Below are positions 1 to 47,175 of a stretch of 47,175 bases of DNA, piece by piece (position 1 is the stretch's first letter; each line of letters starts with the position of its first letter). The DNA is taken from NCBI RefSeq assembly GCF_004342445.1, contig NZ_SLWW01000018.1, positions 1 through 47,175 on the forward strand, read 5' to 3'. A model generated the notes under the pieces. It saw only the letters and a program-made list of their open reading frames with translations. It ran no database searches and was not told the DNA's origin. Origin of the DNA: Rhodovulum euryhalinum (GTDB taxonomy: Bacteria; Pseudomonadota; Alphaproteobacteria; Rhodobacterales; Rhodobacteraceae). A program made the translations under genes and the position numbers.

Positions 1-28
1 GGTAACGGGCGGGCTTGGGCTTGCTCAT
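1..28 (-). CDS. IS5-family transposase, N-terminal start only (runs off the window)
   Basis: Only the first nine codons are visible, reading MSKPKPARY, which is the typical opening of alphaproteobacterial IS5-family transposases that continue RTTNW. The gene continues beyond base 1. The 70 or so bases upstream hold the end of the element, which cuts into an IS91-type transposase. The call rests on recognising the start peptide and on the abrupt loss of IS91 homology at about base 102; the rest of the protein cannot be seen. Confidence 0.6.
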
Positions 29-102
29 GCCACCCGTCTAACCGCATGGATTCGTGATGTGAATCCTTCACGGCGAGAGTTCTGCAACAATGCCACAGAG
101 CA
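1..102 (-). mobile_element. Left part of an IS5-family insertion sequence
   Basis: The IS91-type transposase frame ends at about base 103 and is replaced by unrelated sequence with a likely terminal repeat around 76-102, containing gagagttctgcaacaatgcc. It leads into an IS5-type transposase start at base 28. Only one end lies in the window, so neither the second terminal repeat nor a target duplication can be checked, and the exact boundary is uncertain by several bases. Confidence 0.5.
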
Positions 103-734
103 CCAGCACGATGGAGTGCCAGCAGACCCTCGATGAACAGGCGCCGGAACAGGCGCGAGAGCACCCTCACATGCAGGAAGAAGTCCGGGCGGCAGGGCAC
201 CCACCGGGTGCCGTCGGGCGACAGGCCGCCGCCCGGAACGATCATGTGGATGTGGGGATGGTGCGTCAGCGCCGAACCCCAGGTATGCAGCACGCTGGTC
301 ATGCCGACCTGCGCGCCCATGCGCCAGGGATCGGCAGCGATGGTCATCACTGTTTCGGCCGAGGCACGAAACAGCAGATCGTAGACCGCCTTCTTGTTCC
401 AGAACGCGATCTGCGCGATCTCGGCCGGCAGGGTGAAGACGACGTGGAAATACTCCACGGGCAGCAGGTCTTCGGCGCGCGCGGCCATCCAGTCGCGCGC
501 CGCCGGTCCCTGGCATTTGGGGCAATGCCGGTTCTTGCAGGAATTGTACGCGACATGGCGATGACCGCACTTGCCGCACGCGGCCACATGCCCGCCGAGC
601 GCCTCGGTCCGGCAGGTCTCGATCGCCGACATCACCTTCAGCTGGCTCAGGCTGACATGCCCCGCATTGGCCTGCCGCCAAGCAGGTCCATAGGCACGGA
701 AGATGTCAGCCAGCTCCAGCTTCGGCCGGAGCAC
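103..734 (-). pseudogene. IS91-type transposase, 3'-truncated by an IS5-family insertion
   Basis: Reading from a GTG at 734, the minus strand encodes the N-terminal half of an IS91-type Y2 transposase. A zinc-binding region gives CGKCGHRHVAYNSCKNRHCP, then ADPWRMGAQVGMTSVLHTWG, then the metal-binding HUH motif inside HHPHIHMIVPGGG. The frame stays open to about base 103, where homology stops after the residues LLALHRAG. The catalytic tyrosines and C-terminal half are missing. An in-frame stop at 747-749 separates it from the preceding recombinase tail. It lies downstream of hipA as part of a mobile-element cluster. Confidence 0.75.
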
Positions 735-746
735 CCCGGCGCCCGG

Positions 747-917
747 TCACTCCAGGCTTCGCTTCACCGTCTGGTCCTGCAACTTGGCCAGCATCTCTTA
801 GGGGCTGACGGTGTCGCGGATCGTCTTGGTGGCCACATGGGTGTAACGCGCGGTGGTCGTCAGCTTGGCGTGGCCGAGCAGCACCTGGATCACCCGCACG
901 TCAGTGTTGGCCTCGAG
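747..917 (-). pseudogene. Tyrosine recombinase C-terminal remnant of an IS91-type element
   Basis: The residues LEANTDVRVIQVLLGH and then TTTARYTHVATKTIRDTVSP form the C-terminal part of a XerD-like tyrosine recombinase, with the LLGH box and the catalytic tyrosine in the RYTHV region. Such recombinases commonly accompany IS91-type transposases. The N-terminal catalytic part is absent: sequence upstream of about 917 is unrelated although the frame is open to 1088. A TAA at 798-800 lies where the family seems to continue (EMLAKLQDQTVKRSLE follows in frame to 747), so the end also looks mutated. Confidence 0.6.
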
Positions 918-1084
918 GCGGCGCGGCTTTCGCCTGAAGCTGCCTGTCTGCCTGCTGCTGCCGTGCAGCATGACGCGAAGGCTTATCCCTTTGAATCCGG
1001 TGCGCACATCATCTTGCGATCGGCGATCTGGTGTTCGGGCTGGGTCTCCTTCCGGGAATGCGTGGATATCCCGGAAGGGCGTAA

Positions 1085-2353
1085 TCATACTCTACGGAGG
1101 CCGGCGCGCCCCGCGCGCGCCTTGTCTGCATCCTCATGATCGAACGCAGGCTCGAGCGTCTTGATCTCCGCGCCCGAGAGGCCGGACTGGCGCATCAGGC
1201 TCTTCCAGTTTGCCGCGATCGTCGTCGCCATGGCACTAGCTCGCGTGACCGCGTCCTCCCGGCTCAGGTCGAAGAACTCGGCCGCCTCCAGCGCAAGATC
1301 GAGGGACGCTTCGAACGGTTCGCCCTCCATGATCGCCGTTTTGAGGTAGCGGTGTCTTTCGGGCTGCGGGTTCACGTCAAAAAGTGGAGAAAGGCGCCAG
1401 AGGTTGTCACCGGCATAGAGGAAGCCATGGTTCTTCAGATGGTCGTCGGTGTTCGTGACAAGCACGGTGAAGAGCATGCGGGCCCACAGCTCATGCAGGT
1501 CCTCCCGCGGCGTCTTGCTGATCTCCCGGATGACCTCGGCGATCTCGGTGTAGGACCCCTGCTCCGCCCCGGACCGGCCCAGGGCCGTGCGTGCGGAGAA
1601 ATAGGGAATGCGTGCAGAGCGCCGCCTATCGAAGCGCCGGATCAGCGCGACGGGATGGTCGGTGGCCTCCAGCATCAGGCGTGCGTCCGGTGTCCGAAGG
1701 CCGCACTGCCGGGCCAGGTGCAGCGTTGCGACCTCGATCCGCTCGACGGGACTCTGGTCGCCGATGGAGGAAAATTTGGCGATCCACAGCGCCTCGGCGT
1801 CCTGGACGCTGGCTTTGGGCCGGGCCCCGCCGATCGACCCCCCGGCGCCAGCGAGGCGTCGCAGATCCTCGTTCGACATTTCCCGCCGCTGCTCGATGCG
1901 CGCGGCCATCGCGCGCAGTTCATCGAGCTGAATGAGGTGAGGGACCGGGGTATGGTTTCCGGTGATCACCGCACCGGCCCCGTCCGTGAAGCGCAGGGCG
2001 CCCTGGCGTGTCGCGTCGTCTGCCAGGGTGAGCATGTCGAACTCGGACAGGCCTGCCCCGTGGATACGTTCCATCAGCAGACGCCCCCAGGCATCAGGCG
2101 TCGCGTCCTGGAAAACGGCCGGCAGACTGTCGCGCGGATCGCCGCCCGCACCCATCGATGCGTAGAAGGGCGCAAGCCCCAGCCGCAGGGTTGGCGAGAG
2201 TGAGAAGCCGCGCGCGTCCTCTACCCAGGACTCCAGGTAGCGGAACTCGGAATACTGCCGCCCCTTCTCATGCGTGAAGTGCATCTGCCCCACCGGCAGG
2301 AGGGTGTCACCGATGCAGACGTTAGCCGTCTTCTTGTGTGAAGGACTCGCCAT
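1085..2353 (-). CDS. hipA: HipA-type serine/threonine kinase toxin
   Basis: This 422-residue protein has the size and motif order of HipA toxins, kinases that stop growth by phosphorylating cellular targets (glutamyl-tRNA synthetase in the E. coli case). The N-terminal region (about 1-120) includes LPAVFQDATPDAWGR. A glycine-rich nucleotide loop, GGSIGGARPK, lies at 171-180. The catalytic loop NTDDHLKNH is at 301-309 and the metal-binding LSPLFDVNPQ at 321-330. All key residues look present, so the kinase is probably functional. The start codon overlaps the hipB stop (shared base 2353), so the two are translationally coupled. The 3' end abuts recombinase debris. Confidence 0.93.
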   Translation of the reverse strand: MASPSHKKTANVCIGDTLLPVGQMHFTHEKGRQYSEFRYLESWVEDARGFSLSPTLRLGLAPFYASMGAGGDPRDSLPAVFQDATPDAWGRLLMERIHGAGLSEFDMLTLADDATRQGALRFTDGAGAVITGNHTPVPHLIQLDELRAMAARIEQRREMSNEDLRRLAGAGGSIGGARPKASVQDAEALWIAKFSSIGDQSPVERIEVATLHLARQCGLRTPDARLMLEATDHPVALIRRFDRRRSARIPYFSARTALGRSGAEQGSYTEIAEVIREISKTPREDLHELWARMLFTVLVTNTDDHLKNHGFLYAGDNLWRLSPLFDVNPQPERHRYLKTAIMEGEPFEASLDLALEAAEFFDLSREDAVTRASAMATTIAANWKSLMRQSGLSGAEIKTLEPAFDHEDADKARAGRAGLRRV

Positions 2354-2715
2354 CAGAACCCGACCCCCTCATCGTCGTCGGTGGGGGCGTCCGTTCGATC
2401 GACGGGCGTGACCCGGCGCTTGCCGAACGTCTTGCCGCGCTTCGGCAAGGACTCGACGGCGCGGGAGAGGCCGACGGGATCCGTCTCGATACGTACGATC
2501 CGGGCGAGTGCATCGGGCTCCCCCAAGGCCGCCAGAACCAGGGCGAGATTTCCGATCCCGACCCCGGGATCGCCAAGCTCGATGCGCTGGACCGTCTTCT
2601 CGGATACGCCCGCGCGCTGTGCGAGATCAAGCCGCGCAAGACCCCGGGAAAGGCGCGCGACCTTGACGTTGCGCCCGAGTTCGGTCAGGGATCTTTTCGC
2701 ACGAAGGTTTGACAT
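2353..2715 (-). CDS. hipB: HipB-type antitoxin, XRE-family DNA-binding protein
   Basis: A 120-residue protein with an XRE helix-turn-helix in the N-terminal half: the segment around residues 13-65 includes RNVKVARLSRGL, LAQRAGVSEKTVQRIELG and LALVLAALG. The C-terminal tail is charged and ends VDRTDAPTDDDEGVGF. HipB proteins bind HipA to neutralise it and repress their own operon. It sits immediately upstream of hipA with overlapping stop/start. Two operator-like sites in its promoter region (2722-2735 and 2753-2766) suggest autoregulation. The tail is longer than that of E. coli HipB. Confidence 0.9.
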   Translation of the reverse strand: MSNLRAKRSLTELGRNVKVARLSRGLARLDLAQRAGVSEKTVQRIELGDPGVGIGNLALVLAALGEPDALARIVRIETDPVGLSRAVESLPKRGKTFGKRRVTPVDRTDAPTDDDEGVGF

Positions 2716-2721
2716 TCTGTT

Positions 2722-2766
2722 GGTCTTATATGGCCTGTTGAACGATCTTGAAGGTCATATGTGACC
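2722..2766 (-). promoter_or_regulatory. Paired operator-like sites upstream of hipB
   Basis: Two similar sites lie just upstream of the hipB start: ggtcttatatggcc (2722-2735) and ggtcatatgtgacc (2753-2766). The second has perfect GGTCA/TGACC arms. Their starts are 31 bp apart, about three helical turns, which fits two HipB dimers on one DNA face. Binding is inferred, not shown. Confidence 0.55.
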
Positions 2767-3096
2767 AATAGCGATGATGGTCAAGGGCGGCGGCGCGGAT
2801 TCTGGATACGTCAGATGGACCCCGCACTTTCACCTGCGCGCTGACCTTGCGTCATCGATCCCGGCGTCGATGATGGGCGAGGGGAGTCATCAGACCGGTC
2901 AGGGTCGAGTGTTCTGTACGAAACCGGTTCTCGCAGGAGATCAGGCGCCAACCCCGGTACCCACTGATGCGTGCGCCGGACTTGAAGCGCACCGAGCCTG
3001 ATGGCGGCGCCTGAAGCGGAAGCCTCCATCGATCATCCCTGCACCCAGGGCCCATCCCACTCCCAGCGATCATGCATCTCGCGACCGGCCCTGGAC
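2767..3096. other. Non-coding stretch between hipB and the protease remnant
   Basis: No open frame with recognisable content or good start signals was found here. The stretch separates the hipBA promoter from the decayed protease and may contain its lost 5' part. Confidence 0.4.
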
Positions 3097-3315
3097 GGGT
3101 ATCCCTACTTCGGAATCCTGGACGGGCTGAACTTAACACGTGGGTCTGTCTCGTCGCTGAAGGGTATCGGCGGCGACGGGTTCACCATGCAGATTTCCGC
3201 CCCCGTCCAACCGGGCAACTCGGGTGGACCCCTCCTGAACGAATATGGGCAGGTCGTTTGAGTGGTCGTGGCGCGCCTCGACAAGGCGGCGATCGCGAAG
3301 GCAACGTGCAGCCGG
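3097..3315 (+). pseudogene. Trypsin-like serine protease remnant with in-frame stop
   Basis: The frame encodes GLNLTRGSVSSLKGIGGD, then QISAPVQPGNSGGPLLNEYG. It therefore contains the GNSGGP catalytic-serine motif of trypsin-like (HtrA/S1C) peptidases of the kind often fused to TPR or SH3 regions. A TGA at 3259-3261 interrupts QVV-stop-VVVARLDKAAIAKAT, where a GGA glycine codon would restore the usual reading. The catalytic His/Asp region upstream is not recognisable. It is called a pseudogene because both ends are lost and the stop falls within conserved sequence. Confidence 0.65.
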
Positions 3316-3596
3316 GGGACCTTCCAGCGGCTCGCTGCGGACATTGGACCTGCCCTGTGTCCCAGGGGCAGGTGCGGCGGTCTTTCTTGAGGGGCCGCCT
3401 GCGACTCCGCGCCCGAGGCGACGACCCGCAGCTTCGGTCGGTGGCTCAGAACCGCGCAGGCGAGGATGGACAGTATGGTGCGGTGCTTTGGGGGCGATCG
3501 CGAGGGTGCGCGGTTTCTGTCGGAGGGCATCGACTGTGAAGCCACCGGTTGATGCCCGCCGCATCGGCCGACTGAAGGCCGGGGGCTCGGCAGACC

Positions 3597-6500
3597 CTAA
3601 TGAAAATCCCGGCTGGGAAAGAGGCGCCTGGCCTGGTCGCGCGGGTGGCGGGCCGAGGGCCGCAGGCTGCCGCCCGCGGGGCGGCGGGTTTCGTCGCCGC
3701 GGCCGTCATTGGGTGCGATCAGCACCGGGCGGCCGAGGGTGGCAAGCCGCGGCGACAGATCCTCGACCCGCTCGGCGATGACATGCACCACCGGGCCGTC
3801 GCGTTCGATCCGGCCGGTGACGCGCAAGAGCCGCCCGGCGATCACCGCCTGGCGGAAGCTTTCGTAGACCCGCGTCCAGACCACGACATTCGCCACGCCG
3901 GTTTCGTCCTCGAGCGTGAGGAAGATCACGCCCGAGGCGGTGCCGGGCCGCTGGCGGGTGATGACAAGGCCGGTGACGGTGACACGGCCCTTCGCCCTGG
4001 CCAGTTGATCGTGGGGCAGGCTTTCGGGCAGGGCCGGGCGCAGCAGTTCCAGCGGGTGGGCACGCAGCGAGAGCCGCAGCGACAGGTAATCCTCGATCAC
4101 CTCCTGCCCCAGCGTCATCGGCGGCAGCGTGACCTTCGGTTCCCGGTCCCCCTCGCCATCCGAGCCGAACAGCGGCAGGGGGGCCGGCGCCCGCAGCGCG
4201 CGCGCGGCCCAGAGCGCATCGCGGCGGGCAAGACCCAGGGCGGCGAAGGTGTCGCCCTCGGCCAGCCGTTCCAGCGCATCCGGCCCGACCCCCGCCCGGC
4301 GCCACAGGCTTTCGACATCCGGATAGCCATTGCCGCGGGCGGCGGCGATCCAGGCGGCATCCTCGGCGCGCAGGCCCTTGATCTGGCGGAACCCCAGCCG
4401 CAGCGCCAGCGCCCCGTCCGAGCGCGGCTCCAGCGTGCAGTCCCAGTGGGAATGGTTGACCGAGACCGGGCGCACCTCGACCCCGTGCTCGCGTGCGTCG
4501 CGGACAAGCTGCGCGGGGGCGTAGAAACCCATCGGCTGCGCGTTGAGCAGCGCGCAGGTGAAGATTGCCGGGTGGTGGCATTTCAGCCAGGCCGAGACAT
4601 AGACAAGGCGCGCAAAGCTGGCCGCGTGGCTTTCGGGGAACCCGTAGGAGCCGAACCCCTCGATCTGGGCGAAGCAGCGTTCGGCAAAACCGGCATCATG
4701 GCCGCGTTCCAGCATCCCCGACACGAAGCGGTCGCGGAAGCCGCCGATGGTGCCCATCCGCTTGAAGGTGGCAAGGCTGCGGCGCAGCCGGTCGGCCTCG
4801 GCCGGCGTGAAGCCCGCGGCGACCACGGCGATCTGCATCGCCTGTTCCTGGAACAGCGGCACGCCATAGGTGCGGCCCAGCACCTCCATCATTGCCGGGC
4901 CCAGATCCTCGACCGGCTCGCGGCCCATCCGTCGGTTCAGGAAGGGATGCACCATGCCGCCCTGGATGGGCCCCGGGCGGACGATGGCGACCTCGCAGAT
5001 CAGATCGTAGAAGGTGCGCGGCCGCATCCGGGGCAGGAAGTTCAGCTGCGCCCGGCTTTCGACCTGGAACACGCCGATGGCATCGGCGCGGCAGAGCATG
5101 TCATAGACCCGAGGATCCTCGGGCGGGACATTGGCCAGGGTCAGGTGCTGCCCGAGATGGGTTTCCAGAAGCCCGAACGCCTTGCGGATCGCGGTCAGCA
5201 TCCCCAACGCCAGCACGTCCACCTTCATCAGCCCCAGCGCGTCGATGTCGTCCTTGTCCCATTCGATGACGGTGCGATCCTCCATCGCCGCGTTCTCGAT
5301 CGGGCAGAGTTCATCCAGCCGGCCCTGGGTGATGACGAAGCCGCCGACATGCTGGGACAGGTGGCGGGGAAAGCCGATGATCTCGGCGATCAGGCGGGTG
5401 GCCAGCCTGACGCGATGGTCGGCGGGGTTCAATCCCGCCTCGCGCAGCCGATCCTCGCCCGGCGCGGTCGAGGACCAGCCCCAGATCTGCCCCGACAGCC
5501 GCGCGATCACGTCCTGGCTCAGCCCCATGACCTTGCCGACCTCGCGGATCGCGGCGCGGCTTCGGAAATGGATCACCGTGGCGGTCAGCCCGGCACGGTG
5601 GCGGCCGTAGCGGTCATAGATCCACTGGATCACCTCCTCGCGGCGCTCGTGTTCGAAATCCACGTCGATATCGGGCGGCTCGCCGCGTTCCTTCGAGATG
5701 AACCGCTCGAAGATCAGGGTGATGGATTCGGGCGGCACCTCGGTGATGCCCAGCAGGTAGCAGACCACCGAATTGGCCGCCGAGCCACGCCCCTGGCAGA
5801 GGATGCCGCGGGATCGCGCGAACTGCACGATGTCGTGGACGGTCAGGAAATAGGGCGCGTAGCCCACCTCGCGGATCAGGGTCAGTTCCTTGTCGACGCG
5901 GGCCACGATCCTGGGCGGCGGACCTTCGGGATAGCGCCAGGCCAGCCCCTCGCGCGTCAGCCGCTCCAGCCGGTCCTGCGCGGGTTCGCCGTCCCGGGCC
6001 TCGTCCGGGTACTGATAGCGCAGGTCATCCAGCCGGAAGGCGCAGGCATCGGCGATCTCGATCGTGCGGCGGATCGCGGCGGGGTAGCGGTGGAACAGCC
6101 GCGCCATCTCGGCCCCCGATTTCAGCCGTCGTTCGCCATTGGCAAGGCGCCGGGTGCCGATCGTGTCGATGGTGCAGCCCTCGCGCAGGCAGGTCAGCAC
6201 ATCGGCCAGCGGGCGGCGGTGGGCGCGGTGCATCAGCACCGCGCCCACCGCGACCATCGGCAGGCCGGTCGCCTGCGCCATCCCGGCCAGCCGGTCGAGC
6301 CGGACCTTGTCGCGCCCGTCATACTGCGGCGCCGCCCCCAGAAAGCAGCGCCCCGGAAAGCGGCGGGCAAGGCGGCGCAGGTCCGGGGGGGTGTCATGTT
6401 CCATCGGGTCGGGGGGCAGCGCGATCAGGATCAGGCCCTCGCCCCACGCCTCAAGATCGGCGCGGGTAAGGTGGCATTGCCCCTTTGCCGCCCGCCGCTT

Positions 6501-6899
6501 GCCGAGTGACAGCATCCGCGTCAGCCGCGACCAGGCGGCGGCATCGGCGGGCAGCGCCAGCCACTCGACCGGGCTGTCGGCCAGCACGAGCCGGGCCCCC
6601 ACGACAAGCTTCGGCAGCATCGCGGGCCGGGCAAGGGGTACGGTGTCCGCCGTGACGCTCTGCCGGCTGGAATGGTCCATCATCCGCTGCGAACGGATCG
6701 CGGGGCCTTCATCCGCCAGCCGCGCCAGTTCCTTCAGCGCCGAGAACGCCCGCACCACCCCCGCGACCGAATTGCGGTCGGTGATCGCGATGGCGTCCAG
6801 CCCCAGTTCGGCGGCGCGCACCACCAGTTCCTCGGGATGCGAGGCGCCGGTGAGGAAGGTGAAATTGGTGGTCACGCACAGCTCGGCATAGCGGGTCAT
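3597..6899 (-). CDS. dnaE2: Error-prone DNA polymerase DnaE2 (ImuC)
   Basis: This 1,100-residue C-family polymerase carries out SOS-induced translesion synthesis with ImuA and ImuB. From the ATG at 6899, the PHP region begins YAELCVTTNFTFLTGASHPE and includes LDAIAITDRNSVAGVVRAF. The palm catalytic acids are in PPDIDVDFEHERR near residue 405. An OB-fold (VTVTGLVITRQRPGTASG) lies near 960-1040, and the end, HPRDQARRLFPSRDFH, is characteristic of DnaE2. The start is set by the ATGA overlap with the imuB stop. The frame is open further upstream to 7031, but that part belongs to imuB. All parts look intact. Confidence 0.95.
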   Translation of the reverse strand: MTRYAELCVTTNFTFLTGASHPEELVVRAAELGLDAIAITDRNSVAGVVRAFSALKELARLADEGPAIRSQRMMDHSSRQSVTADTVPLARPAMLPKLVVGARLVLADSPVEWLALPADAAAWSRLTRMLSLGKRRAAKGQCHLTRADLEAWGEGLILIALPPDPMEHDTPPDLRRLARRFPGRCFLGAAPQYDGRDKVRLDRLAGMAQATGLPMVAVGAVLMHRAHRRPLADVLTCLREGCTIDTIGTRRLANGERRLKSGAEMARLFHRYPAAIRRTIEIADACAFRLDDLRYQYPDEARDGEPAQDRLERLTREGLAWRYPEGPPPRIVARVDKELTLIREVGYAPYFLTVHDIVQFARSRGILCQGRGSAANSVVCYLLGITEVPPESITLIFERFISKERGEPPDIDVDFEHERREEVIQWIYDRYGRHRAGLTATVIHFRSRAAIREVGKVMGLSQDVIARLSGQIWGWSSTAPGEDRLREAGLNPADHRVRLATRLIAEIIGFPRHLSQHVGGFVITQGRLDELCPIENAAMEDRTVIEWDKDDIDALGLMKVDVLALGMLTAIRKAFGLLETHLGQHLTLANVPPEDPRVYDMLCRADAIGVFQVESRAQLNFLPRMRPRTFYDLICEVAIVRPGPIQGGMVHPFLNRRMGREPVEDLGPAMMEVLGRTYGVPLFQEQAMQIAVVAAGFTPAEADRLRRSLATFKRMGTIGGFRDRFVSGMLERGHDAGFAERCFAQIEGFGSYGFPESHAASFARLVYVSAWLKCHHPAIFTCALLNAQPMGFYAPAQLVRDAREHGVEVRPVSVNHSHWDCTLEPRSDGALALRLGFRQIKGLRAEDAAWIAAARGNGYPDVESLWRRAGVGPDALERLAEGDTFAALGLARRDALWAARALRAPAPLPLFGSDGEGDREPKVTLPPMTLGQEVIEDYLSLRLSLRAHPLELLRPALPESLPHDQLARAKGRVTVTGLVITRQRPGTASGVIFLTLEDETGVANVVVWTRVYESFRQAVIAGRLLRVTGRIERDGPVVHVIAERVEDLSPRLATLGRPVLIAPNDGRGDETRRPAGGSLRPSARHPRDQARRLFPSRDFH

Positions 6900-8368
6900 G
6901 CGAATTCCCCCTGCACCTGCCAGCCGGGCGCCTGCGGCGTGTGAAAAAGCCACAGCCGCGGGCCCTGTTTCGTCTCGATCCGCCAGTAATCGCGCAGCCC
7001 CGTGCGCCAGGCCGGATCGTCCAGCCACCATTCCGGCGCGATGCGTTCCGGGCCGATGGCACGTAGCGTGGCGAAGTCCATCCGCCGCCAGCGAAACCGC
7101 GCGGGCGGGTGGCCGGAAACGGCACTGACCGGCTCGGGCGGAAAGAGCGTGATCGGCCGCGCGGGGCCGCGGTGCGGCGGTTCCGGAGCGGGGGCGCTGT
7201 AGGCGGCGGGGGCGATCAGGAAACTGCGCTCGGGGATGCGGCTGTCGGCGGGCAGCAGGCGCAGCACCCGGTCAAAGCCGATCCGGTTGCCCAGCCGCGA
7301 GACCAGATCGGCCAGCGCATCCTCGCCCCGCACCGCAACGCCACCGCCGATCTGTTCGGGCGCCAGCGGTTCGGTGACCGTCGCGCTCAGCCGCAGCGCG
7401 TCGATGCCGAAACCGGCGTCGATCTCCTGCACCCCCTTGACGAACAGCGCCGCGATCCGGTCGGGGTCGCGCAGCGGGCGGGCAAGGCCGATCTCGATAT
7501 GGGCGGTGCCGCGATCCACCCGGCGCAACTCCAGCCGCAGCCGCCGCGCACCGCGGTGATGCAGGGACAGCATCCGGCAAAGCCGGTCGAGCAGGCGGGC
7601 CAGCCCCGCCATCACATCGGCCTGCAACCCGATCGGCTCGGGCAGGGTCATCCGCACCCCGAAATGCGGCGGATCGGGGTCCGCGGCCACTGGTTCGGGC
7701 TGATGGCCCAGGACCTGGTCCAGCCGCAGCACCAGCCCCGGCCCGAAGCGCCGGGCGAGCGGCGCCCGCGGCAGCGCGGTCAGATCGGCGATGCGGGTCA
7801 GCCCCACGCGCGCCAGCGCCTCGGCCGTCGCATGGTCGATGCGCAGCGCCGAGACCGGCAGCCGCCCGACCCCCTCGGCCAGCGCGCCCTCGGTCACGAT
7901 CCCGCCGCCATGCCGCGCCAGCGCATGGGCCGCCCCACGGCTGCCGGCGATGGCGCTGGCCGCCGTCAGCCCCGCACGGTCCAGCCGGGCATGCAGGTCG
8001 GCGCGCAACTCCTCCTCGCTGCCGAAAAGATGCGCCACGCCGGTGATGTCCGCGATCAGCCCGTCCGGCCCGTCGGCCGCCACCATCGGCGCATAACGCC
8101 CCGCCCAGCGGCGCAGGCCGGCCAGCGCCGCCGCCTCGCGCGCCAGACCGGCGGGGCGGGTGGCCAGATCGGGGCAGATCGCGCGGGCATCGGCAAGCGC
8201 CATGCCGCGCGACAACCCGCGCGCCTCGGCCTCAGGGGTCAGGCAGTGCAGGTGGTCGGCATTGCCCGAACGCAAGGTCAGCGCGAACGGCCCCGGGACG
8301 GGGCGGCGGCGCAGGCTCGTGTCGCTCGCCAGCCGTGGAAACCAGATCGAAAGCAGCCGATGTGCCAT
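6896..8368 (-). CDS. imuB: ImuB, Y-family polymerase-like SOS mutagenesis protein
   Basis: A 490-residue Y-family homologue. In the family ImuB has lost polymerase catalysis and acts as the hub linking DnaE2, ImuA and the beta clamp. Here the N-terminus reads MAHRLLSIWFPRLASD, with the usual DxDxFF catalytic box replaced by WFPRLASD. The fingers/thumb region follows (ADITGVAHLFGSE, then ALARVGLTRIADLTALPR). The C-terminal region ends TPQAPGWQVQGEFA, typical of ImuB. The ATG at 8368 is preferred because the family starts there, although the frame is open to 8458. It overlaps dnaE2 by four bases and imuA by 137 bases. Confidence 0.92.
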   Translation of the reverse strand: MAHRLLSIWFPRLASDTSLRRRPVPGPFALTLRSGNADHLHCLTPEAEARGLSRGMALADARAICPDLATRPAGLAREAAALAGLRRWAGRYAPMVAADGPDGLIADITGVAHLFGSEEELRADLHARLDRAGLTAASAIAGSRGAAHALARHGGGIVTEGALAEGVGRLPVSALRIDHATAEALARVGLTRIADLTALPRAPLARRFGPGLVLRLDQVLGHQPEPVAADPDPPHFGVRMTLPEPIGLQADVMAGLARLLDRLCRMLSLHHRGARRLRLELRRVDRGTAHIEIGLARPLRDPDRIAALFVKGVQEIDAGFGIDALRLSATVTEPLAPEQIGGGVAVRGEDALADLVSRLGNRIGFDRVLRLLPADSRIPERSFLIAPAAYSAPAPEPPHRGPARPITLFPPEPVSAVSGHPPARFRWRRMDFATLRAIGPERIAPEWWLDDPAWRTGLRDYWRIETKQGPRLWLFHTPQAPGWQVQGEFA

Positions 8369-8867
8369 CCCAGTGCAAGGTCCGCAATCCAATTGTTCCC
8401 TTTTTGTTCTTGATAAGGGACCAGCGGTGCAGAGTCGAGTCCGCCGCATCGGTGGCAAGGGGCTCGCAGCGCCAGCGCGTCTCGGCGGCGTTGCTGCCCG
8501 CGCCCTCGCGGATCAGCATGAGGCCAGTGGTTTGCCCAGCCTCGGCCGCCAGTTGCAACCGGCGGCCCGCGATCAGCGACAGGGGCTTTTCCGGCTCGGC
8601 GATCACCAGGCCGACAGGGGCGGCGCGCAGCGATTCCTCGGTCGCCCACATGAGGTCGATCTCGCCCTTCGGCCGCAGCAGGTGCAGGCGGCTGGCGATT
8701 CCCGGCGGCAGACCGGGCAGCATCGGCATCTGGGGGGCATGGGCGGGCAGGATCCAGACCAGCGGGCCGGGATGGCGCGCGGCCTGGAACACCGCAAAGG
8801 CGCGGCGCCCCGACCCCTCGGCCTCGTGCATGCGGGCGGGGCGAAGGTGAAAGGGATCCGGTCGCAT
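8232..8867 (-). CDS. imuA: ImuA, RecA/SulA-like SOS mutagenesis protein
   Basis: A 211-residue protein matching ImuA, the RecA-like accessory partner of ImuB. Segments LVWILPAHAPQMPMLPGLPP, GEIDLMWATEESLRAA and TGLMLIREGAGSNAAETRW follow the RecA/SulA fold. The conserved LIKNKKGTIGLR lies near residue 160. The ATG at 8867 gives the family length; the frame is open to 9023 but the extension has no family-like sequence. It is the first gene of imuA-imuB-dnaE2. A LexA-type box lies 140 bp upstream and a second inside its coding region just ahead of imuB. Confidence 0.88.
   Translation of the reverse strand: MRPDPFHLRPARMHEAEGSGRRAFAVFQAARHPGPLVWILPAHAPQMPMLPGLPPGIASRLHLLRPKGEIDLMWATEESLRAAPVGLVIAEPEKPLSLIAGRRLQLAAEAGQTTGLMLIREGAGSNAAETRWRCEPLATDAADSTLHRWSLIKNKKGTIGLRTLHWDGTSAAFDLVSTAGERHEPAPPPRPGAVRADLAFGQCRPPALPDP
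8395..8409 (+). promoter_or_regulatory. LexA-type SOS box inside imuA, upstream of imuB
   Basis: GTTCCCTTTTTGTTC is an exact GTTC-N7-GTTC, the alphaproteobacterial LexA half-site arrangement. It lies 27 bp upstream of the imuB start but within the imuA frame, where the opposite strand encodes KNKKGT. It may give imuB-dnaE2 its own damage-inducible promoter, or it may be a coincidence of the conserved peptide. Confidence 0.5.
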
Positions 8868-9006
8868 CGGTGTTCGCAGTCCTGGCCCGTGATGACCGCT
8901 CGCCCTCGGGCAGCGGTTTCCCTTTGCTGCCCGGATCCGTCCACGCCGATGGCCAACAAGCGGCTGGCCCTCACGTGACCACGGCGGACAGGCGGGAAGC
9001 TCATGG

Positions 9007-9021
9007 GAACAATGGGGGAAC
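9007..9021 (-). promoter_or_regulatory. LexA-type SOS box upstream of the imu operon
   Basis: On the minus strand the sequence reads GTTCCCCCATTGTTC, an exact GTTC-N7-GTTC. It stands 140 bp before the imuA ATG, the expected region for the operon promoter. The spacing implies a leader of about 100 nt unless translation begins further upstream. Confidence 0.75.
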
Positions 9022-9102
9022 ATGGTCGCGCGAACAAGCGAATATCGGCGGCAGATCTCTCAGCCGCCTGTCCGGCGGAGAGGGAAATCAGGCGCGCCCG
9101 CA

Positions 9103-9400
9103 TGTTGATTTCCACCCAGAATTGAGCCGGGTTTTCCATCGAGAAGTGAGCCACGTCTGACTATGGATTTCGTGTTATTCTGGGATCAAGGGATGGCTTG
9201 TCTCCTTACTTCTTGCGCGCGGCGGCTGAACCGGCCTTGAAGCGGAAGCTGTCGTTTCCGGTCTCCAGAATGTGGCAGCGGTGGGTAAGCCGGTCGAGCC
9301 GGGCGGTGGTCATCTTGGCGTCGCCGAAGACCGTGGCCCATTCGCTGAAGCTGAGGTTCGTTGTGATCACGACGCTGGTGCGCTCGTAGAGCTTGCTCAG
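9103..9400 (-). mobile_element. IS21-family element remnant (terminal repeats plus istB tail)
   Basis: The segment starts at 9103 with TGTTGATTTCCACCCAG and carries the related words cagaattgagcc and gagaagtgagcca, the multiple terminal repeats typical of IS21-type ends. It then holds the 3' end of istB. The rest of the element, including istA, is missing upstream of about 9400. The outer end lies 82 bp from the imu-operon SOS box. Confidence 0.7.
9206..9400 (-). pseudogene. istB: IstB ATPase, C-terminal fragment
   Basis: The minus-strand frame [20 protein letters not shown], then [20 protein letters not shown] and [15 protein letters not shown], ends at a TAA at 9206-9208. This is the C-terminal AAA+ part of IstB, the ATP-dependent helper of IS21 transposition. 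It includes the sensor-1 asparagine in TTN and the arginine-rich ARLDRLTH stretch. Walker A and B are absent because the 5' two thirds are deleted at about 9400. Confidence 0.85.
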
Positions 9401-9463
9401 GCCCGGTCCGGAAAACCGGAGATCCAGCGCGGTTCGATGAGGACGGCATGCGCCCGATGCCGG

Positions 9464-9676
9464 TCAGCGGCGGCGAGACGCGCCCGGGCTGACGGCAGCG
9501 GCGTTTCGCCAGGCATTCAACCCCTTGCAGCGCCGGCAGATACGCTCTCCGAAGCCTTCGCTCCTGAATACGGCGTCGCAGCGAAGGCACCGACGCTCGC
9601 GTGGTATGTCGCCCAAGGCCCGTTCGGGCGCAATGTCGAGCGTTGCGGCTTGAGCCATCATCTTGTTCGCCGTCAT
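9464..9676 (-). CDS. Small protein with a four-cysteine zinc-ribbon-like motif
   Basis: A 70-residue basic protein. Its centre reads CLRCDAVFRSEGFGERICRRC (C30, C33, C47, C50), a CxxC-x13-CxxC arrangement suited to one zinc ion, followed by a Lys/Arg-rich, Ala-rich tail. The start ATG overlaps the stop of the upstream 177-residue gene (ATGA at 9673-9676), implying coupled translation. The pattern resembles small DksA/TraR-like or zinc-ribbon proteins, but no named family is claimed. Confidence 0.6.
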   Translation of the reverse strand: MTANKMMAQAATLDIAPERALGDIPRERRCLRCDAVFRSEGFGERICRRCKGLNAWRNAAAVSPGASRRR

Positions 9677-10206
9677 GTCTGCCCTGCTGCGAGTCGGGTG
9701 CGCGAGGGTGGCGACGTTTCCGGCCGTGAAGGCATGCCTTCGTTTTCGGCGGCCTGGATTGACGATTTGTCCCGTGCCCGTTGGCTGACCGATGTCAACT
9801 CCGGCAGATCCCTGTCGAACCGGGGCGTCCCGCGCCCCGAGTAGAGATGTCTCAGATACGCCTCGGAGACGCCATCGGCCTGCATCACGAGGCGCACCAT
9901 CGGATCGGCCAGCATTTCCTCGAGGAAGACGTCGGACAACGCCCTGCCCGTCAGCTTGTCCCTGGCACGTGCATGGTCGAGGTCGGCAAGGGAAACGGTC
10001 AGGGTCCTCGCAAGCCCGGGATGCGAAGTCCGAGGATGAAGCTTCACCAGAACGGACGCTTTCCAGGCCTCGGGATGCAGATGGTCCAAGGGCGAAACCA
10101 GTTCGGTTTCGATCTCGTACTCGCCCGCCGGGAGCGTCTCGGCAAAGTCCGGAACGGTGAACTGTCGGGCGAAAACCGCAACGGTCCTGCTCGTCAGATC
10201 GTCCAT
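9673..10206 (-). CDS. Hypothetical protein, 177 residues
   Basis: An unrecognised soluble protein starting MDDLTSRTVAVFARQFTVPD with a purine-rich ribosome site (agagga) before the ATG. The N-terminal 110 residues look like a beta-rich domain (GEYEIETELVSPL, KASVLVKLHPRTSHPG, TLTVSLADLDHARAR). A helical part (LSDVFLEEMLADPMVRLVMQ) and a low-complexity polar tail follow. No signal peptide or membrane segment is seen. It is coupled by a four-base overlap to the downstream zinc-ribbon-like gene, so the two probably form one unit. Confidence 0.6.
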   Translation of the reverse strand: MDDLTSRTVAVFARQFTVPDFAETLPAGEYEIETELVSPLDHLHPEAWKASVLVKLHPRTSHPGLARTLTVSLADLDHARARDKLTGRALSDVFLEEMLADPMVRLVMQADGVSEAYLRHLYSGRGTPRFDRDLPELTSVSQRARDKSSIQAAENEGMPSRPETSPPSRTRLAAGQT

Positions 10207-10282
10207 CGGCTTGATCCTCTCCCGTGGTGCCGCGGGCGGTCCGCGCCCCCTTTATGAAAGGGGCGCATGGCCTGTGCACGTC

Positions 10283-10420
10283 TCAAGGTGTCTTGGATTT
10301 CGGTGGCACTTCCTTGCCGGTGGCCTTGGGATCGTTCGCGTTGGCAGGGGCCTTTGCTGTTTCGGCAGGCTCCGGCGTCGTTGCGGCCGCAGCCCTGGCG
10401 CTCAGGTCCTTGAAGGACAT
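10283..10420 (-). CDS. Small Ala/Pro-rich hypothetical protein
   Basis: A 45-residue protein starting MSFKDLSARAAAATTPEPAE and ending in a Lys/Pro-rich tail (GKEVPPKSKTP). Short proteins with an MSFKDL start and an Ala/Lys-rich body are widespread in Rhodobacteraceae without known function. The ATG at 10420 is preceded by ggatcg. It is likely unstructured; nothing in the sequence shows a partner. It lies between the 177-residue gene and the transglutaminase-like gene on the same strand. Confidence 0.5.
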   Translation of the reverse strand: MSFKDLSARAAAATTPEPAETAKAPANANDPKATGKEVPPKSKTP

Positions 10421-10549
10421 GTCATCGATCCTTTGATTGGCCGGTGCCGAATTCCTCGTCCACAACGGACCGGGATGTTTGGCACCGATGATATCAACAT
10501 GGGGGCTGGCGACCCGAATTACGATGGTGCGCCGCAAAGGAAACCGAGG

Positions 10550-11416
10550 TCATGCCAGTTCGTCGGTCCACACCTTGAATTCCGTCAAAGTGTTCTGGCC
10601 GAATGTCTGGGTCAGGGGCACGTCGGCGGCATCGCGACCGCGGGCGATCAGAATTCTCGCAAACCGCGGTTTGTTGTTGCGGGGATCGAACATCATCCAT
10701 TCGCCAGAAAGGAACACCTCCATCCACGCGGCGAAGTCCCCGGGCGGATGCGGCAGGGGCTCACCGATGTCACTCAGATATCCGGTGCAGTAGCGCGCCG
10801 GAATGTTCATGCAGCGACACAAGGCGATGGCGAGATGGGCAAAATCGCGGCAGACACCCTGCCGCTCGGCCAGGGTCTGTGACGCGGTGCGTGTCGCCTT
10901 CGCCTGCATGTAGTCGAAGCGGACATGCCCGTGCACGAAATCGCAGATCGCCTGAACCCGTGACCATCCGGGTTCGGTGGTCTCGAAAAGGCGCCACGCT
11001 TCCTCCGACAGAAGGTCGGTATCGCAGTACCGGCTTCCCTGCAGGAATACGAGCGTCTCGGATGGCAGATCCTGAACCGCGTGCTGCTGCGCGTCAGGAA
11101 ACGCGGGATCGGGTCGGCCAGTGTCGCGGAAGACGCCATCGGTCGACAGGGAGAAGTCGCCCGCCGGAGCCAGGAGGCGCGTACACCAGTTGCCGAAGCC
11201 GTCCCGGTAGCTCTCGAGCGGCACACTCGGCGACGTCACAAGATAATCTGCGCGCTCCAGGTCCCCGAAGCGCGAGTAGTGCACGTTCAGCAGCGCGATC
11301 AGCGGCGTCGGCTGGGGGAAGCTGTAGCGCAGACGGCACCCGATGCTGACGCGAATGCCGGAGCCGCCGGCACGAGGAGGAGCATGCACATTATCGGCCA
11401 AGGACGCAGGCTCCAC
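10550..11416 (-). CDS. Transglutaminase-like protein, catalytic His apparently replaced
   Basis: Up to 288 residues. A beta-rich N-terminal domain (YSFPQPTPLIALLNVHYSR, then YLVTSPSVPLESYRDGFGNW) precedes a transglutaminase-like core with the cysteine in ERQGVCRDFAHLAIALCR and the segment IPARYCTGYL. The region that normally supplies the catalytic His reads GDFAAWMEVFL before EWMMFDPRNN, so the His position is Ala. The Asp in FDPR remains. Cysteine-protease or amidase activity is therefore doubtful. The start is uncertain: the furthest is GTG at 11416, overlapping the upstream gene by 26 bases, while homologous N-termini would begin near 11358. Confidence 0.8.
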   Translation of the reverse strand: MEPASLADNVHAPPRAGGSGIRVSIGCRLRYSFPQPTPLIALLNVHYSRFGDLERADYLVTSPSVPLESYRDGFGNWCTRLLAPAGDFSLSTDGVFRDTGRPDPAFPDAQQHAVQDLPSETLVFLQGSRYCDTDLLSEEAWRLFETTEPGWSRVQAICDFVHGHVRFDYMQAKATRTASQTLAERQGVCRDFAHLAIALCRCMNIPARYCTGYLSDIGEPLPHPPGDFAAWMEVFLSGEWMMFDPRNNKPRFARILIARGRDAADVPLTQTFGQNTLTEFKVWTDELA

Positions 11417-12194
11417 CCGAAAGCCGGAAGCCCTGGTCGCAGCGCCACCGGTTGCCGGATCGATCGAGATAGGCGTTCTCCGGCAGATCGATGGCGACGC
11501 AGGCGCCGTTCAGCGGCTCGTATCCACGCCCGCAGCGCCAGCCCGGACCGTAGGCGTCCGGGTCCAGGAAGGCATTTGCCGGGATGACAACGGCGCCGCA
11601 CCTCCCCTCGGTCTCGACAAATCCTCTTTCGCACGCCCAGGCGGCGCCATGGCTTGCATTGGTCAGATATGCGTTCTCCGGCACGGAAATCGGCAGGCAG
11701 GTCCCCGCATCCGCTTTGTAACCGCGATCACATGCCCAACCCGCCCCGGAGGTATCCTCTGTCAGATAGGCATGCCTGGGCAGAACGATGGACACACATG
11801 CGTCGCGCTCCTGCCGGTACCCGCGGTCACATTGCCAATCGTAGCCGGAAGACCGGAGGAAGGCATTGGCGGGCACCGGGATCGGATTGCAGGATATCCC
11901 GCCAACCTCTTCGTACCCGCGGCGGCACGCCCAGCCCGGCCCGTAGGAGTGTCCGGTCGCATAGGCGTTCTGAGGCAGATGGACTTCAACGCAGGCTCCG
12001 CCGCTCGCGCGGAAGCCGAGATCACAGTCCCATCCCCCGCCATGGCTCCGCGTCTGCGCGTTCTGCGGAACCGGGCCGGTTCCATCCTGTGCGACCACCG
12101 GAAAGGCAAGAGACGCGATCACGCCGGCCATGACAGCCCGCCTCGGGATCAGTCGTGCCAGCGGATGTGTCGTCGGTTTCTTGTTGTGTCTCAT
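11391..12194 (-). CDS. Exported Cys-rich protein with seven tandem repeats
   Basis: A 267-residue protein with a basic N-terminus and hydrophobic stretch (RRAVMAGVIASLAFPVVAQD) that looks like a signal peptide cleaved after about residue 38. The mature part is seven repeats of 32-36 residues with the consensus P-x-NA[YF]-L-x(4-8)-G-x-x-W-x-C-x-RG[YF]-x(5-7)-C. The cores are WDCDLGF, WACRRGY, WQCDRGY, WACDRGY, WACERGF, WRCGRGY and WRCDQGF. Each repeat has two Cys, suggesting one disulfide per unit in the periplasm or at the surface. The start at 12194 is chosen because it gives the signal peptide. Function unknown; adhesion or envelope binding is a guess. Confidence 0.8.
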   Translation of the reverse strand: MRHNKKPTTHPLARLIPRRAVMAGVIASLAFPVVAQDGTGPVPQNAQTRSHGGGWDCDLGFRASGGACVEVHLPQNAYATGHSYGPGWACRRGYEEVGGISCNPIPVPANAFLRSSGYDWQCDRGYRQERDACVSIVLPRHAYLTEDTSGAGWACDRGYKADAGTCLPISVPENAYLTNASHGAAWACERGFVETEGRCGAVVIPANAFLDPDAYGPGWRCGRGYEPLNGACVAIDLPENAYLDRSGNRWRCDQGFRLSGGACVLGR

Positions 12195-12408
12195 CGGCTT
12201 TCTCCTGCCAGACCAGGTTCGTCCTGTTACCGCGCTTTCCGTCGAATGACTCCGCTGGAGCGTGCCCGTTCGCCGCCCGGGCCGCGCGCCGGGTGAAGTC
12301 TTCGACGTCGTCGTCGGTTTCGCGGTGGTCGTATTCGTGCTGCGCCCTTCGCATCGGTTCAAGGGCCTGCACGGCCGAACGATCTCCCTTCCTGTAGGTC
12401 AGGATCAT
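12022..12408 (-). CDS. Possible small acidic hypothetical protein overlapping the repeat-protein start
   Basis: From an ATG at 12408 the minus strand reads MILTYRKGDRSAVQALEPMR, followed by a charged stretch (HEYDHRETDDDVEDFTRRAA) with strong G/C at third positions up to about 12194. It then overlaps the signal-peptide region of the next gene by 173 bases in another frame. The first two thirds look coding; the overlapping end does not. It could be a real short gene whose 3' end has been altered, or chance. A conserved upstream box (12417-12435) stands nine bases before its ATG. Confidence 0.3.
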   Translation of the reverse strand: MILTYRKGDRSAVQALEPMRRAQHEYDHRETDDDVEDFTRRAARAANGHAPAESFDGKRGNRTNLVWQEKADETQQETDDTSAGTTDPEAGCHGRRDRVSCLSGGRTGWNRPGSAERADAEPWRGMGL

Positions 12409-12416
12409 TCGACGGG

Positions 12417-12435
12417 CGCTGACGCATGTTAGTCC
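12417..12435 (-). promoter_or_regulatory. Copy D of the ACTAAC upstream box
   Basis: The minus strand reads GGACTAACATGCGTCAGCG, 17 of 19 identical to the box before the 13706 gene. It points toward the Cys-rich repeat gene (start 223 bp away) and the possible small gene at 12408. See the linked findings for the other copies. Confidence 0.4.
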
Positions 12436-12572
12436 CAGGCTCCGAACCTTTTGCGCCCCGCCCTCGGAGAGTCCGCAGCACTGACCTGTGTAAGGGCGCC
12501 GGGGCGGACCGGGGCGTAGCCTTGGGGGAACCGGGGCGATCCGCGCCCCTGCAACCAAGGGACGGAATCACC

Positions 12573-12998
12573 ATGCCCGAACCCAATGCTCTCAACCCGC
12601 ACCCGCCCGAGTTCGAGCGCTTTCTCTATGCCCCCGTCGGGGAGGATCGGAACGGATATGTCGTGACGGTTCTCTCGACGCTCGCGCGGCTCGGTCTCGA
12701 CCCCTGGACCGAAACCGCCGATCTTGTCACGCTGGGGCGCGACGCCGCGCGCGTGCGGCTGGGGGCATTGCTGTCACGGTTTCGGGACGTGCCCGCGCTC
12801 GCGGGCGATCACGGCAGGGTTGCACGGGACCTGAGCCAGCTGCTTCCGGCAGGCCCGCCCAAAGGCCCCCTGATGCAGGCGGCCTCGACGGTCGCCGATG
12901 GCCGCCTGGGCGCAAGCCGTACGCTCTGGGCGATCTTCGCGATTCTGGTCGTGCTGTTTCAAGTGCTGTTGGCTGGCGGATCGGGGTCAGGCGAATGA
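12573..12998 (+). CDS. Hypothetical protein with C-terminal membrane segment
   Basis: A 141-residue protein starting MPEPNALNPHPPEFERFLYA. The N-terminal ~110 residues are soluble and helical (GEDRNGYVVTVLSTLARLGL, DLVTLGRDAARVRLGALLSR). One hydrophobic helix, TLWAIFAILVVLFQVLLAGG, lies near the C-terminus, so it is probably tail-anchored with the bulk in the cytoplasm. It overlaps the next gene by four bases (ATGA at 12995), indicating coupled translation. The start at 12573 has a purine-rich stretch (aagggacgga) ahead. No family name is claimed. Confidence 0.7.
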   Translation: MPEPNALNPHPPEFERFLYAPVGEDRNGYVVTVLSTLARLGLDPWTETADLVTLGRDAARVRLGALLSRFRDVPALAGDHGRVARDLSQLLPAGPPKGPLMQAASTVADGRLGASRTLWAIFAILVVLFQVLLAGGSGSGE

Positions 12999-13408
12999 CC
13001 GTTTCCACTCGGAACGCCAGGACGCCGGGTCATGCCGCCCACAAGGCCGGCACCCTGTCGCCAGGCGAGCAGGAGGTCCTCTGGGATATCGAGGAACACT
13101 TCTGGACCAGCGGCGTGGACAGCGCGCGCGCGACGACGGCGACCAACGCCGTCATGATCTTTCCCTATCCGCCCGGCATCCTCCAGGGAGACCAGATCTG
13201 GACCCATCTTCGGGAGAGGACCGGCTGGCGGTCTATCGCCATGGCCGAGCGGCGCGTGACGCGGTGTGGTGACATCGCCATCCTCACCTACCGTGTCTCG
13301 GCCGAGAAACCCGACGTGCCGATCACCAAGGCGCTCTGCGCGTCCACATACCTTCACGATGACGACAGATGGCTGAGAATCTCCCACCAGCAAACGCCCG
13401 TGACTTGA
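12995..13408 (+). CDS. SnoaL/NTF2-like protein of DUF4440 type
   Basis: A 137-residue protein whose sequence LSPGEQEVLWDIEEHFWTSG, then NAVMIFPYPPGILQGDQIW, AERRVTRCGDIAILTYRVSA and YLHDDDRWLRISHQQTPV follows the NTF2-like fold of DUF4440 proteins. These are small cone-shaped domains that bind or turn over small molecules, with function usually unknown. No signal peptide is present. Overlap with the upstream tail-anchored gene suggests the two are co-expressed and may act together at the membrane. Confidence 0.75.
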   Translation: MTVSTRNARTPGHAAHKAGTLSPGEQEVLWDIEEHFWTSGVDSARATTATNAVMIFPYPPGILQGDQIWTHLRERTGWRSIAMAERRVTRCGDIAILTYRVSAEKPDVPITKALCASTYLHDDDRWLRISHQQTPVT

Positions 13409-13526
13409 GATGGGCCTTTCGGGAGCGTCGGTCAGGTCACGCGTCCGTGGACGGGTTGCCGATGTGTGTGTTTCGGCACCCACTCCCGACCCGGCCGCCG
13501 ACCAGATCGACCTTCGGCAGGCGTCC

Positions 13527-13545
13527 GGACTAACCTGCGTCAGTG
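13527..13545 (+). promoter_or_regulatory. Copy A of the ACTAAC upstream box
   Basis: GGACTAACCTGCGTCAGTG ends 161 bp before the ATG of the 62-residue GPKKD protein at 13706. Near-identical boxes stand at almost the same distance before the two paralogues, which marks it as a shared promoter or regulatory element. Confidence 0.5.
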
Positions 13546-13705
13546 CGGCAGGGCTCGGACATCGGCTAAGTGAGACGTGCCCGCCGAATGTTTGGCGGCA
13601 CGGTATTTCCGAGTACCCGAGAAGCGTGTGGGCGCGCCGGTCCCGAGAGGGTCGACATACCGGCACGCTTCTTATTCTCGGACCGTCCATGAAAGGACAA
13701 TTCCA
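13546..13705 (+). other. Leader A of the GPKKD gene family, potentially structured
   Basis: The leader contains CTCGGA (13554-13559) that can pair with TCCGAG (13609-13614), enclosing an inner hairpin CCGCC (13581-13585)/GGCGG (13594-13598). A second conserved block, ACCCGAGAAGCGTGTGGG (13615-13632), recurs with one change before the third paralogue, at nearly the same distance from the ATG (74 versus 76 bp). It may be a structured 5' UTR or an independent small RNA. Confidence 0.4.
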
Positions 13706-13894
13706 ATGACTCCCGAACAGACCAGGACCGCCGACAAGATGAAATCCGTCAAGGCAGTGTGGGACAAGGCACCTTCGGGCCCCAAGAAGGACGCGGCCCT
13801 GAAGCACTACCAGGCCGCCGCGAAGGCGCACACGGCGAAGAACGACGCCGAGACCAACAAGGAACTCGATGCGGCGACCCACGCTCTCGCGTGA
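13706..13894 (+). CDS. GPKKD-family small protein, copy 1
   Basis: A 62-residue, strongly charged helical protein starting MTPEQTRTADKMKSVKAVWD, with the core KAPSGPKKDAALKHYQAAAK and an Ala-rich end (KELDAATHALA). Two paralogues in the window (29963-30154 and 31758-31943) share the GPKKD core, the KHYQAA/KHYAAA helix and the ALDAA-x-ALA type ending. No cysteines, signal or membrane segment. The ATG at 13706 is preceded by aaagga. Function unknown; it may be a stress-related or nucleic-acid/protein-binding helical hairpin, but that is a guess. Confidence 0.75.
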   Translation: MTPEQTRTADKMKSVKAVWDKAPSGPKKDAALKHYQAAAKAHTAKNDAETNKELDAATHALA

Positions 13895-13952
13895 CCTCCG
13901 GCGTCTGACGTGATCACCGGGGCCGCCTGCCGAGCAAAGGAGGGCGGTCCTC

Positions 13953-14687
13953 TCATTTCAGGAGCGGCCCGATCTGATCCAGATATCCCGGATCGAACCC
14001 GGCGAGTTCCACCAGCCGCCCATGGTCGTGAAACGTCACATGGCCGTCCCGAAAGGTCACCAGCCCGTCCTCGCGCAGCTGCCGCAGGACGCGGTTCACA
14101 TGGACCGCACTCAGCCCCAGCGCATCGGCAAGGTGGTATTGCGTCAGCGGGCAGTCGTACCCTTCCTTGCCGCCCATGCCCACCAGCGCCAGCCGCGACC
14201 CCAGCTCCAGCAGGAAATGCGCCATGCGGGCCTCCGCATCGCGCCGGCCGATCCCGACGAGGTGCTCGACCACCATCGCCTCGTCCCGTGACGCCGCCCA
14301 GAGAATCGCGGTCGCCAGGCGAGGGGTCTGCGCGAACGCCTCGAGAAGGTCGCTCGTCAGCACTTCGGCAGCCTCGATGTCCACGATCGGTTCGAAGCTG
14401 TGGTCCGAGGTGCGCAAGAGAACGCTGCGCAAGCCGAGGAAATCCCCGGGCACCTGGAAATCCACGATCTGCCGCGTCCCGTCGGGCTGCAGCTTGTAGG
14501 AACAGACCCAACCCGCGGACAGAATGTAGGCCGCCTGCCCGGACTGCCCCTGATGCACCATGTCCCGCCCTGCGACGAAGGTCCGGCGGCGCTGGTGCAG
14601 GCGTCGGAGCACCACAAGCTCGGCCTCCGACAAGACGACGAAGGCCGAGAGCTTGCGGGTGAGCGGGCTGGTCGCCGTGATGTTCAT
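13953..14687 (-). CDS. Crp/Fnr-family transcriptional regulator
   Basis: A 244-residue regulator. The N-terminal cyclic-nucleotide-binding-like beta roll includes LVVLRRLHQRRRTFVAGRDM and the FQVPGDFLGLRSVLL segment. A long dimer helix follows, then a C-terminal winged helix-turn-helix (HLADALGLSAVHVNRVLRQL, REDGLVTFRDGHVTFHD). There is no N-terminal FNR-type cysteine cluster, so oxygen sensing by an iron-sulfur cluster is unlikely. The ATG at 14687 gives the family start MNITATSPL; the frame is open to 14726. Multiple such regulators are usual in Rhodobacteraceae, and its targets cannot be told from the window. Confidence 0.88.
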   Translation of the reverse strand: MNITATSPLTRKLSAFVVLSEAELVVLRRLHQRRRTFVAGRDMVHQGQSGQAAYILSAGWVCSYKLQPDGTRQIVDFQVPGDFLGLRSVLLRTSDHSFEPIVDIEAAEVLTSDLLEAFAQTPRLATAILWAASRDEAMVVEHLVGIGRRDAEARMAHFLLELGSRLALVGMGGKEGYDCPLTQYHLADALGLSAVHVNRVLRQLREDGLVTFRDGHVTFHDHGRLVELAGFDPGYLDQIGPLLK

Positions 14688-14851
14688 GGGCCCCTCGCGG
14701 TGGTGACGATCCCCTATGCTTGCCATACCGGAAGATTTCGACCCGGCGACTGCTTCAGATCAGTCCATCATACCGCATTTCCTGCGACAAAGGGCGGATC
14801 AGTTGGCACGCCAGGGTCAACCACGCCACTTCGTAGCAAGGATTGCCCACG

Positions 14852-15082
14852 ATGCCCGACCAGACAGATCATGCCGGCATGGCGGCCCTTTCGATCTGCG
14901 AAGCGCTTCTGCTTGCGATGAACGATCACAAGCTTTTGCCCGAGCACGAGATCATGGGGGTTCTCCGTGATGCCGCGGCGACCCACGAGAACGCCACCGG
15001 CCCGGACGTCGAAACGCACCGGGCCGTGGCAGTTCTCATCAACCGGATCATCGCCGGCGGCAACTCCGTTCGCAGGCCGTAA
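14852..15082 (+). CDS. Hypothetical protein, 76 residues
   Basis: The protein reads MPDQTDHAGMAALSICEALL with a second helical part LPEHEIMGVLRDAAATHEN and ends VAVLINRIIAGGNSVRRP. It is helical and slightly acidic, with no signal or membrane segment. The ATG at 14852 is chosen over a TTG at 14843 because aagga lies nine bases ahead. Short proteins of this type are common in Rhodobacteraceae near stress genes, but no function is known to me. Confidence 0.6.
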   Translation: MPDQTDHAGMAALSICEALLLAMNDHKLLPEHEIMGVLRDAAATHENATGPDVETHRAVAVLINRIIAGGNSVRRP

Positions 15083-15145
15083 TCCCGACATGCCCAACCG
15101 CCGGGCAGCCGGGATGGCCGCGACCCCTTCGTCCGCGGCATTCCC

Positions 15146-15847
15146 CTAAGCGCGCCGGTCTTCGTCCCCGACAAGACGGCCATCCTCCAGCGTCAGGACC
15201 CGGTCCGCACGATCGAGAATGCGATTGTCATGCGTGACCATCAGAGTGCTGGTGCCCCGCGCCTGTCCCAGCCGCTTCAGAAGATCGACCACGTTGGCGG
15301 CCGTGTCCCAGTCGAGGGCGGCCGTGGGCTCGTCGGCCAGAACGACGTCCGGGTTGCCCACGATGGCCCGGCCGATCGCAACCCGCTGCTTCTGCCCGCC
15401 CGAGAGGTTCGCGGGCAGGTAATCGAGCCGGTCGGCAAGCCCGAGAAGACCCAGAACATGGGCCGCGGCGCGATCCGACGCGGTCTTGTCGATATGACCC
15501 TTCACCTGCAGACCCATCAGCACGTTCTGGCGTGCGGTTAGGCTTTCGTGAAGGTTGTGTGCCTGGAAGATGAAGCCGAGGCGTCGCCGCAGACGGACGT
15601 TCTGCGCGGGCGTCGCGTGGCGCAGTTCCTTGCCCAGCAGGATGACGGAGCCATCCTGTATTTCGCGCAAGCAGCCCAGCAGGGTCAGCAGCGTGGTCTT
15701 GCCGGACCCCGAGGCGCCGACCATCACGACGAAACTGCCGCGCTTGATCCGCAGATCGATATCGAACAACGCCTGCTTGCGCGCCTCGCCCGTTCCGAAC
15801 CAGTGGTTCAGGGCGCTGGCCTGAATGGAGAAATCCTCGTCTGGCAT
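15146..15847 (-). CDS. ABC transporter ATP-binding protein, DevA/LolD/MacB type
   Basis: A 233-residue ATPase with Walker A GASGSGKT, Q-loop region RRRLGFIFQAHNLHESLTAR, signature LSGGQKQR, Walker B VVLADEPT and H-loop LMVTHD. It follows a FtsX-like permease (15850-17022) with only two bases between them, and a HlyD-type adaptor before that. The gene order adaptor-permease-ATPase and the adaptor/permease sequences match DevBCA-type exporters, which move glycolipids or peptides across both membranes with a TolC-like channel (not in this window). The start at 15847 gives the family N-terminus. Confidence 0.88.
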   Translation of the reverse strand: MPDEDFSIQASALNHWFGTGEARKQALFDIDLRIKRGSFVVMVGASGSGKTTLLTLLGCLREIQDGSVILLGKELRHATPAQNVRLRRRLGFIFQAHNLHESLTARQNVLMGLQVKGHIDKTASDRAAAHVLGLLGLADRLDYLPANLSGGQKQRVAIGRAIVGNPDVVLADEPTAALDWDTAANVVDLLKRLGQARGTSTLMVTHDNRILDRADRVLTLEDGRLVGDEDRRA

Positions 15848-15849
15848 CT

Positions 15850-17022
15850 TCAGAACAGATCCGCCGGGTCGGCGGCGGCCAGCCGCCGAGTCGCGATCAT
15901 CCCGGACAAGGCCGAAAACACGACGGTGCCGATGAAAACGGTGACTGCCATCCCGAACGATATGAACAGGGGCAAGGTCGTCACCCTGGCCATCAGAGTC
16001 AGGATGCCCCAACCGGCGATGACACCCGGAATGAAGCCGAGCATGCCGAGGATGACCGCCTCCTCGACGACGACGCCAAGGAAGAAGCTCTGCCCGTAGC
16101 CCATGGCCTTGAAGGTTGCGTATTCCCGCAAGTGATCGGCGACATCGGCGGACAAGACCTGGAAGACGATCACGATCCCCACGAGGACGCCGATCAGCAC
16201 GCCGAAGCCGAAGATGACGCCGGTGGGCCGCTGCGTCTGCTGAAACCGCACCTCTTCGTCCATCGCATCGGCATAACTGCGAATGCGCAGCGTCGGGTCG
16301 GCAATCAGAGTCTTCAGCCGATCTGCCACCGCGTCGGGCTGTGCCCCGGGCGACAGGCGCAACAGGATGTGATCCGGGGCGCCGGAACTGCGCGCGGGAA
16401 ACAGCGACAGAAAGGTCTGGTCGGACACCAGAAGGTATCCGTCTCCGCCAAAGCCCCCACCCCCTGCGAAGGTGTCGTAGGCGGTCAGGGTCCTTCCTTG
16501 CGACTCAAAGGAAAGCGGTGTCTGCAGCCGGATCGCCGCCGCTTCCTCCTGCGTGAGCCCGCGGGCGAGCCGGTCGAGGATGGCTGCGTCTTGAACTTGC
16601 AGCACGCCGATGTCGGCGGCGATTTCTGGCGCGAGGAAATCGGCGCGGAAGGGGTCGATGCCGAAGGTTGTCAGGCTGATGTCGGTCTCGCCCCGGTCCC
16701 AGGGCACCAGCGCGACGAACAATCCCATGCCCGCCACGACATCCGGGTCGGCAAGGGCCTGAAGCATCCACTGCCGCGCGACGTTTCCGCCTTCTGTCAA
16801 TGTGTTGGCGTCGGCGGCAGAGATCAGGATATCGCCCTGGAAGAACTGATAGGGGCGCAGCGTCGAGACGCCCATCGAGCTCATGAGACCAAGCTGGACG
16901 AAGACCAGGACATTCGCGAAGGCAACGCCGGACAACGCGGCGGCGAACCGCCCGCGCTGGTGGACAAGTTGCAGCCAGCCGATGGGCAATCGACCGAGCA
17001 GCCGTTCGAGCAGACGGCTCAT
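15850..17022 (-). CDS. ABC exporter permease, DevC type (FtsX/MacB fold)
   Basis: A 390-residue permease with one N-terminal membrane helix (ALSGVAFANVLVFVQLGLMS), a large periplasmic domain, and three C-terminal helices (TGVIFGFGVLIGVLVGIVIV, AVILGMLGFIPGVIAGWGIL, MAVTVFIGTVVFSALSGM). This is the FtsX-like topology of MacB/DevC transporters that work by mechanotransmission. The sequence RLPIGWLQLVHQRGRFAAAL at the start and REYATFKAMGYG near 310 are DevC hallmarks. It overlaps the HlyD gene by four bases. Confidence 0.88.
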   Translation of the reverse strand: MSRLLERLLGRLPIGWLQLVHQRGRFAAALSGVAFANVLVFVQLGLMSSMGVSTLRPYQFFQGDILISAADANTLTEGGNVARQWMLQALADPDVVAGMGLFVALVPWDRGETDISLTTFGIDPFRADFLAPEIAADIGVLQVQDAAILDRLARGLTQEEAAAIRLQTPLSFESQGRTLTAYDTFAGGGGFGGDGYLLVSDQTFLSLFPARSSGAPDHILLRLSPGAQPDAVADRLKTLIADPTLRIRSYADAMDEEVRFQQTQRPTGVIFGFGVLIGVLVGIVIVFQVLSADVADHLREYATFKAMGYGQSFFLGVVVEEAVILGMLGFIPGVIAGWGILTLMARVTTLPLFISFGMAVTVFIGTVVFSALSGMIATRRLAAADPADLF

Positions 17023-18239
17023 CGGGTGGCCCGCCCGCCCGCACCGGTGTCGATCCGGGCAATGACTTCAAGGTTGGTGAAGCGTGAGGCGATCTCGGAT
17101 GACGGGTCGTCGAGTGCCACGACGACCCGGATCACCCGTGCATCGGTGTTCGCCGCCACGTCATCCGAGATCAGCCCTTGCCGTCCCACCGTCAGACCGA
17201 TGCTCTGGACCGTTCCGTGCAGGGTGCGCCCGATGGCGTTTGCCACAAGCTCCACGGGCTGGCCTGGCCGAACCGCCGCGATCCGGTCCTGGTAGACTTC
17301 CACCTCGGCCGTCATCTGGCTGATGTCGCCCATCTCCATGACACCCTCAGAGGGGGGGCGCTGTCCGGGCGTGGCATGGATGTCGAGGATCGTACCCGTG
17401 ATCGGCGCGACGATGAGGGCACGCGACAGATCGAGGTTTGTGCGCGCAAGCTCGGCCTCGGCCGCCTCCACGTTGCGCGCCGCCACCACGACATCGGGCT
17501 GCGCGTCGATCTCGGCGGACGAGAACCGCGCCAGCGTCGCCTCGGCACGGGTGACCGCGAGCGCGGCGGCCTCGGCGGCCGTGCGCGCGGCATCCAGCGA
17601 AACGCTGGTCGAGACGCCGCGTTCGACCAGTTCTTCGCTCCGCTCCAGCGTCGCCTGCGCTTCGAGATATGTGCTTTGGGCCTGATCCAGCGTGGCCTGC
17701 GCCTCGTCCCGGCTGGCCTGCACGGCGCTTCGGGTCTGCACAAGCGCCGCTTGCCGGATCGCAAGATTGGCTTCCGCCAGGAAAACGGCGCTTTCGAGGG
17801 ACGCACGATTGTCGAGATAGGCCAGCGGCACGCCGCGCTCGACCCGATCGCCGACCGCGACGAGGATTTCCGAGACCCGCGCATCGCTCGCGCCAAAGGG
17901 CGCGGCCACGACGGCTACATCGCCCCGCGGCATCACCCGCGCAAGCCCCACGACATCGGTGGGCAGCATCGTCTCGACCATGTCCTGCGGCAGCTCGATA
18001 TTCGGCGGCAGCGCAATCGGCGCGTTCGATCCTCCTCCCGGTTGCAGGCCCGTCAGCGCGTAGAACTTCTGAAGGCCGGGCGGTTGGAAGTAGAGGCCGA
18101 TAACCGCACCTGCGAACATGAAGACCGGGATCAGAAGCACAAGCAGGTATCGCTTGCGAAATCGACCCGCCTTTCCCGAAGGTTCCTCGGGCGGGGCATC
18201 GACAAGCAGGGGCAATTCGGTTTCGGACGGGCGGGTCAT
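17019..18239 (-). CDS. HlyD-family periplasmic adaptor, DevB type
   Basis: A 406-residue membrane-fusion protein. A single N-terminal membrane helix (YLLVLLIPVFMFAGAVIGLY) is followed by a beta-barrel/lipoyl region (GLARVMPRGDVAVVAAPFGA, LVAVGDRVERGVPLAYLDNR), an Ala/Glu-rich coiled-coil hairpin (about 165-265, with AEANLAIRQAALVQTR), then IVAPITGTILDIHATPGQRP. It should bridge the DevC-like permease and an outer-membrane channel. The ATG at 18239 is preferred because the basic cytoplasmic start precedes one membrane helix; an upstream in-frame start at 18323 is less likely. First gene of the three-gene unit. Confidence 0.88.
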   Translation of the reverse strand: MTRPSETELPLLVDAPPEEPSGKAGRFRKRYLLVLLIPVFMFAGAVIGLYFQPPGLQKFYALTGLQPGGGSNAPIALPPNIELPQDMVETMLPTDVVGLARVMPRGDVAVVAAPFGASDARVSEILVAVGDRVERGVPLAYLDNRASLESAVFLAEANLAIRQAALVQTRSAVQASRDEAQATLDQAQSTYLEAQATLERSEELVERGVSTSVSLDAARTAAEAAALAVTRAEATLARFSSAEIDAQPDVVVAARNVEAAEAELARTNLDLSRALIVAPITGTILDIHATPGQRPPSEGVMEMGDISQMTAEVEVYQDRIAAVRPGQPVELVANAIGRTLHGTVQSIGLTVGRQGLISDDVAANTDARVIRVVVALDDPSSEIASRFTNLEVIARIDTGAGGRATR

Positions 18240-18510
18240 TCGGAAGGCCTTTGTCAGGCACAAAGGCGCCTGAAAACATGAATCATTTCGCGGCTCCAGG
18301 GCGGATGGCCGTCCTGCGTTCAAGCCAGCGCATCATGCCCGATTGCCTTGCGATCCGAAAGGTCCGCCCCGACATCATCGGCACCGCCCGTCGCGATATC
18401 GCTGCGCGAACTGCGACGATGCGACGTCAATCCGTGGGCTTGGTCACGACCCGGTGCCCAACCGGCGTGTACCGGTCCGCAAGACGACCAAATCGCGGAA
18501 GTTCACGGGA

Positions 18511-18888
18511 TCACGCGTCCGTGTCCGCCTCGGACTTCGTGGCGTGCTCTGTGCCCGGTTCGTGCTCGGGCGGGCTGTAGGTGGTGAAGAGCTTCAAAAT
18601 CCCCGATCCGGTGTTGCGAATGTTGTGAAATATGCCCGAGGGCACGATACTGACGTCACCCTCACCGACCTCGCACTCGGTCTCGCCGATCCTGGCCACG
18701 CCAGAACCTGCCACGAAATAGAGCAGCTGGTCGTGCCCCTCATGCACCTCGCCGCCGATCTCGCCACCCGCGGGGATGGCCATGAGGACGAGTTGCGTCT
18801 TGTCACCCGTCCACACGACCTTGCGGAACGAGTCATTCTCGCGGGCGAGGTCGACGACGGGCAGTGAAAGCGTTGGCGTTTCCGACAT
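18511..18888 (-). CDS. Cupin-domain protein
   Basis: A 125-residue single-domain cupin. Motif 1 reads GGEIGGEVHEGHDQLLYFVA with metal ligand candidates His and Glu; motif 2 reads GDVSIVPSGIFHNIRNTG with a His. The start MSETPTLSLPVVDLARENDS is the family N-terminus. The C-terminal tail is acidic and disordered-looking (EHEPGTEHATKSEADTDA). Cupins of this size are metal-binding enzymes or sensors; the substrate cannot be inferred here. Confidence 0.82.
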   Translation of the reverse strand: MSETPTLSLPVVDLARENDSFRKVVWTGDKTQLVLMAIPAGGEIGGEVHEGHDQLLYFVAGSGVARIGETECEVGEGDVSIVPSGIFHNIRNTGSGILKLFTTYSPPEHEPGTEHATKSEADTDA

Positions 18889-19031
18889 GTGCTGCGCCCC
18901 TTTTGCTGAAAGCCGCATGAAGGGGCCGAAGGGGCCGTCTGTCTATGCTGTGGATCAGTGCGAGGCCGTTTTTCTTGCCGTACAAAGTGTCGGCAAGAGT
19001 GCCTTGATTCGAAGGCCAAGGGGAACACACC

Positions 19032-19319
19032 ATGACCGAACGTGATCAATATATCGAAAATGCGAAGGCGAAGATCGACCAATGGAACGCCGAGATCGAC
19101 AAAATGAAGGCAAAGGTGGACGAGGCCGAGGCCGACGCCAAGATCGCGTACCAAAAGCAGCTCGACGCGGCGCGCAAGCACCGTGACGAGGCCGAAGCGA
19201 AGCTGAAGGACCTGCACGAAGCCAGCGGCGACGCTTGGGACGATGTGAAGGCGGGTTTCGACAAGGCATGGGACAAAATCTCTGCCGCCTTCCACAGCGC
19301 CATGTCCCGCTTCGGATGA
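19032..19319 (+). CDS. Coiled-coil stress-response-type protein (sll1863-like)
   Basis: A 95-residue, charged, almost entirely helical protein: AKAKIDQWNAEIDKMKAKVD, then AYQKQLDAARKHRDEAEAKL, ending DVKAGFDKAWDKISAAFHSA. The pattern matches small coiled-coil proteins annotated as sll1863-family stress response proteins. No signal or membrane segment. It is a separate gene with a purine-rich ribosome site (aagggga) and stands just upstream of the N-type ATPase operon. Function in the cell is not established. Confidence 0.7.
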   Translation: MTERDQYIENAKAKIDQWNAEIDKMKAKVDEAEADAKIAYQKQLDAARKHRDEAEAKLKDLHEASGDAWDDVKAGFDKAWDKISAAFHSAMSRFG

Positions 19320-19378
19320 GGAACGCGGGGATGACCCCCTCGGCCGTCGGCAACTCGGCGGTGATGCGTCGCACCTGA

Positions 19379-21241
<1,863 letters not shown>

Positions 21242-21245
<4 letters not shown>

Positions 21246-21529
21246 CCGAAAGACGCGACAGCGAGACCGAAACCATCGCGCGCAAGGCGCAGCAGATGGA
21301 AAAGGCGCGCAAGCATCGCCGTGAAAGCGTGTGGTACGGGCTGGGCATGTTCGGGCTGGTGGGCTGGTCCGTCGCGGTGCCCATTGTCGCCGGCACCGCA
21401 CTGGGGCTGTGGATCGATCGGCGCTGGCCGGGCGAGCTGTCCTGGACGCTGGCGCTGCTGCTGGCCGGCGCGGTGCTCGGGGCGATCAACGCGTGGTACT
21501 GGGTTCAGCGCGAGGGCCGCGATGACTGA
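21242..21529 (+). CDS. atpQ: N-ATPase accessory membrane protein AtpQ (AtpI/AtpZ-like)
   Basis: A 95-residue protein with a charged N-terminus (RDSETETIARKAQQMEKARK) and two membrane helices (YGLGMFGLVGWSVAVPIVAG, LSWTLALLLAGAVLGAINAW). AtpQ is specific to N-type ATPase operons and resembles AtpI/AtpZ, which help assemble the c-ring or insert Fo parts. Its position between epsilon and atpR is diagnostic. Ion-specific roles have been suggested for the family but cannot be read here. Confidence 0.85.
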
Positions 21530-21559
21530 CCGGCATGCAGCGACGCGTGAGGGGGCAGG

Positions 21560-21862
21560 ATGACCCTTTCCCTCATGTCAGTTCTCGCGGGTGCCCTGGT
21601 GGGCGCAGCCCTCGGGGCGATCTATCTTGGCCTGCTCTGGGTCGCGGTGCGGTCCCTGCCGCGGGACAGGAGCGGCGTTCGCGTCTTCGTCGCACTCGGC
21701 CTTGCCCGCGTGGCCCTGCTGATCGGCACCCTGATGGCGGCGGCCGCGCTGGGGCTGCCGGCCCAGGGCATTGCCGCGGCAGTGGCCGGGTTCATTGCCC
21801 TGCGCGTCGCCGCCACGCGCTGGCTGGGTGCGGCAACGCCGGGGGATACGACATGGAAATAA
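21560..21862 (+). CDS. atpR: N-ATPase accessory membrane protein AtpR
   Basis: A 100-residue, three-helix membrane protein (MSVLAGALVGAALGAIYLGL, VFVALGLARVALLIGTLMAA, GIAAAVAGFIALRVAATRWL). A conserved arginine, R50, sits inside the second helix; in the family it is proposed to interact with c-ring carboxylates during assembly. Found only in N-type ATPase operons, always next to atpQ. It overlaps the atpB start by ten bases. Confidence 0.85.
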   Translation: MTLSLMSVLAGALVGAALGAIYLGLLWVAVRSLPRDRSGVRVFVALGLARVALLIGTLMAAAALGLPAQGIAAAVAGFIALRVAATRWLGAATPGDTTWK

Positions 21863-22557
21863 GCCCCGACGCCTGGGTTCTCTACGAATGGCGAGGCCTG
21901 CGGCTCAACGCCACGATCGCCTTTACCTGGGTGGTGATGGCATTGCTGGTGCTTGGCTCATGGGCGATCACCGCGCGGCTGAGCGAGGGCGAACGCGTCT
22001 CGCGCTGGCAGGTCGCGCTCGAGGTGATCGTCACCACGATCCGCGACCAGATCGCCGAGGTCGGGGCCGACAGGCCCCGCCGCTACCTGCCCTTCATCGG
22101 CACGCTCTTCCTGTTCATCGCCACGGCCAACCTGCTCGGTATCGTGCCGGGCTACCGGCCGCCGACCGGATCGCTGTCGACCACGGCGGCGCTGGCGATC
22201 TGCGTGCTGATCGCGGTGCCGCTGTTTTCCATCGGCGCACGCGGCATCGCCGGCTACCTGCGCAGCTATGTGCAGCCAACGCCGCTGATGCTGCCCTTCA
22301 ACCTGATCGGCGAGATTTCCCGCACCATCGCGCTGGCGGTGCGTCTCTACGGCAACGTGATGAGCGGCACGGTCATCGTGGGCATCCTGATTTCCGTCGC
22401 GCCCTTCTTCTTCCCGGTGGTGATGCAGGTTCTGGGCCTGCTGACCGGCCTGATCCAGGCCTACATCTTCGCCATCCTCGCGATGGTCTATATCGGATCG
22501 GCCAGCCGCAGCCGCCACAGGGCCGACGATCCACCCCCCAATGAGACAGGAGACTGA
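21853..22557 (+). CDS. atpB: N-type F1Fo-ATPase subunit a
   Basis: A 234-residue integral membrane subunit forming the ion half-channels next to the c-ring. The start MEISPDAWVLYEWRGLRLNA is the N-ATPase form. The key arginine of the ion path lies in LPFNLIGEISRTIALAVRLYGNV-like sequence near residue 160, and the last helix reads GLIQAYIFAILAMVYIGSAS. The ATG at 21853 is chosen because it gives the family N-terminus; the frame is open upstream to 21535 only as a shadow of atpR. Two bases separate it from atpE. Confidence 0.93.
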   Translation: MEISPDAWVLYEWRGLRLNATIAFTWVVMALLVLGSWAITARLSEGERVSRWQVALEVIVTTIRDQIAEVGADRPRRYLPFIGTLFLFIATANLLGIVPGYRPPTGSLSTTAALAICVLIAVPLFSIGARGIAGYLRSYVQPTPLMLPFNLIGEISRTIALAVRLYGNVMSGTVIVGILISVAPFFFPVVMQVLGLLTGLIQAYIFAILAMVYIGSASRSRHRADDPPPNETGD

Positions 22558-22559
22558 GC

Positions 22560-22850
22560 ATGGATGCAGCAACATGGATCGCCGCGGTCTCGATCTTCAC
22601 CGCCGGTCTGACCATCGCCATCGGCTCGATCGGCCCGGCGCTGGCCGAGGGCAGGGCCGCCAGCCAGGCGCTGCAGGCCATCGCGCAGCAGCCTGACGCC
22701 GCCAACACGATCACGCGCACGCTGTTCGTGAGCCTCGCGATGATCGAGTCGACGGCGATCTACTGCTTCGTGGTGTCGATGATCCTGATCTTTGCCAACC
22801 CCTTCGCCGATCTCGCGATCGAGGCCGCCCGTCAGGCCGCCGGAGGCTGA
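22560..22850 (+). CDS. atpE: N-type F1Fo-ATPase subunit c with two membrane carboxylates
   Basis: A 96-residue rotor subunit of two helices. Helix 1 contains GPALAEGRAASQALQAIAQQ with E30 in the membrane; helix 2 contains MIESTAIYCFV with E63, S64, T65 and Y68. The EST-x-x-Y pattern plus a helix-1 carboxylate is the arrangement discussed as Na+-type or double-carboxylate in N-ATPases. Experimental work on one N-type ring (Burkholderia pseudomallei) favoured protons, so ion choice is open. The loop RAASQALQAIAQQPDAAN faces F1. Confidence 0.94.
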   Translation: MDAATWIAAVSIFTAGLTIAIGSIGPALAEGRAASQALQAIAQQPDAANTITRTLFVSLAMIESTAIYCFVVSMILIFANPFADLAIEAARQAAGG

Positions 22851-22854
22851 TGCC

Positions 22855-23649
22855 ATGCAGATCGACTGGCTGACCGTTGCGGCCCAGATCGTCAATTTCC
22901 TGGTTCTGGTCTGGCTGTTGCAGCGGTTCCTCTACCGTCCGATCACCGACGCGATGGCGCGCCGCGAAGAGCGGATCGAGACCCGACTGTCCGAGGCCAA
23001 GGCCGCGCGCGCCGAGGTCGAGGCCGAGGCGACGCGCCTGCGCGAGAAACAGCAGGAGCTGGAGGCCAGCCGCGAGGAGGTGCTGCGCGCGGCCCGGCAG
23101 GAGGCCTCGGACCTGCGAACCGCGCTGGAAGACGATCTTCGCAAGGAGATGGAGGCCCGGCGCAAGACGTGGGAAACTCATCTGGAGGAGGAACGCGATG
23201 CCTTCGCCGCCCGCCTGCGCCAGCGGGCCGGTCACCAGGTGATCGACATCGTCGGCCGTGTGCTGCGGGATTACGCGGGCAGCGACCTCGCAGGGCAGGT
23301 GGCGGCCACCTTCCTGCAGCGTCTGGCGGATCTTGACGCAGAGGCACGGGAGAAACTGTCGGACGCAGCCCGGCGCGCGGACGGTCCTGCAAGGGTGGAA
23401 AGCGGCGTGCCTCTCGAGCCGTCCGCGCGCAGCCGGATCACGCGCGCCGTCCACGAGCACATCGCCCCCGACATCGAGGTCGACTATCGCGAAGATGACG
23501 CCTTGCTGCTGGGCGTGCGGCTGACCATCGGCGAACAGACGGTGGAGTGGTCCGCCACCCGGTTTCTCGGCCGACTGGAAACGACGCTGGACGAGGTGAT
23601 CGAGGGCAGCAGCAGACGCCGGTCCGATCGTGCACCCGCCAAAGCGTGA
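22855..23649 (+). CDS. atpF: N-type F1Fo-ATPase subunit b with a delta-like C-terminus
   Basis: A 264-residue peripheral-stalk subunit, much longer than the usual ~156-residue b. It has one N-terminal membrane helix ([20 protein letters not shown]), then a charged coiled coil to about residue 130 ([20 protein letters not shown]). After about 195 the sequence [20 protein letters not shown], then [15 protein letters not shown] and [14 protein letters not shown], resembles the C-terminal part of the delta subunit. No atpH (delta) gene is in the operon, so this tail may do delta's job of binding alpha. The ATG is at 22855, four bases after atpE. Confidence 0.9.
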
Positions 23650-23659
23650 GGAACGCGCC

Positions 23660-25195
23660 ATGAGGCTCGACGATCTGCACCGCGACCTCTTCGCCCCGCT
23701 CGAGGACGCGCTGTCACGGGTCGATCCGGTGCTCGAGATGGCCGAGATCGCGCGGATCGTTTCGGTGGGCAACGGCGTGGCCGAGGTGGCGGGCTTCACC
23801 GACCTGCATGCCGACGAATTGCTGGCCTTTGCCGGTGGCGTCATGGGGATCGCCTCCGATATCGGCACCGAACGCGCTGGTGTCATCGTCCTGGGGCCGA
23901 CCGATTGCCTGCGTCCCGGCGACCCGGTGCGCCGCACGGGCCGGGTGGTCGACGTGCCCGTCGGGGCGGGTCTCTTCGGGCGGGTGGTCGATGGCCTTGG
24001 CCGCCCGCTGGATGGCGGCGAGGCCATCGAGGCAGAGAACCTTATGCCCATCGAACGGCCCGCCCCCCCGATCATGCACCGCGCGCCGGTACAGGTGCCG
24101 CTTCAGACCGGGATCAAGGCGGTCGACGCCGCCATCCCCATCGGCCGCGGCCAGCGCGAACTGATCCTGGGCGACCGGCAGACCGGCAAGACCGCCATTG
24201 CCGTCGATGCAATCCTGAACCAGCGCGATACGGGCGTGCTGTCGATCTATTGCGCGATCGGCCAGCGCGCCTCGGCGGTGGCGCGGGTGATCCAGAGCCT
24301 GCGCCAGGGCGGCGCGCTGGAGCGCACCATCGTTGTCGTGGCCAGCGGCGAGGATGCGCCGGGGCTGCAATTCGTCGCCCCCTATGCGGCCACCTCGATG
24401 GCCGAGCATCTGATGGCCCGGGGGCACGACGTTCTGATCGTCTATGACGACCTGACCCGCCACGCCCGCGCCTATCGCGAACTGTCGCTGCTGCTGCGCC
24501 GCCCGCCTGGGCGCGAGGCCTATCCCGGCGACATTTTCTACATTCATTCGCGGCTTCTGGAACGCGCCACGCAGTTGCGCCAGCAGCATGGCGGCGGCTC
24601 GCTCACCGCGCTGCCCGTGGTCGAGACGCAGGCGCAGAACATCGCGGCCTATATCCCGACCAACCTGATCTCGATCACCGACGGGCAGATCTATCTCTCG
24701 CCGAGGCTGTTCGAAAAGGGTCATCTGCCCGCCATCGACATCGGCACCTCGGTCAGCCGGGTGGGCGGCAAGGTGCAACTGCCGGCCTTCCGCGCCGTCG
24801 CGGGCAACCTGCGGCTGATGTATGCGCAGTTCGAAGAGCTGGAGACCTTCGCGCGCTTCGGCACCCAGCTCGATGCCGAGACGCGGCGCAAGCTGACGCG
24901 CGGCCTGCGCGTGCGCGAGGTGCTGAAACAGCGCGAGCACGACCACATCGCCGTGCCCGAACAGATCGCGTCGCTGCTGGCGGCAACCGAAGGCCTGCTG
25001 GACGGGTTCGAGCCCGACGACGTGGCCGAGGCGGAACAGACGGTCCGGCAGGTGGTCCGGCGGCAGGCCCCCGAGATCTGCGACAGGATCGCGGCCGGCG
25101 CGCGGCTGGAGGATGCCGATCGGCAGACGCTGATCGAGATGATGCGCGCGGCGCTGTCGGGCCTGCAGGCGGAGGTCGGCAATGGAGACGCTTGA
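23660..25195 (+). CDS. atpA: N-type F1Fo-ATPase subunit alpha
   Basis: A 511-residue regulatory nucleotide-binding subunit. Walker A is GDRQTGKT near residue 171, and the segment [20 protein letters not shown] precedes it. The region [20 protein letters not shown] and the [20 protein letters not shown] segment are typical of alpha. The N-terminal crown domain begins [20 protein letters not shown], a form seen in N-ATPases and unlike the usual alpha N-terminus that docks delta. It overlaps atpG by 14 bases. Confidence 0.96.
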
Positions 25196-26060
25196 AAGCC
25201 TGTCGGACGCGCTGGAAACCACAGGCGACATCCAGTCCATCGTGCGCACGATGAAGGCCCTGTCCTCGGTCAGCATCCGGCAATACGAACAGGCCGAACG
25301 GGCGATGGCGTCCTATGCCCGCACCGTCGAAGTGGGCCTCATGGCCGTGTTGCGCCATGATCGAACGGCCGAACTGACCCGGCCTGGCGCGGGCGGCGGC
25401 ACCGGACGCGAGGCGCTGATCGTGATCGGCTCGGATCGCGGCCTGTGCGGAGGCTACAACGACAGGATCACGCGCTTCGCCTTGTCCCGGATGAACGGCA
25501 GGCCGATGCTTCTCGGCGTGATCGGGACGCGCGCCGCGGCCCGGCTCGAGGCGGTAGGTAAGCCCGCGGACTTCCTGCGCTCGCTTCCGGGCTCGGTCGA
25601 GGGGCTGTCGCGGCTGGTGCAATCCGTCATCGTCGAGATCGACCGCTGGACCCGGGTCGAGGGCGTCGGCGAGGTCTGGCTGGTGCACAACCGTCGCGAA
25701 GGGCGCATCGCAGCCAAGCCGCAGGCGCACCGGCTGCTGCCGCTTCCCGACAGCTATCTGCGCAAGCTGGCGCAGGCCGAGTGGCCGGGACGCTCTCTGC
25801 CGCTGGTCCGCGTGGAGCACCGACAGATGATGTCCTGGCTCGTGCAGCAAAGGCTGTTCGTGGTGGTCTACCGGGCCCTGGCCGAGGCGCTGGCCAGCGA
25901 ACATGCCTCAAGGCTCGCGGCGATGCAGGCCGCCGAACACAACATCGACGAGCGCCGCGACGCCCTGCACCAGCTTTACCGCCAGCGGCGCCAGGAGACG
26001 ATCACCCGCGAGCTTCTGGACGTGGTCTCGGGCTTCGAAGCCGTCCAGACGGCCGACTGA
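25182..26060 (+). CDS. atpG: N-type F1Fo-ATPase subunit gamma
   Basis: A 292-residue central rotor shaft. The N-terminal helix [20 protein letters not shown], the [20 protein letters not shown] stretch, the Rossmann-like middle ([20 protein letters not shown]) and the C-terminal helix ([40 protein letters not shown]) cover the whole family length. It is the last gene of the operon; no delta gene follows. N-type gamma is more diverged from the standard gamma than the alpha and beta subunits are. Confidence 0.94.
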
Positions 26061-26079
26061 GCGAACCGGCCCGGCACCA

Positions 26080-26391
26080 TCACGCCGTGACGAGAATGCC
26101 GGCGCGTCCCTCCAGGATCGCCAGCGCCTCGGCCACCCGTTGATGATCTCCCGGAGAAAGCGCTCGAGACACGGAAATCCGAGCCAGATCAAGATTGACG
26201 ACGACCCTGCCCCGGGACATGCCGAGTACAAGATATGCACAGGCCGTCAGGAACCCGACACCTGCGGCTCCGATCAGGCAGACGGCCAGACCCGGCAGAA
26301 CAAGCGTATCCCGAGGCGGTCGTCGCCCGACCGCCTGAACCCGAGGGTCCCCGATCCCGGGATTGCGGATCGAAACGGACGGTCCATGCAA
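26080..26391 (-). CDS. Possible small membrane protein
   Basis: The minus-strand frame codes for up to 103 residues with one or two hydrophobic stretches (TLVLPGLAVCLIGAAGVGFL, TACAYLVLG), then a soluble tail (VVNLDLARISVSRALSPGDH, RVAEALAILEGRAGILVTA) that looks genuinely coding. The only far-upstream start is TTG at 26391; no ATG or GTG was found before the hydrophobic part, so the start is doubtful. It converges on the atpG end. Copy E of the ACTAAC box lies 26 bp before the TTG. Confidence 0.4.
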   Translation of the reverse strand: MHGPSVSIRNPGIGDPRVQAVGRRPPRDTLVLPGLAVCLIGAAGVGFLTACAYLVLGMSRGRVVVNLDLARISVSRALSPGDHQRVAEALAILEGRAGILVTA

Positions 26392-26416
26392 CCCTGGGAA
26401 AGCCCGATGGCGTGGC

Positions 26417-26434
26417 CATTACCCATGTTAGTGC
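26417..26434 (-). promoter_or_regulatory. Weak copy E of the ACTAAC upstream box
   Basis: The minus strand reads gcACTAACATGggtaatg, sharing the ACTAACATG core with copy D. It points toward the possible membrane protein starting at 26391. Weaker than copies A-D and could be chance. Confidence 0.25.
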
Positions 26435-26612
26435 TGTCCGTCGCTTTCTGGATCAAAAGAGAAAGTGCCCTTGGCCCATCGCGCCTTGTCGCCTCGGCCC
26501 GGGGGCCGATCCGGTGGCGCGGACCGCACCGCGACGGGTCCGGAACAAGTGGCCGAACCCGGCCTTTTCCCATCATGCAAACAGGGGTCACACCCTGATT
26601 GGAGGATAGATC

Positions 26613-26777
26613 ATGTCTGTCGGAACCCTGCTGATCATCGTTCTGGTCGTCTTCCTGCTGGGCGGTTTCTCGGGCCGCTTCGGCGGCTATGGCTATGGCT
26701 TTGGCCATGGCGGCATCGGCGTGATCGGCGTGCTGCTGGTGGTGCTGGTTGTTCTGGTGCTGACCGGACGGCTTTGA
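26613..26777 (+). CDS. DUF3309 family small membrane protein
   Basis: A 54-residue protein with two hydrophobic helices (GTLLIIVLVVFLLGGFSG, GVIGVLLVVLVVLVLTGRL) joined by a Gly/Tyr-rich loop (FGGYGYGFGHGG). This layout is that of DUF3309 proteins, small inner-membrane proteins of unknown role that often lie among stress genes. The ribosome site ggagg lies eight bases ahead of the ATG. Confidence 0.8.
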   Translation: MSVGTLLIIVLVVFLLGGFSGRFGGYGYGFGHGGIGVIGVLLVVLVVLVLTGRL

Positions 26778-26836
26778 CCCCACCCCGCGGCCCGCGGTCA
26801 TCGGGGCGCCTGGCAGCCTGTGAGGGAGGGCAAGGA

Positions 26837-27085
26837 ATGTATGGATCGTTCACAGGAACGATCACCGGCTTTCTGGCTCTCTCGATCGTCCATGTGCTTG
26901 TCTTGGCCTGCGAACGCGCGATCAAGCGGCAAAGCCTCGAGAGCGATTTCGATACCGCCATGGTCGCGGGCGCTGAAGGCATGGCCGATTATGCGGCCAG
27001 CCTGAAACGGCGGCTTTGGCTGCTGATCTGCATCATCCCGATGATTGCCGTCGCGGTCACCGTCTATGTCGTCAACCTCAAGTAG
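26837..27085 (+). CDS. Small two-helix membrane protein
   Basis: An 82-residue protein starting MYGSFTGTITGFLALSIVHV, with a membrane helix at about 8-28, a charged middle (ERAIKRQSLESDFDTAMVAG, AEGMADYAASLKRR) and a second helix (LWLLICIIPMIAVAVTVYVV). A good ribosome site (gggagggcaagga) precedes the ATG. It stands ten bases before the DUF1523 gene, so the two are likely co-transcribed. No family name is claimed. Confidence 0.7.
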   Translation: MYGSFTGTITGFLALSIVHVLVLACERAIKRQSLESDFDTAMVAGAEGMADYAASLKRRLWLLICIIPMIAVAVTVYVVNLK

Positions 27086-27095
27086 GAGAAAGCCT

Positions 27096-27695
27096 GTGTG
27101 GACTTATGTCAAATGGACGTTCCGGGGGGCTCTGGTGCTGCTGGTGATAGCGGTGCTTCACTACAACCTGCCCCAACACGACGTTGTGCAGATCACCAAC
27201 ACCTACAACCGCCAGACCACGATCGGTGCCAACTGGCTGTTCTATGCCAGGTCCGATGCCCCGTCGACCACCGGTGTGGAAAAGCGCGACATCCGCTTTA
27301 TCGAGGCAGTCCGCCCCAATGGCGAGGTCAGCGTCTATCGTAACGAGGATACCGGTTGGTTCTGGCCGCCCTATCTCAAGTACGACAGCGCCAATCTGCA
27401 GGCCGAGGCCTCGAATGCGGTCTCGACCAAGGACACGCCGCAATGGGTCGTGATCACCCATTACGGCTGGCGAACCCCGATCTTTTCGTTCTTTCCCAAC
27501 GCGATAGGCCTCTATCCCGTGGCCGGACCGGATGTCACCGTCTTTCCCTGGATCAGCATGATCCTGCTGGTGCTGCTGGCAATCGGCGCGGGGATGATGT
27601 GGCGGATGTGGCGGCGGTTCCGCCAGCAGGTCTTTGGACCGGCCGCTGTCGACCCGTCGCATCCCGTCACCGCTGAGATCCCGCCGCAGCTTTGA
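27096..27695 (+). CDS. DUF1523 family membrane protein
   Basis: A 199-residue protein with an N-terminal helix (FRGALVLLVIAVLHYNLPQH), a periplasmic domain (DVVQITNTYNRQTTIGANWL, EDTGWFWPPYLKYDSANLQA, WVVITHYGWRTPIFSFFPNA) and a C-terminal helix (ISMILLVLLAIGAGMMWRM). This is the DUF1523 pattern, common in Rhodobacteraceae and of unknown function. It starts with GTG at 27096, chosen because aggagaa lies just ahead and the frame upstream overlaps the previous gene. Confidence 0.85.
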   Translation: MWTYVKWTFRGALVLLVIAVLHYNLPQHDVVQITNTYNRQTTIGANWLFYARSDAPSTTGVEKRDIRFIEAVRPNGEVSVYRNEDTGWFWPPYLKYDSANLQAEASNAVSTKDTPQWVVITHYGWRTPIFSFFPNAIGLYPVAGPDVTVFPWISMILLVLLAIGAGMMWRMWRRFRQQVFGPAAVDPSHPVTAEIPPQL

Positions 27696-27716
27696 AAATA
27701 TCGAGGAGAGAAAACC

Positions 27717-27929
27717 ATGTCGATCAAATCCAGCCTGCTGATGATGGCTTTCGCGCTGGCCCTGTCGGGTTGTCTTGAAAATGACGCACAGCGCGGCCTT
27801 GCCGGGGCGGCGGGGGGCGCGGTGATTTCCGGCGCGACGGGCGGCAGCCCGGCCACCGGGGCGATCGTCGGCGGTGCCGCTGGCTATTTCTGCCGGGACC
27901 TGAATGTGCCGGGGTGCCGCAACGACTGA
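27717..27929 (+). CDS. Glycine-zipper lipoprotein
   Basis: A 70-residue protein with a lipoprotein signal peptide: LLMMAFALALSGC, cysteine at residue 19. The mature part has a Gly-rich zipper (GLAGAAGGAVISGATGGSPA, TGAIVGGAAGYFC) as in SlyB/OsmB-like outer-membrane lipoproteins. Two extra cysteines near the end (FCRDLNVPGC) could form a disulfide. It is the last gene before a strong terminator. Confidence 0.82.
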   Translation: MSIKSSLLMMAFALALSGCLENDAQRGLAGAAGGAVISGATGGSPATGAIVGGAAGYFCRDLNVPGCRND

Positions 27930-27966
27930 GACCCCTCTGCCGGACAGACTCCGATGGTCAGGACAT

Positions 27967-27997
27967 CCCCTGCGGGCGGCCGCGGGGGATTATTCTT
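27967..27997 (+). terminator. Rho-independent terminator, T-tract split by an IS insertion
   Basis: A nine-pair stem (CCCCTGCGG at 27967-27975 with CCGCGGGGG at 27980-27988, one G-T pair) and four-base loop are followed by ATTATTCTT. Joining across the inserted element gives ATTATTCTTTCCT, a longer T-rich tail, so the insertion fell inside the terminator of the lipoprotein gene. Confidence 0.7.
27990..27997. repeat. Left 8-bp target-site duplication
   Basis: TTATTCTT directly precedes the left inverted repeat and is repeated exactly at 29734-29741 after the right inverted repeat. Eight bases is the duplication size known for IS1595-family elements. Confidence 0.8.
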
Positions 27998-28023
27998 CCC
28001 TATTATCCACAAGAAAAAGCAGG
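27998..28023 (+). repeat. Left terminal inverted repeat of the IS1595-type element
   Basis: Begins CCCTATTATCCACAAG and ends AAAAAGCAGG. It matches the reverse complement of 29708-29733 at 25 of 26 positions (A versus G at position 14). Confidence 0.85.
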
Positions 28024-28151
28024 AGGCGCGCCAAGTTCGCGTGCGACAGCTTCGCGGACGAAGCTGCCGTTCGGCGCAGAACTTCCAAACTCGGCTTTGT
28101 TTCTACGCTATAGTTGCCTCGGCGGCACCAGTAAGAAGGCAGGAATATAGC

Positions 28152-28487
28152 ATGACCCAGTCTCTTAATCGGCTCGTGGAGCGGCAGATCCAGAAAGCTC
28201 TCGCAGAGGGCAAGTTACGCGGCCTTGAAGGCGAGGGGAAACCGCTGCCCGACCGCTCGGGCGAGGCGTTTACCGACATGGCGACAGCAGTGGCGGTCCG
28301 CATAATGGCCGAAGCAGGCACACTGCCCGAGGAATTCAAGATCAAGAAGCTGCTGGAGGCAGCGAAGCAAAGCTACAGGGAAGCAGAGGGCGATGACGCG
28401 AAACGCGTTGCAATGGCCCTGATCGCCGACCTTCAGCAACGCTACAACATAGCAGTAGAGGCAAGACGGCGGTTTATGGGAGGTTAG
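28152..28487 (+). CDS. DUF1992 protein (DnaJC28-like domain), IS passenger
   Basis: A 111-residue protein starting MTQSLNRLVERQIQKALAEG, with the DUF1992 signature GKLRGLEGEGKPLPDRSGEA, then VRIMAEAGTLPEEFKIKKLL and a C-terminal helix (IADLQQRYNIAVEARRRFMG). DUF1992 is the small domain found alone in bacteria and in eukaryotic DnaJC28. The usual second part is present, so it is not obviously truncated. It lies inside the inverted repeats of the IS1595-type element and converges on the transposase. Its base composition looks less G/C-rich than the neighbouring genes, consistent with arrival on the element. Confidence 0.85.
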   Translation: MTQSLNRLVERQIQKALAEGKLRGLEGEGKPLPDRSGEAFTDMATAVAVRIMAEAGTLPEEFKIKKLLEAAKQSYREAEGDDAKRVAMALIADLQQRYNIAVEARRRFMGG

Positions 28488-28560
28488 CCCGAAGCGGCCA
28501 CCCGTCTGCTGCGCAGCATCTGGCGAAATGGGCTCTCAGCGGACCTTCGCAGTGACGGGG

Positions 28561-29586
28561 TCATGGCCACCGAAGACCCCACGACGGTGTGCGTCTCATC
28601 TGGCGGCCGACGGCTCCGCAGAGCAGGCCTCGCATCTGGTCCACAACCGGGATCGGCCTCCATACGGTCGTGGTCTGGGCGGTTGAGAGGCCCGATGAAG
28701 ACTTCCGCTTCCGCACTTTGCTCTCCGGGGTCCTGTGGTTCCACCGCCAGATGATCTCGTCCAGGTATCGCTGTAGGTGCTTCCGTCCCAGGCGGTGATA
28801 AACGCCGATCAGAGCGCGCTGGACGACCGCATTCACTGCCTCGACGGTGTTGATGTGCGCCCCGGTCTTCGTATTCGCATACTGGCGCTTGTTGTGCTGG
28901 ATTGTATGGTGGCTGGCAAAAGATGCCCCAATCTTTCCGTAACTCGGGTTCTTGTCGGTGATGAGCGCCGAGGTCGGGTCGATCCAGCCCTCGATGACGG
29001 GCTTCATCGTGCGCCCTCGAGCATTTGGGATGAGCACGGCTCGAGCCTGACCGTTTCGCGCCGCAGCAACGAGCGCGATCGGTTTGCCTGTTCCTCGACC
29101 CCGCTTGTTCTTGACGCCATGGCGGAACTTCGGCTTGCCGCCGACGAAGGCCTCATCGACCTCGACCACACCCGACAGTCGGCCGGCAATGCCCTGCCGA
29201 TCATCCATCATCTCGCGAATGGCGTGGCCAAGCTTCCACGCGGTCTTCTGGTTCACCCCCAAGATGCGCGACATCACGACCGACGAAATGCCCTTGGAAG
29301 ACGTCAGGACGAGGAACATCGCGGGGATCCAGGTCCGGAGATCCAGCTTTGTCGCGTGGAGCGGCGTCCTCGTGGTTACGGTGAACTGGCGTCGGCATTC
29401 CCTCTCGATGCACTCATACACGCCGGGGCGCACGGATGCACCGCGCAGCGGGCGCGAACTCAAGCTGCCGCAATGTGGAAAGAACCGATCATCGCCCCAG
29501 ATGGCGTTCTCGAGGAAGAGCCGCGCGTGACGTTCGGTCGGCATCTTCTTCCAGACATCGCGGACGGACTTCAGTTCGGTGATCAT
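28561..29586 (-). CDS. IS1595-family (ISXO2-like) transposase
   Basis: A 341-residue transposase. A degenerate N-terminal zinc ribbon has C39, C59 and C64, but the first cysteine is Phe (FFPHCGS). A helix-turn-helix (SSVVMSRILGVNQKTAWKLG) is followed by the catalytic core with D144 (VVEVDEAFVGGK), D211 (ALITDKNPSYG) and the third motif HINTVEAVN (H244, N246, E249). The C-terminus has YLDEIIWRWNHR. The frame is intact, so the enzyme may be active; the lost zinc ligand is the one doubt. It lies between the element's inverted repeats. Confidence 0.9.
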   Translation of the reverse strand: MITELKSVRDVWKKMPTERHARLFLENAIWGDDRFFPHCGSLSSRPLRGASVRPGVYECIERECRRQFTVTTRTPLHATKLDLRTWIPAMFLVLTSSKGISSVVMSRILGVNQKTAWKLGHAIREMMDDRQGIAGRLSGVVEVDEAFVGGKPKFRHGVKNKRGRGTGKPIALVAAARNGQARAVLIPNARGRTMKPVIEGWIDPTSALITDKNPSYGKIGASFASHHTIQHNKRQYANTKTGAHINTVEAVNAVVQRALIGVYHRLGRKHLQRYLDEIIWRWNHRTPESKVRKRKSSSGLSTAQTTTVWRPIPVVDQMRGLLCGAVGRQMRRTPSWGLRWP

Positions 29587-29707
29587 GGAGTGGCCTCGCT
29601 TCGGGGGGGGGCCCAGAAGATTGACTGATTTCTCCTAACCGGAAGCGACTACGTTATGGCGTAGCCGGGGCCTTCGCGAGGCAAGTAGGCTGAGCATTTC
29701 CGAAAGC

Positions 29708-29741
29708 CCTGCTTTTTCTCGTGGATAATAGGGTTATTCTT
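29708..29741 (-). repeat. Right terminal inverted repeat (29708-29733) and 8-bp target duplication (29734-29741)
   Basis: The minus strand from 29733 begins CCCTATTATCCACGAG, mirroring the left end, and TTATTCTT follows on the plus strand as the second copy of the target duplication. Together with the left end this fixes the element boundary to the base. Confidence 0.85.
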
Positions 29742-29778
29742 TCCTCTCGGACGGAAGGAAACCGCTATTCGCACGTCC

Positions 29779-29797
29779 AAGCAAACCTGCATCAGTG
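29779..29797 (+). promoter_or_regulatory. Copy B of the ACTAAC upstream box
   Basis: aagcAAACCTGCATCAGTG ends 166 bp before the ATG of the second GPKKD gene at 29963. It matches copies A and C through AACCTGC-x-TCAGT but has CAA in place of CTA at the start. Confidence 0.45.
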
Positions 29798-29801
29798 TGC
29801 G

Positions 29802-29868
29802 ACTCGGCACGACAGGCGAACCTGATTCATGGCAATCGAATATCCGATTGCCATGGCCTCTGCCGAGT
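29802..29868 (+). ncRNA. Candidate structured leader RNA (three-way junction) of GPKKD copy 2
   Basis: ACTCGGCA (29802-29809) pairs perfectly with TGCCGAGT (29861-29868). Inside lie two hairpins: CAGG-cgaa-CCTG (29813-29824) and a perfect ten-pair stem ATGGCAATCG (29829-29838)/CGATTGCCAT (29845-29854) with a six-base loop. Leader A has a related outer stem and one inner hairpin. It could be a regulatory 5' UTR, a small RNA or a DNA palindrome bound by protein. Confidence 0.4.
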
Positions 29869-29962
29869 GAAACGCATCCTGCAGCTCCGCGACGGATAAT
29901 TCCATCACCTTGCGGACATCGGCGCAGCTTGCCGCTGCGGCAGACCAAGAAGGACGAAACCG

Positions 29963-30154
29963 ATGAACCTCAACACCATGGCGGCCAACGCCGAACGCAT
30001 GAAGACCGTCAAGGCCGCCTGGGACAAGGCGCCCGCTGGTCCGAAGAAGGACGCGGCGCTCAAGCATTATCAGGCCGCCGAAAAGGCTCAGACCGCCAAG
30101 GATGACACCGGCTGCACCAAGGCGCTCGACGCCGCTGTCGCTGCGCTCGCCTGA
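29963..30154 (+). CDS. GPKKD-family small protein, copy 2
   Basis: A 63-residue helical protein starting MNLNTMAANAERMKTVKAAW, with the shared core DKAPAGPKKDAALKHYQAAE and an Ala-rich end (ALDAAVAALA). It is the closest paralogue of the 13706 gene: the stretch KAPxGPKKDAALKHYQAA is identical apart from one position. The ribosome site aaggac lies before the ATG. A single Cys occurs near residue 51. It stands just outside the right end of the IS1595-type element, whose insertion left its leader intact. Confidence 0.75.
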   Translation: MNLNTMAANAERMKTVKAAWDKAPAGPKKDAALKHYQAAEKAQTAKDDTGCTKALDAAVAALA

Positions 30155-30228
30155 TCTGACAGGGGCCGGCCCGGTGCAAGACTTGCCGGGGCGAGCCCTT
30201 CATCCCATTTCCAGCCGGAGAGCCGATC

Positions 30229-30780
30229 ATGACCCGCTTCCCAAATCCCGACCGCTTGACGACCCTCATTCTGCGGTCACCCAGCCTGACCGCGACAACC
30301 CTGATCGCGGCGATCCTTTCCATCGCCACCTTCGTGCCGGCCGCCGTCGCCTCGGATCACAAGATGGTCAAGGAAATCGACGTGCAGATCGACCTTGCCG
30401 CACTGACCAACGCCACGGCGGCCAAGCATTTCGCGACAATAGAGGCCGATCTCGAAAATGCCCTGACTGCCCGTATCGTCGACCGTGTGGCCCCCGACGG
30501 CATCAAGATCACAGTCGATCTGTCGGAATTCGAGCTGAGCAATTCCTACAAGGAGGCGATGAATTCGGCCGATACGCGGCTGGTGGGCGATGTCAGCTTC
30601 TCGGACGCCAACGACAATTCCAATTTCGACCACTGGCAGCAGACGGTCGACGTGAATTCGAGCGCCGGATTCCTGCCCGAGGGGACAGACCTGTCTACGC
30701 TGAGCCCCGACAGCGATGTGTACTACAAGGCGATGATTTCTTCCTTTGCCGATGCCGTGGTCCAGCGTCTCGGCAGGTGA
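30229..30780 (+). CDS. Exported hypothetical protein, 183 residues
   Basis: A signal peptide is likely: a basic start then LIAAILSIATFVPAAVA, cleavage near residue 41. The mature part (KMVKEIDVQIDLAALTNATA, KHFATIEADLENALTARIVD, APDGIKITVDLSEFELSNSY) looks like a mixed alpha/beta periplasmic domain, ending KAMISSFADAVVQRLGR. No cysteines or lipobox. The ATG is preceded by ggagag. No family is recognised with certainty. It follows the GPKKD gene by 74 bases on the same strand and may be co-transcribed with it. Confidence 0.7.
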   Translation: MTRFPNPDRLTTLILRSPSLTATTLIAAILSIATFVPAAVASDHKMVKEIDVQIDLAALTNATAAKHFATIEADLENALTARIVDRVAPDGIKITVDLSEFELSNSYKEAMNSADTRLVGDVSFSDANDNSNFDHWQQTVDVNSSAGFLPEGTDLSTLSPDSDVYYKAMISSFADAVVQRLGR

Positions 30781-30934
30781 CACTGCGCCGGAAACTGCCG
30801 ACGGAACGATGGGGGGATTTCGATCCCCCTTTTCACGTACCGCCTCTCGGCCCGCGAGTTGTGCCATGCGTCAGCCCCGTTCTCTTCGTCCCCCTGCCTC
30901 CCGTCGCGACTCGCCCGGATAGCCGATCGAGCCG

Positions 30935-31529
30935 CGCACGCCGGAGGAACGGCCGCTGATCGACCTCTGCCAGATCACCTCTCTGATGATGATCCCCGCC
31001 GGCGCGGATGGCGAGCAAGCGCCGGGTCTTGCGCCGAAGCACCCGCTGCGGCTCTGGTCGGCGGGCCGCATGACGGCGGCGGCCGCCTGCGCGGCGCTCG
31101 GGCTGCCCGACCCGCGCAGCGCTGTCGATCGCGGCCGCGCAGGCCGGCGTGCAAAGGCCGACCGATGCGCCGGCGGCCGATGCGGACGGCGCTGGGACAT
31201 CCGGCGGAACGGCCGGCGGCCGCGGAGCGGGGTGGCGCCGAGCCGCCGGAGGCGAGCCGGTATGCCTGGCTGCGCGGCATATCGACCTGCCGGTCGTTCG
31301 CGGATCGCATCCGGATGCGATCCGTCTTTCCGACGTGCCGTCAGCGCTCCGCGCGGAGTTCGGCCGCTCTATGGTGGGGGCGGCCTGCCCGGCGATCTGG
31401 GCCGGGGATCACGCGTATCTTCACGATTGGCGTCTGTTTCCTCGAGCGGAAGACGGCGGGGGCCCATGCCGCGCTGAGGCGGGTCTCGCTCTGCCTCGGC
31501 GCGTCGGGACCGGGACCGGGACCGGATGA
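30935..31529 (+). pseudogene. Possible frameshifted coding remnant
   Basis: One frame gives EERPLIDLCQITSLMMIPAG, then GLAPKHPLRLWSAGRMTAAA and ACAALGLPD. Near 31115-31140 the sense-like reading jumps to another frame (RAALSIAAAQAGVQRPTDAP), which continues to HIDLPVVRGSHPDAIRLSDV and AIWAGDHAYLHDWR, ending at 31529. Both halves look coding, suggesting one gene broken by a frameshift. The family is not recognised and no reliable start is seen. Confidence 0.3.
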
Positions 31530-31554
31530 CCTGGCGGGGGTCTCCACCTTTGGC

Positions 31555-31725
31555 AACTGAGCAAGACCAGGAGCACCGTGCCAAGGTTCGCGGAAAGCGC
31601 CGATCCGCTGAGCATGCACAGCATTGCCGCCTTGATAATCAGTGGCTCGAACGCGCGGCCGACGATGAACAGCGACATCGTGAAACCGATCCCCGTGAGC
31701 AACGCCCCGGCTGCGACGAAGGCAG
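31555..31725 (-). pseudogene. nhaA: NhaA Na+/H+ antiporter, C-terminal fragment
   Basis: The minus strand reads FVAAGALLTGIGFTMSLFIV, then GRAFEPLIIKAAMLCMLSGS and ALSANLGTVLLVLLS. GIGFTMSLFI is a hallmark of the C-terminal region of NhaA antiporters, followed by the penultimate helix. Everything upstream (over 300 residues) is missing, so this is a relic. It lies directly downstream of the third GPKKD gene. Confidence 0.65.
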
Positions 31726-31757
31726 GCGGCCACCGTGGTCACGGCGGACGCAGGACA

Positions 31758-31943
31758 TCACGCAAGCGCCTGGATCGCCGCGTCGAGTTCCGTATCGGAA
31801 TCGGCCTCCCTCATGGCATGACGCGCGTGCTCGGCGGCGGCGTAATGCTTGAAGGCTTCGTCTTTCTTCGGTCCGGGCGGCGCCTCCATGCAGGCATTCC
31901 GGACAGAGATCATCTTGATCGAAGGGCTTGTCATGTCGAGCAT
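31758..31943 (-). CDS. GPKKD-family small protein, copy 3
   Basis: A 61-residue protein starting MLDMTSPSIKMISVRNACME, with core APPGPKKDEAFKHYAAAEHA and ending ELDAAIQALA. It is more diverged than copies 1 and 2: the WDK before the core is replaced by CME and the helix is His/Arg-rich. The start at 31943 is supported by aggagg just ahead and by the family length. It is on the opposite strand to copy 2, and its leader shares boxes with leader A. Confidence 0.72.
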   Translation of the reverse strand: MLDMTSPSIKMISVRNACMEAPPGPKKDEAFKHYAAAEHARHAMREADSDTELDAAIQALA

Positions 31944-32104
31944 CGCGTTCCTCCTCTTTTCTGGATTATCCCGAAACAAGAGGCGTGCAAGCATAAGGAC
32001 GTACCGGGTTGCCGCACACCCACACACTTCTCGGGTGCTTTGAAAAAAATGCCTCCAGATATTCGGGTGCACGTCCCATTTTGCCGTCGTACAAGCGCCG
32101 CCGG
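31944..32104 (-). other. Leader C of GPKKD copy 3
   Basis: Between the ACTAAC box and the ATG the minus strand shares with leader A the segment gacgtgc-cc-cgaat-t-tgg-ggca and the block ACCCGAGAAGTGTGTGGG (32019-32036), 76 bases before the ATG versus 74 in leader A. Pairing is weaker than in leaders A and B. A run of seven T on the minus strand occurs at 32043-32049. Confidence 0.4.
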
Positions 32105-32123
32105 ACTGATGCAGGTTAGTTAG
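32105..32123 (-). promoter_or_regulatory. Copy C of the ACTAAC upstream box
   Basis: The minus strand reads ctaACTAACCTGCATCAGT and ends 161 bases before the third GPKKD gene. The ACTAACCTGC-x-TCAGT core is identical to copy A apart from one base. Confidence 0.5.
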
Positions 32124-32288
32124 ATCATGTGTGTCAGACGAAGCTGATCCAGGTAAGTGCAGCGGCCCCCGCATCTGCGAAGATCACATTGCCGGGACAG
32201 CCTGCCGCCCGCGCGCGATTCCGGCCGCGCGCCGCGCCGCTTCGGCGGGCGCGGCTTTGACAGGCGCATGCATCAAAGGACCCTCATC

Positions 32289-32501
32289 ATGACACAGTCG
32301 AGCATCATTGGCGTCGTCGCACTCGCCGTCGGGGTCGCGCTGCTGTTCTTCGCCTGGAGGGCGTCGAATGCGCCTGTCGACCAGGTGTCCGAGGCGCTGA
32401 CCGGCCGCTTCACCGGCAATACGATGTGGTATCTGATCGGCGGCGTTATCGCTGCCGTGGCCGGCGTCGCGCTGCTTTTCCGCGGCTTTGCCAGCGCCTG
32501 A
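32289..32501 (+). CDS. DUF3185 family small membrane protein
   Basis: A 70-residue protein with two membrane helices (SIIGVVALAVGVALLFFAW, WYLIGGVIAAVAGVALLFRG) separated by RASNAPVDQVSEALTGRFTG, which is the DUF3185 pattern (NAS...VSE.FTG...TMW). Such proteins are small inner-membrane proteins of unknown role found near stress genes. The ATG at 32289 is used because it gives the family start; the frame is open upstream without family sequence. Confidence 0.82.
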   Translation: MTQSSIIGVVALAVGVALLFFAWRASNAPVDQVSEALTGRFTGNTMWYLIGGVIAAVAGVALLFRGFASA

Positions 32502-32599
32502 TCCTCGTCACGGCGATCCCGGCAGAGGTCCGGGCCGTCAATTGTCAATCGTCGGGCCGTTGTCGGCCCGGCATGACCCACTCACAGGGAACCAATTCA

Positions 32600-32791
32600 A
32601 TGTCTCTCATCAATCTGGTTGTTACCCTTGTCATCGTCGGCGTCGGGCTGTGGGCGATCAACACCTATATTCCGATGGATCGGAAGATAAAGCAGATCCT
32701 GAACGTGGTCGTCGTGATCCTCGTCGTCCTCTGGCTTCTGCGGGGCTTCGGGCTTCTGGGCAATGCCGGTGCCATAGGCGTCGGTGGCTGA
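32600..32791 (+). CDS. Thivi_2564-family small membrane protein
   Basis: A 63-residue protein with two helices (LINLVVTLVIVGVGLWAINT, ILNVVVVILVVLWLLRGFGL) and the conserved linker YIPMDRKIKQILNVVVV that marks the Thivi_2564 family. Function unknown. It overlaps the GTG start of the MlaE-like gene by eight bases, so it is probably translated as part of the same operon. Confidence 0.82.
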   Translation: MSLINLVVTLVIVGVGLWAINTYIPMDRKIKQILNVVVVILVVLWLLRGFGLLGNAGAIGVGG

Positions 32792-33854
32792 GACGATCCC
32801 CGCCTCGCCGCTGAATCTTTCCGGGCCCGTCATACTGTCCACGCTGGACGAGGTGCGCGCGCGTCTCGACCGGGCTGCGGCCGGTGCCCCCGTCGACCTC
32901 TCGGCGGTCAACCGGCTGGATACGGCGGGCGCTTGGTTGCTGGGATCGACGGGACGCCCGGTGACCGGCGCAGACGAGGCGCAGAGCCTGCTGATGCGCA
33001 AGGTGCAGGACGCCATGCCGGTGGTGGACGAATCCGCAGCGCGCGCGCGATGGCGCGCGACCGATATGCTGGCCGGTGTCGGTCTGGCCGTGCAGGGATT
33101 TATCGCCGCCACGGCACACAGCCTGGGCTTCGTCGGCCTTGTCATGGCCCGGCTGGCCGCCACGCTGGCAAAACCGCGCCGGCTGCGGCTGACGGCTATG
33201 GTCCACCACATGCAGGCGGTCGGGCTGAACGCCGTGCCGATTGTGGCGCTGATGGGATTCCTGGTCGGGGTCGTGCTGGCGTTCCAGGGCGCAGCGCAGC
33301 TGCGCCAGTTCGGGGCCGAGGTGTTCGTGGTGGACCTGATCGCGGTGTCGATCCTGCGCGAACTGGGGATCCTTCTGACCGCGATCATCGTCGCGGGTCG
33401 GTCGGCCTCGGCGTTCACCGCCGCCATCGGCTCGATGAAGATGCGCGAGGAGATCGACGCCATGCGCGTGCTCGGGCTGGACCCGATCGAGCTTCTGGTG
33501 CTGCCGCGCCTCTTGGCGCTGATGATCATGTTGCCCATCCTCGGTCTTGTCGCCGACCTGTCGGGCCTGTTCGGCGGCGGGCTCATGGCTTGGGTCGAGC
33601 TTGGCATCTCGCCCAGCCAGTTCCGCACGCAATTGCTGGCCGATGTCGACGCGACCCAGGCGCTGGTCGGCCTGTCCAAGGCGCCGGTCTTTGCGGCGAT
33701 CATCGCGCTGGTGGGCTGCCAGCAGGGTTTGATGGTCAAGGGCGATGCGGAATCGCTGGGCATGCGGACCTCGCGTGCGGTGGTGATCGCGATCTTTCTG
33801 GTGATCGTGGTGGACGCGCTGTTCTCGGTGTTCTTCGCGGTCTGGGGGGTGTGA
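32784..33854 (+). CDS. mlaE: MlaE-type permease with N-terminal STAS-like domain
   Basis: A 356-residue permease of an Mla/MCE-type phospholipid transporter. Residues 1-95 look like a STAS/MlaB-like domain (GPVILSTLDEVRARLDRAAA, VDLSAVNRLDTAGAWLLGS). The MlaE core follows (VGLNAVPIVALMGFLVGVVL, QLRQFGAEVFVVDLIAVSIL, RELGILLTAIIVAGRSASAF, IGSMKMREEIDAMRVLGLDP). Fusion of the STAS-like part explains why no separate mlaB is seen. It starts with GTG at 32784 and shares a base with the mlaF start. Confidence 0.9.
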   Translation: MAETIPASPLNLSGPVILSTLDEVRARLDRAAAGAPVDLSAVNRLDTAGAWLLGSTGRPVTGADEAQSLLMRKVQDAMPVVDESAARARWRATDMLAGVGLAVQGFIAATAHSLGFVGLVMARLAATLAKPRRLRLTAMVHHMQAVGLNAVPIVALMGFLVGVVLAFQGAAQLRQFGAEVFVVDLIAVSILRELGILLTAIIVAGRSASAFTAAIGSMKMREEIDAMRVLGLDPIELLVLPRLLALMIMLPILGLVADLSGLFGGGLMAWVELGISPSQFRTQLLADVDATQALVGLSKAPVFAAIIALVGCQQGLMVKGDAESLGMRTSRAVVIAIFLVIVVDALFSVFFAVWGV

Positions 33855-34627
33855 TGGAAGCCGAGACGGTCATCGAGATCCGCGGGTTGACCAACCGGTT
33901 CGGCAAGACCGTAGTGCATGACAACCTGTCGCTCGACGTGATGCGCGGCGAGGTGCTGGGTGTCGTGGGCGCCTCGGGCAGCGGGAAATCGGTGCTGCTG
34001 CGTAGCATCGTGGGGCTGATGACGCCCAGTGCCGGGCAGATCACCATGCTGGGCACGGACGTGCTGCGTGCGAGCGCCGCCGACCGGGCGGCCGCCAGCG
34101 CGCGCACCGGCGTGATGTTCCAGGACGGCGCGCTGTTCTCGGCGCTGAGCGTGCGCGAGAATGTCGAGGCACCGATGCGCGAACGGCTGGCGGTCGACGC
34201 GGAAACCCGGCGGGCACTGGCCGATCTGCGCATTTCCATGGTCGGCCTGCCGCCCGAGGCGGGCGATCTGTTTCCCGCAGATCTTTCGGGCGGCATGCGC
34301 AAGCGCGCGGGGCTGGCGCGTGCGCTGTCGCTCGACCCCGAGATCCTGTTTCTCGACGAACCGACGGCGGGCCTGGATCCGATCGGCGCCTCGGCCTTCG
34401 ACAGCTTGGTGACATCAATGCGCGCGACCCTCGGCCTGACGGTGTTCCTGGTGACCCACGACCTCGACACGTTGCAGGCTACCTGCGACCGGATCGCCGT
34501 GCTGGCCGAGCGCCGCGTGCTGGTCAGTGGCACAATGGCCGAGTTGCGGAACGTGGATGACCCCTGGGTGCATTCCTATTTCCACGGCCCGCGGGCGCAT
34601 GCAGCCCTTGCGGCGGCGGTCGGCTGA
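33854..34627 (+). CDS. mlaF: MlaF-type ATP-binding protein
   Basis: A 257-residue ABC ATPase: Walker A GASGSGKS, signature LSGGMRKR (the MlaF-type GGM), Walker B EILFLDEPTAGLDP and H-loop FLVTHD. The sequence GVMFQDGALFSALSVRENVE is typical of MlaF. It powers the permease encoded just upstream. The ATG overlaps the mlaE stop and the TGA overlaps the mlaD start, so expression is coupled. Confidence 0.92.
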   Translation: MEAETVIEIRGLTNRFGKTVVHDNLSLDVMRGEVLGVVGASGSGKSVLLRSIVGLMTPSAGQITMLGTDVLRASAADRAAASARTGVMFQDGALFSALSVRENVEAPMRERLAVDAETRRALADLRISMVGLPPEAGDLFPADLSGGMRKRAGLARALSLDPEILFLDEPTAGLDPIGASAFDSLVTSMRATLGLTVFLVTHDLDTLQATCDRIAVLAERRVLVSGTMAELRNVDDPWVHSYFHGPRAHAALAAAVG

Positions 34628-35529
34628 TGGAAACGCGTGCGCGCTTCGTGCTGATGGGCCTGTTCACGATCGTCGGCTTTCTGGCGGCCCTCGGCTTCGT
34701 TCTGTGGCTGGCCAAGGTCCAGATCGACCGGACCTATGCGCAATACGACATCCTGTTCGGGACCGTTGCGGGCCTCAGCCAGACCGGCGCCGTCCGATAT
34801 AATGGCGTGGATGTCGGCAAGGTTCTGACCATTGCGCTGGACCGTGACGATCCCGCATTGGTGCGGGTGCGCATTGAAGTCCTTGCCAGCACGCCCGTCC
34901 GCACCGACACGATCGCGACACTCGCGGCGCAAGGGGTGACCGGCGTCGCCTTCATCGCACTGGAAGGCGGCAGCGCCGACGCCGACGCCATCGCACCCGT
35001 CCCTCCGGCCGATGTTCCGGTGATCCGGTCGGAGAGGTCGGTCGTGCAGGACCTTATGGTGACCGGACCCAACCTGCTGGCCGAGGCGACGGCCCTGATC
35101 TCCGATGTCCGGGGCTTCGCCGCCCCAGCGAACCGCGATGCCATCGCGGGCATCCTTTCCAATCTTCAGGACGCCACCGGACGGATCGACGCCCTTGCCA
35201 CCCGCGCGGTGCGGACCCTGTCCCGGGTCGACGCGGTCCTCGATGCAACCGAGGCCGGGCTGACCTCCACGAATGGCCTTCTGGAGGGCGACGTGCCGGC
35301 GCTCGTCGCCGATCTGCGGGCTGTCGCCGGCAGCACGGGCGCGGCGATGGACGGTATTCGCGGGGCCACTCAGGGAGCTCTGCCGCGGCTCTCGGCGCAG
35401 ATCGGCACGCTGATCCAGGATGCGAGCGGGGTGCTGGCGCGGTTCGATGCGCTCGCACGGCAGATCGGAAGCGACCCCGGCCGCTTCCTGCTGGGCAACG
35501 AGACGCCGGAATACAGGAGGTCCGAATGA
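34627..35529 (+). CDS. mlaD: MlaD-type MCE-domain protein
   Basis: A 300-residue protein with one N-terminal membrane helix (FVLMGLFTIVGFLAALGFVL) and an MCE domain (YDILFGTVAGLSQTGAVRYN, GVDVGKVLTIALDRDDPALV, IEVLASTPVRTDTIATLAAQ, GVTGVAFIALEGGS). A long helical C-terminal part follows (about 150-290) that could extend into the periplasm as a ring or tube. It binds lipids and joins the MlaEF complex in the inner membrane. Confidence 0.9.
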   Translation: METRARFVLMGLFTIVGFLAALGFVLWLAKVQIDRTYAQYDILFGTVAGLSQTGAVRYNGVDVGKVLTIALDRDDPALVRVRIEVLASTPVRTDTIATLAAQGVTGVAFIALEGGSADADAIAPVPPADVPVIRSERSVVQDLMVTGPNLLAEATALISDVRGFAAPANRDAIAGILSNLQDATGRIDALATRAVRTLSRVDAVLDATEAGLTSTNGLLEGDVPALVADLRAVAGSTGAAMDGIRGATQGALPRLSAQIGTLIQDASGVLARFDALARQIGSDPGRFLLGNETPEYRRSE

Positions 35530-36146
35530 CCCTTTCGCGCCGCAACTTTCTGTCCCTTGCCGCTGCTGGCGGTCTTTCGTGCTGCGGCACCGTGTCGGCG
35601 GTGTCGCGGGCGAGCGACCCGCTCGACACCTACACGCTCTCGCCGCTCCAGCCGGACGGGTCGCGGTCGGGTCGCGTCGGCCACCTGGTCGTCGAACTGC
35701 CGACATCGGGCGGTGAGTTGTCCACGGACCGCGTCCTGATCAAGATCACTCCCCGGCAGGCCGAGTACCTGCCCGATGCCCGCTGGTCCGAACCGACGCC
35801 AGCCATGGTGCAAACGCTGCTTGTGAACTCCCTGATGAACCGGGGCGAGATACGGCTCGTGACCCGCATCGGGGCGGGGCTTGCGCCAGACCGCACCCTG
35901 ATGACCGAAATCCAGGCATTTCAGGCGGAACTGACGGGCCCGGGTCGGGCGCAGACCCGGATCGCGCTGTGGATGGCCCTGATCCGTGAATCCGACCGGC
36001 GTGTTACGGGCACGAGCCGCTTCATGGCGACCGTGGCGGCGCCCTCCGACAGTACCTCGGCGCTGATCGCCGGGCTGGACGCGGCCATGCAAGCCATCCT
36101 CGGAGACGTGGTTGGCTGGGTCACGCTGAACGCGGTGTCGACATAA
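35526..36146 (+). CDS. ABC-type transport auxiliary lipoprotein (PqiC-like)
   Basis: A 206-residue protein with a twin-Arg-like start (SRRNFLSLAAAGGLSCCG) and a lipobox ending at C19 or C20. The mature domain (DPLDTYTLSPLQPDG, ELSTDRVLIKITPRQAEYLP, DARWSEPTPAMVQTLLVNSL) matches the ABC-type transport auxiliary component family, outer-membrane lipoproteins that partner MCE systems such as Pqi. It overlaps mlaD by four bases and closes the operon. The last residues may be altered because unrelated remnant sequence begins right after the stop. Confidence 0.85.
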   Translation: MTLSRRNFLSLAAAGGLSCCGTVSAVSRASDPLDTYTLSPLQPDGSRSGRVGHLVVELPTSGGELSTDRVLIKITPRQAEYLPDARWSEPTPAMVQTLLVNSLMNRGEIRLVTRIGAGLAPDRTLMTEIQAFQAELTGPGRAQTRIALWMALIRESDRRVTGTSRFMATVAAPSDSTSALIAGLDAAMQAILGDVVGWVTLNAVST

Positions 36147-36330
36147 TCTGCGGGATCGGCGCCATCGGCCCGGATCCGCTCGACCAGGCCGGCGAGCATC
36201 GTCTGGTCCCAGTCGACGCGCTTGGGCAGCTCGGCGACCACGGTGACCGGGCCGTCCCGCAACCGGACGGTGCCGGTGTCCTTGCCATCGGCGGCCTGTG
36301 CTCCGAAGAGATCCCTGAAATGCGGAGACG
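36130..36330 (-). pseudogene. Possible gene remnant on the minus strand
   Basis: The minus-strand frame reads DLFGAQAADGKDTGTVRLRD, then PVTVVAELPKRVDWDQTMLA and GLVERIRADGADPADYVDTA. It looks coding but has no proper start and runs into the lipoprotein gene end. It may be a fragment of a phage- or plasmid-type gene; the family is not certain. The remaining bases to 36469 hold nothing else that can be named. Confidence 0.3.
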
Positions 36331-36469
36331 AATGCGCAACTTGGCCGAGACGGAACTGGCGGGGAACGAGCTCACCATCTTCTGCAGCGAGCACTGCCAC
36401 AGCCGTCTGGTATCGTTGGCCGAGGTCGCGCGCCTGAAGGCGTTCCTTGGGTACCGCGCCCGAGGTGGT

Positions 36470-38251
36470 TCACCCCCCGCGAAGGAGGCTCGCGTAGAGC
36501 CCGGCCCGGTCGACCAGTTCGTCGTGCGTGCCTTGCTCGACCAGGTGTCCGGCCTGCATCACGATGATCCGGTCGGCACCCCGGATCGTCGAGAGACGAT
36601 GCGCGATCGTGATCGTGGTCCGACCCTTCGACAACGCATCGAGCGCCAGCGACATGGCGCGTTCGGTGCGGGTGTCCAGGGCACTCGTCGCCTCGTCGAG
36701 CAGCAGGATCGGCGGATCGCGCAGGATGGTCCGGGCGAGCGCCAACCGCTGCTTCTCGCCGCCCGAGAAACGATGGCCGCCCTCGCCCACCAGAGTGTCG
36801 TAGCCATCGGGGAGCACCACCACATGATCGTGAATCTGGGCTACCCGTGCGGCGGCGATCAGGTCGGCTTCGGACGCATCGGGTTTGGCAAAGCGCAGGT
36901 TCTCGGCCACCGAGGCGTGGAGAAGATACGGCTCCTGCGACACCACGCCCAGCATCTGCGCCAGCGTGTCGAAGCTCAGGTCGCGCAGGTCCACGCCGTC
37001 GAAGCGGATCGCTCCGCCGTCGACGTCATGGAGCCGCGCAAGAAGATAGCCGAGCGTCGTCTTGCCCGAGCCCGTGGGCCCCACGATGGCTATGCGGCTG
37101 CCCGCGGGGATGGTCAGGCTGACGTCATGAACGGCGGGGCGGCCGCTTGGGGCATAGGCGAAGCGGACGCGATCGAGCTGGACTTCGCCCCGCATCCGGG
37201 CGCGCGGCAGGATGACCGGGTCCGCGCGCTCGGTGATTTCGACCGGCCTGTCGAGATATTCGAAGATGCGGGCGAAGAGCGCACGCGCCTTGCGCATGTC
37301 GCGGCCGATCTCGAGCAGTTGCTCGAACGGCCAGAGAAGTTGTTCCTGCAGGGCGATCATCGCGACCAGCGTGCCGATGCTGGCCGGATCGTCAGTGCGC
37401 ATCAGCAACCCGCCGGCCAGCAGCGTCAGCGCGGGCAGAACCGCCAGCGCAAAGCCGATCAGCATCCATTGCCACTCGCCGGCCGTGTGCGAGCGTACCT
37501 CGAGCCGCGCGAGATCGCCCGAGATGCGGGTGAACCGCTGCGTCAGGTGCGGGCCGCGCGCCATGGTACGGGCCAGGATGACACCCGGGACCGACAGGGT
37601 TTCCTGCACCACCGCTGACAGGTCGGCGGCCCGGGCCTGCCGCTGCCAGGTCAGCGCCTCGCGCAGATGGGCGACGCGGTGGCTGATCAGCACCGTTCCC
37701 GGCACGATCAGCAGCACGAACACGGCCAGCCGCCAGTCGAGGATCAGGATGGCGACGGCGGTCATCGCGACCGCGCTCAGTGCGCGGCCGAGGTCGCTGC
37801 CGGTCTCGGTCATCAGCGATTGCAACCCCGAGATGTCGCCTGCGACGCGCGACTGCACCTCGCCGGTCCGGGTGCCGGCGAAAAAGCCCAGCGACAGGCT
37901 TTGCAGATGGGCGTAGAGCCTGACCCGCAGGTCGTGCAGGATCGCCTGCCCGATGCGCGAGGTCAGCACCACCTGCAGCGCCCCCACCGCGGCGGCAGCC
38001 AGCGCCACCGCGACCATCCCCGCCACCAGCCCGAGCAGCAGCGTCAGGTCGTGCTGCGGCAGCGCCACGTCGATCACGGCGCGCAGCAGGAAGGGACCGG
38101 CCAGCCCGATGGCCGAGGCGAGGATCATCAGCGCCGCCACCCCGGCGATCCGGATGCGATAGGGGGCAAACAGCCCAAGCACGCGGCGCACGGACACGTG
38201 GCGGGCGGCGAGATCGCCGTAGGCGGCGCTGTCGTCGGGATCATCGGACAT
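36470..38251 (-). CDS. MsbA-like ABC exporter (fused permease and ATPase)
   Basis: A 593-residue half-transporter. A six-helix membrane domain (IAGVAALMILASAIGLAGPF, LTLLLGLVAGMVAVALAAAA, VGALQVVLTSRIGQAILHDL) precedes an ATPase with Walker A GPTGSGKT, Q-loop LGVVSQEPYLLHASVAENLR, signature FSGGEKQR and Walker B PPILLLDEATSALD. It works as a homodimer exporting lipids or drugs. The start at 38251 overlaps the histidine-kinase gene by 11 bases, making it the last gene of the efflux operon. It looks like a multidrug exporter; the substrate is not known. Confidence 0.9.
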   Translation of the reverse strand: MSDDPDDSAAYGDLAARHVSVRRVLGLFAPYRIRIAGVAALMILASAIGLAGPFLLRAVIDVALPQHDLTLLLGLVAGMVAVALAAAAVGALQVVLTSRIGQAILHDLRVRLYAHLQSLSLGFFAGTRTGEVQSRVAGDISGLQSLMTETGSDLGRALSAVAMTAVAILILDWRLAVFVLLIVPGTVLISHRVAHLREALTWQRQARAADLSAVVQETLSVPGVILARTMARGPHLTQRFTRISGDLARLEVRSHTAGEWQWMLIGFALAVLPALTLLAGGLLMRTDDPASIGTLVAMIALQEQLLWPFEQLLEIGRDMRKARALFARIFEYLDRPVEITERADPVILPRARMRGEVQLDRVRFAYAPSGRPAVHDVSLTIPAGSRIAIVGPTGSGKTTLGYLLARLHDVDGGAIRFDGVDLRDLSFDTLAQMLGVVSQEPYLLHASVAENLRFAKPDASEADLIAAARVAQIHDHVVVLPDGYDTLVGEGGHRFSGGEKQRLALARTILRDPPILLLDEATSALDTRTERAMSLALDALSKGRTTITIAHRLSTIRGADRIIVMQAGHLVEQGTHDELVDRAGLYASLLRGG

Positions 38252-39341
38252 GGGGATCTCGGGCTGATCGGGGGGATGGGCGGCGGGGCAGGCGGATCTC
38301 GACGGCAAGGCCGGGCGTGTCGGAGGCCAGGATCAGCGCCTCGCCGCCATGGGCGCGGGCGATGGCGCGCACGATGGGCAGGCCCAGACCCGAGCCGCCA
38401 AGGCTGCGCCCGCGCGAGTCGTCGGCGCGCCAGAACCGGTCGAAGGCGCGGGCACGGCCGTCCTCGGAAATGCCGGGACCGCCGTCAGTGCAGCGAAAGA
38501 CCACATCGGTGCCGTCGATGGCGGTCTGCACCTGAACCGGCGCGTGCGGCGCGTAGCGGCAGGCGTTCTCGAGCACCGCGACGAAGGCCTGCCTCAGCCG
38601 CGCCCCGTCGGCAAGGGTGGCGGCCGGGTCGAGGTTGCGCGTCACCGCGATGCCCGCCGCGGCCAGTTCGGCTTCCAGCGCGGTCAGCGCGGCCGCGGCT
38701 TCGTCGGCCAGATCGATCGGGGTAAGGGCCAGATCCAGCTGTCCTGCGTTGCTCAGCGCGAGCGTGCGCAGTTCCTCGACGATGCCGGACAGGTCGTCTA
38801 CATGCGCAATCAGCCGACAGTAGAATTGCGGGCCCGGCTCGAACACGCCGTCAAGCAGCCCCTGCAGCCGCCCGCGCAGGATGGTCAGCGGCGTGCGCAA
38901 CTCGTGCGCGATGGCGGAATTGGAATAGGCAAGCTCGGTCTCGGCATGTTGCAGGCGCTCGGCCATGCGGTTGAAGTCGGCGACCAGATCCCGCGCCTCG
39001 CCGAAGCTGCCGGGCGGCAGATCGGCCCGGGCCGAGAAGTCGCCGGTGGCGATCCGGCGCGCGGCGGCGGCGACCGTCTTGAGCGGCGCGATGATCCGGC
39101 GCGCCAGTCGCCAGCCGATGAGCGAGGCCGTCATGAGCCCGAAGCCCAGCACGAGCCCGACCATCACCGTGTCGCCCAGCCGCCAGCTCTCGTCAGGGGT
39201 GGCCTGCGGATAGAGCCATTCGTAGATGACGAAGAAATAGGCCATCATCCCGACATAGACGACGGCAAAGGCCGTCAGCGTCAGCCCGATCATGGCGAGG
39301 GTGATGCGGGAATTGAGGCTGCCGCCGCGTTCACGGTGCAT
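38241..39341 (-). CDS. Sensor histidine kinase (BaeS-like)
   Basis: A 366-residue membrane kinase. Two helices (ITLAMIGLTLTAFAVVYVGM, VMVGLVLGFGLMTASLIGWR) flank a short periplasmic loop. A HAMP region (RRIIAPLKTVAAAARRIATG) follows, then the H-box with H146 in SAIAHELRTPLTILRGRL, N-box VAVLENACRYAPHAP, and G-boxes DGGPGISEDG and GGSGLGLPIVRAIARAHGG. The loop is too short for a classic ligand domain, so it probably senses envelope stress or the pump substrate in the membrane. It overlaps the response-regulator gene by 11 bases. Confidence 0.92.
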   Translation of the reverse strand: MHRERGGSLNSRITLAMIGLTLTAFAVVYVGMMAYFFVIYEWLYPQATPDESWRLGDTVMVGLVLGFGLMTASLIGWRLARRIIAPLKTVAAAARRIATGDFSARADLPPGSFGEARDLVADFNRMAERLQHAETELAYSNSAIAHELRTPLTILRGRLQGLLDGVFEPGPQFYCRLIAHVDDLSGIVEELRTLALSNAGQLDLALTPIDLADEAAAALTALEAELAAAGIAVTRNLDPAATLADGARLRQAFVAVLENACRYAPHAPVQVQTAIDGTDVVFRCTDGGPGISEDGRARAFDRFWRADDSRGRSLGGSGLGLPIVRAIARAHGGEALILASDTPGLAVEIRLPRRPSPRSARDPHVR

Positions 39342-40029
39342 CGAACGCCTCCAGCCGGTAGCCCACGCCGCGCACGCCGCTCAGCAGCCCCTCGGCCCCC
39401 GCCGCGGCCAGCTTGCGGCGCAGGTTGCTCACGTGGCTGTCCACGGTGCGGTCCAGCGCCTCGCTTTCGGGCAGGCAGGCGTCGACCAGATCCGCGCGCG
39501 CGAAGGCGCGCCCCGGTGACGCGGCCATGTGGGCGAGGATGCGGAACTCGGTCGGCGTCAGGTCCAGCGGGACGGGACCCCGGCCGGCCTCGACCACCGC
39601 GCGGTGCGCCTGCGGATCGACCGTCAGCGGCCCAAGGCGGAGCAGGGTCTCGGGCCCCCGCCCGAGGGTGCGGCGCAGCACTGCCCGCGCGCGGGCCACC
39701 ACCTCAAGCGGATTGAAGGGCTTGACCACGTAGTCGTCCGCGCCGATGCGCAGCGCCTGCAGCTTGTCCAGATCCTCTGCCAGCGCGGTCACCATGATCA
39801 CCGGCGTCGCGCCCCGGCGCCGGATCGCCGCCAGCACCTCGTAGCCGTCCTGTCCCGGCAGCTTGATGTCGAGCACCACCAGATCGGGCCGCAGCCGCTG
39901 GTGATGCGCAAGGCCCGTGGGCCCGTCGCCCGCGCAGATCACGCGGAACCCTTCGCGGGCGAAATAGGTCTCGAGGATCTCGGCGATCTCGGGTTCGTCT
40001 TCGATGATCAGGATCAGGGCGTTGGTCAT
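39331..40029 (-). CDS. OmpR-family response regulator (BaeR-like)
   Basis: A 232-residue regulator. The receiver domain has acidic residues E10-D11-E12 (LIIEDEPEIAE), phosphoacceptor D54 (LVVLDIKLPGQDG) and the conserved Lys in VVKPFNPLEV. The C-terminal winged helix reads PLDLTPTEFRILAHMAASPG, then RTVDSHVSNLRRKLAAAGAE. It likely controls its own operon, which carries the RND pump. The ATG overlaps the pump stop (ATGA at 40026-40029). Confidence 0.93.
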   Translation of the reverse strand: MTNALILIIEDEPEIAEILETYFAREGFRVICAGDGPTGLAHHQRLRPDLVVLDIKLPGQDGYEVLAAIRRRGATPVIMVTALAEDLDKLQALRIGADDYVVKPFNPLEVVARARAVLRRTLGRGPETLLRLGPLTVDPQAHRAVVEAGRGPVPLDLTPTEFRILAHMAASPGRAFARADLVDACLPESEALDRTVDSHVSNLRRKLAAAGAEGLLSGVRGVGYRLEAFDAP

Positions 40030-43000
40030 GGCTTTGCGGTCCGGACGGGAGGGCCGGACAGGCCGGGGGCGGAGAGGCCCCGGCCGATCCGGCTGACCAT
40101 GACATAGAGCACGGGTATGAAGAAGATCGCCAGCACCGTGGCCGAGACCATGCCGCCGAAGACGCCGGTGCCGATGGCGTTCTGGATCTCGGATCCGGCG
40201 CCGCGGGCGAGCATCAGCGGCACCACGCCGAGGATGAAGGCGAGCGAGGTCATCAGGATCGGCCGCAGCCGAAGGCGCGCCGCGCGCAGGATCGCGCGAT
40301 GCGGCCCCACGCCCTGGCTGCGCAGGTGGCGCGCGAACTCAATCATAAGGATGGCGTTCTTGGCCGAGAGACCGATGATGGTGACGAGGCCCACCTTGAA
40401 GAACACGTCGTTCTCGCCGCCGCGCGCCAGCACCGCCAGCACCGCGCCCAGCACGCCCAGCGGCACCACCAGCAGCACCGCCAGCGGGATCGACCAGCTT
40501 TCGTAAAGGGCGGCCAGCACCAGGAACACCACCAGCATCGACGCCGCCAGCAACATCGGCGCCTGACCGGCCGACTGCTTCTCCTGCAGGGACTGTCCCG
40601 TCCATTCCAGCGCGAAACCCTCCGGCAGCGCCTGCGCCAGCCGCTCCATCTCGGCCATCGCGGCGCCGCTCGATGCGCCCGGCGCGGCCGAGCCCGAGAT
40701 GCGGGCCGCAGGATAGCCGTTGTAACGCGCCAGTTGCAGCGGAGCCGTGGTCCAGACCGCCGTCACCACCTCGGACAGCGGCACCATGCCGCCTTCGATG
40801 TTGCGGACCTCAAGGCGCAGCACGTCGTCGACATGCATCCGGGCCGATGCGTCGGCCTGCACGATGACCTGTTGCAGGCGTCCGCCGTTCGGGAAGTCGT
40901 TGACATAGCCCGAGCCGATCGCGGTCGAGATCGTGTCGTTTATGGCGGTGAAGGACAGGCCAAGCGCCTGCGCCTTCGGCCGGTCGACCTGCAGCTCGAT
41001 GCTGGGGCCGCCGGGCAGCCCCTCCGACATCACGTCGCTGAGCAACGGGCTTTCGGCGGCCAGCGCCATCAGCCGGTCCTCCGCCGCCTTCAGCGCGGCG
41101 GGGCCGGCGTTGGCGCGGTCTTCCAGCCGTAGCGAAAAGCCCGAGGTCGTGCCGAGCGACTCGATCGCCGGCGGCTTCAGGATCATGACCATGCCTTCGG
41201 GAACATCGGCCATCGCCGCCTCGGCCGCGGCGATCTCGTCGTCGACGGTCGAGCTGCGCTCGCCCCAGTCCCTGAGGCTGGTGAAGGCCTGCGCGGCGTT
41301 GGGGCCCGAGCCCGAGAAGCCGAAGCCCAGGATCACCGTGTTCTCCACGATGTCGGGTCGGGTGGCGGTGTAGGCCTCGTAGGCGGCCACGATGGCGCGC
41401 GTGCGTTCGGCCGTCGCACCGGCGGGCAGTTCGACGGCGGCCATGAAGCTGCCCTGATCCTCGTCGGGCACGAAGGAGGTCGGCAGGCGCTGGTAGCCCA
41501 CCGCCAGCACCGTCAGAAGGGTGGCATAGAGCACCAGCATCCGCCCGCCGCGGCGCAGCCCCCAGCCGACCCAGCCGGTGTAACGCGCGCTCAGCGCCTC
41601 GAACCGCCGGTTGAACCAGCCGAAGAAGCCCCGCGTGGCGTGACCCGTTCCGGGCCTCAGGAGTGTGGCGCAGAGCGCGGGCGTCAGCGTCAGCGCCAGA
41701 AACGCCGACAACAGGATCGAGACCGCCATCGACAGGGTGAACTGCCGGTAGATCGCGCCCACCGATCCGGCCGCCAGCCCCATCGGGATGAAGACGGCCG
41801 CGAGGACGAGCGTGATGCCGACGATGGCGCCCGAGATCTCGTCCATGGCCTGGCGGGTGGCGGCGCGGGCCGACAGGCCATGCCGGGTCATGATCCGCTC
41901 GACGTTCTCGACCACGACGATGGCATCGTCAACGATGATGCCGATGGCGAGCACCATGCCGAACATGGTCAGCACGTTGATCGAATAGCCCGCGACGGCC
42001 ATGACGGCGAAGGTGCCCAGAAGCGCGATCGGCGCCACGAGGGTCGGGATCAGCGTGTAGCGCAGGTTCTGCAGGAACAGAAACATCACGAAGAAGACCA
42101 GCACCATCGCCTCGATCAGGGTGCTGATCACCTTGGCGATCGACACCTTCACGAAGGGCGCGGTGTTGTAGGAGATCGACAGCTCCATGTCGCCGGGCAA
42201 CGCGGGGCGCAGCTCGGCCAGCCGCGCCTCGATGGCGGCGGCGGTGCGCACGGCATTGGCGCCGGGCGACATCTGGATCGCGGCGGCGGCGGCGGGCTTG
42301 CCGTTGCTGCTGACGCTGAAGGCGAGTGTCTGCGCGCCCGACTCCACCCGCGCCACGTCGCCCAGCACCAGCCGCGACCCGTCGGCCTCTGCGCGCAGCG
42401 GGATGGCGGCGAAGGCCTCGGGCGTGGTCAGCTGCCCGCGCAGGATCAGCGGCGTCGACAGGCGCGTGCCGGGCACCGTCGGCTCTTCGCCGACACGGCC
42501 CGGCGTCGTGGGCGCGTTGTCGCGCGCGATCGCCTCGGTCACGTCGGTCATTGTCAGACCGTAGGCCGCCAGCTTCGCCGGATCGACCCAGACCCGCATC
42601 GCGCGGTCGGACCCGAAGGGCTGCACCCGCCCCACGCCGGGGAGGCGCTTGAGCTCTTCGGCAAGGGTGCGCGACAGGTATTCGCCGAGGCTCAGCTCGT
42701 CCGTTGCGCCCTCGCGCGACTTCAGCGTGATCACCATCAGGAAACCGGACTCGGCCGCCTCGACGCCGATACCCGCGCGGCGCACCGGTTCGGGCAGCAG
42801 GGCTTCGGCATTCTTCAGCCGGTTCTGGACATCGACCTGCGCCATCTCGGGATCGGTGCCGGGCTTGAAGGTCACAAAGACATTCGCGCCTCCGGTCGAA
42901 TCCGCGGTGGATTCGACATGAAGCACGTTCCGGACGCTGGAGAGTTCCTTCTCGATCGGGCGGACCACGCTGTCGTTGACGGCCCTGGCATCCGCGCCGG

Positions 43001-43148
43001 CATAGGTGGCAAAGATGCTGATGCCGGGGGGCGCGATGTCGGGGAAGCGCGCCACCGGAAGCTGCGGAATGGCCACGAGCCCGGCCAGCGCGATGAAGAT
43101 CGCGATGACCATGGCAAAGATCGGGCGGTCGATGAAGAAACGGGACAT
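40026..43148 (-). CDS. RND multidrug efflux permease (AcrB/MexB type)
   Basis: A 1,040-residue inner-membrane pump of the hydrophobe/amphiphile family: MSRFFIDRPIFAMVIAIFIA at the start, the proton-relay aspartates in GIIVDDAIVVVENVER near residue 405, and the repeated-fold second half (LLVVPLGVLGAVLAVLARGG, IGLSAKNAILMIEFARHLRS). It exports drugs, dyes, bile-like compounds or solvents by proton exchange. The adaptor gene lies 16 bases upstream. No outer-membrane channel is encoded here, so a TolC/OprM homologue elsewhere must be shared. Confidence 0.95.
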   Translation of the reverse strand: MSRFFIDRPIFAMVIAIFIALAGLVAIPQLPVARFPDIAPPGISIFATYAGADARAVNDSVVRPIEKELSSVRNVLHVESTADSTGGANVFVTFKPGTDPEMAQVDVQNRLKNAEALLPEPVRRAGIGVEAAESGFLMVITLKSREGATDELSLGEYLSRTLAEELKRLPGVGRVQPFGSDRAMRVWVDPAKLAAYGLTMTDVTEAIARDNAPTTPGRVGEEPTVPGTRLSTPLILRGQLTTPEAFAAIPLRAEADGSRLVLGDVARVESGAQTLAFSVSSNGKPAAAAAIQMSPGANAVRTAAAIEARLAELRPALPGDMELSISYNTAPFVKVSIAKVISTLIEAMVLVFFVMFLFLQNLRYTLIPTLVAPIALLGTFAVMAVAGYSINVLTMFGMVLAIGIIVDDAIVVVENVERIMTRHGLSARAATRQAMDEISGAIVGITLVLAAVFIPMGLAAGSVGAIYRQFTLSMAVSILLSAFLALTLTPALCATLLRPGTGHATRGFFGWFNRRFEALSARYTGWVGWGLRRGGRMLVLYATLLTVLAVGYQRLPTSFVPDEDQGSFMAAVELPAGATAERTRAIVAAYEAYTATRPDIVENTVILGFGFSGSGPNAAQAFTSLRDWGERSSTVDDEIAAAEAAMADVPEGMVMILKPPAIESLGTTSGFSLRLEDRANAGPAALKAAEDRLMALAAESPLLSDVMSEGLPGGPSIELQVDRPKAQALGLSFTAINDTISTAIGSGYVNDFPNGGRLQQVIVQADASARMHVDDVLRLEVRNIEGGMVPLSEVVTAVWTTAPLQLARYNGYPAARISGSAAPGASSGAAMAEMERLAQALPEGFALEWTGQSLQEKQSAGQAPMLLAASMLVVFLVLAALYESWSIPLAVLLVVPLGVLGAVLAVLARGGENDVFFKVGLVTIIGLSAKNAILMIEFARHLRSQGVGPHRAILRAARLRLRPILMTSLAFILGVVPLMLARGAGSEIQNAIGTGVFGGMVSATVLAIFFIPVLYVMVSRIGRGLSAPGLSGPPVRTAKP

Positions 43149-43164
43149 GGGATCGGCTCGGGCT

Positions 43165-44316
43165 TCAGTTCTTCACGGAGGCAGGGGCTGCATCGGCGGC
43201 CATGGCCGCCACGGGAACCGGCACGCCGTCGGCCACGCGGTCCTGCCCGCGGATGGCGATCACCTCGCCGGGCCTCAGCCCGGAGGCGACCACCAGGCGC
43301 CCGCCGATGGCGTCGCCCAGCGTCACGGGGCGCCGCGCCGCCCGGCCATCGCCGGATACGACCACGACCTGCGCCTGGCCCGCCTCGTCGCGCAGCACCG
43401 CCTCATCGGGGACCAGCAGCGCCTCGGGAAGCACGCTGCGCGGCAGCCGGGCGCGGACATACATGCCGGGCAGCAGGGCAAGGCCGGGGTTCTCGACCTC
43501 GACCCGGACCGAGACGGTGCCGGTGCCCGGATCGACGATCACGTCCATGGTTTTCAGCTGTCCCTGCCGTAGATGGGGCCGGTCTCCGTCCATCAGGATC
43601 TCGACCCCGCCCAGCCCCGCTGCGGCGGCGGTCCGGATGGCGTCGAGCGAGGCCGCGGGCAGGCGGAGATCGACATGCACCCGGTCAAGATCCTGCACCA
43701 CGGCCAGCACCCGCTCGGCGCCCGGCGCCGCAAGCCCCCCGACATCGGCCAGCCCGCCCGCGACATGGCCCGCGATGGGGGTGCGCAGCGTGGCAAACTC
43801 CAGATCCAGCCGGCGGCGATCGACGATGGCCTGCGCTTCGGCGCGGTTCGCCTCGGCCAGCGCCAGATCGTTGCGGGCGGCGTCGTTCTTCTCGCCGCTG
43901 GTGGCGTTCTTCGCCATTAGCGCGTCCGACCGTTCCAGACCGCGCCGTGCATGGGCCTCCGCGGCCTTGGCGCGGGCAAGCCCCGCCTCGGCGGTCGCGA
44001 GATCGGCCTTCAGCGGCGCGGGGTCGATGCGGAACAGCACGTCTCCGGCCGCGACCCGCATCCCCTCGGTCACCGGCCGCTCCAGGATGATCCCGCCCAC
44101 CTGCGGCCGAATCTCCACCCGTCGCCACGCCGCGACGCGTCCCGGGAATGTATCGGAAAGCACGATCCGTTCAGGCGTCAGGGTGACGAGCGTCAGCTGG
44201 ACCGGCCGGTCGCCAGCCGGCTCGGCCCCGGCCAAGACCTCGACGGCGGAAGCGAGGGTCGGCGCCGCAGCAAGGCAGCAGATCAGAAGTAGCCTTGGAA
44301 CAAGCAGGCATGTCAT
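43165..44316 (-). CDS. RND efflux periplasmic adaptor
   Basis: A 383-residue membrane-fusion protein with a signal peptide (LLVPRLLLICCLAAAPTLAS). Lipoyl/barrel parts read PGRVAAWRRVEIRPQVGGII, GMRVAAGDVLFRIDPAPLKA and ATLRTPIAGHVAGGLADVGG, with a short alpha hairpin between (AEAGLARAKAAEAHARRGLE). It connects the RND permease to an outer-membrane channel. The ATG at 44316 is chosen because it gives the signal peptide; the open frame upstream is not family-like. First gene of the five-gene operon. Confidence 0.9.
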   Translation of the reverse strand: MTCLLVPRLLLICCLAAAPTLASAVEVLAGAEPAGDRPVQLTLVTLTPERIVLSDTFPGRVAAWRRVEIRPQVGGIILERPVTEGMRVAAGDVLFRIDPAPLKADLATAEAGLARAKAAEAHARRGLERSDALMAKNATSGEKNDAARNDLALAEANRAEAQAIVDRRRLDLEFATLRTPIAGHVAGGLADVGGLAAPGAERVLAVVQDLDRVHVDLRLPAASLDAIRTAAAAGLGGVEILMDGDRPHLRQGQLKTMDVIVDPGTGTVSVRVEVENPGLALLPGMYVRARLPRSVLPEALLVPDEAVLRDEAGQAQVVVVSGDGRAARRPVTLGDAIGGRLVVASGLRPGEVIAIRGQDRVADGVPVPVAAMAADAAPASVKN

Positions 44317-44634
44317 GTCGGAAATCCACGGATCGGTTCGGCTGCGCCAGATGACATGCCGGCGTTGACGAAACGGGGAGGTTCCGTGGAGGTTTCGTGG
44401 AGGTCCGGGAAATTGCTGCACAGATTGATCCGGTTCGCGCCCGTTCGCTTCGTCGGCGTGAGCGGGCGGTTTTGCGGAATGCTGCGGAGGCAATGCCGCA
44501 GAGCCAGCGGTCCGCTTTCCGCCCTTCCGTCGCCGGAATGCTACTGATGCGCGTGCAGCCGTCATCACCGGCTTTGCCGCACCCAAAGATCAGCAGGCTG
44601 GACGATCCTCTGGCGCCCCGGATAAACAACTCGA
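44317..44634. other. Divergent intergenic region between the efflux operon and the DUF6880 gene
   Basis: This 318-base region must hold the promoters of both divergent genes. No gene is supported in it, and no clear palindromic operator was picked out by eye. Confidence 0.4.
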
Positions 44635-46146
44635 ATGGCACGCAAACCTGCCCTTTCGCGTGAAGCTCTCGAGGCCCTCGGCGCATCTCGCCTCGCGGCC
44701 CTGATCGCCGAGGAGGCGTCCGGCAACGCTGCGTTCAAGCGCCGGGCGATGGCGGCGCTGGCAGGTCAGTCCGGGGCGGGGGCGGTTGCGAAGCTGATCG
44801 ATCGGCGGCTCGCGGGACTGGCGCGGGCGCGGGCGTTCGTGGACTGGGACAGGGAGCGGGCGTTTCGGGACGATCTGGCGGCGCTGGTCGCGAGCATTGC
44901 CACCGAACTCGCCGCGGCCGATCCCGCCATGGCCGCCGACCGCCTGCTGCGCTTCATCGCCACCCATGAGAAGGTTTTCGAGCGGATCGATGACTCCAGC
45001 GGCCGCATCCAGGATGTCTATGCCGATGCCATCGACGCGCTCGGTCCGGTCTCGGCACAGATGTCGACTGCCGAGACGAGCGGCTTGCCCGCGCAGATCA
45101 TGGCCGCGCTGGGGGAAAGCGAGCATGGCTATCTGCCGAAGGCGGCCGATCAGGTGATCCCGCATCTGCCGCCCGCCGCGCGAGCGGAATGGGACGCCGA
45201 TCTTGCCGCGCGTATCGCCGACCGGCATGCGGCGGAGGCCGGGCAGCGGGCCTCCGGCCGCTGGTTCCATTCGATGACCGAGCAGTGGCGCCAGATGCGG
45301 CAGGCGCTGGCGCGGGCCGGGGGCGACGTCGATCAGGTGATCGCGCTGGAGCGCGAGAAACCCGAACAGTCGCGCGACTGCCTCGGGATTGCGGCGCAGC
45401 TGCTGGCCTCCGGGCGCGTCGCCGAGGCGCTGGACTGGGTGCGCGCGGGCGGCACGCGGCGCCACATCGTGCTGATGGGGCTCGACGGCGAGGACGAGAC
45501 CGATGCCAGCCCGGCGGTGCACCAGGCGCTGCTCGAGGCCGAAATCCTGACGGCACTGGGGCAGGTCGACGCCGCGCAGGCGCTGCGTCGGCAGCGGTTC
45601 GGCGAGACGCTGGCACCCGCGCTCCTGCGCGCCCATCTCGAGGCGCTGCCGGATTTCGAGGACATCGAGGCCGAGGAGGCCGCCTTTGCGCTGGCGCTCG
45701 ACCATGCCGATCCGATGGCCGCGCTGCGCTTCTTCCTCGCCTGGCCCCGCGACGATCTCGCGGCGCGGGTCGTCATCCGGCATCGGGCGGCATGGTCGGG
45801 ATCGGACTGGCACATCCTGCCCCCCATCGCGGACCGGCTGCAGCACGAAAGCCCGCTTGCCGCGACGATCCTCTATCGGGCGTTGCTGGACGACATCCTG
45901 GCACGCGCCCGGTCGAAGGCCTATGGCCACGCGGCGAAGTACCTCGCGGCCCTCGATCGGCTCGCGCCCGACAGCGACGCCGCCGGTGAGCGGCCCACCG
46001 ATCTGCCGAGTCATGCGCAATACCGCGAGGGACTGCACACGACGCACGGGCGCAAATCAGGGTTCTGGGCGCTTGTCGAAGGCGGGGTCACGCGCGAGGA
46101 CCCGGCGCACCGCAGCGCTCGCAGACCGCGCTGGACGGCTGAATGA
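44635..46146 (+). CDS. DUF6880 family protein
   Basis: A 503-residue, mostly helical soluble protein. The N-terminal part (LSREALEALGASRLAALIAE, EASGNAAFKRRAMAALAGQ) and later segments (IDRRLAGLARARAFVDWDRE, RLLRFIATHEKVFERIDDSS, VYADAIDALGPVSAQ) follow the DUF6880 family, helical-repeat proteins of unknown function common in Alphaproteobacteria. No signal or membrane segment. It is transcribed away from the efflux operon. The start ATG follows the open region without a strong ribosome site. Confidence 0.8.
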   Translation: MARKPALSREALEALGASRLAALIAEEASGNAAFKRRAMAALAGQSGAGAVAKLIDRRLAGLARARAFVDWDRERAFRDDLAALVASIATELAAADPAMAADRLLRFIATHEKVFERIDDSSGRIQDVYADAIDALGPVSAQMSTAETSGLPAQIMAALGESEHGYLPKAADQVIPHLPPAARAEWDADLAARIADRHAAEAGQRASGRWFHSMTEQWRQMRQALARAGGDVDQVIALEREKPEQSRDCLGIAAQLLASGRVAEALDWVRAGGTRRHIVLMGLDGEDETDASPAVHQALLEAEILTALGQVDAAQALRRQRFGETLAPALLRAHLEALPDFEDIEAEEAAFALALDHADPMAALRFFLAWPRDDLAARVVIRHRAAWSGSDWHILPPIADRLQHESPLAATILYRALLDDILARARSKAYGHAAKYLAALDRLAPDSDAAGERPTDLPSHAQYREGLHTTHGRKSGFWALVEGGVTREDPAHRSARRPRWTAE

Positions 46147-46956
46147 GCTGCCTCTGTGTTGGGTCTCTGCCGAGTTGCGACACCTGAGCAACATCGCCGG
46201 TGCGATCTCGAGCACGCGGCCAGCGCCCGAAAAGCTGCACCTCATCGTGCCGCCCTGGGGCATCTTGCGCACCAATCTCCTCGTGCGGTTGATCCAACCG
46301 GAAAGGCCAGTTCCTGAAACCCTGATTCGACCCCGAGATCTTCGACCGCCTACAGGCCATGGCCCCCCAGCCGCCCAGTCACTACGGGGCGGTCTCCGGA
46401 CCTTCGCTGCGTGGGCGAAGCGGCTCACCACGATCCGGAAGAGCTGCCATTCCGCTGCGCCCGTGGCCGACCGTCGACTTGATCTTTCACCAAAGATTCG
46501 TTGCGCCGTGCCCAAGCGGCTGCAATGCGCAGAGAGCGAGCCTTGCAAAGTGCCCTGCGATACCCGGGATAGACCGCGAAGGCCTTGCTCTCGTTCTGCG
46601 GTGCGGCCCGCCGAACGAGACCTGCGCCGCGCCTGCGGAATCTGATCGCGGTTTTAAGACCGCATCGCATCGCGGGACCGAGGGGTCATTTCATCGGACT
46701 TGTCAGATGCCTCCGGTGAACGATCCCAGCCGGTTGCGCGCTACACATCGCCACCACAATCGCCCAACCCACCGCGCGAGATGAACGCTCTGCACGAACC
46801 GAGTCCTCGGCCTGCGCCGATTGGCGTAAACAGCTCCCGGGCGCCAGAGATGGCTGGATCACCGCTCACTGACAGGTCATCGCGGCCATCTGATTGATGG
46901 AACCCTTTGTCTTGATCATTTAGGGCTGTGGTGCCGCCACCACCCGGAGATCGCCC
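46147..46956. other. Long stretch without a supported gene
   Basis: About 810 bases with only short, overlapping open frames of Arg-rich composition on both strands and no recognisable domain. It may hold worn-out mobile or hypothetical genes. The last part must contain the promoter of the permease gene that follows. Confidence 0.4.
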
Positions 46957-47175
46957 GTGCCGAGCGACGCGACACTCGTTTTCTATCTGATGGGCCTGGC
47001 CGCAATCATGATGGCGTCGAACCGGGTCCGCTATGACCTGATCGCGCTTTTCGTGCTTGTGACCCTCGCCCTTTCGGGAATTCTCAGCCCAGCCGAGGCT
47101 GTTGCGGGGTTCGGGGCAACCATCATCATCATGGTTGCGGGATTGTTCGTCGTCGGCGAGATGCTGGAGCGGACC
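46957..47175 (+). CDS. SLC13/DASS-type permease, N-terminal part (runs off the window)
   Basis: Seventy-three codons from a GTG at 46957: MPSDATLVFYLMGLAAIMMA, then VRYDLIALFVLVTLALSGIL, SPAEAVAGFGATIIIMVAGL and FVVGEMLERT. The two helices and the SGIL-SPAEAVAGF segment are typical of SLC13-family permeases with TrkA-C domains, which carry sulfate, dicarboxylates or other anions with Na+ or H+. A ggag ribosome site lies seven bases ahead of the GTG. The rest of the gene lies beyond the window. Confidence 0.8.
   Translation, partial: MPSDATLVFYLMGLAAIMMASNRVRYDLIALFVLVTLALSGILSPAEAVAGFGATIIIMVAGLFVVGEMLERT

Follow-up and report, generated by a model that had tools for sequence, protein, structure and literature searches.

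Within the window (the whole stretch of DNA analyzed, 47,175 nucleotides from Rhodovulum euryhalinum) a unit of 1,736 bp, from 27998 to 29733, is very probably a transporter IS (tIS) of the IS1595 family that carries a DUF1992 gene as its passenger. The gene sits in a slot between constant left and right arms, and relatives of the element carry unrelated genes in the same place. That relatives hold other cargo identifies DUF1992 as cargo; it does not thereby exclude the gene from the element. The element type is already known. The consistency of the slot and the breadth of the cargo are the interesting part.

The element and its two genes

The unit is bounded by inverted ends of 26 bp, identical at 25 of 26 positions, and flanked by a direct 8-bp duplication (Table 1), just as the preliminary description had it, to the base. 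The duplication is exactly 8 bp long, for the adjoining base on both sides differs. The duplicated sequence, TTATTCTT, occurs only twice on the plus strand of the window and not at all on the minus strand. When the element end was searched as a 23-mer with up to three mismatches, the whole genome matched at the element's two ends only, and the reversed end pattern, used as a control, gave no match in any of the 10 genomes searched. The unit is single-copy in its own genome—one transposase match to the element, one pair of ends—and has a GC content of 61%, against 67% for the window. Its ends begin CCC. Upstream, at 23630–26060 of the window, two ORFs resemble, by eye and from their translations, the alpha and gamma subunits of an F-type ATP synthase.

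The gene content proposed earlier, an IS1595 transposase and a convergent DUF1992 gene, is borne out by Pfam and by the coordinates. The DUF1992 protein matches PF09350 at E 6.7e-15 (55.4 bits; curated cut-off 27); the transposase matches PF12762 over the full length of the model (E 5.4e-40) and the zinc ribbon PF12760 at E 4.6e-06 (26.9 bits; cut-off 25.4). The DDE_Tnp_IS1595 domain is described in PMC8101967 as diagnostic of the IS1595 family, and an N-terminal zinc ribbon as present in all IS1595 groups except IS1016; the element has both, together with an 8-bp target duplication. A tIS, as set out in PMC11891212 and PMC9330008, is an IS with a passenger inside its ends that has no role in transposition. 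In the window element the ends, flanked by an exact duplication, enclose DUF1992, and close relatives are without this gene. The two IS copies that flank the gene in a composite transposon are not found.

Table 1. Features of the element and its borders (positions in the window)
Feature	Position	Strand	Basis
Left copy of 8-bp target duplication, TTATTCTT	27990..27997	.	direct sequence comparison
Left inverted repeat (IRL)	27998..28023	+	25/26 versus right repeat
Constant left arm, about 60–80 bp including inverted repeat	27998..28068	+	common to sister elements with other cargo
Minimum extent of captured DNA	28122..28499	+	homology to G593 DUF1992 gene outside such an element, 82% DNA identity
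Passenger gene DUF1992 / DJC28_CD (PF09350), 111 aa, convergent with transposase gene	28152..28487	+	ORF, Pfam
Constant right arm, from ~30–40 bp past transposase stop to right end	28527..29733	-	pairwise alignments
IS1595-family transposase, 341 aa, zinc ribbon + DDE domain, open frame	28561..29586	-	ORF, Pfam
Transposase codon 36, Phe replacing zinc-ribbon Cys	29479..29481	-	position computed from ORF start
Right inverted repeat (IRR)	29708..29733	-	25/26 versus left repeat
Right copy of 8-bp target duplication, TTATTCTT	29734..29741	.	direct sequence comparison

The transposase had been called intact. This holds for the reading frame and for the three acidic residues, D144, D211 and E249, which the alignment shows to be kept, but not for position 36 of the zinc ribbon, where 42 of 45 aligned transposases have Cys and the window copy has Phe. 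The other two exceptions at this position, L112 and L115, contain stops when read in one frame. With a zinc-ribbon cysteine lost, the window copy may no longer be functional and may now be immobile; the change might have come after insertion, and activity may have been lost with it. Elsewhere, the transposases of L058, L112, L115, L128, L132, L139 and L150 have at least one stop in the single frame used for the tree; these copies look decayed, and most keep perfect or near-perfect duplications.

Related elements, their arms and their cargo

At E <= 1e-20 the transposase is found in 57 of 292 genomes of the order, its own included. Among plasmids, 333 records match it at E <= 1e-5, and in 8 of these the best place reaches at least 60% identity; a profile built from 15 transposase copies led to 54 loci in named genomes; and three pattern matches in viral contigs yielded no confirmed transposase. 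Altogether 78 loci were gathered. Removal of 12 duplicate records left 66 non-redundant loci, all delimited in one way, with the best pair of ends scored jointly with the 8-bp duplication. A candidate pair of ends was present at 59 of the 66 and absent from seven (L104, L116, L130, L138, L140, L144 and L146). Perfect 8-bp duplications came to 39 (44 if one mismatch is allowed), and in a control that shifted the right 8-mer to nine positions the numbers of perfect matches were 0, 0, 0, 0, 2, 0, 1, 1 and 0 of 58–59. A fortieth, TATTTATT on both sides of a 4,487-bp element in G204 that is also among the 59, was resolved after the common delimitation; 26 of the 66 loci are without a perfect duplication. 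The perfect duplications are AT-rich, with 83% A/T over 38 of them and 97% at positions 1, 7 and 8, and the window duplication fits this pattern. L098 has ends alike at 25/26, unrelated flanks and no matching duplication; near-perfect ends with non-matching flanks look as they might after rearrangement between elements. L050 has a different type of end, alike at 26/26 and bounding a 1.2-kb element, and a lone end-like sequence at G197:C15:120298-120320 (L207), with three mismatches and no partner, is possibly the remnant of a further element.

Elements with more than 150 bp between left end and transposase stop were counted as cargo-bearing. By this measure 35 of the 40 elements with perfect duplications carry extra DNA, and five (L049, L117, L126, L134 and L148) consist of the transposase only. 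The transposases of 32 of these cargo-bearing elements share at least 59% identity with that of the window, and these 32 hold 29 different cargoes, DNA-similar ones being merged (L106 with L109; L119 with L120 and L048). Comparison of 37 cargo regions, all against all at the DNA level, gave five groups with common cargo. Cargo ORFs were chosen by third-position GC, which picked the wrong strand at least twice (L097 and L064), where the other ORF was taken. Forty proteins, one of them a DUF1992 protein from outside such an element, were scanned against Pfam (Table 2); five remained without a match at the chosen cut-offs (L046, L107, L111, L136 and L139), and three had only matches below Pfam's curated score (L057, L101 and L110). 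No cargo gene could be named in L105, L106, L109, L121, L062 or L125. Thioclava atlantica alone has three elements of the clade with three different cargoes (L098, L108 and L111), of which only L108 has a perfect duplication.

Table 2. Cargo of related elements
Element	Host or remark	Cargo	Basis
L097	Salipiger bermudensis	NUDIX	Pfam
L102	Roseivivax marinus	MaoC + MFS	Pfam
L108	Thioclava atlantica	zinc alcohol dehydrogenase	Pfam
L100	Tranquillimonas alkanivorans	cation efflux	Pfam
L058	duplication with one mismatch	EamA + AraC	Pfam
L132	Paracoccus ravus	similar to EamA + AraC of L058	DNA comparison
L103		SUKH	Pfam
L115		R2K ATP-grasp	Pfam
L118		FCD regulator + methyltransferase	Pfam
L114	Kiloniella laminariae	FMN oxidoreductase	Pfam
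L119	similar cargo in L120 and L048	HipA + HTH	Pfam
L123		MerR/methyltransferase + GNAT + RsgA GTPase	Pfam
L128		TetR + alcohol dehydrogenase	Pfam
L124		LysR + SDR	Pfam
L122		epimerase	Pfam
L047		SulP + universal stress protein	Pfam
L127		DoxX/epimerase	Pfam
L064		GNAT	Pfam
G204 element		LysR + LysE + DHDPS	Pfam
L098	imperfect duplication	DUF2268 protease	Pfam
L112	duplication with one mismatch	partial S41 peptidase match	Pfam

The division into arms and slot is clearest in a close clade of nine elements with transposases 92–100% identical to the window's: the window element itself, L097, L098, L102, L108, L046, L100, L101 and L112. All 36 pairs share a right block of ~1.2 kb, running from near the transposase stop—in most pairs from ~30–40 bp beyond it—to the right end, at 90–96% DNA identity. 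A left-end block with 66–100% identity is shared by 32 pairs, extending for at least 49 bp in 30 of them and for 24 and 31 bp in the other two; it is missing from L046/L102, L046/L112, L100/L112 and L101/L102. Leaving aside matches of one end with another, no alignment at E <= 1e-3 fell in the cargo of the nine. Between the window's transposase gene and that of L097 dS is 0.09 and dN 0.012, and the two elements have unrelated cargoes. Mapped onto a 45-row transposase tree, the cargo labels need 34 changes or more, a rough figure because several labels are 'unknown' tags and 11 rows have stops.

That this architecture moves as a unit is shown by sister elements, which have the ends and the slot in common and 8-bp duplications of their own; they also support the earlier reading of an IS1595-type element with a passenger. 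L046, of 1,774 bp, lies on a Ponticoccus alexandrii plasmid and has a transposase 95% identical to the window's. Its empty site is present on a plasmid of Sagittula stellata E-37: the flanks are continuous there, with one copy of the 8-bp target and no transposase, and 103 of 118 bases are alike. The target reads AATCGTTT in one plasmid and AATCGCTT in the other. A 3.2-kb element with HipA and HTH genes (L048:3843-7049, L119 and L120) occupies three unrelated sites with three different duplications, on a Sulfitobacter faviae plasmid, in a Pseudooceanicola MAG and in Roseicyclus marinus, and is 97.2–98.7% identical over its full length; the HipA and HTH genes by themselves are found on Cereibacter plasmids at 86–87%, with homology limited to the gene pair.

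The DUF1992 unit itself probably transposed into its present site, to judge from its own ends and duplication. The unit is known from one copy, no second DUF1992-bearing element having been found. In the relatives searched the site is not conserved, and neither an empty site nor a DUF1992 gene without the transposase was seen at this position. The left flank matches in pieces in all 16 genomes of the genus. Used as a single query, flanks plus element matched in 56 of 101 relatives, a weak test with at most two candidates scored per genome, and of 21 loci fetched with that query only L088 had pieces of both flanks within 1.6 kb. At L088 (G006:C32) one flank piece is inverted relative to the other, and the neighborhood is partly kept but rearranged.

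Where the gene came from, and how it may have been acquired

Besides the DUF1992 gene, its genome has no PF09350 match. The distribution of the gene is patchy: at E <= 1e-15 it occurs in 94 of 394 genomes of the family, and it occurs in 7 of 16 of the genus, its own genome being included in both counts. The nearest homologue (G593) is 90% identical in aa sequence, and the match covers only bases 125–502 of the element, that is, the ORF, the ~30 bp before it, which include the ribosome-binding region, and the 12 bp after it. Between the two genes dN is 0.050 and dS 0.89, which shows that the gene has been under constraint over this divergence. Of 95 other DUF1992 places found, 29 were examined within ~1.5 kb, and none has a window-type transposase nearby. 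One of them, L174, has an end-like sequence on one side (16 of 23 positions), which we take as chance because neither a transposase nor a partner end was seen. The DUF1992 neighborhoods in six relatives are not shared with the window site, and plasmids gave one record of the protein, from Paracoccus, with 45% identity over 60% of the query. The search for DUF1992–IS1595 pairs and for paired ends suggested at the outset thus brought many paired-end relatives with other cargo and no second DUF1992 pair.

It might be argued that DUF1992 contributes to the working of the transposon, for example by assisting transposition in the manner of a chaperone or by acting as a regulator. The preliminary description raised the idea of such help, and the position of the gene inside the ends and its constraint relative to the nearest homologue are in keeping with it. 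We think it most improbable, and the data lend it no support: eight elements with transposases 92–97% identical carry other genes in the slot, those at 95–97% doing without DUF1992; transposase-only elements with perfect duplications exist (L117 and L126); and DUF1992 elsewhere was without a window-type transposase at all 29 loci examined. Even harder to credit is a plain IS that landed next to a DUF1992 gene already in place, with a second repeat and a duplication that arose by chance. DUF1992 is indeed a patchy gene in its own right, and its own genome has no other copy; but an inverted repeat alike at 25 of 26 positions whose outer edge adjoins an exact 8-bp duplication, a reversed end pattern that matched nowhere in 10 genomes, and a left arm common to sister elements beyond the repeat all stand against coincidence.

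If DUF1992 is a passenger, there is more than one way in which it might have boarded. The unit could be what remains of a composite transposon in which the gene lay between two copies of an IS, the left one later reduced to its end. Just that end would then be left, and the transposase-only elements L117 and L126 exemplify the full copy; yet the stretch from the left arm to the DUF1992 gene shows no remnant of a second transposase, and the same course of events would be needed independently for each cargo. We regard this as improbable. Less so, though still unlikely, is uptake by one-ended transposition, as in transposable modules, in which a stand-in left end beyond a neighboring gene is used and no exchange in a fixed slot takes place. 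Left ends are more variable than right ends in several elements (L102, L103 and L118, for example), and the clade pairs with no left block, or with only 24–31 bp of it, fit this route. A fresh stand-in end would not bring with it a left block of 49 bp or more, however, and such a block, well past the 26-bp end, is what 30 of the 36 pairs have.

The transporter IS remains the reading we prefer. Its zinc-ribbon/DDE transposase would recognize the two 26-bp ends and move everything between them as one piece, and insertion into AT-rich 8-bp targets would give rise to the target duplication. The passenger would be expressed, we infer, and be useful or neutral to the host.

Candidate sequences for cargo exchange have fared variously. 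A 23-mer in the left arm (28051–28073), considered as an abundant intergenic repeat that might mediate exchange, was dropped as too rare: allowing up to three mismatches, 7 of 61 genomes have it, each a single time and its own genome among them, and 2 of 61 have the reversed control. A hairpin in the left arm was rejected too, since it folds no better than shuffled sequences (z -0.59; z -0.21 for the junction on the transposase side); by eye, its stem is broken in L097 and L098. In the HipA/HTH elements (L063/L120, L048 and L119) a phrase of ~15 bp from the left arm recurs by eye, direct and inverted, beside the transposase stop across the cargo. This could bear on cargo exchange.

Known transporter elements and what these may mean

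Passenger-bearing ISs are an accepted kind, for which a 2009 paper on the IS1595 family is cited (PMC11891212, PMC7986276, PMC9330008). ISNha5, an IS1595 tIS, likewise combines an IS1595 transposase with genes, enclosed by the ends, that play no part in transposition; going by its description, its cargo consists of transcription regulators rather than DUF1992 (PMC11891212). The tIS66 elements of Pseudomonas, such as ISPa75 with fosZ, have the passenger downstream of the transposase gene, as here, and show the same pattern of a transposase part 90–93% identical between elements with and without different passengers; they differ in belonging to the IS66 family, with three transposition genes and a resistance gene as passenger (PMC12888890). 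ISPepr2 of Pelobacter propionicus, IS1595 by its RefSeq label, has related ends, a perfect 8-bp duplication and a transposase with 40.6% identity across 98% of its length, but is 1,081 bp long and has no passenger. The HipA/HTH elements share the architecture, the slot and the type of duplication, with transposases about 60–62% identical; their cargo differs, being a toxin-antitoxin-like pair. A literature search, with the 2009 paper and ISfinder outside it, found neither a DUF1992 passenger nor this clade in print, and nothing in it contradicts the earlier belief that such a passenger was undescribed. DUF1992 turned up in heat-shock gene surveys of catfish and planthopper, known to us by title, and in none of the literature found on IS1595 with a passenger gene; excerpts of PMC3281130, PMC7371123 and PMC11092175 contain nothing on IS1595 passengers.

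When a small unit transposon holds a single ordinary gene or operon, annotation can easily record it as a transposase next to a host gene. Ends, duplications and a fixed slot taken together reveal 29 different cargoes around one transposase clade, and offer a direct view of single genes—metabolic, transport, toxin-antitoxin and stress—hopping between the plasmids and chromosomes of Rhodobacterales. They also make it testable how cargo enters and leaves a tIS. We propose tentatively, as a possibility to be taken seriously though not one we would yet favor, that in this Rhodobacterales clade the IS1595 tIS is a general shuttle for genes and has a true cargo slot, in which host genes and small operons are turned over by a mechanism inside the element, and faster than the transposase diverges (different cargo at a transposase dS of ~0.09). 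If so, the shuttle would be a one-slot cassette system driving gene flow among these bacteria.
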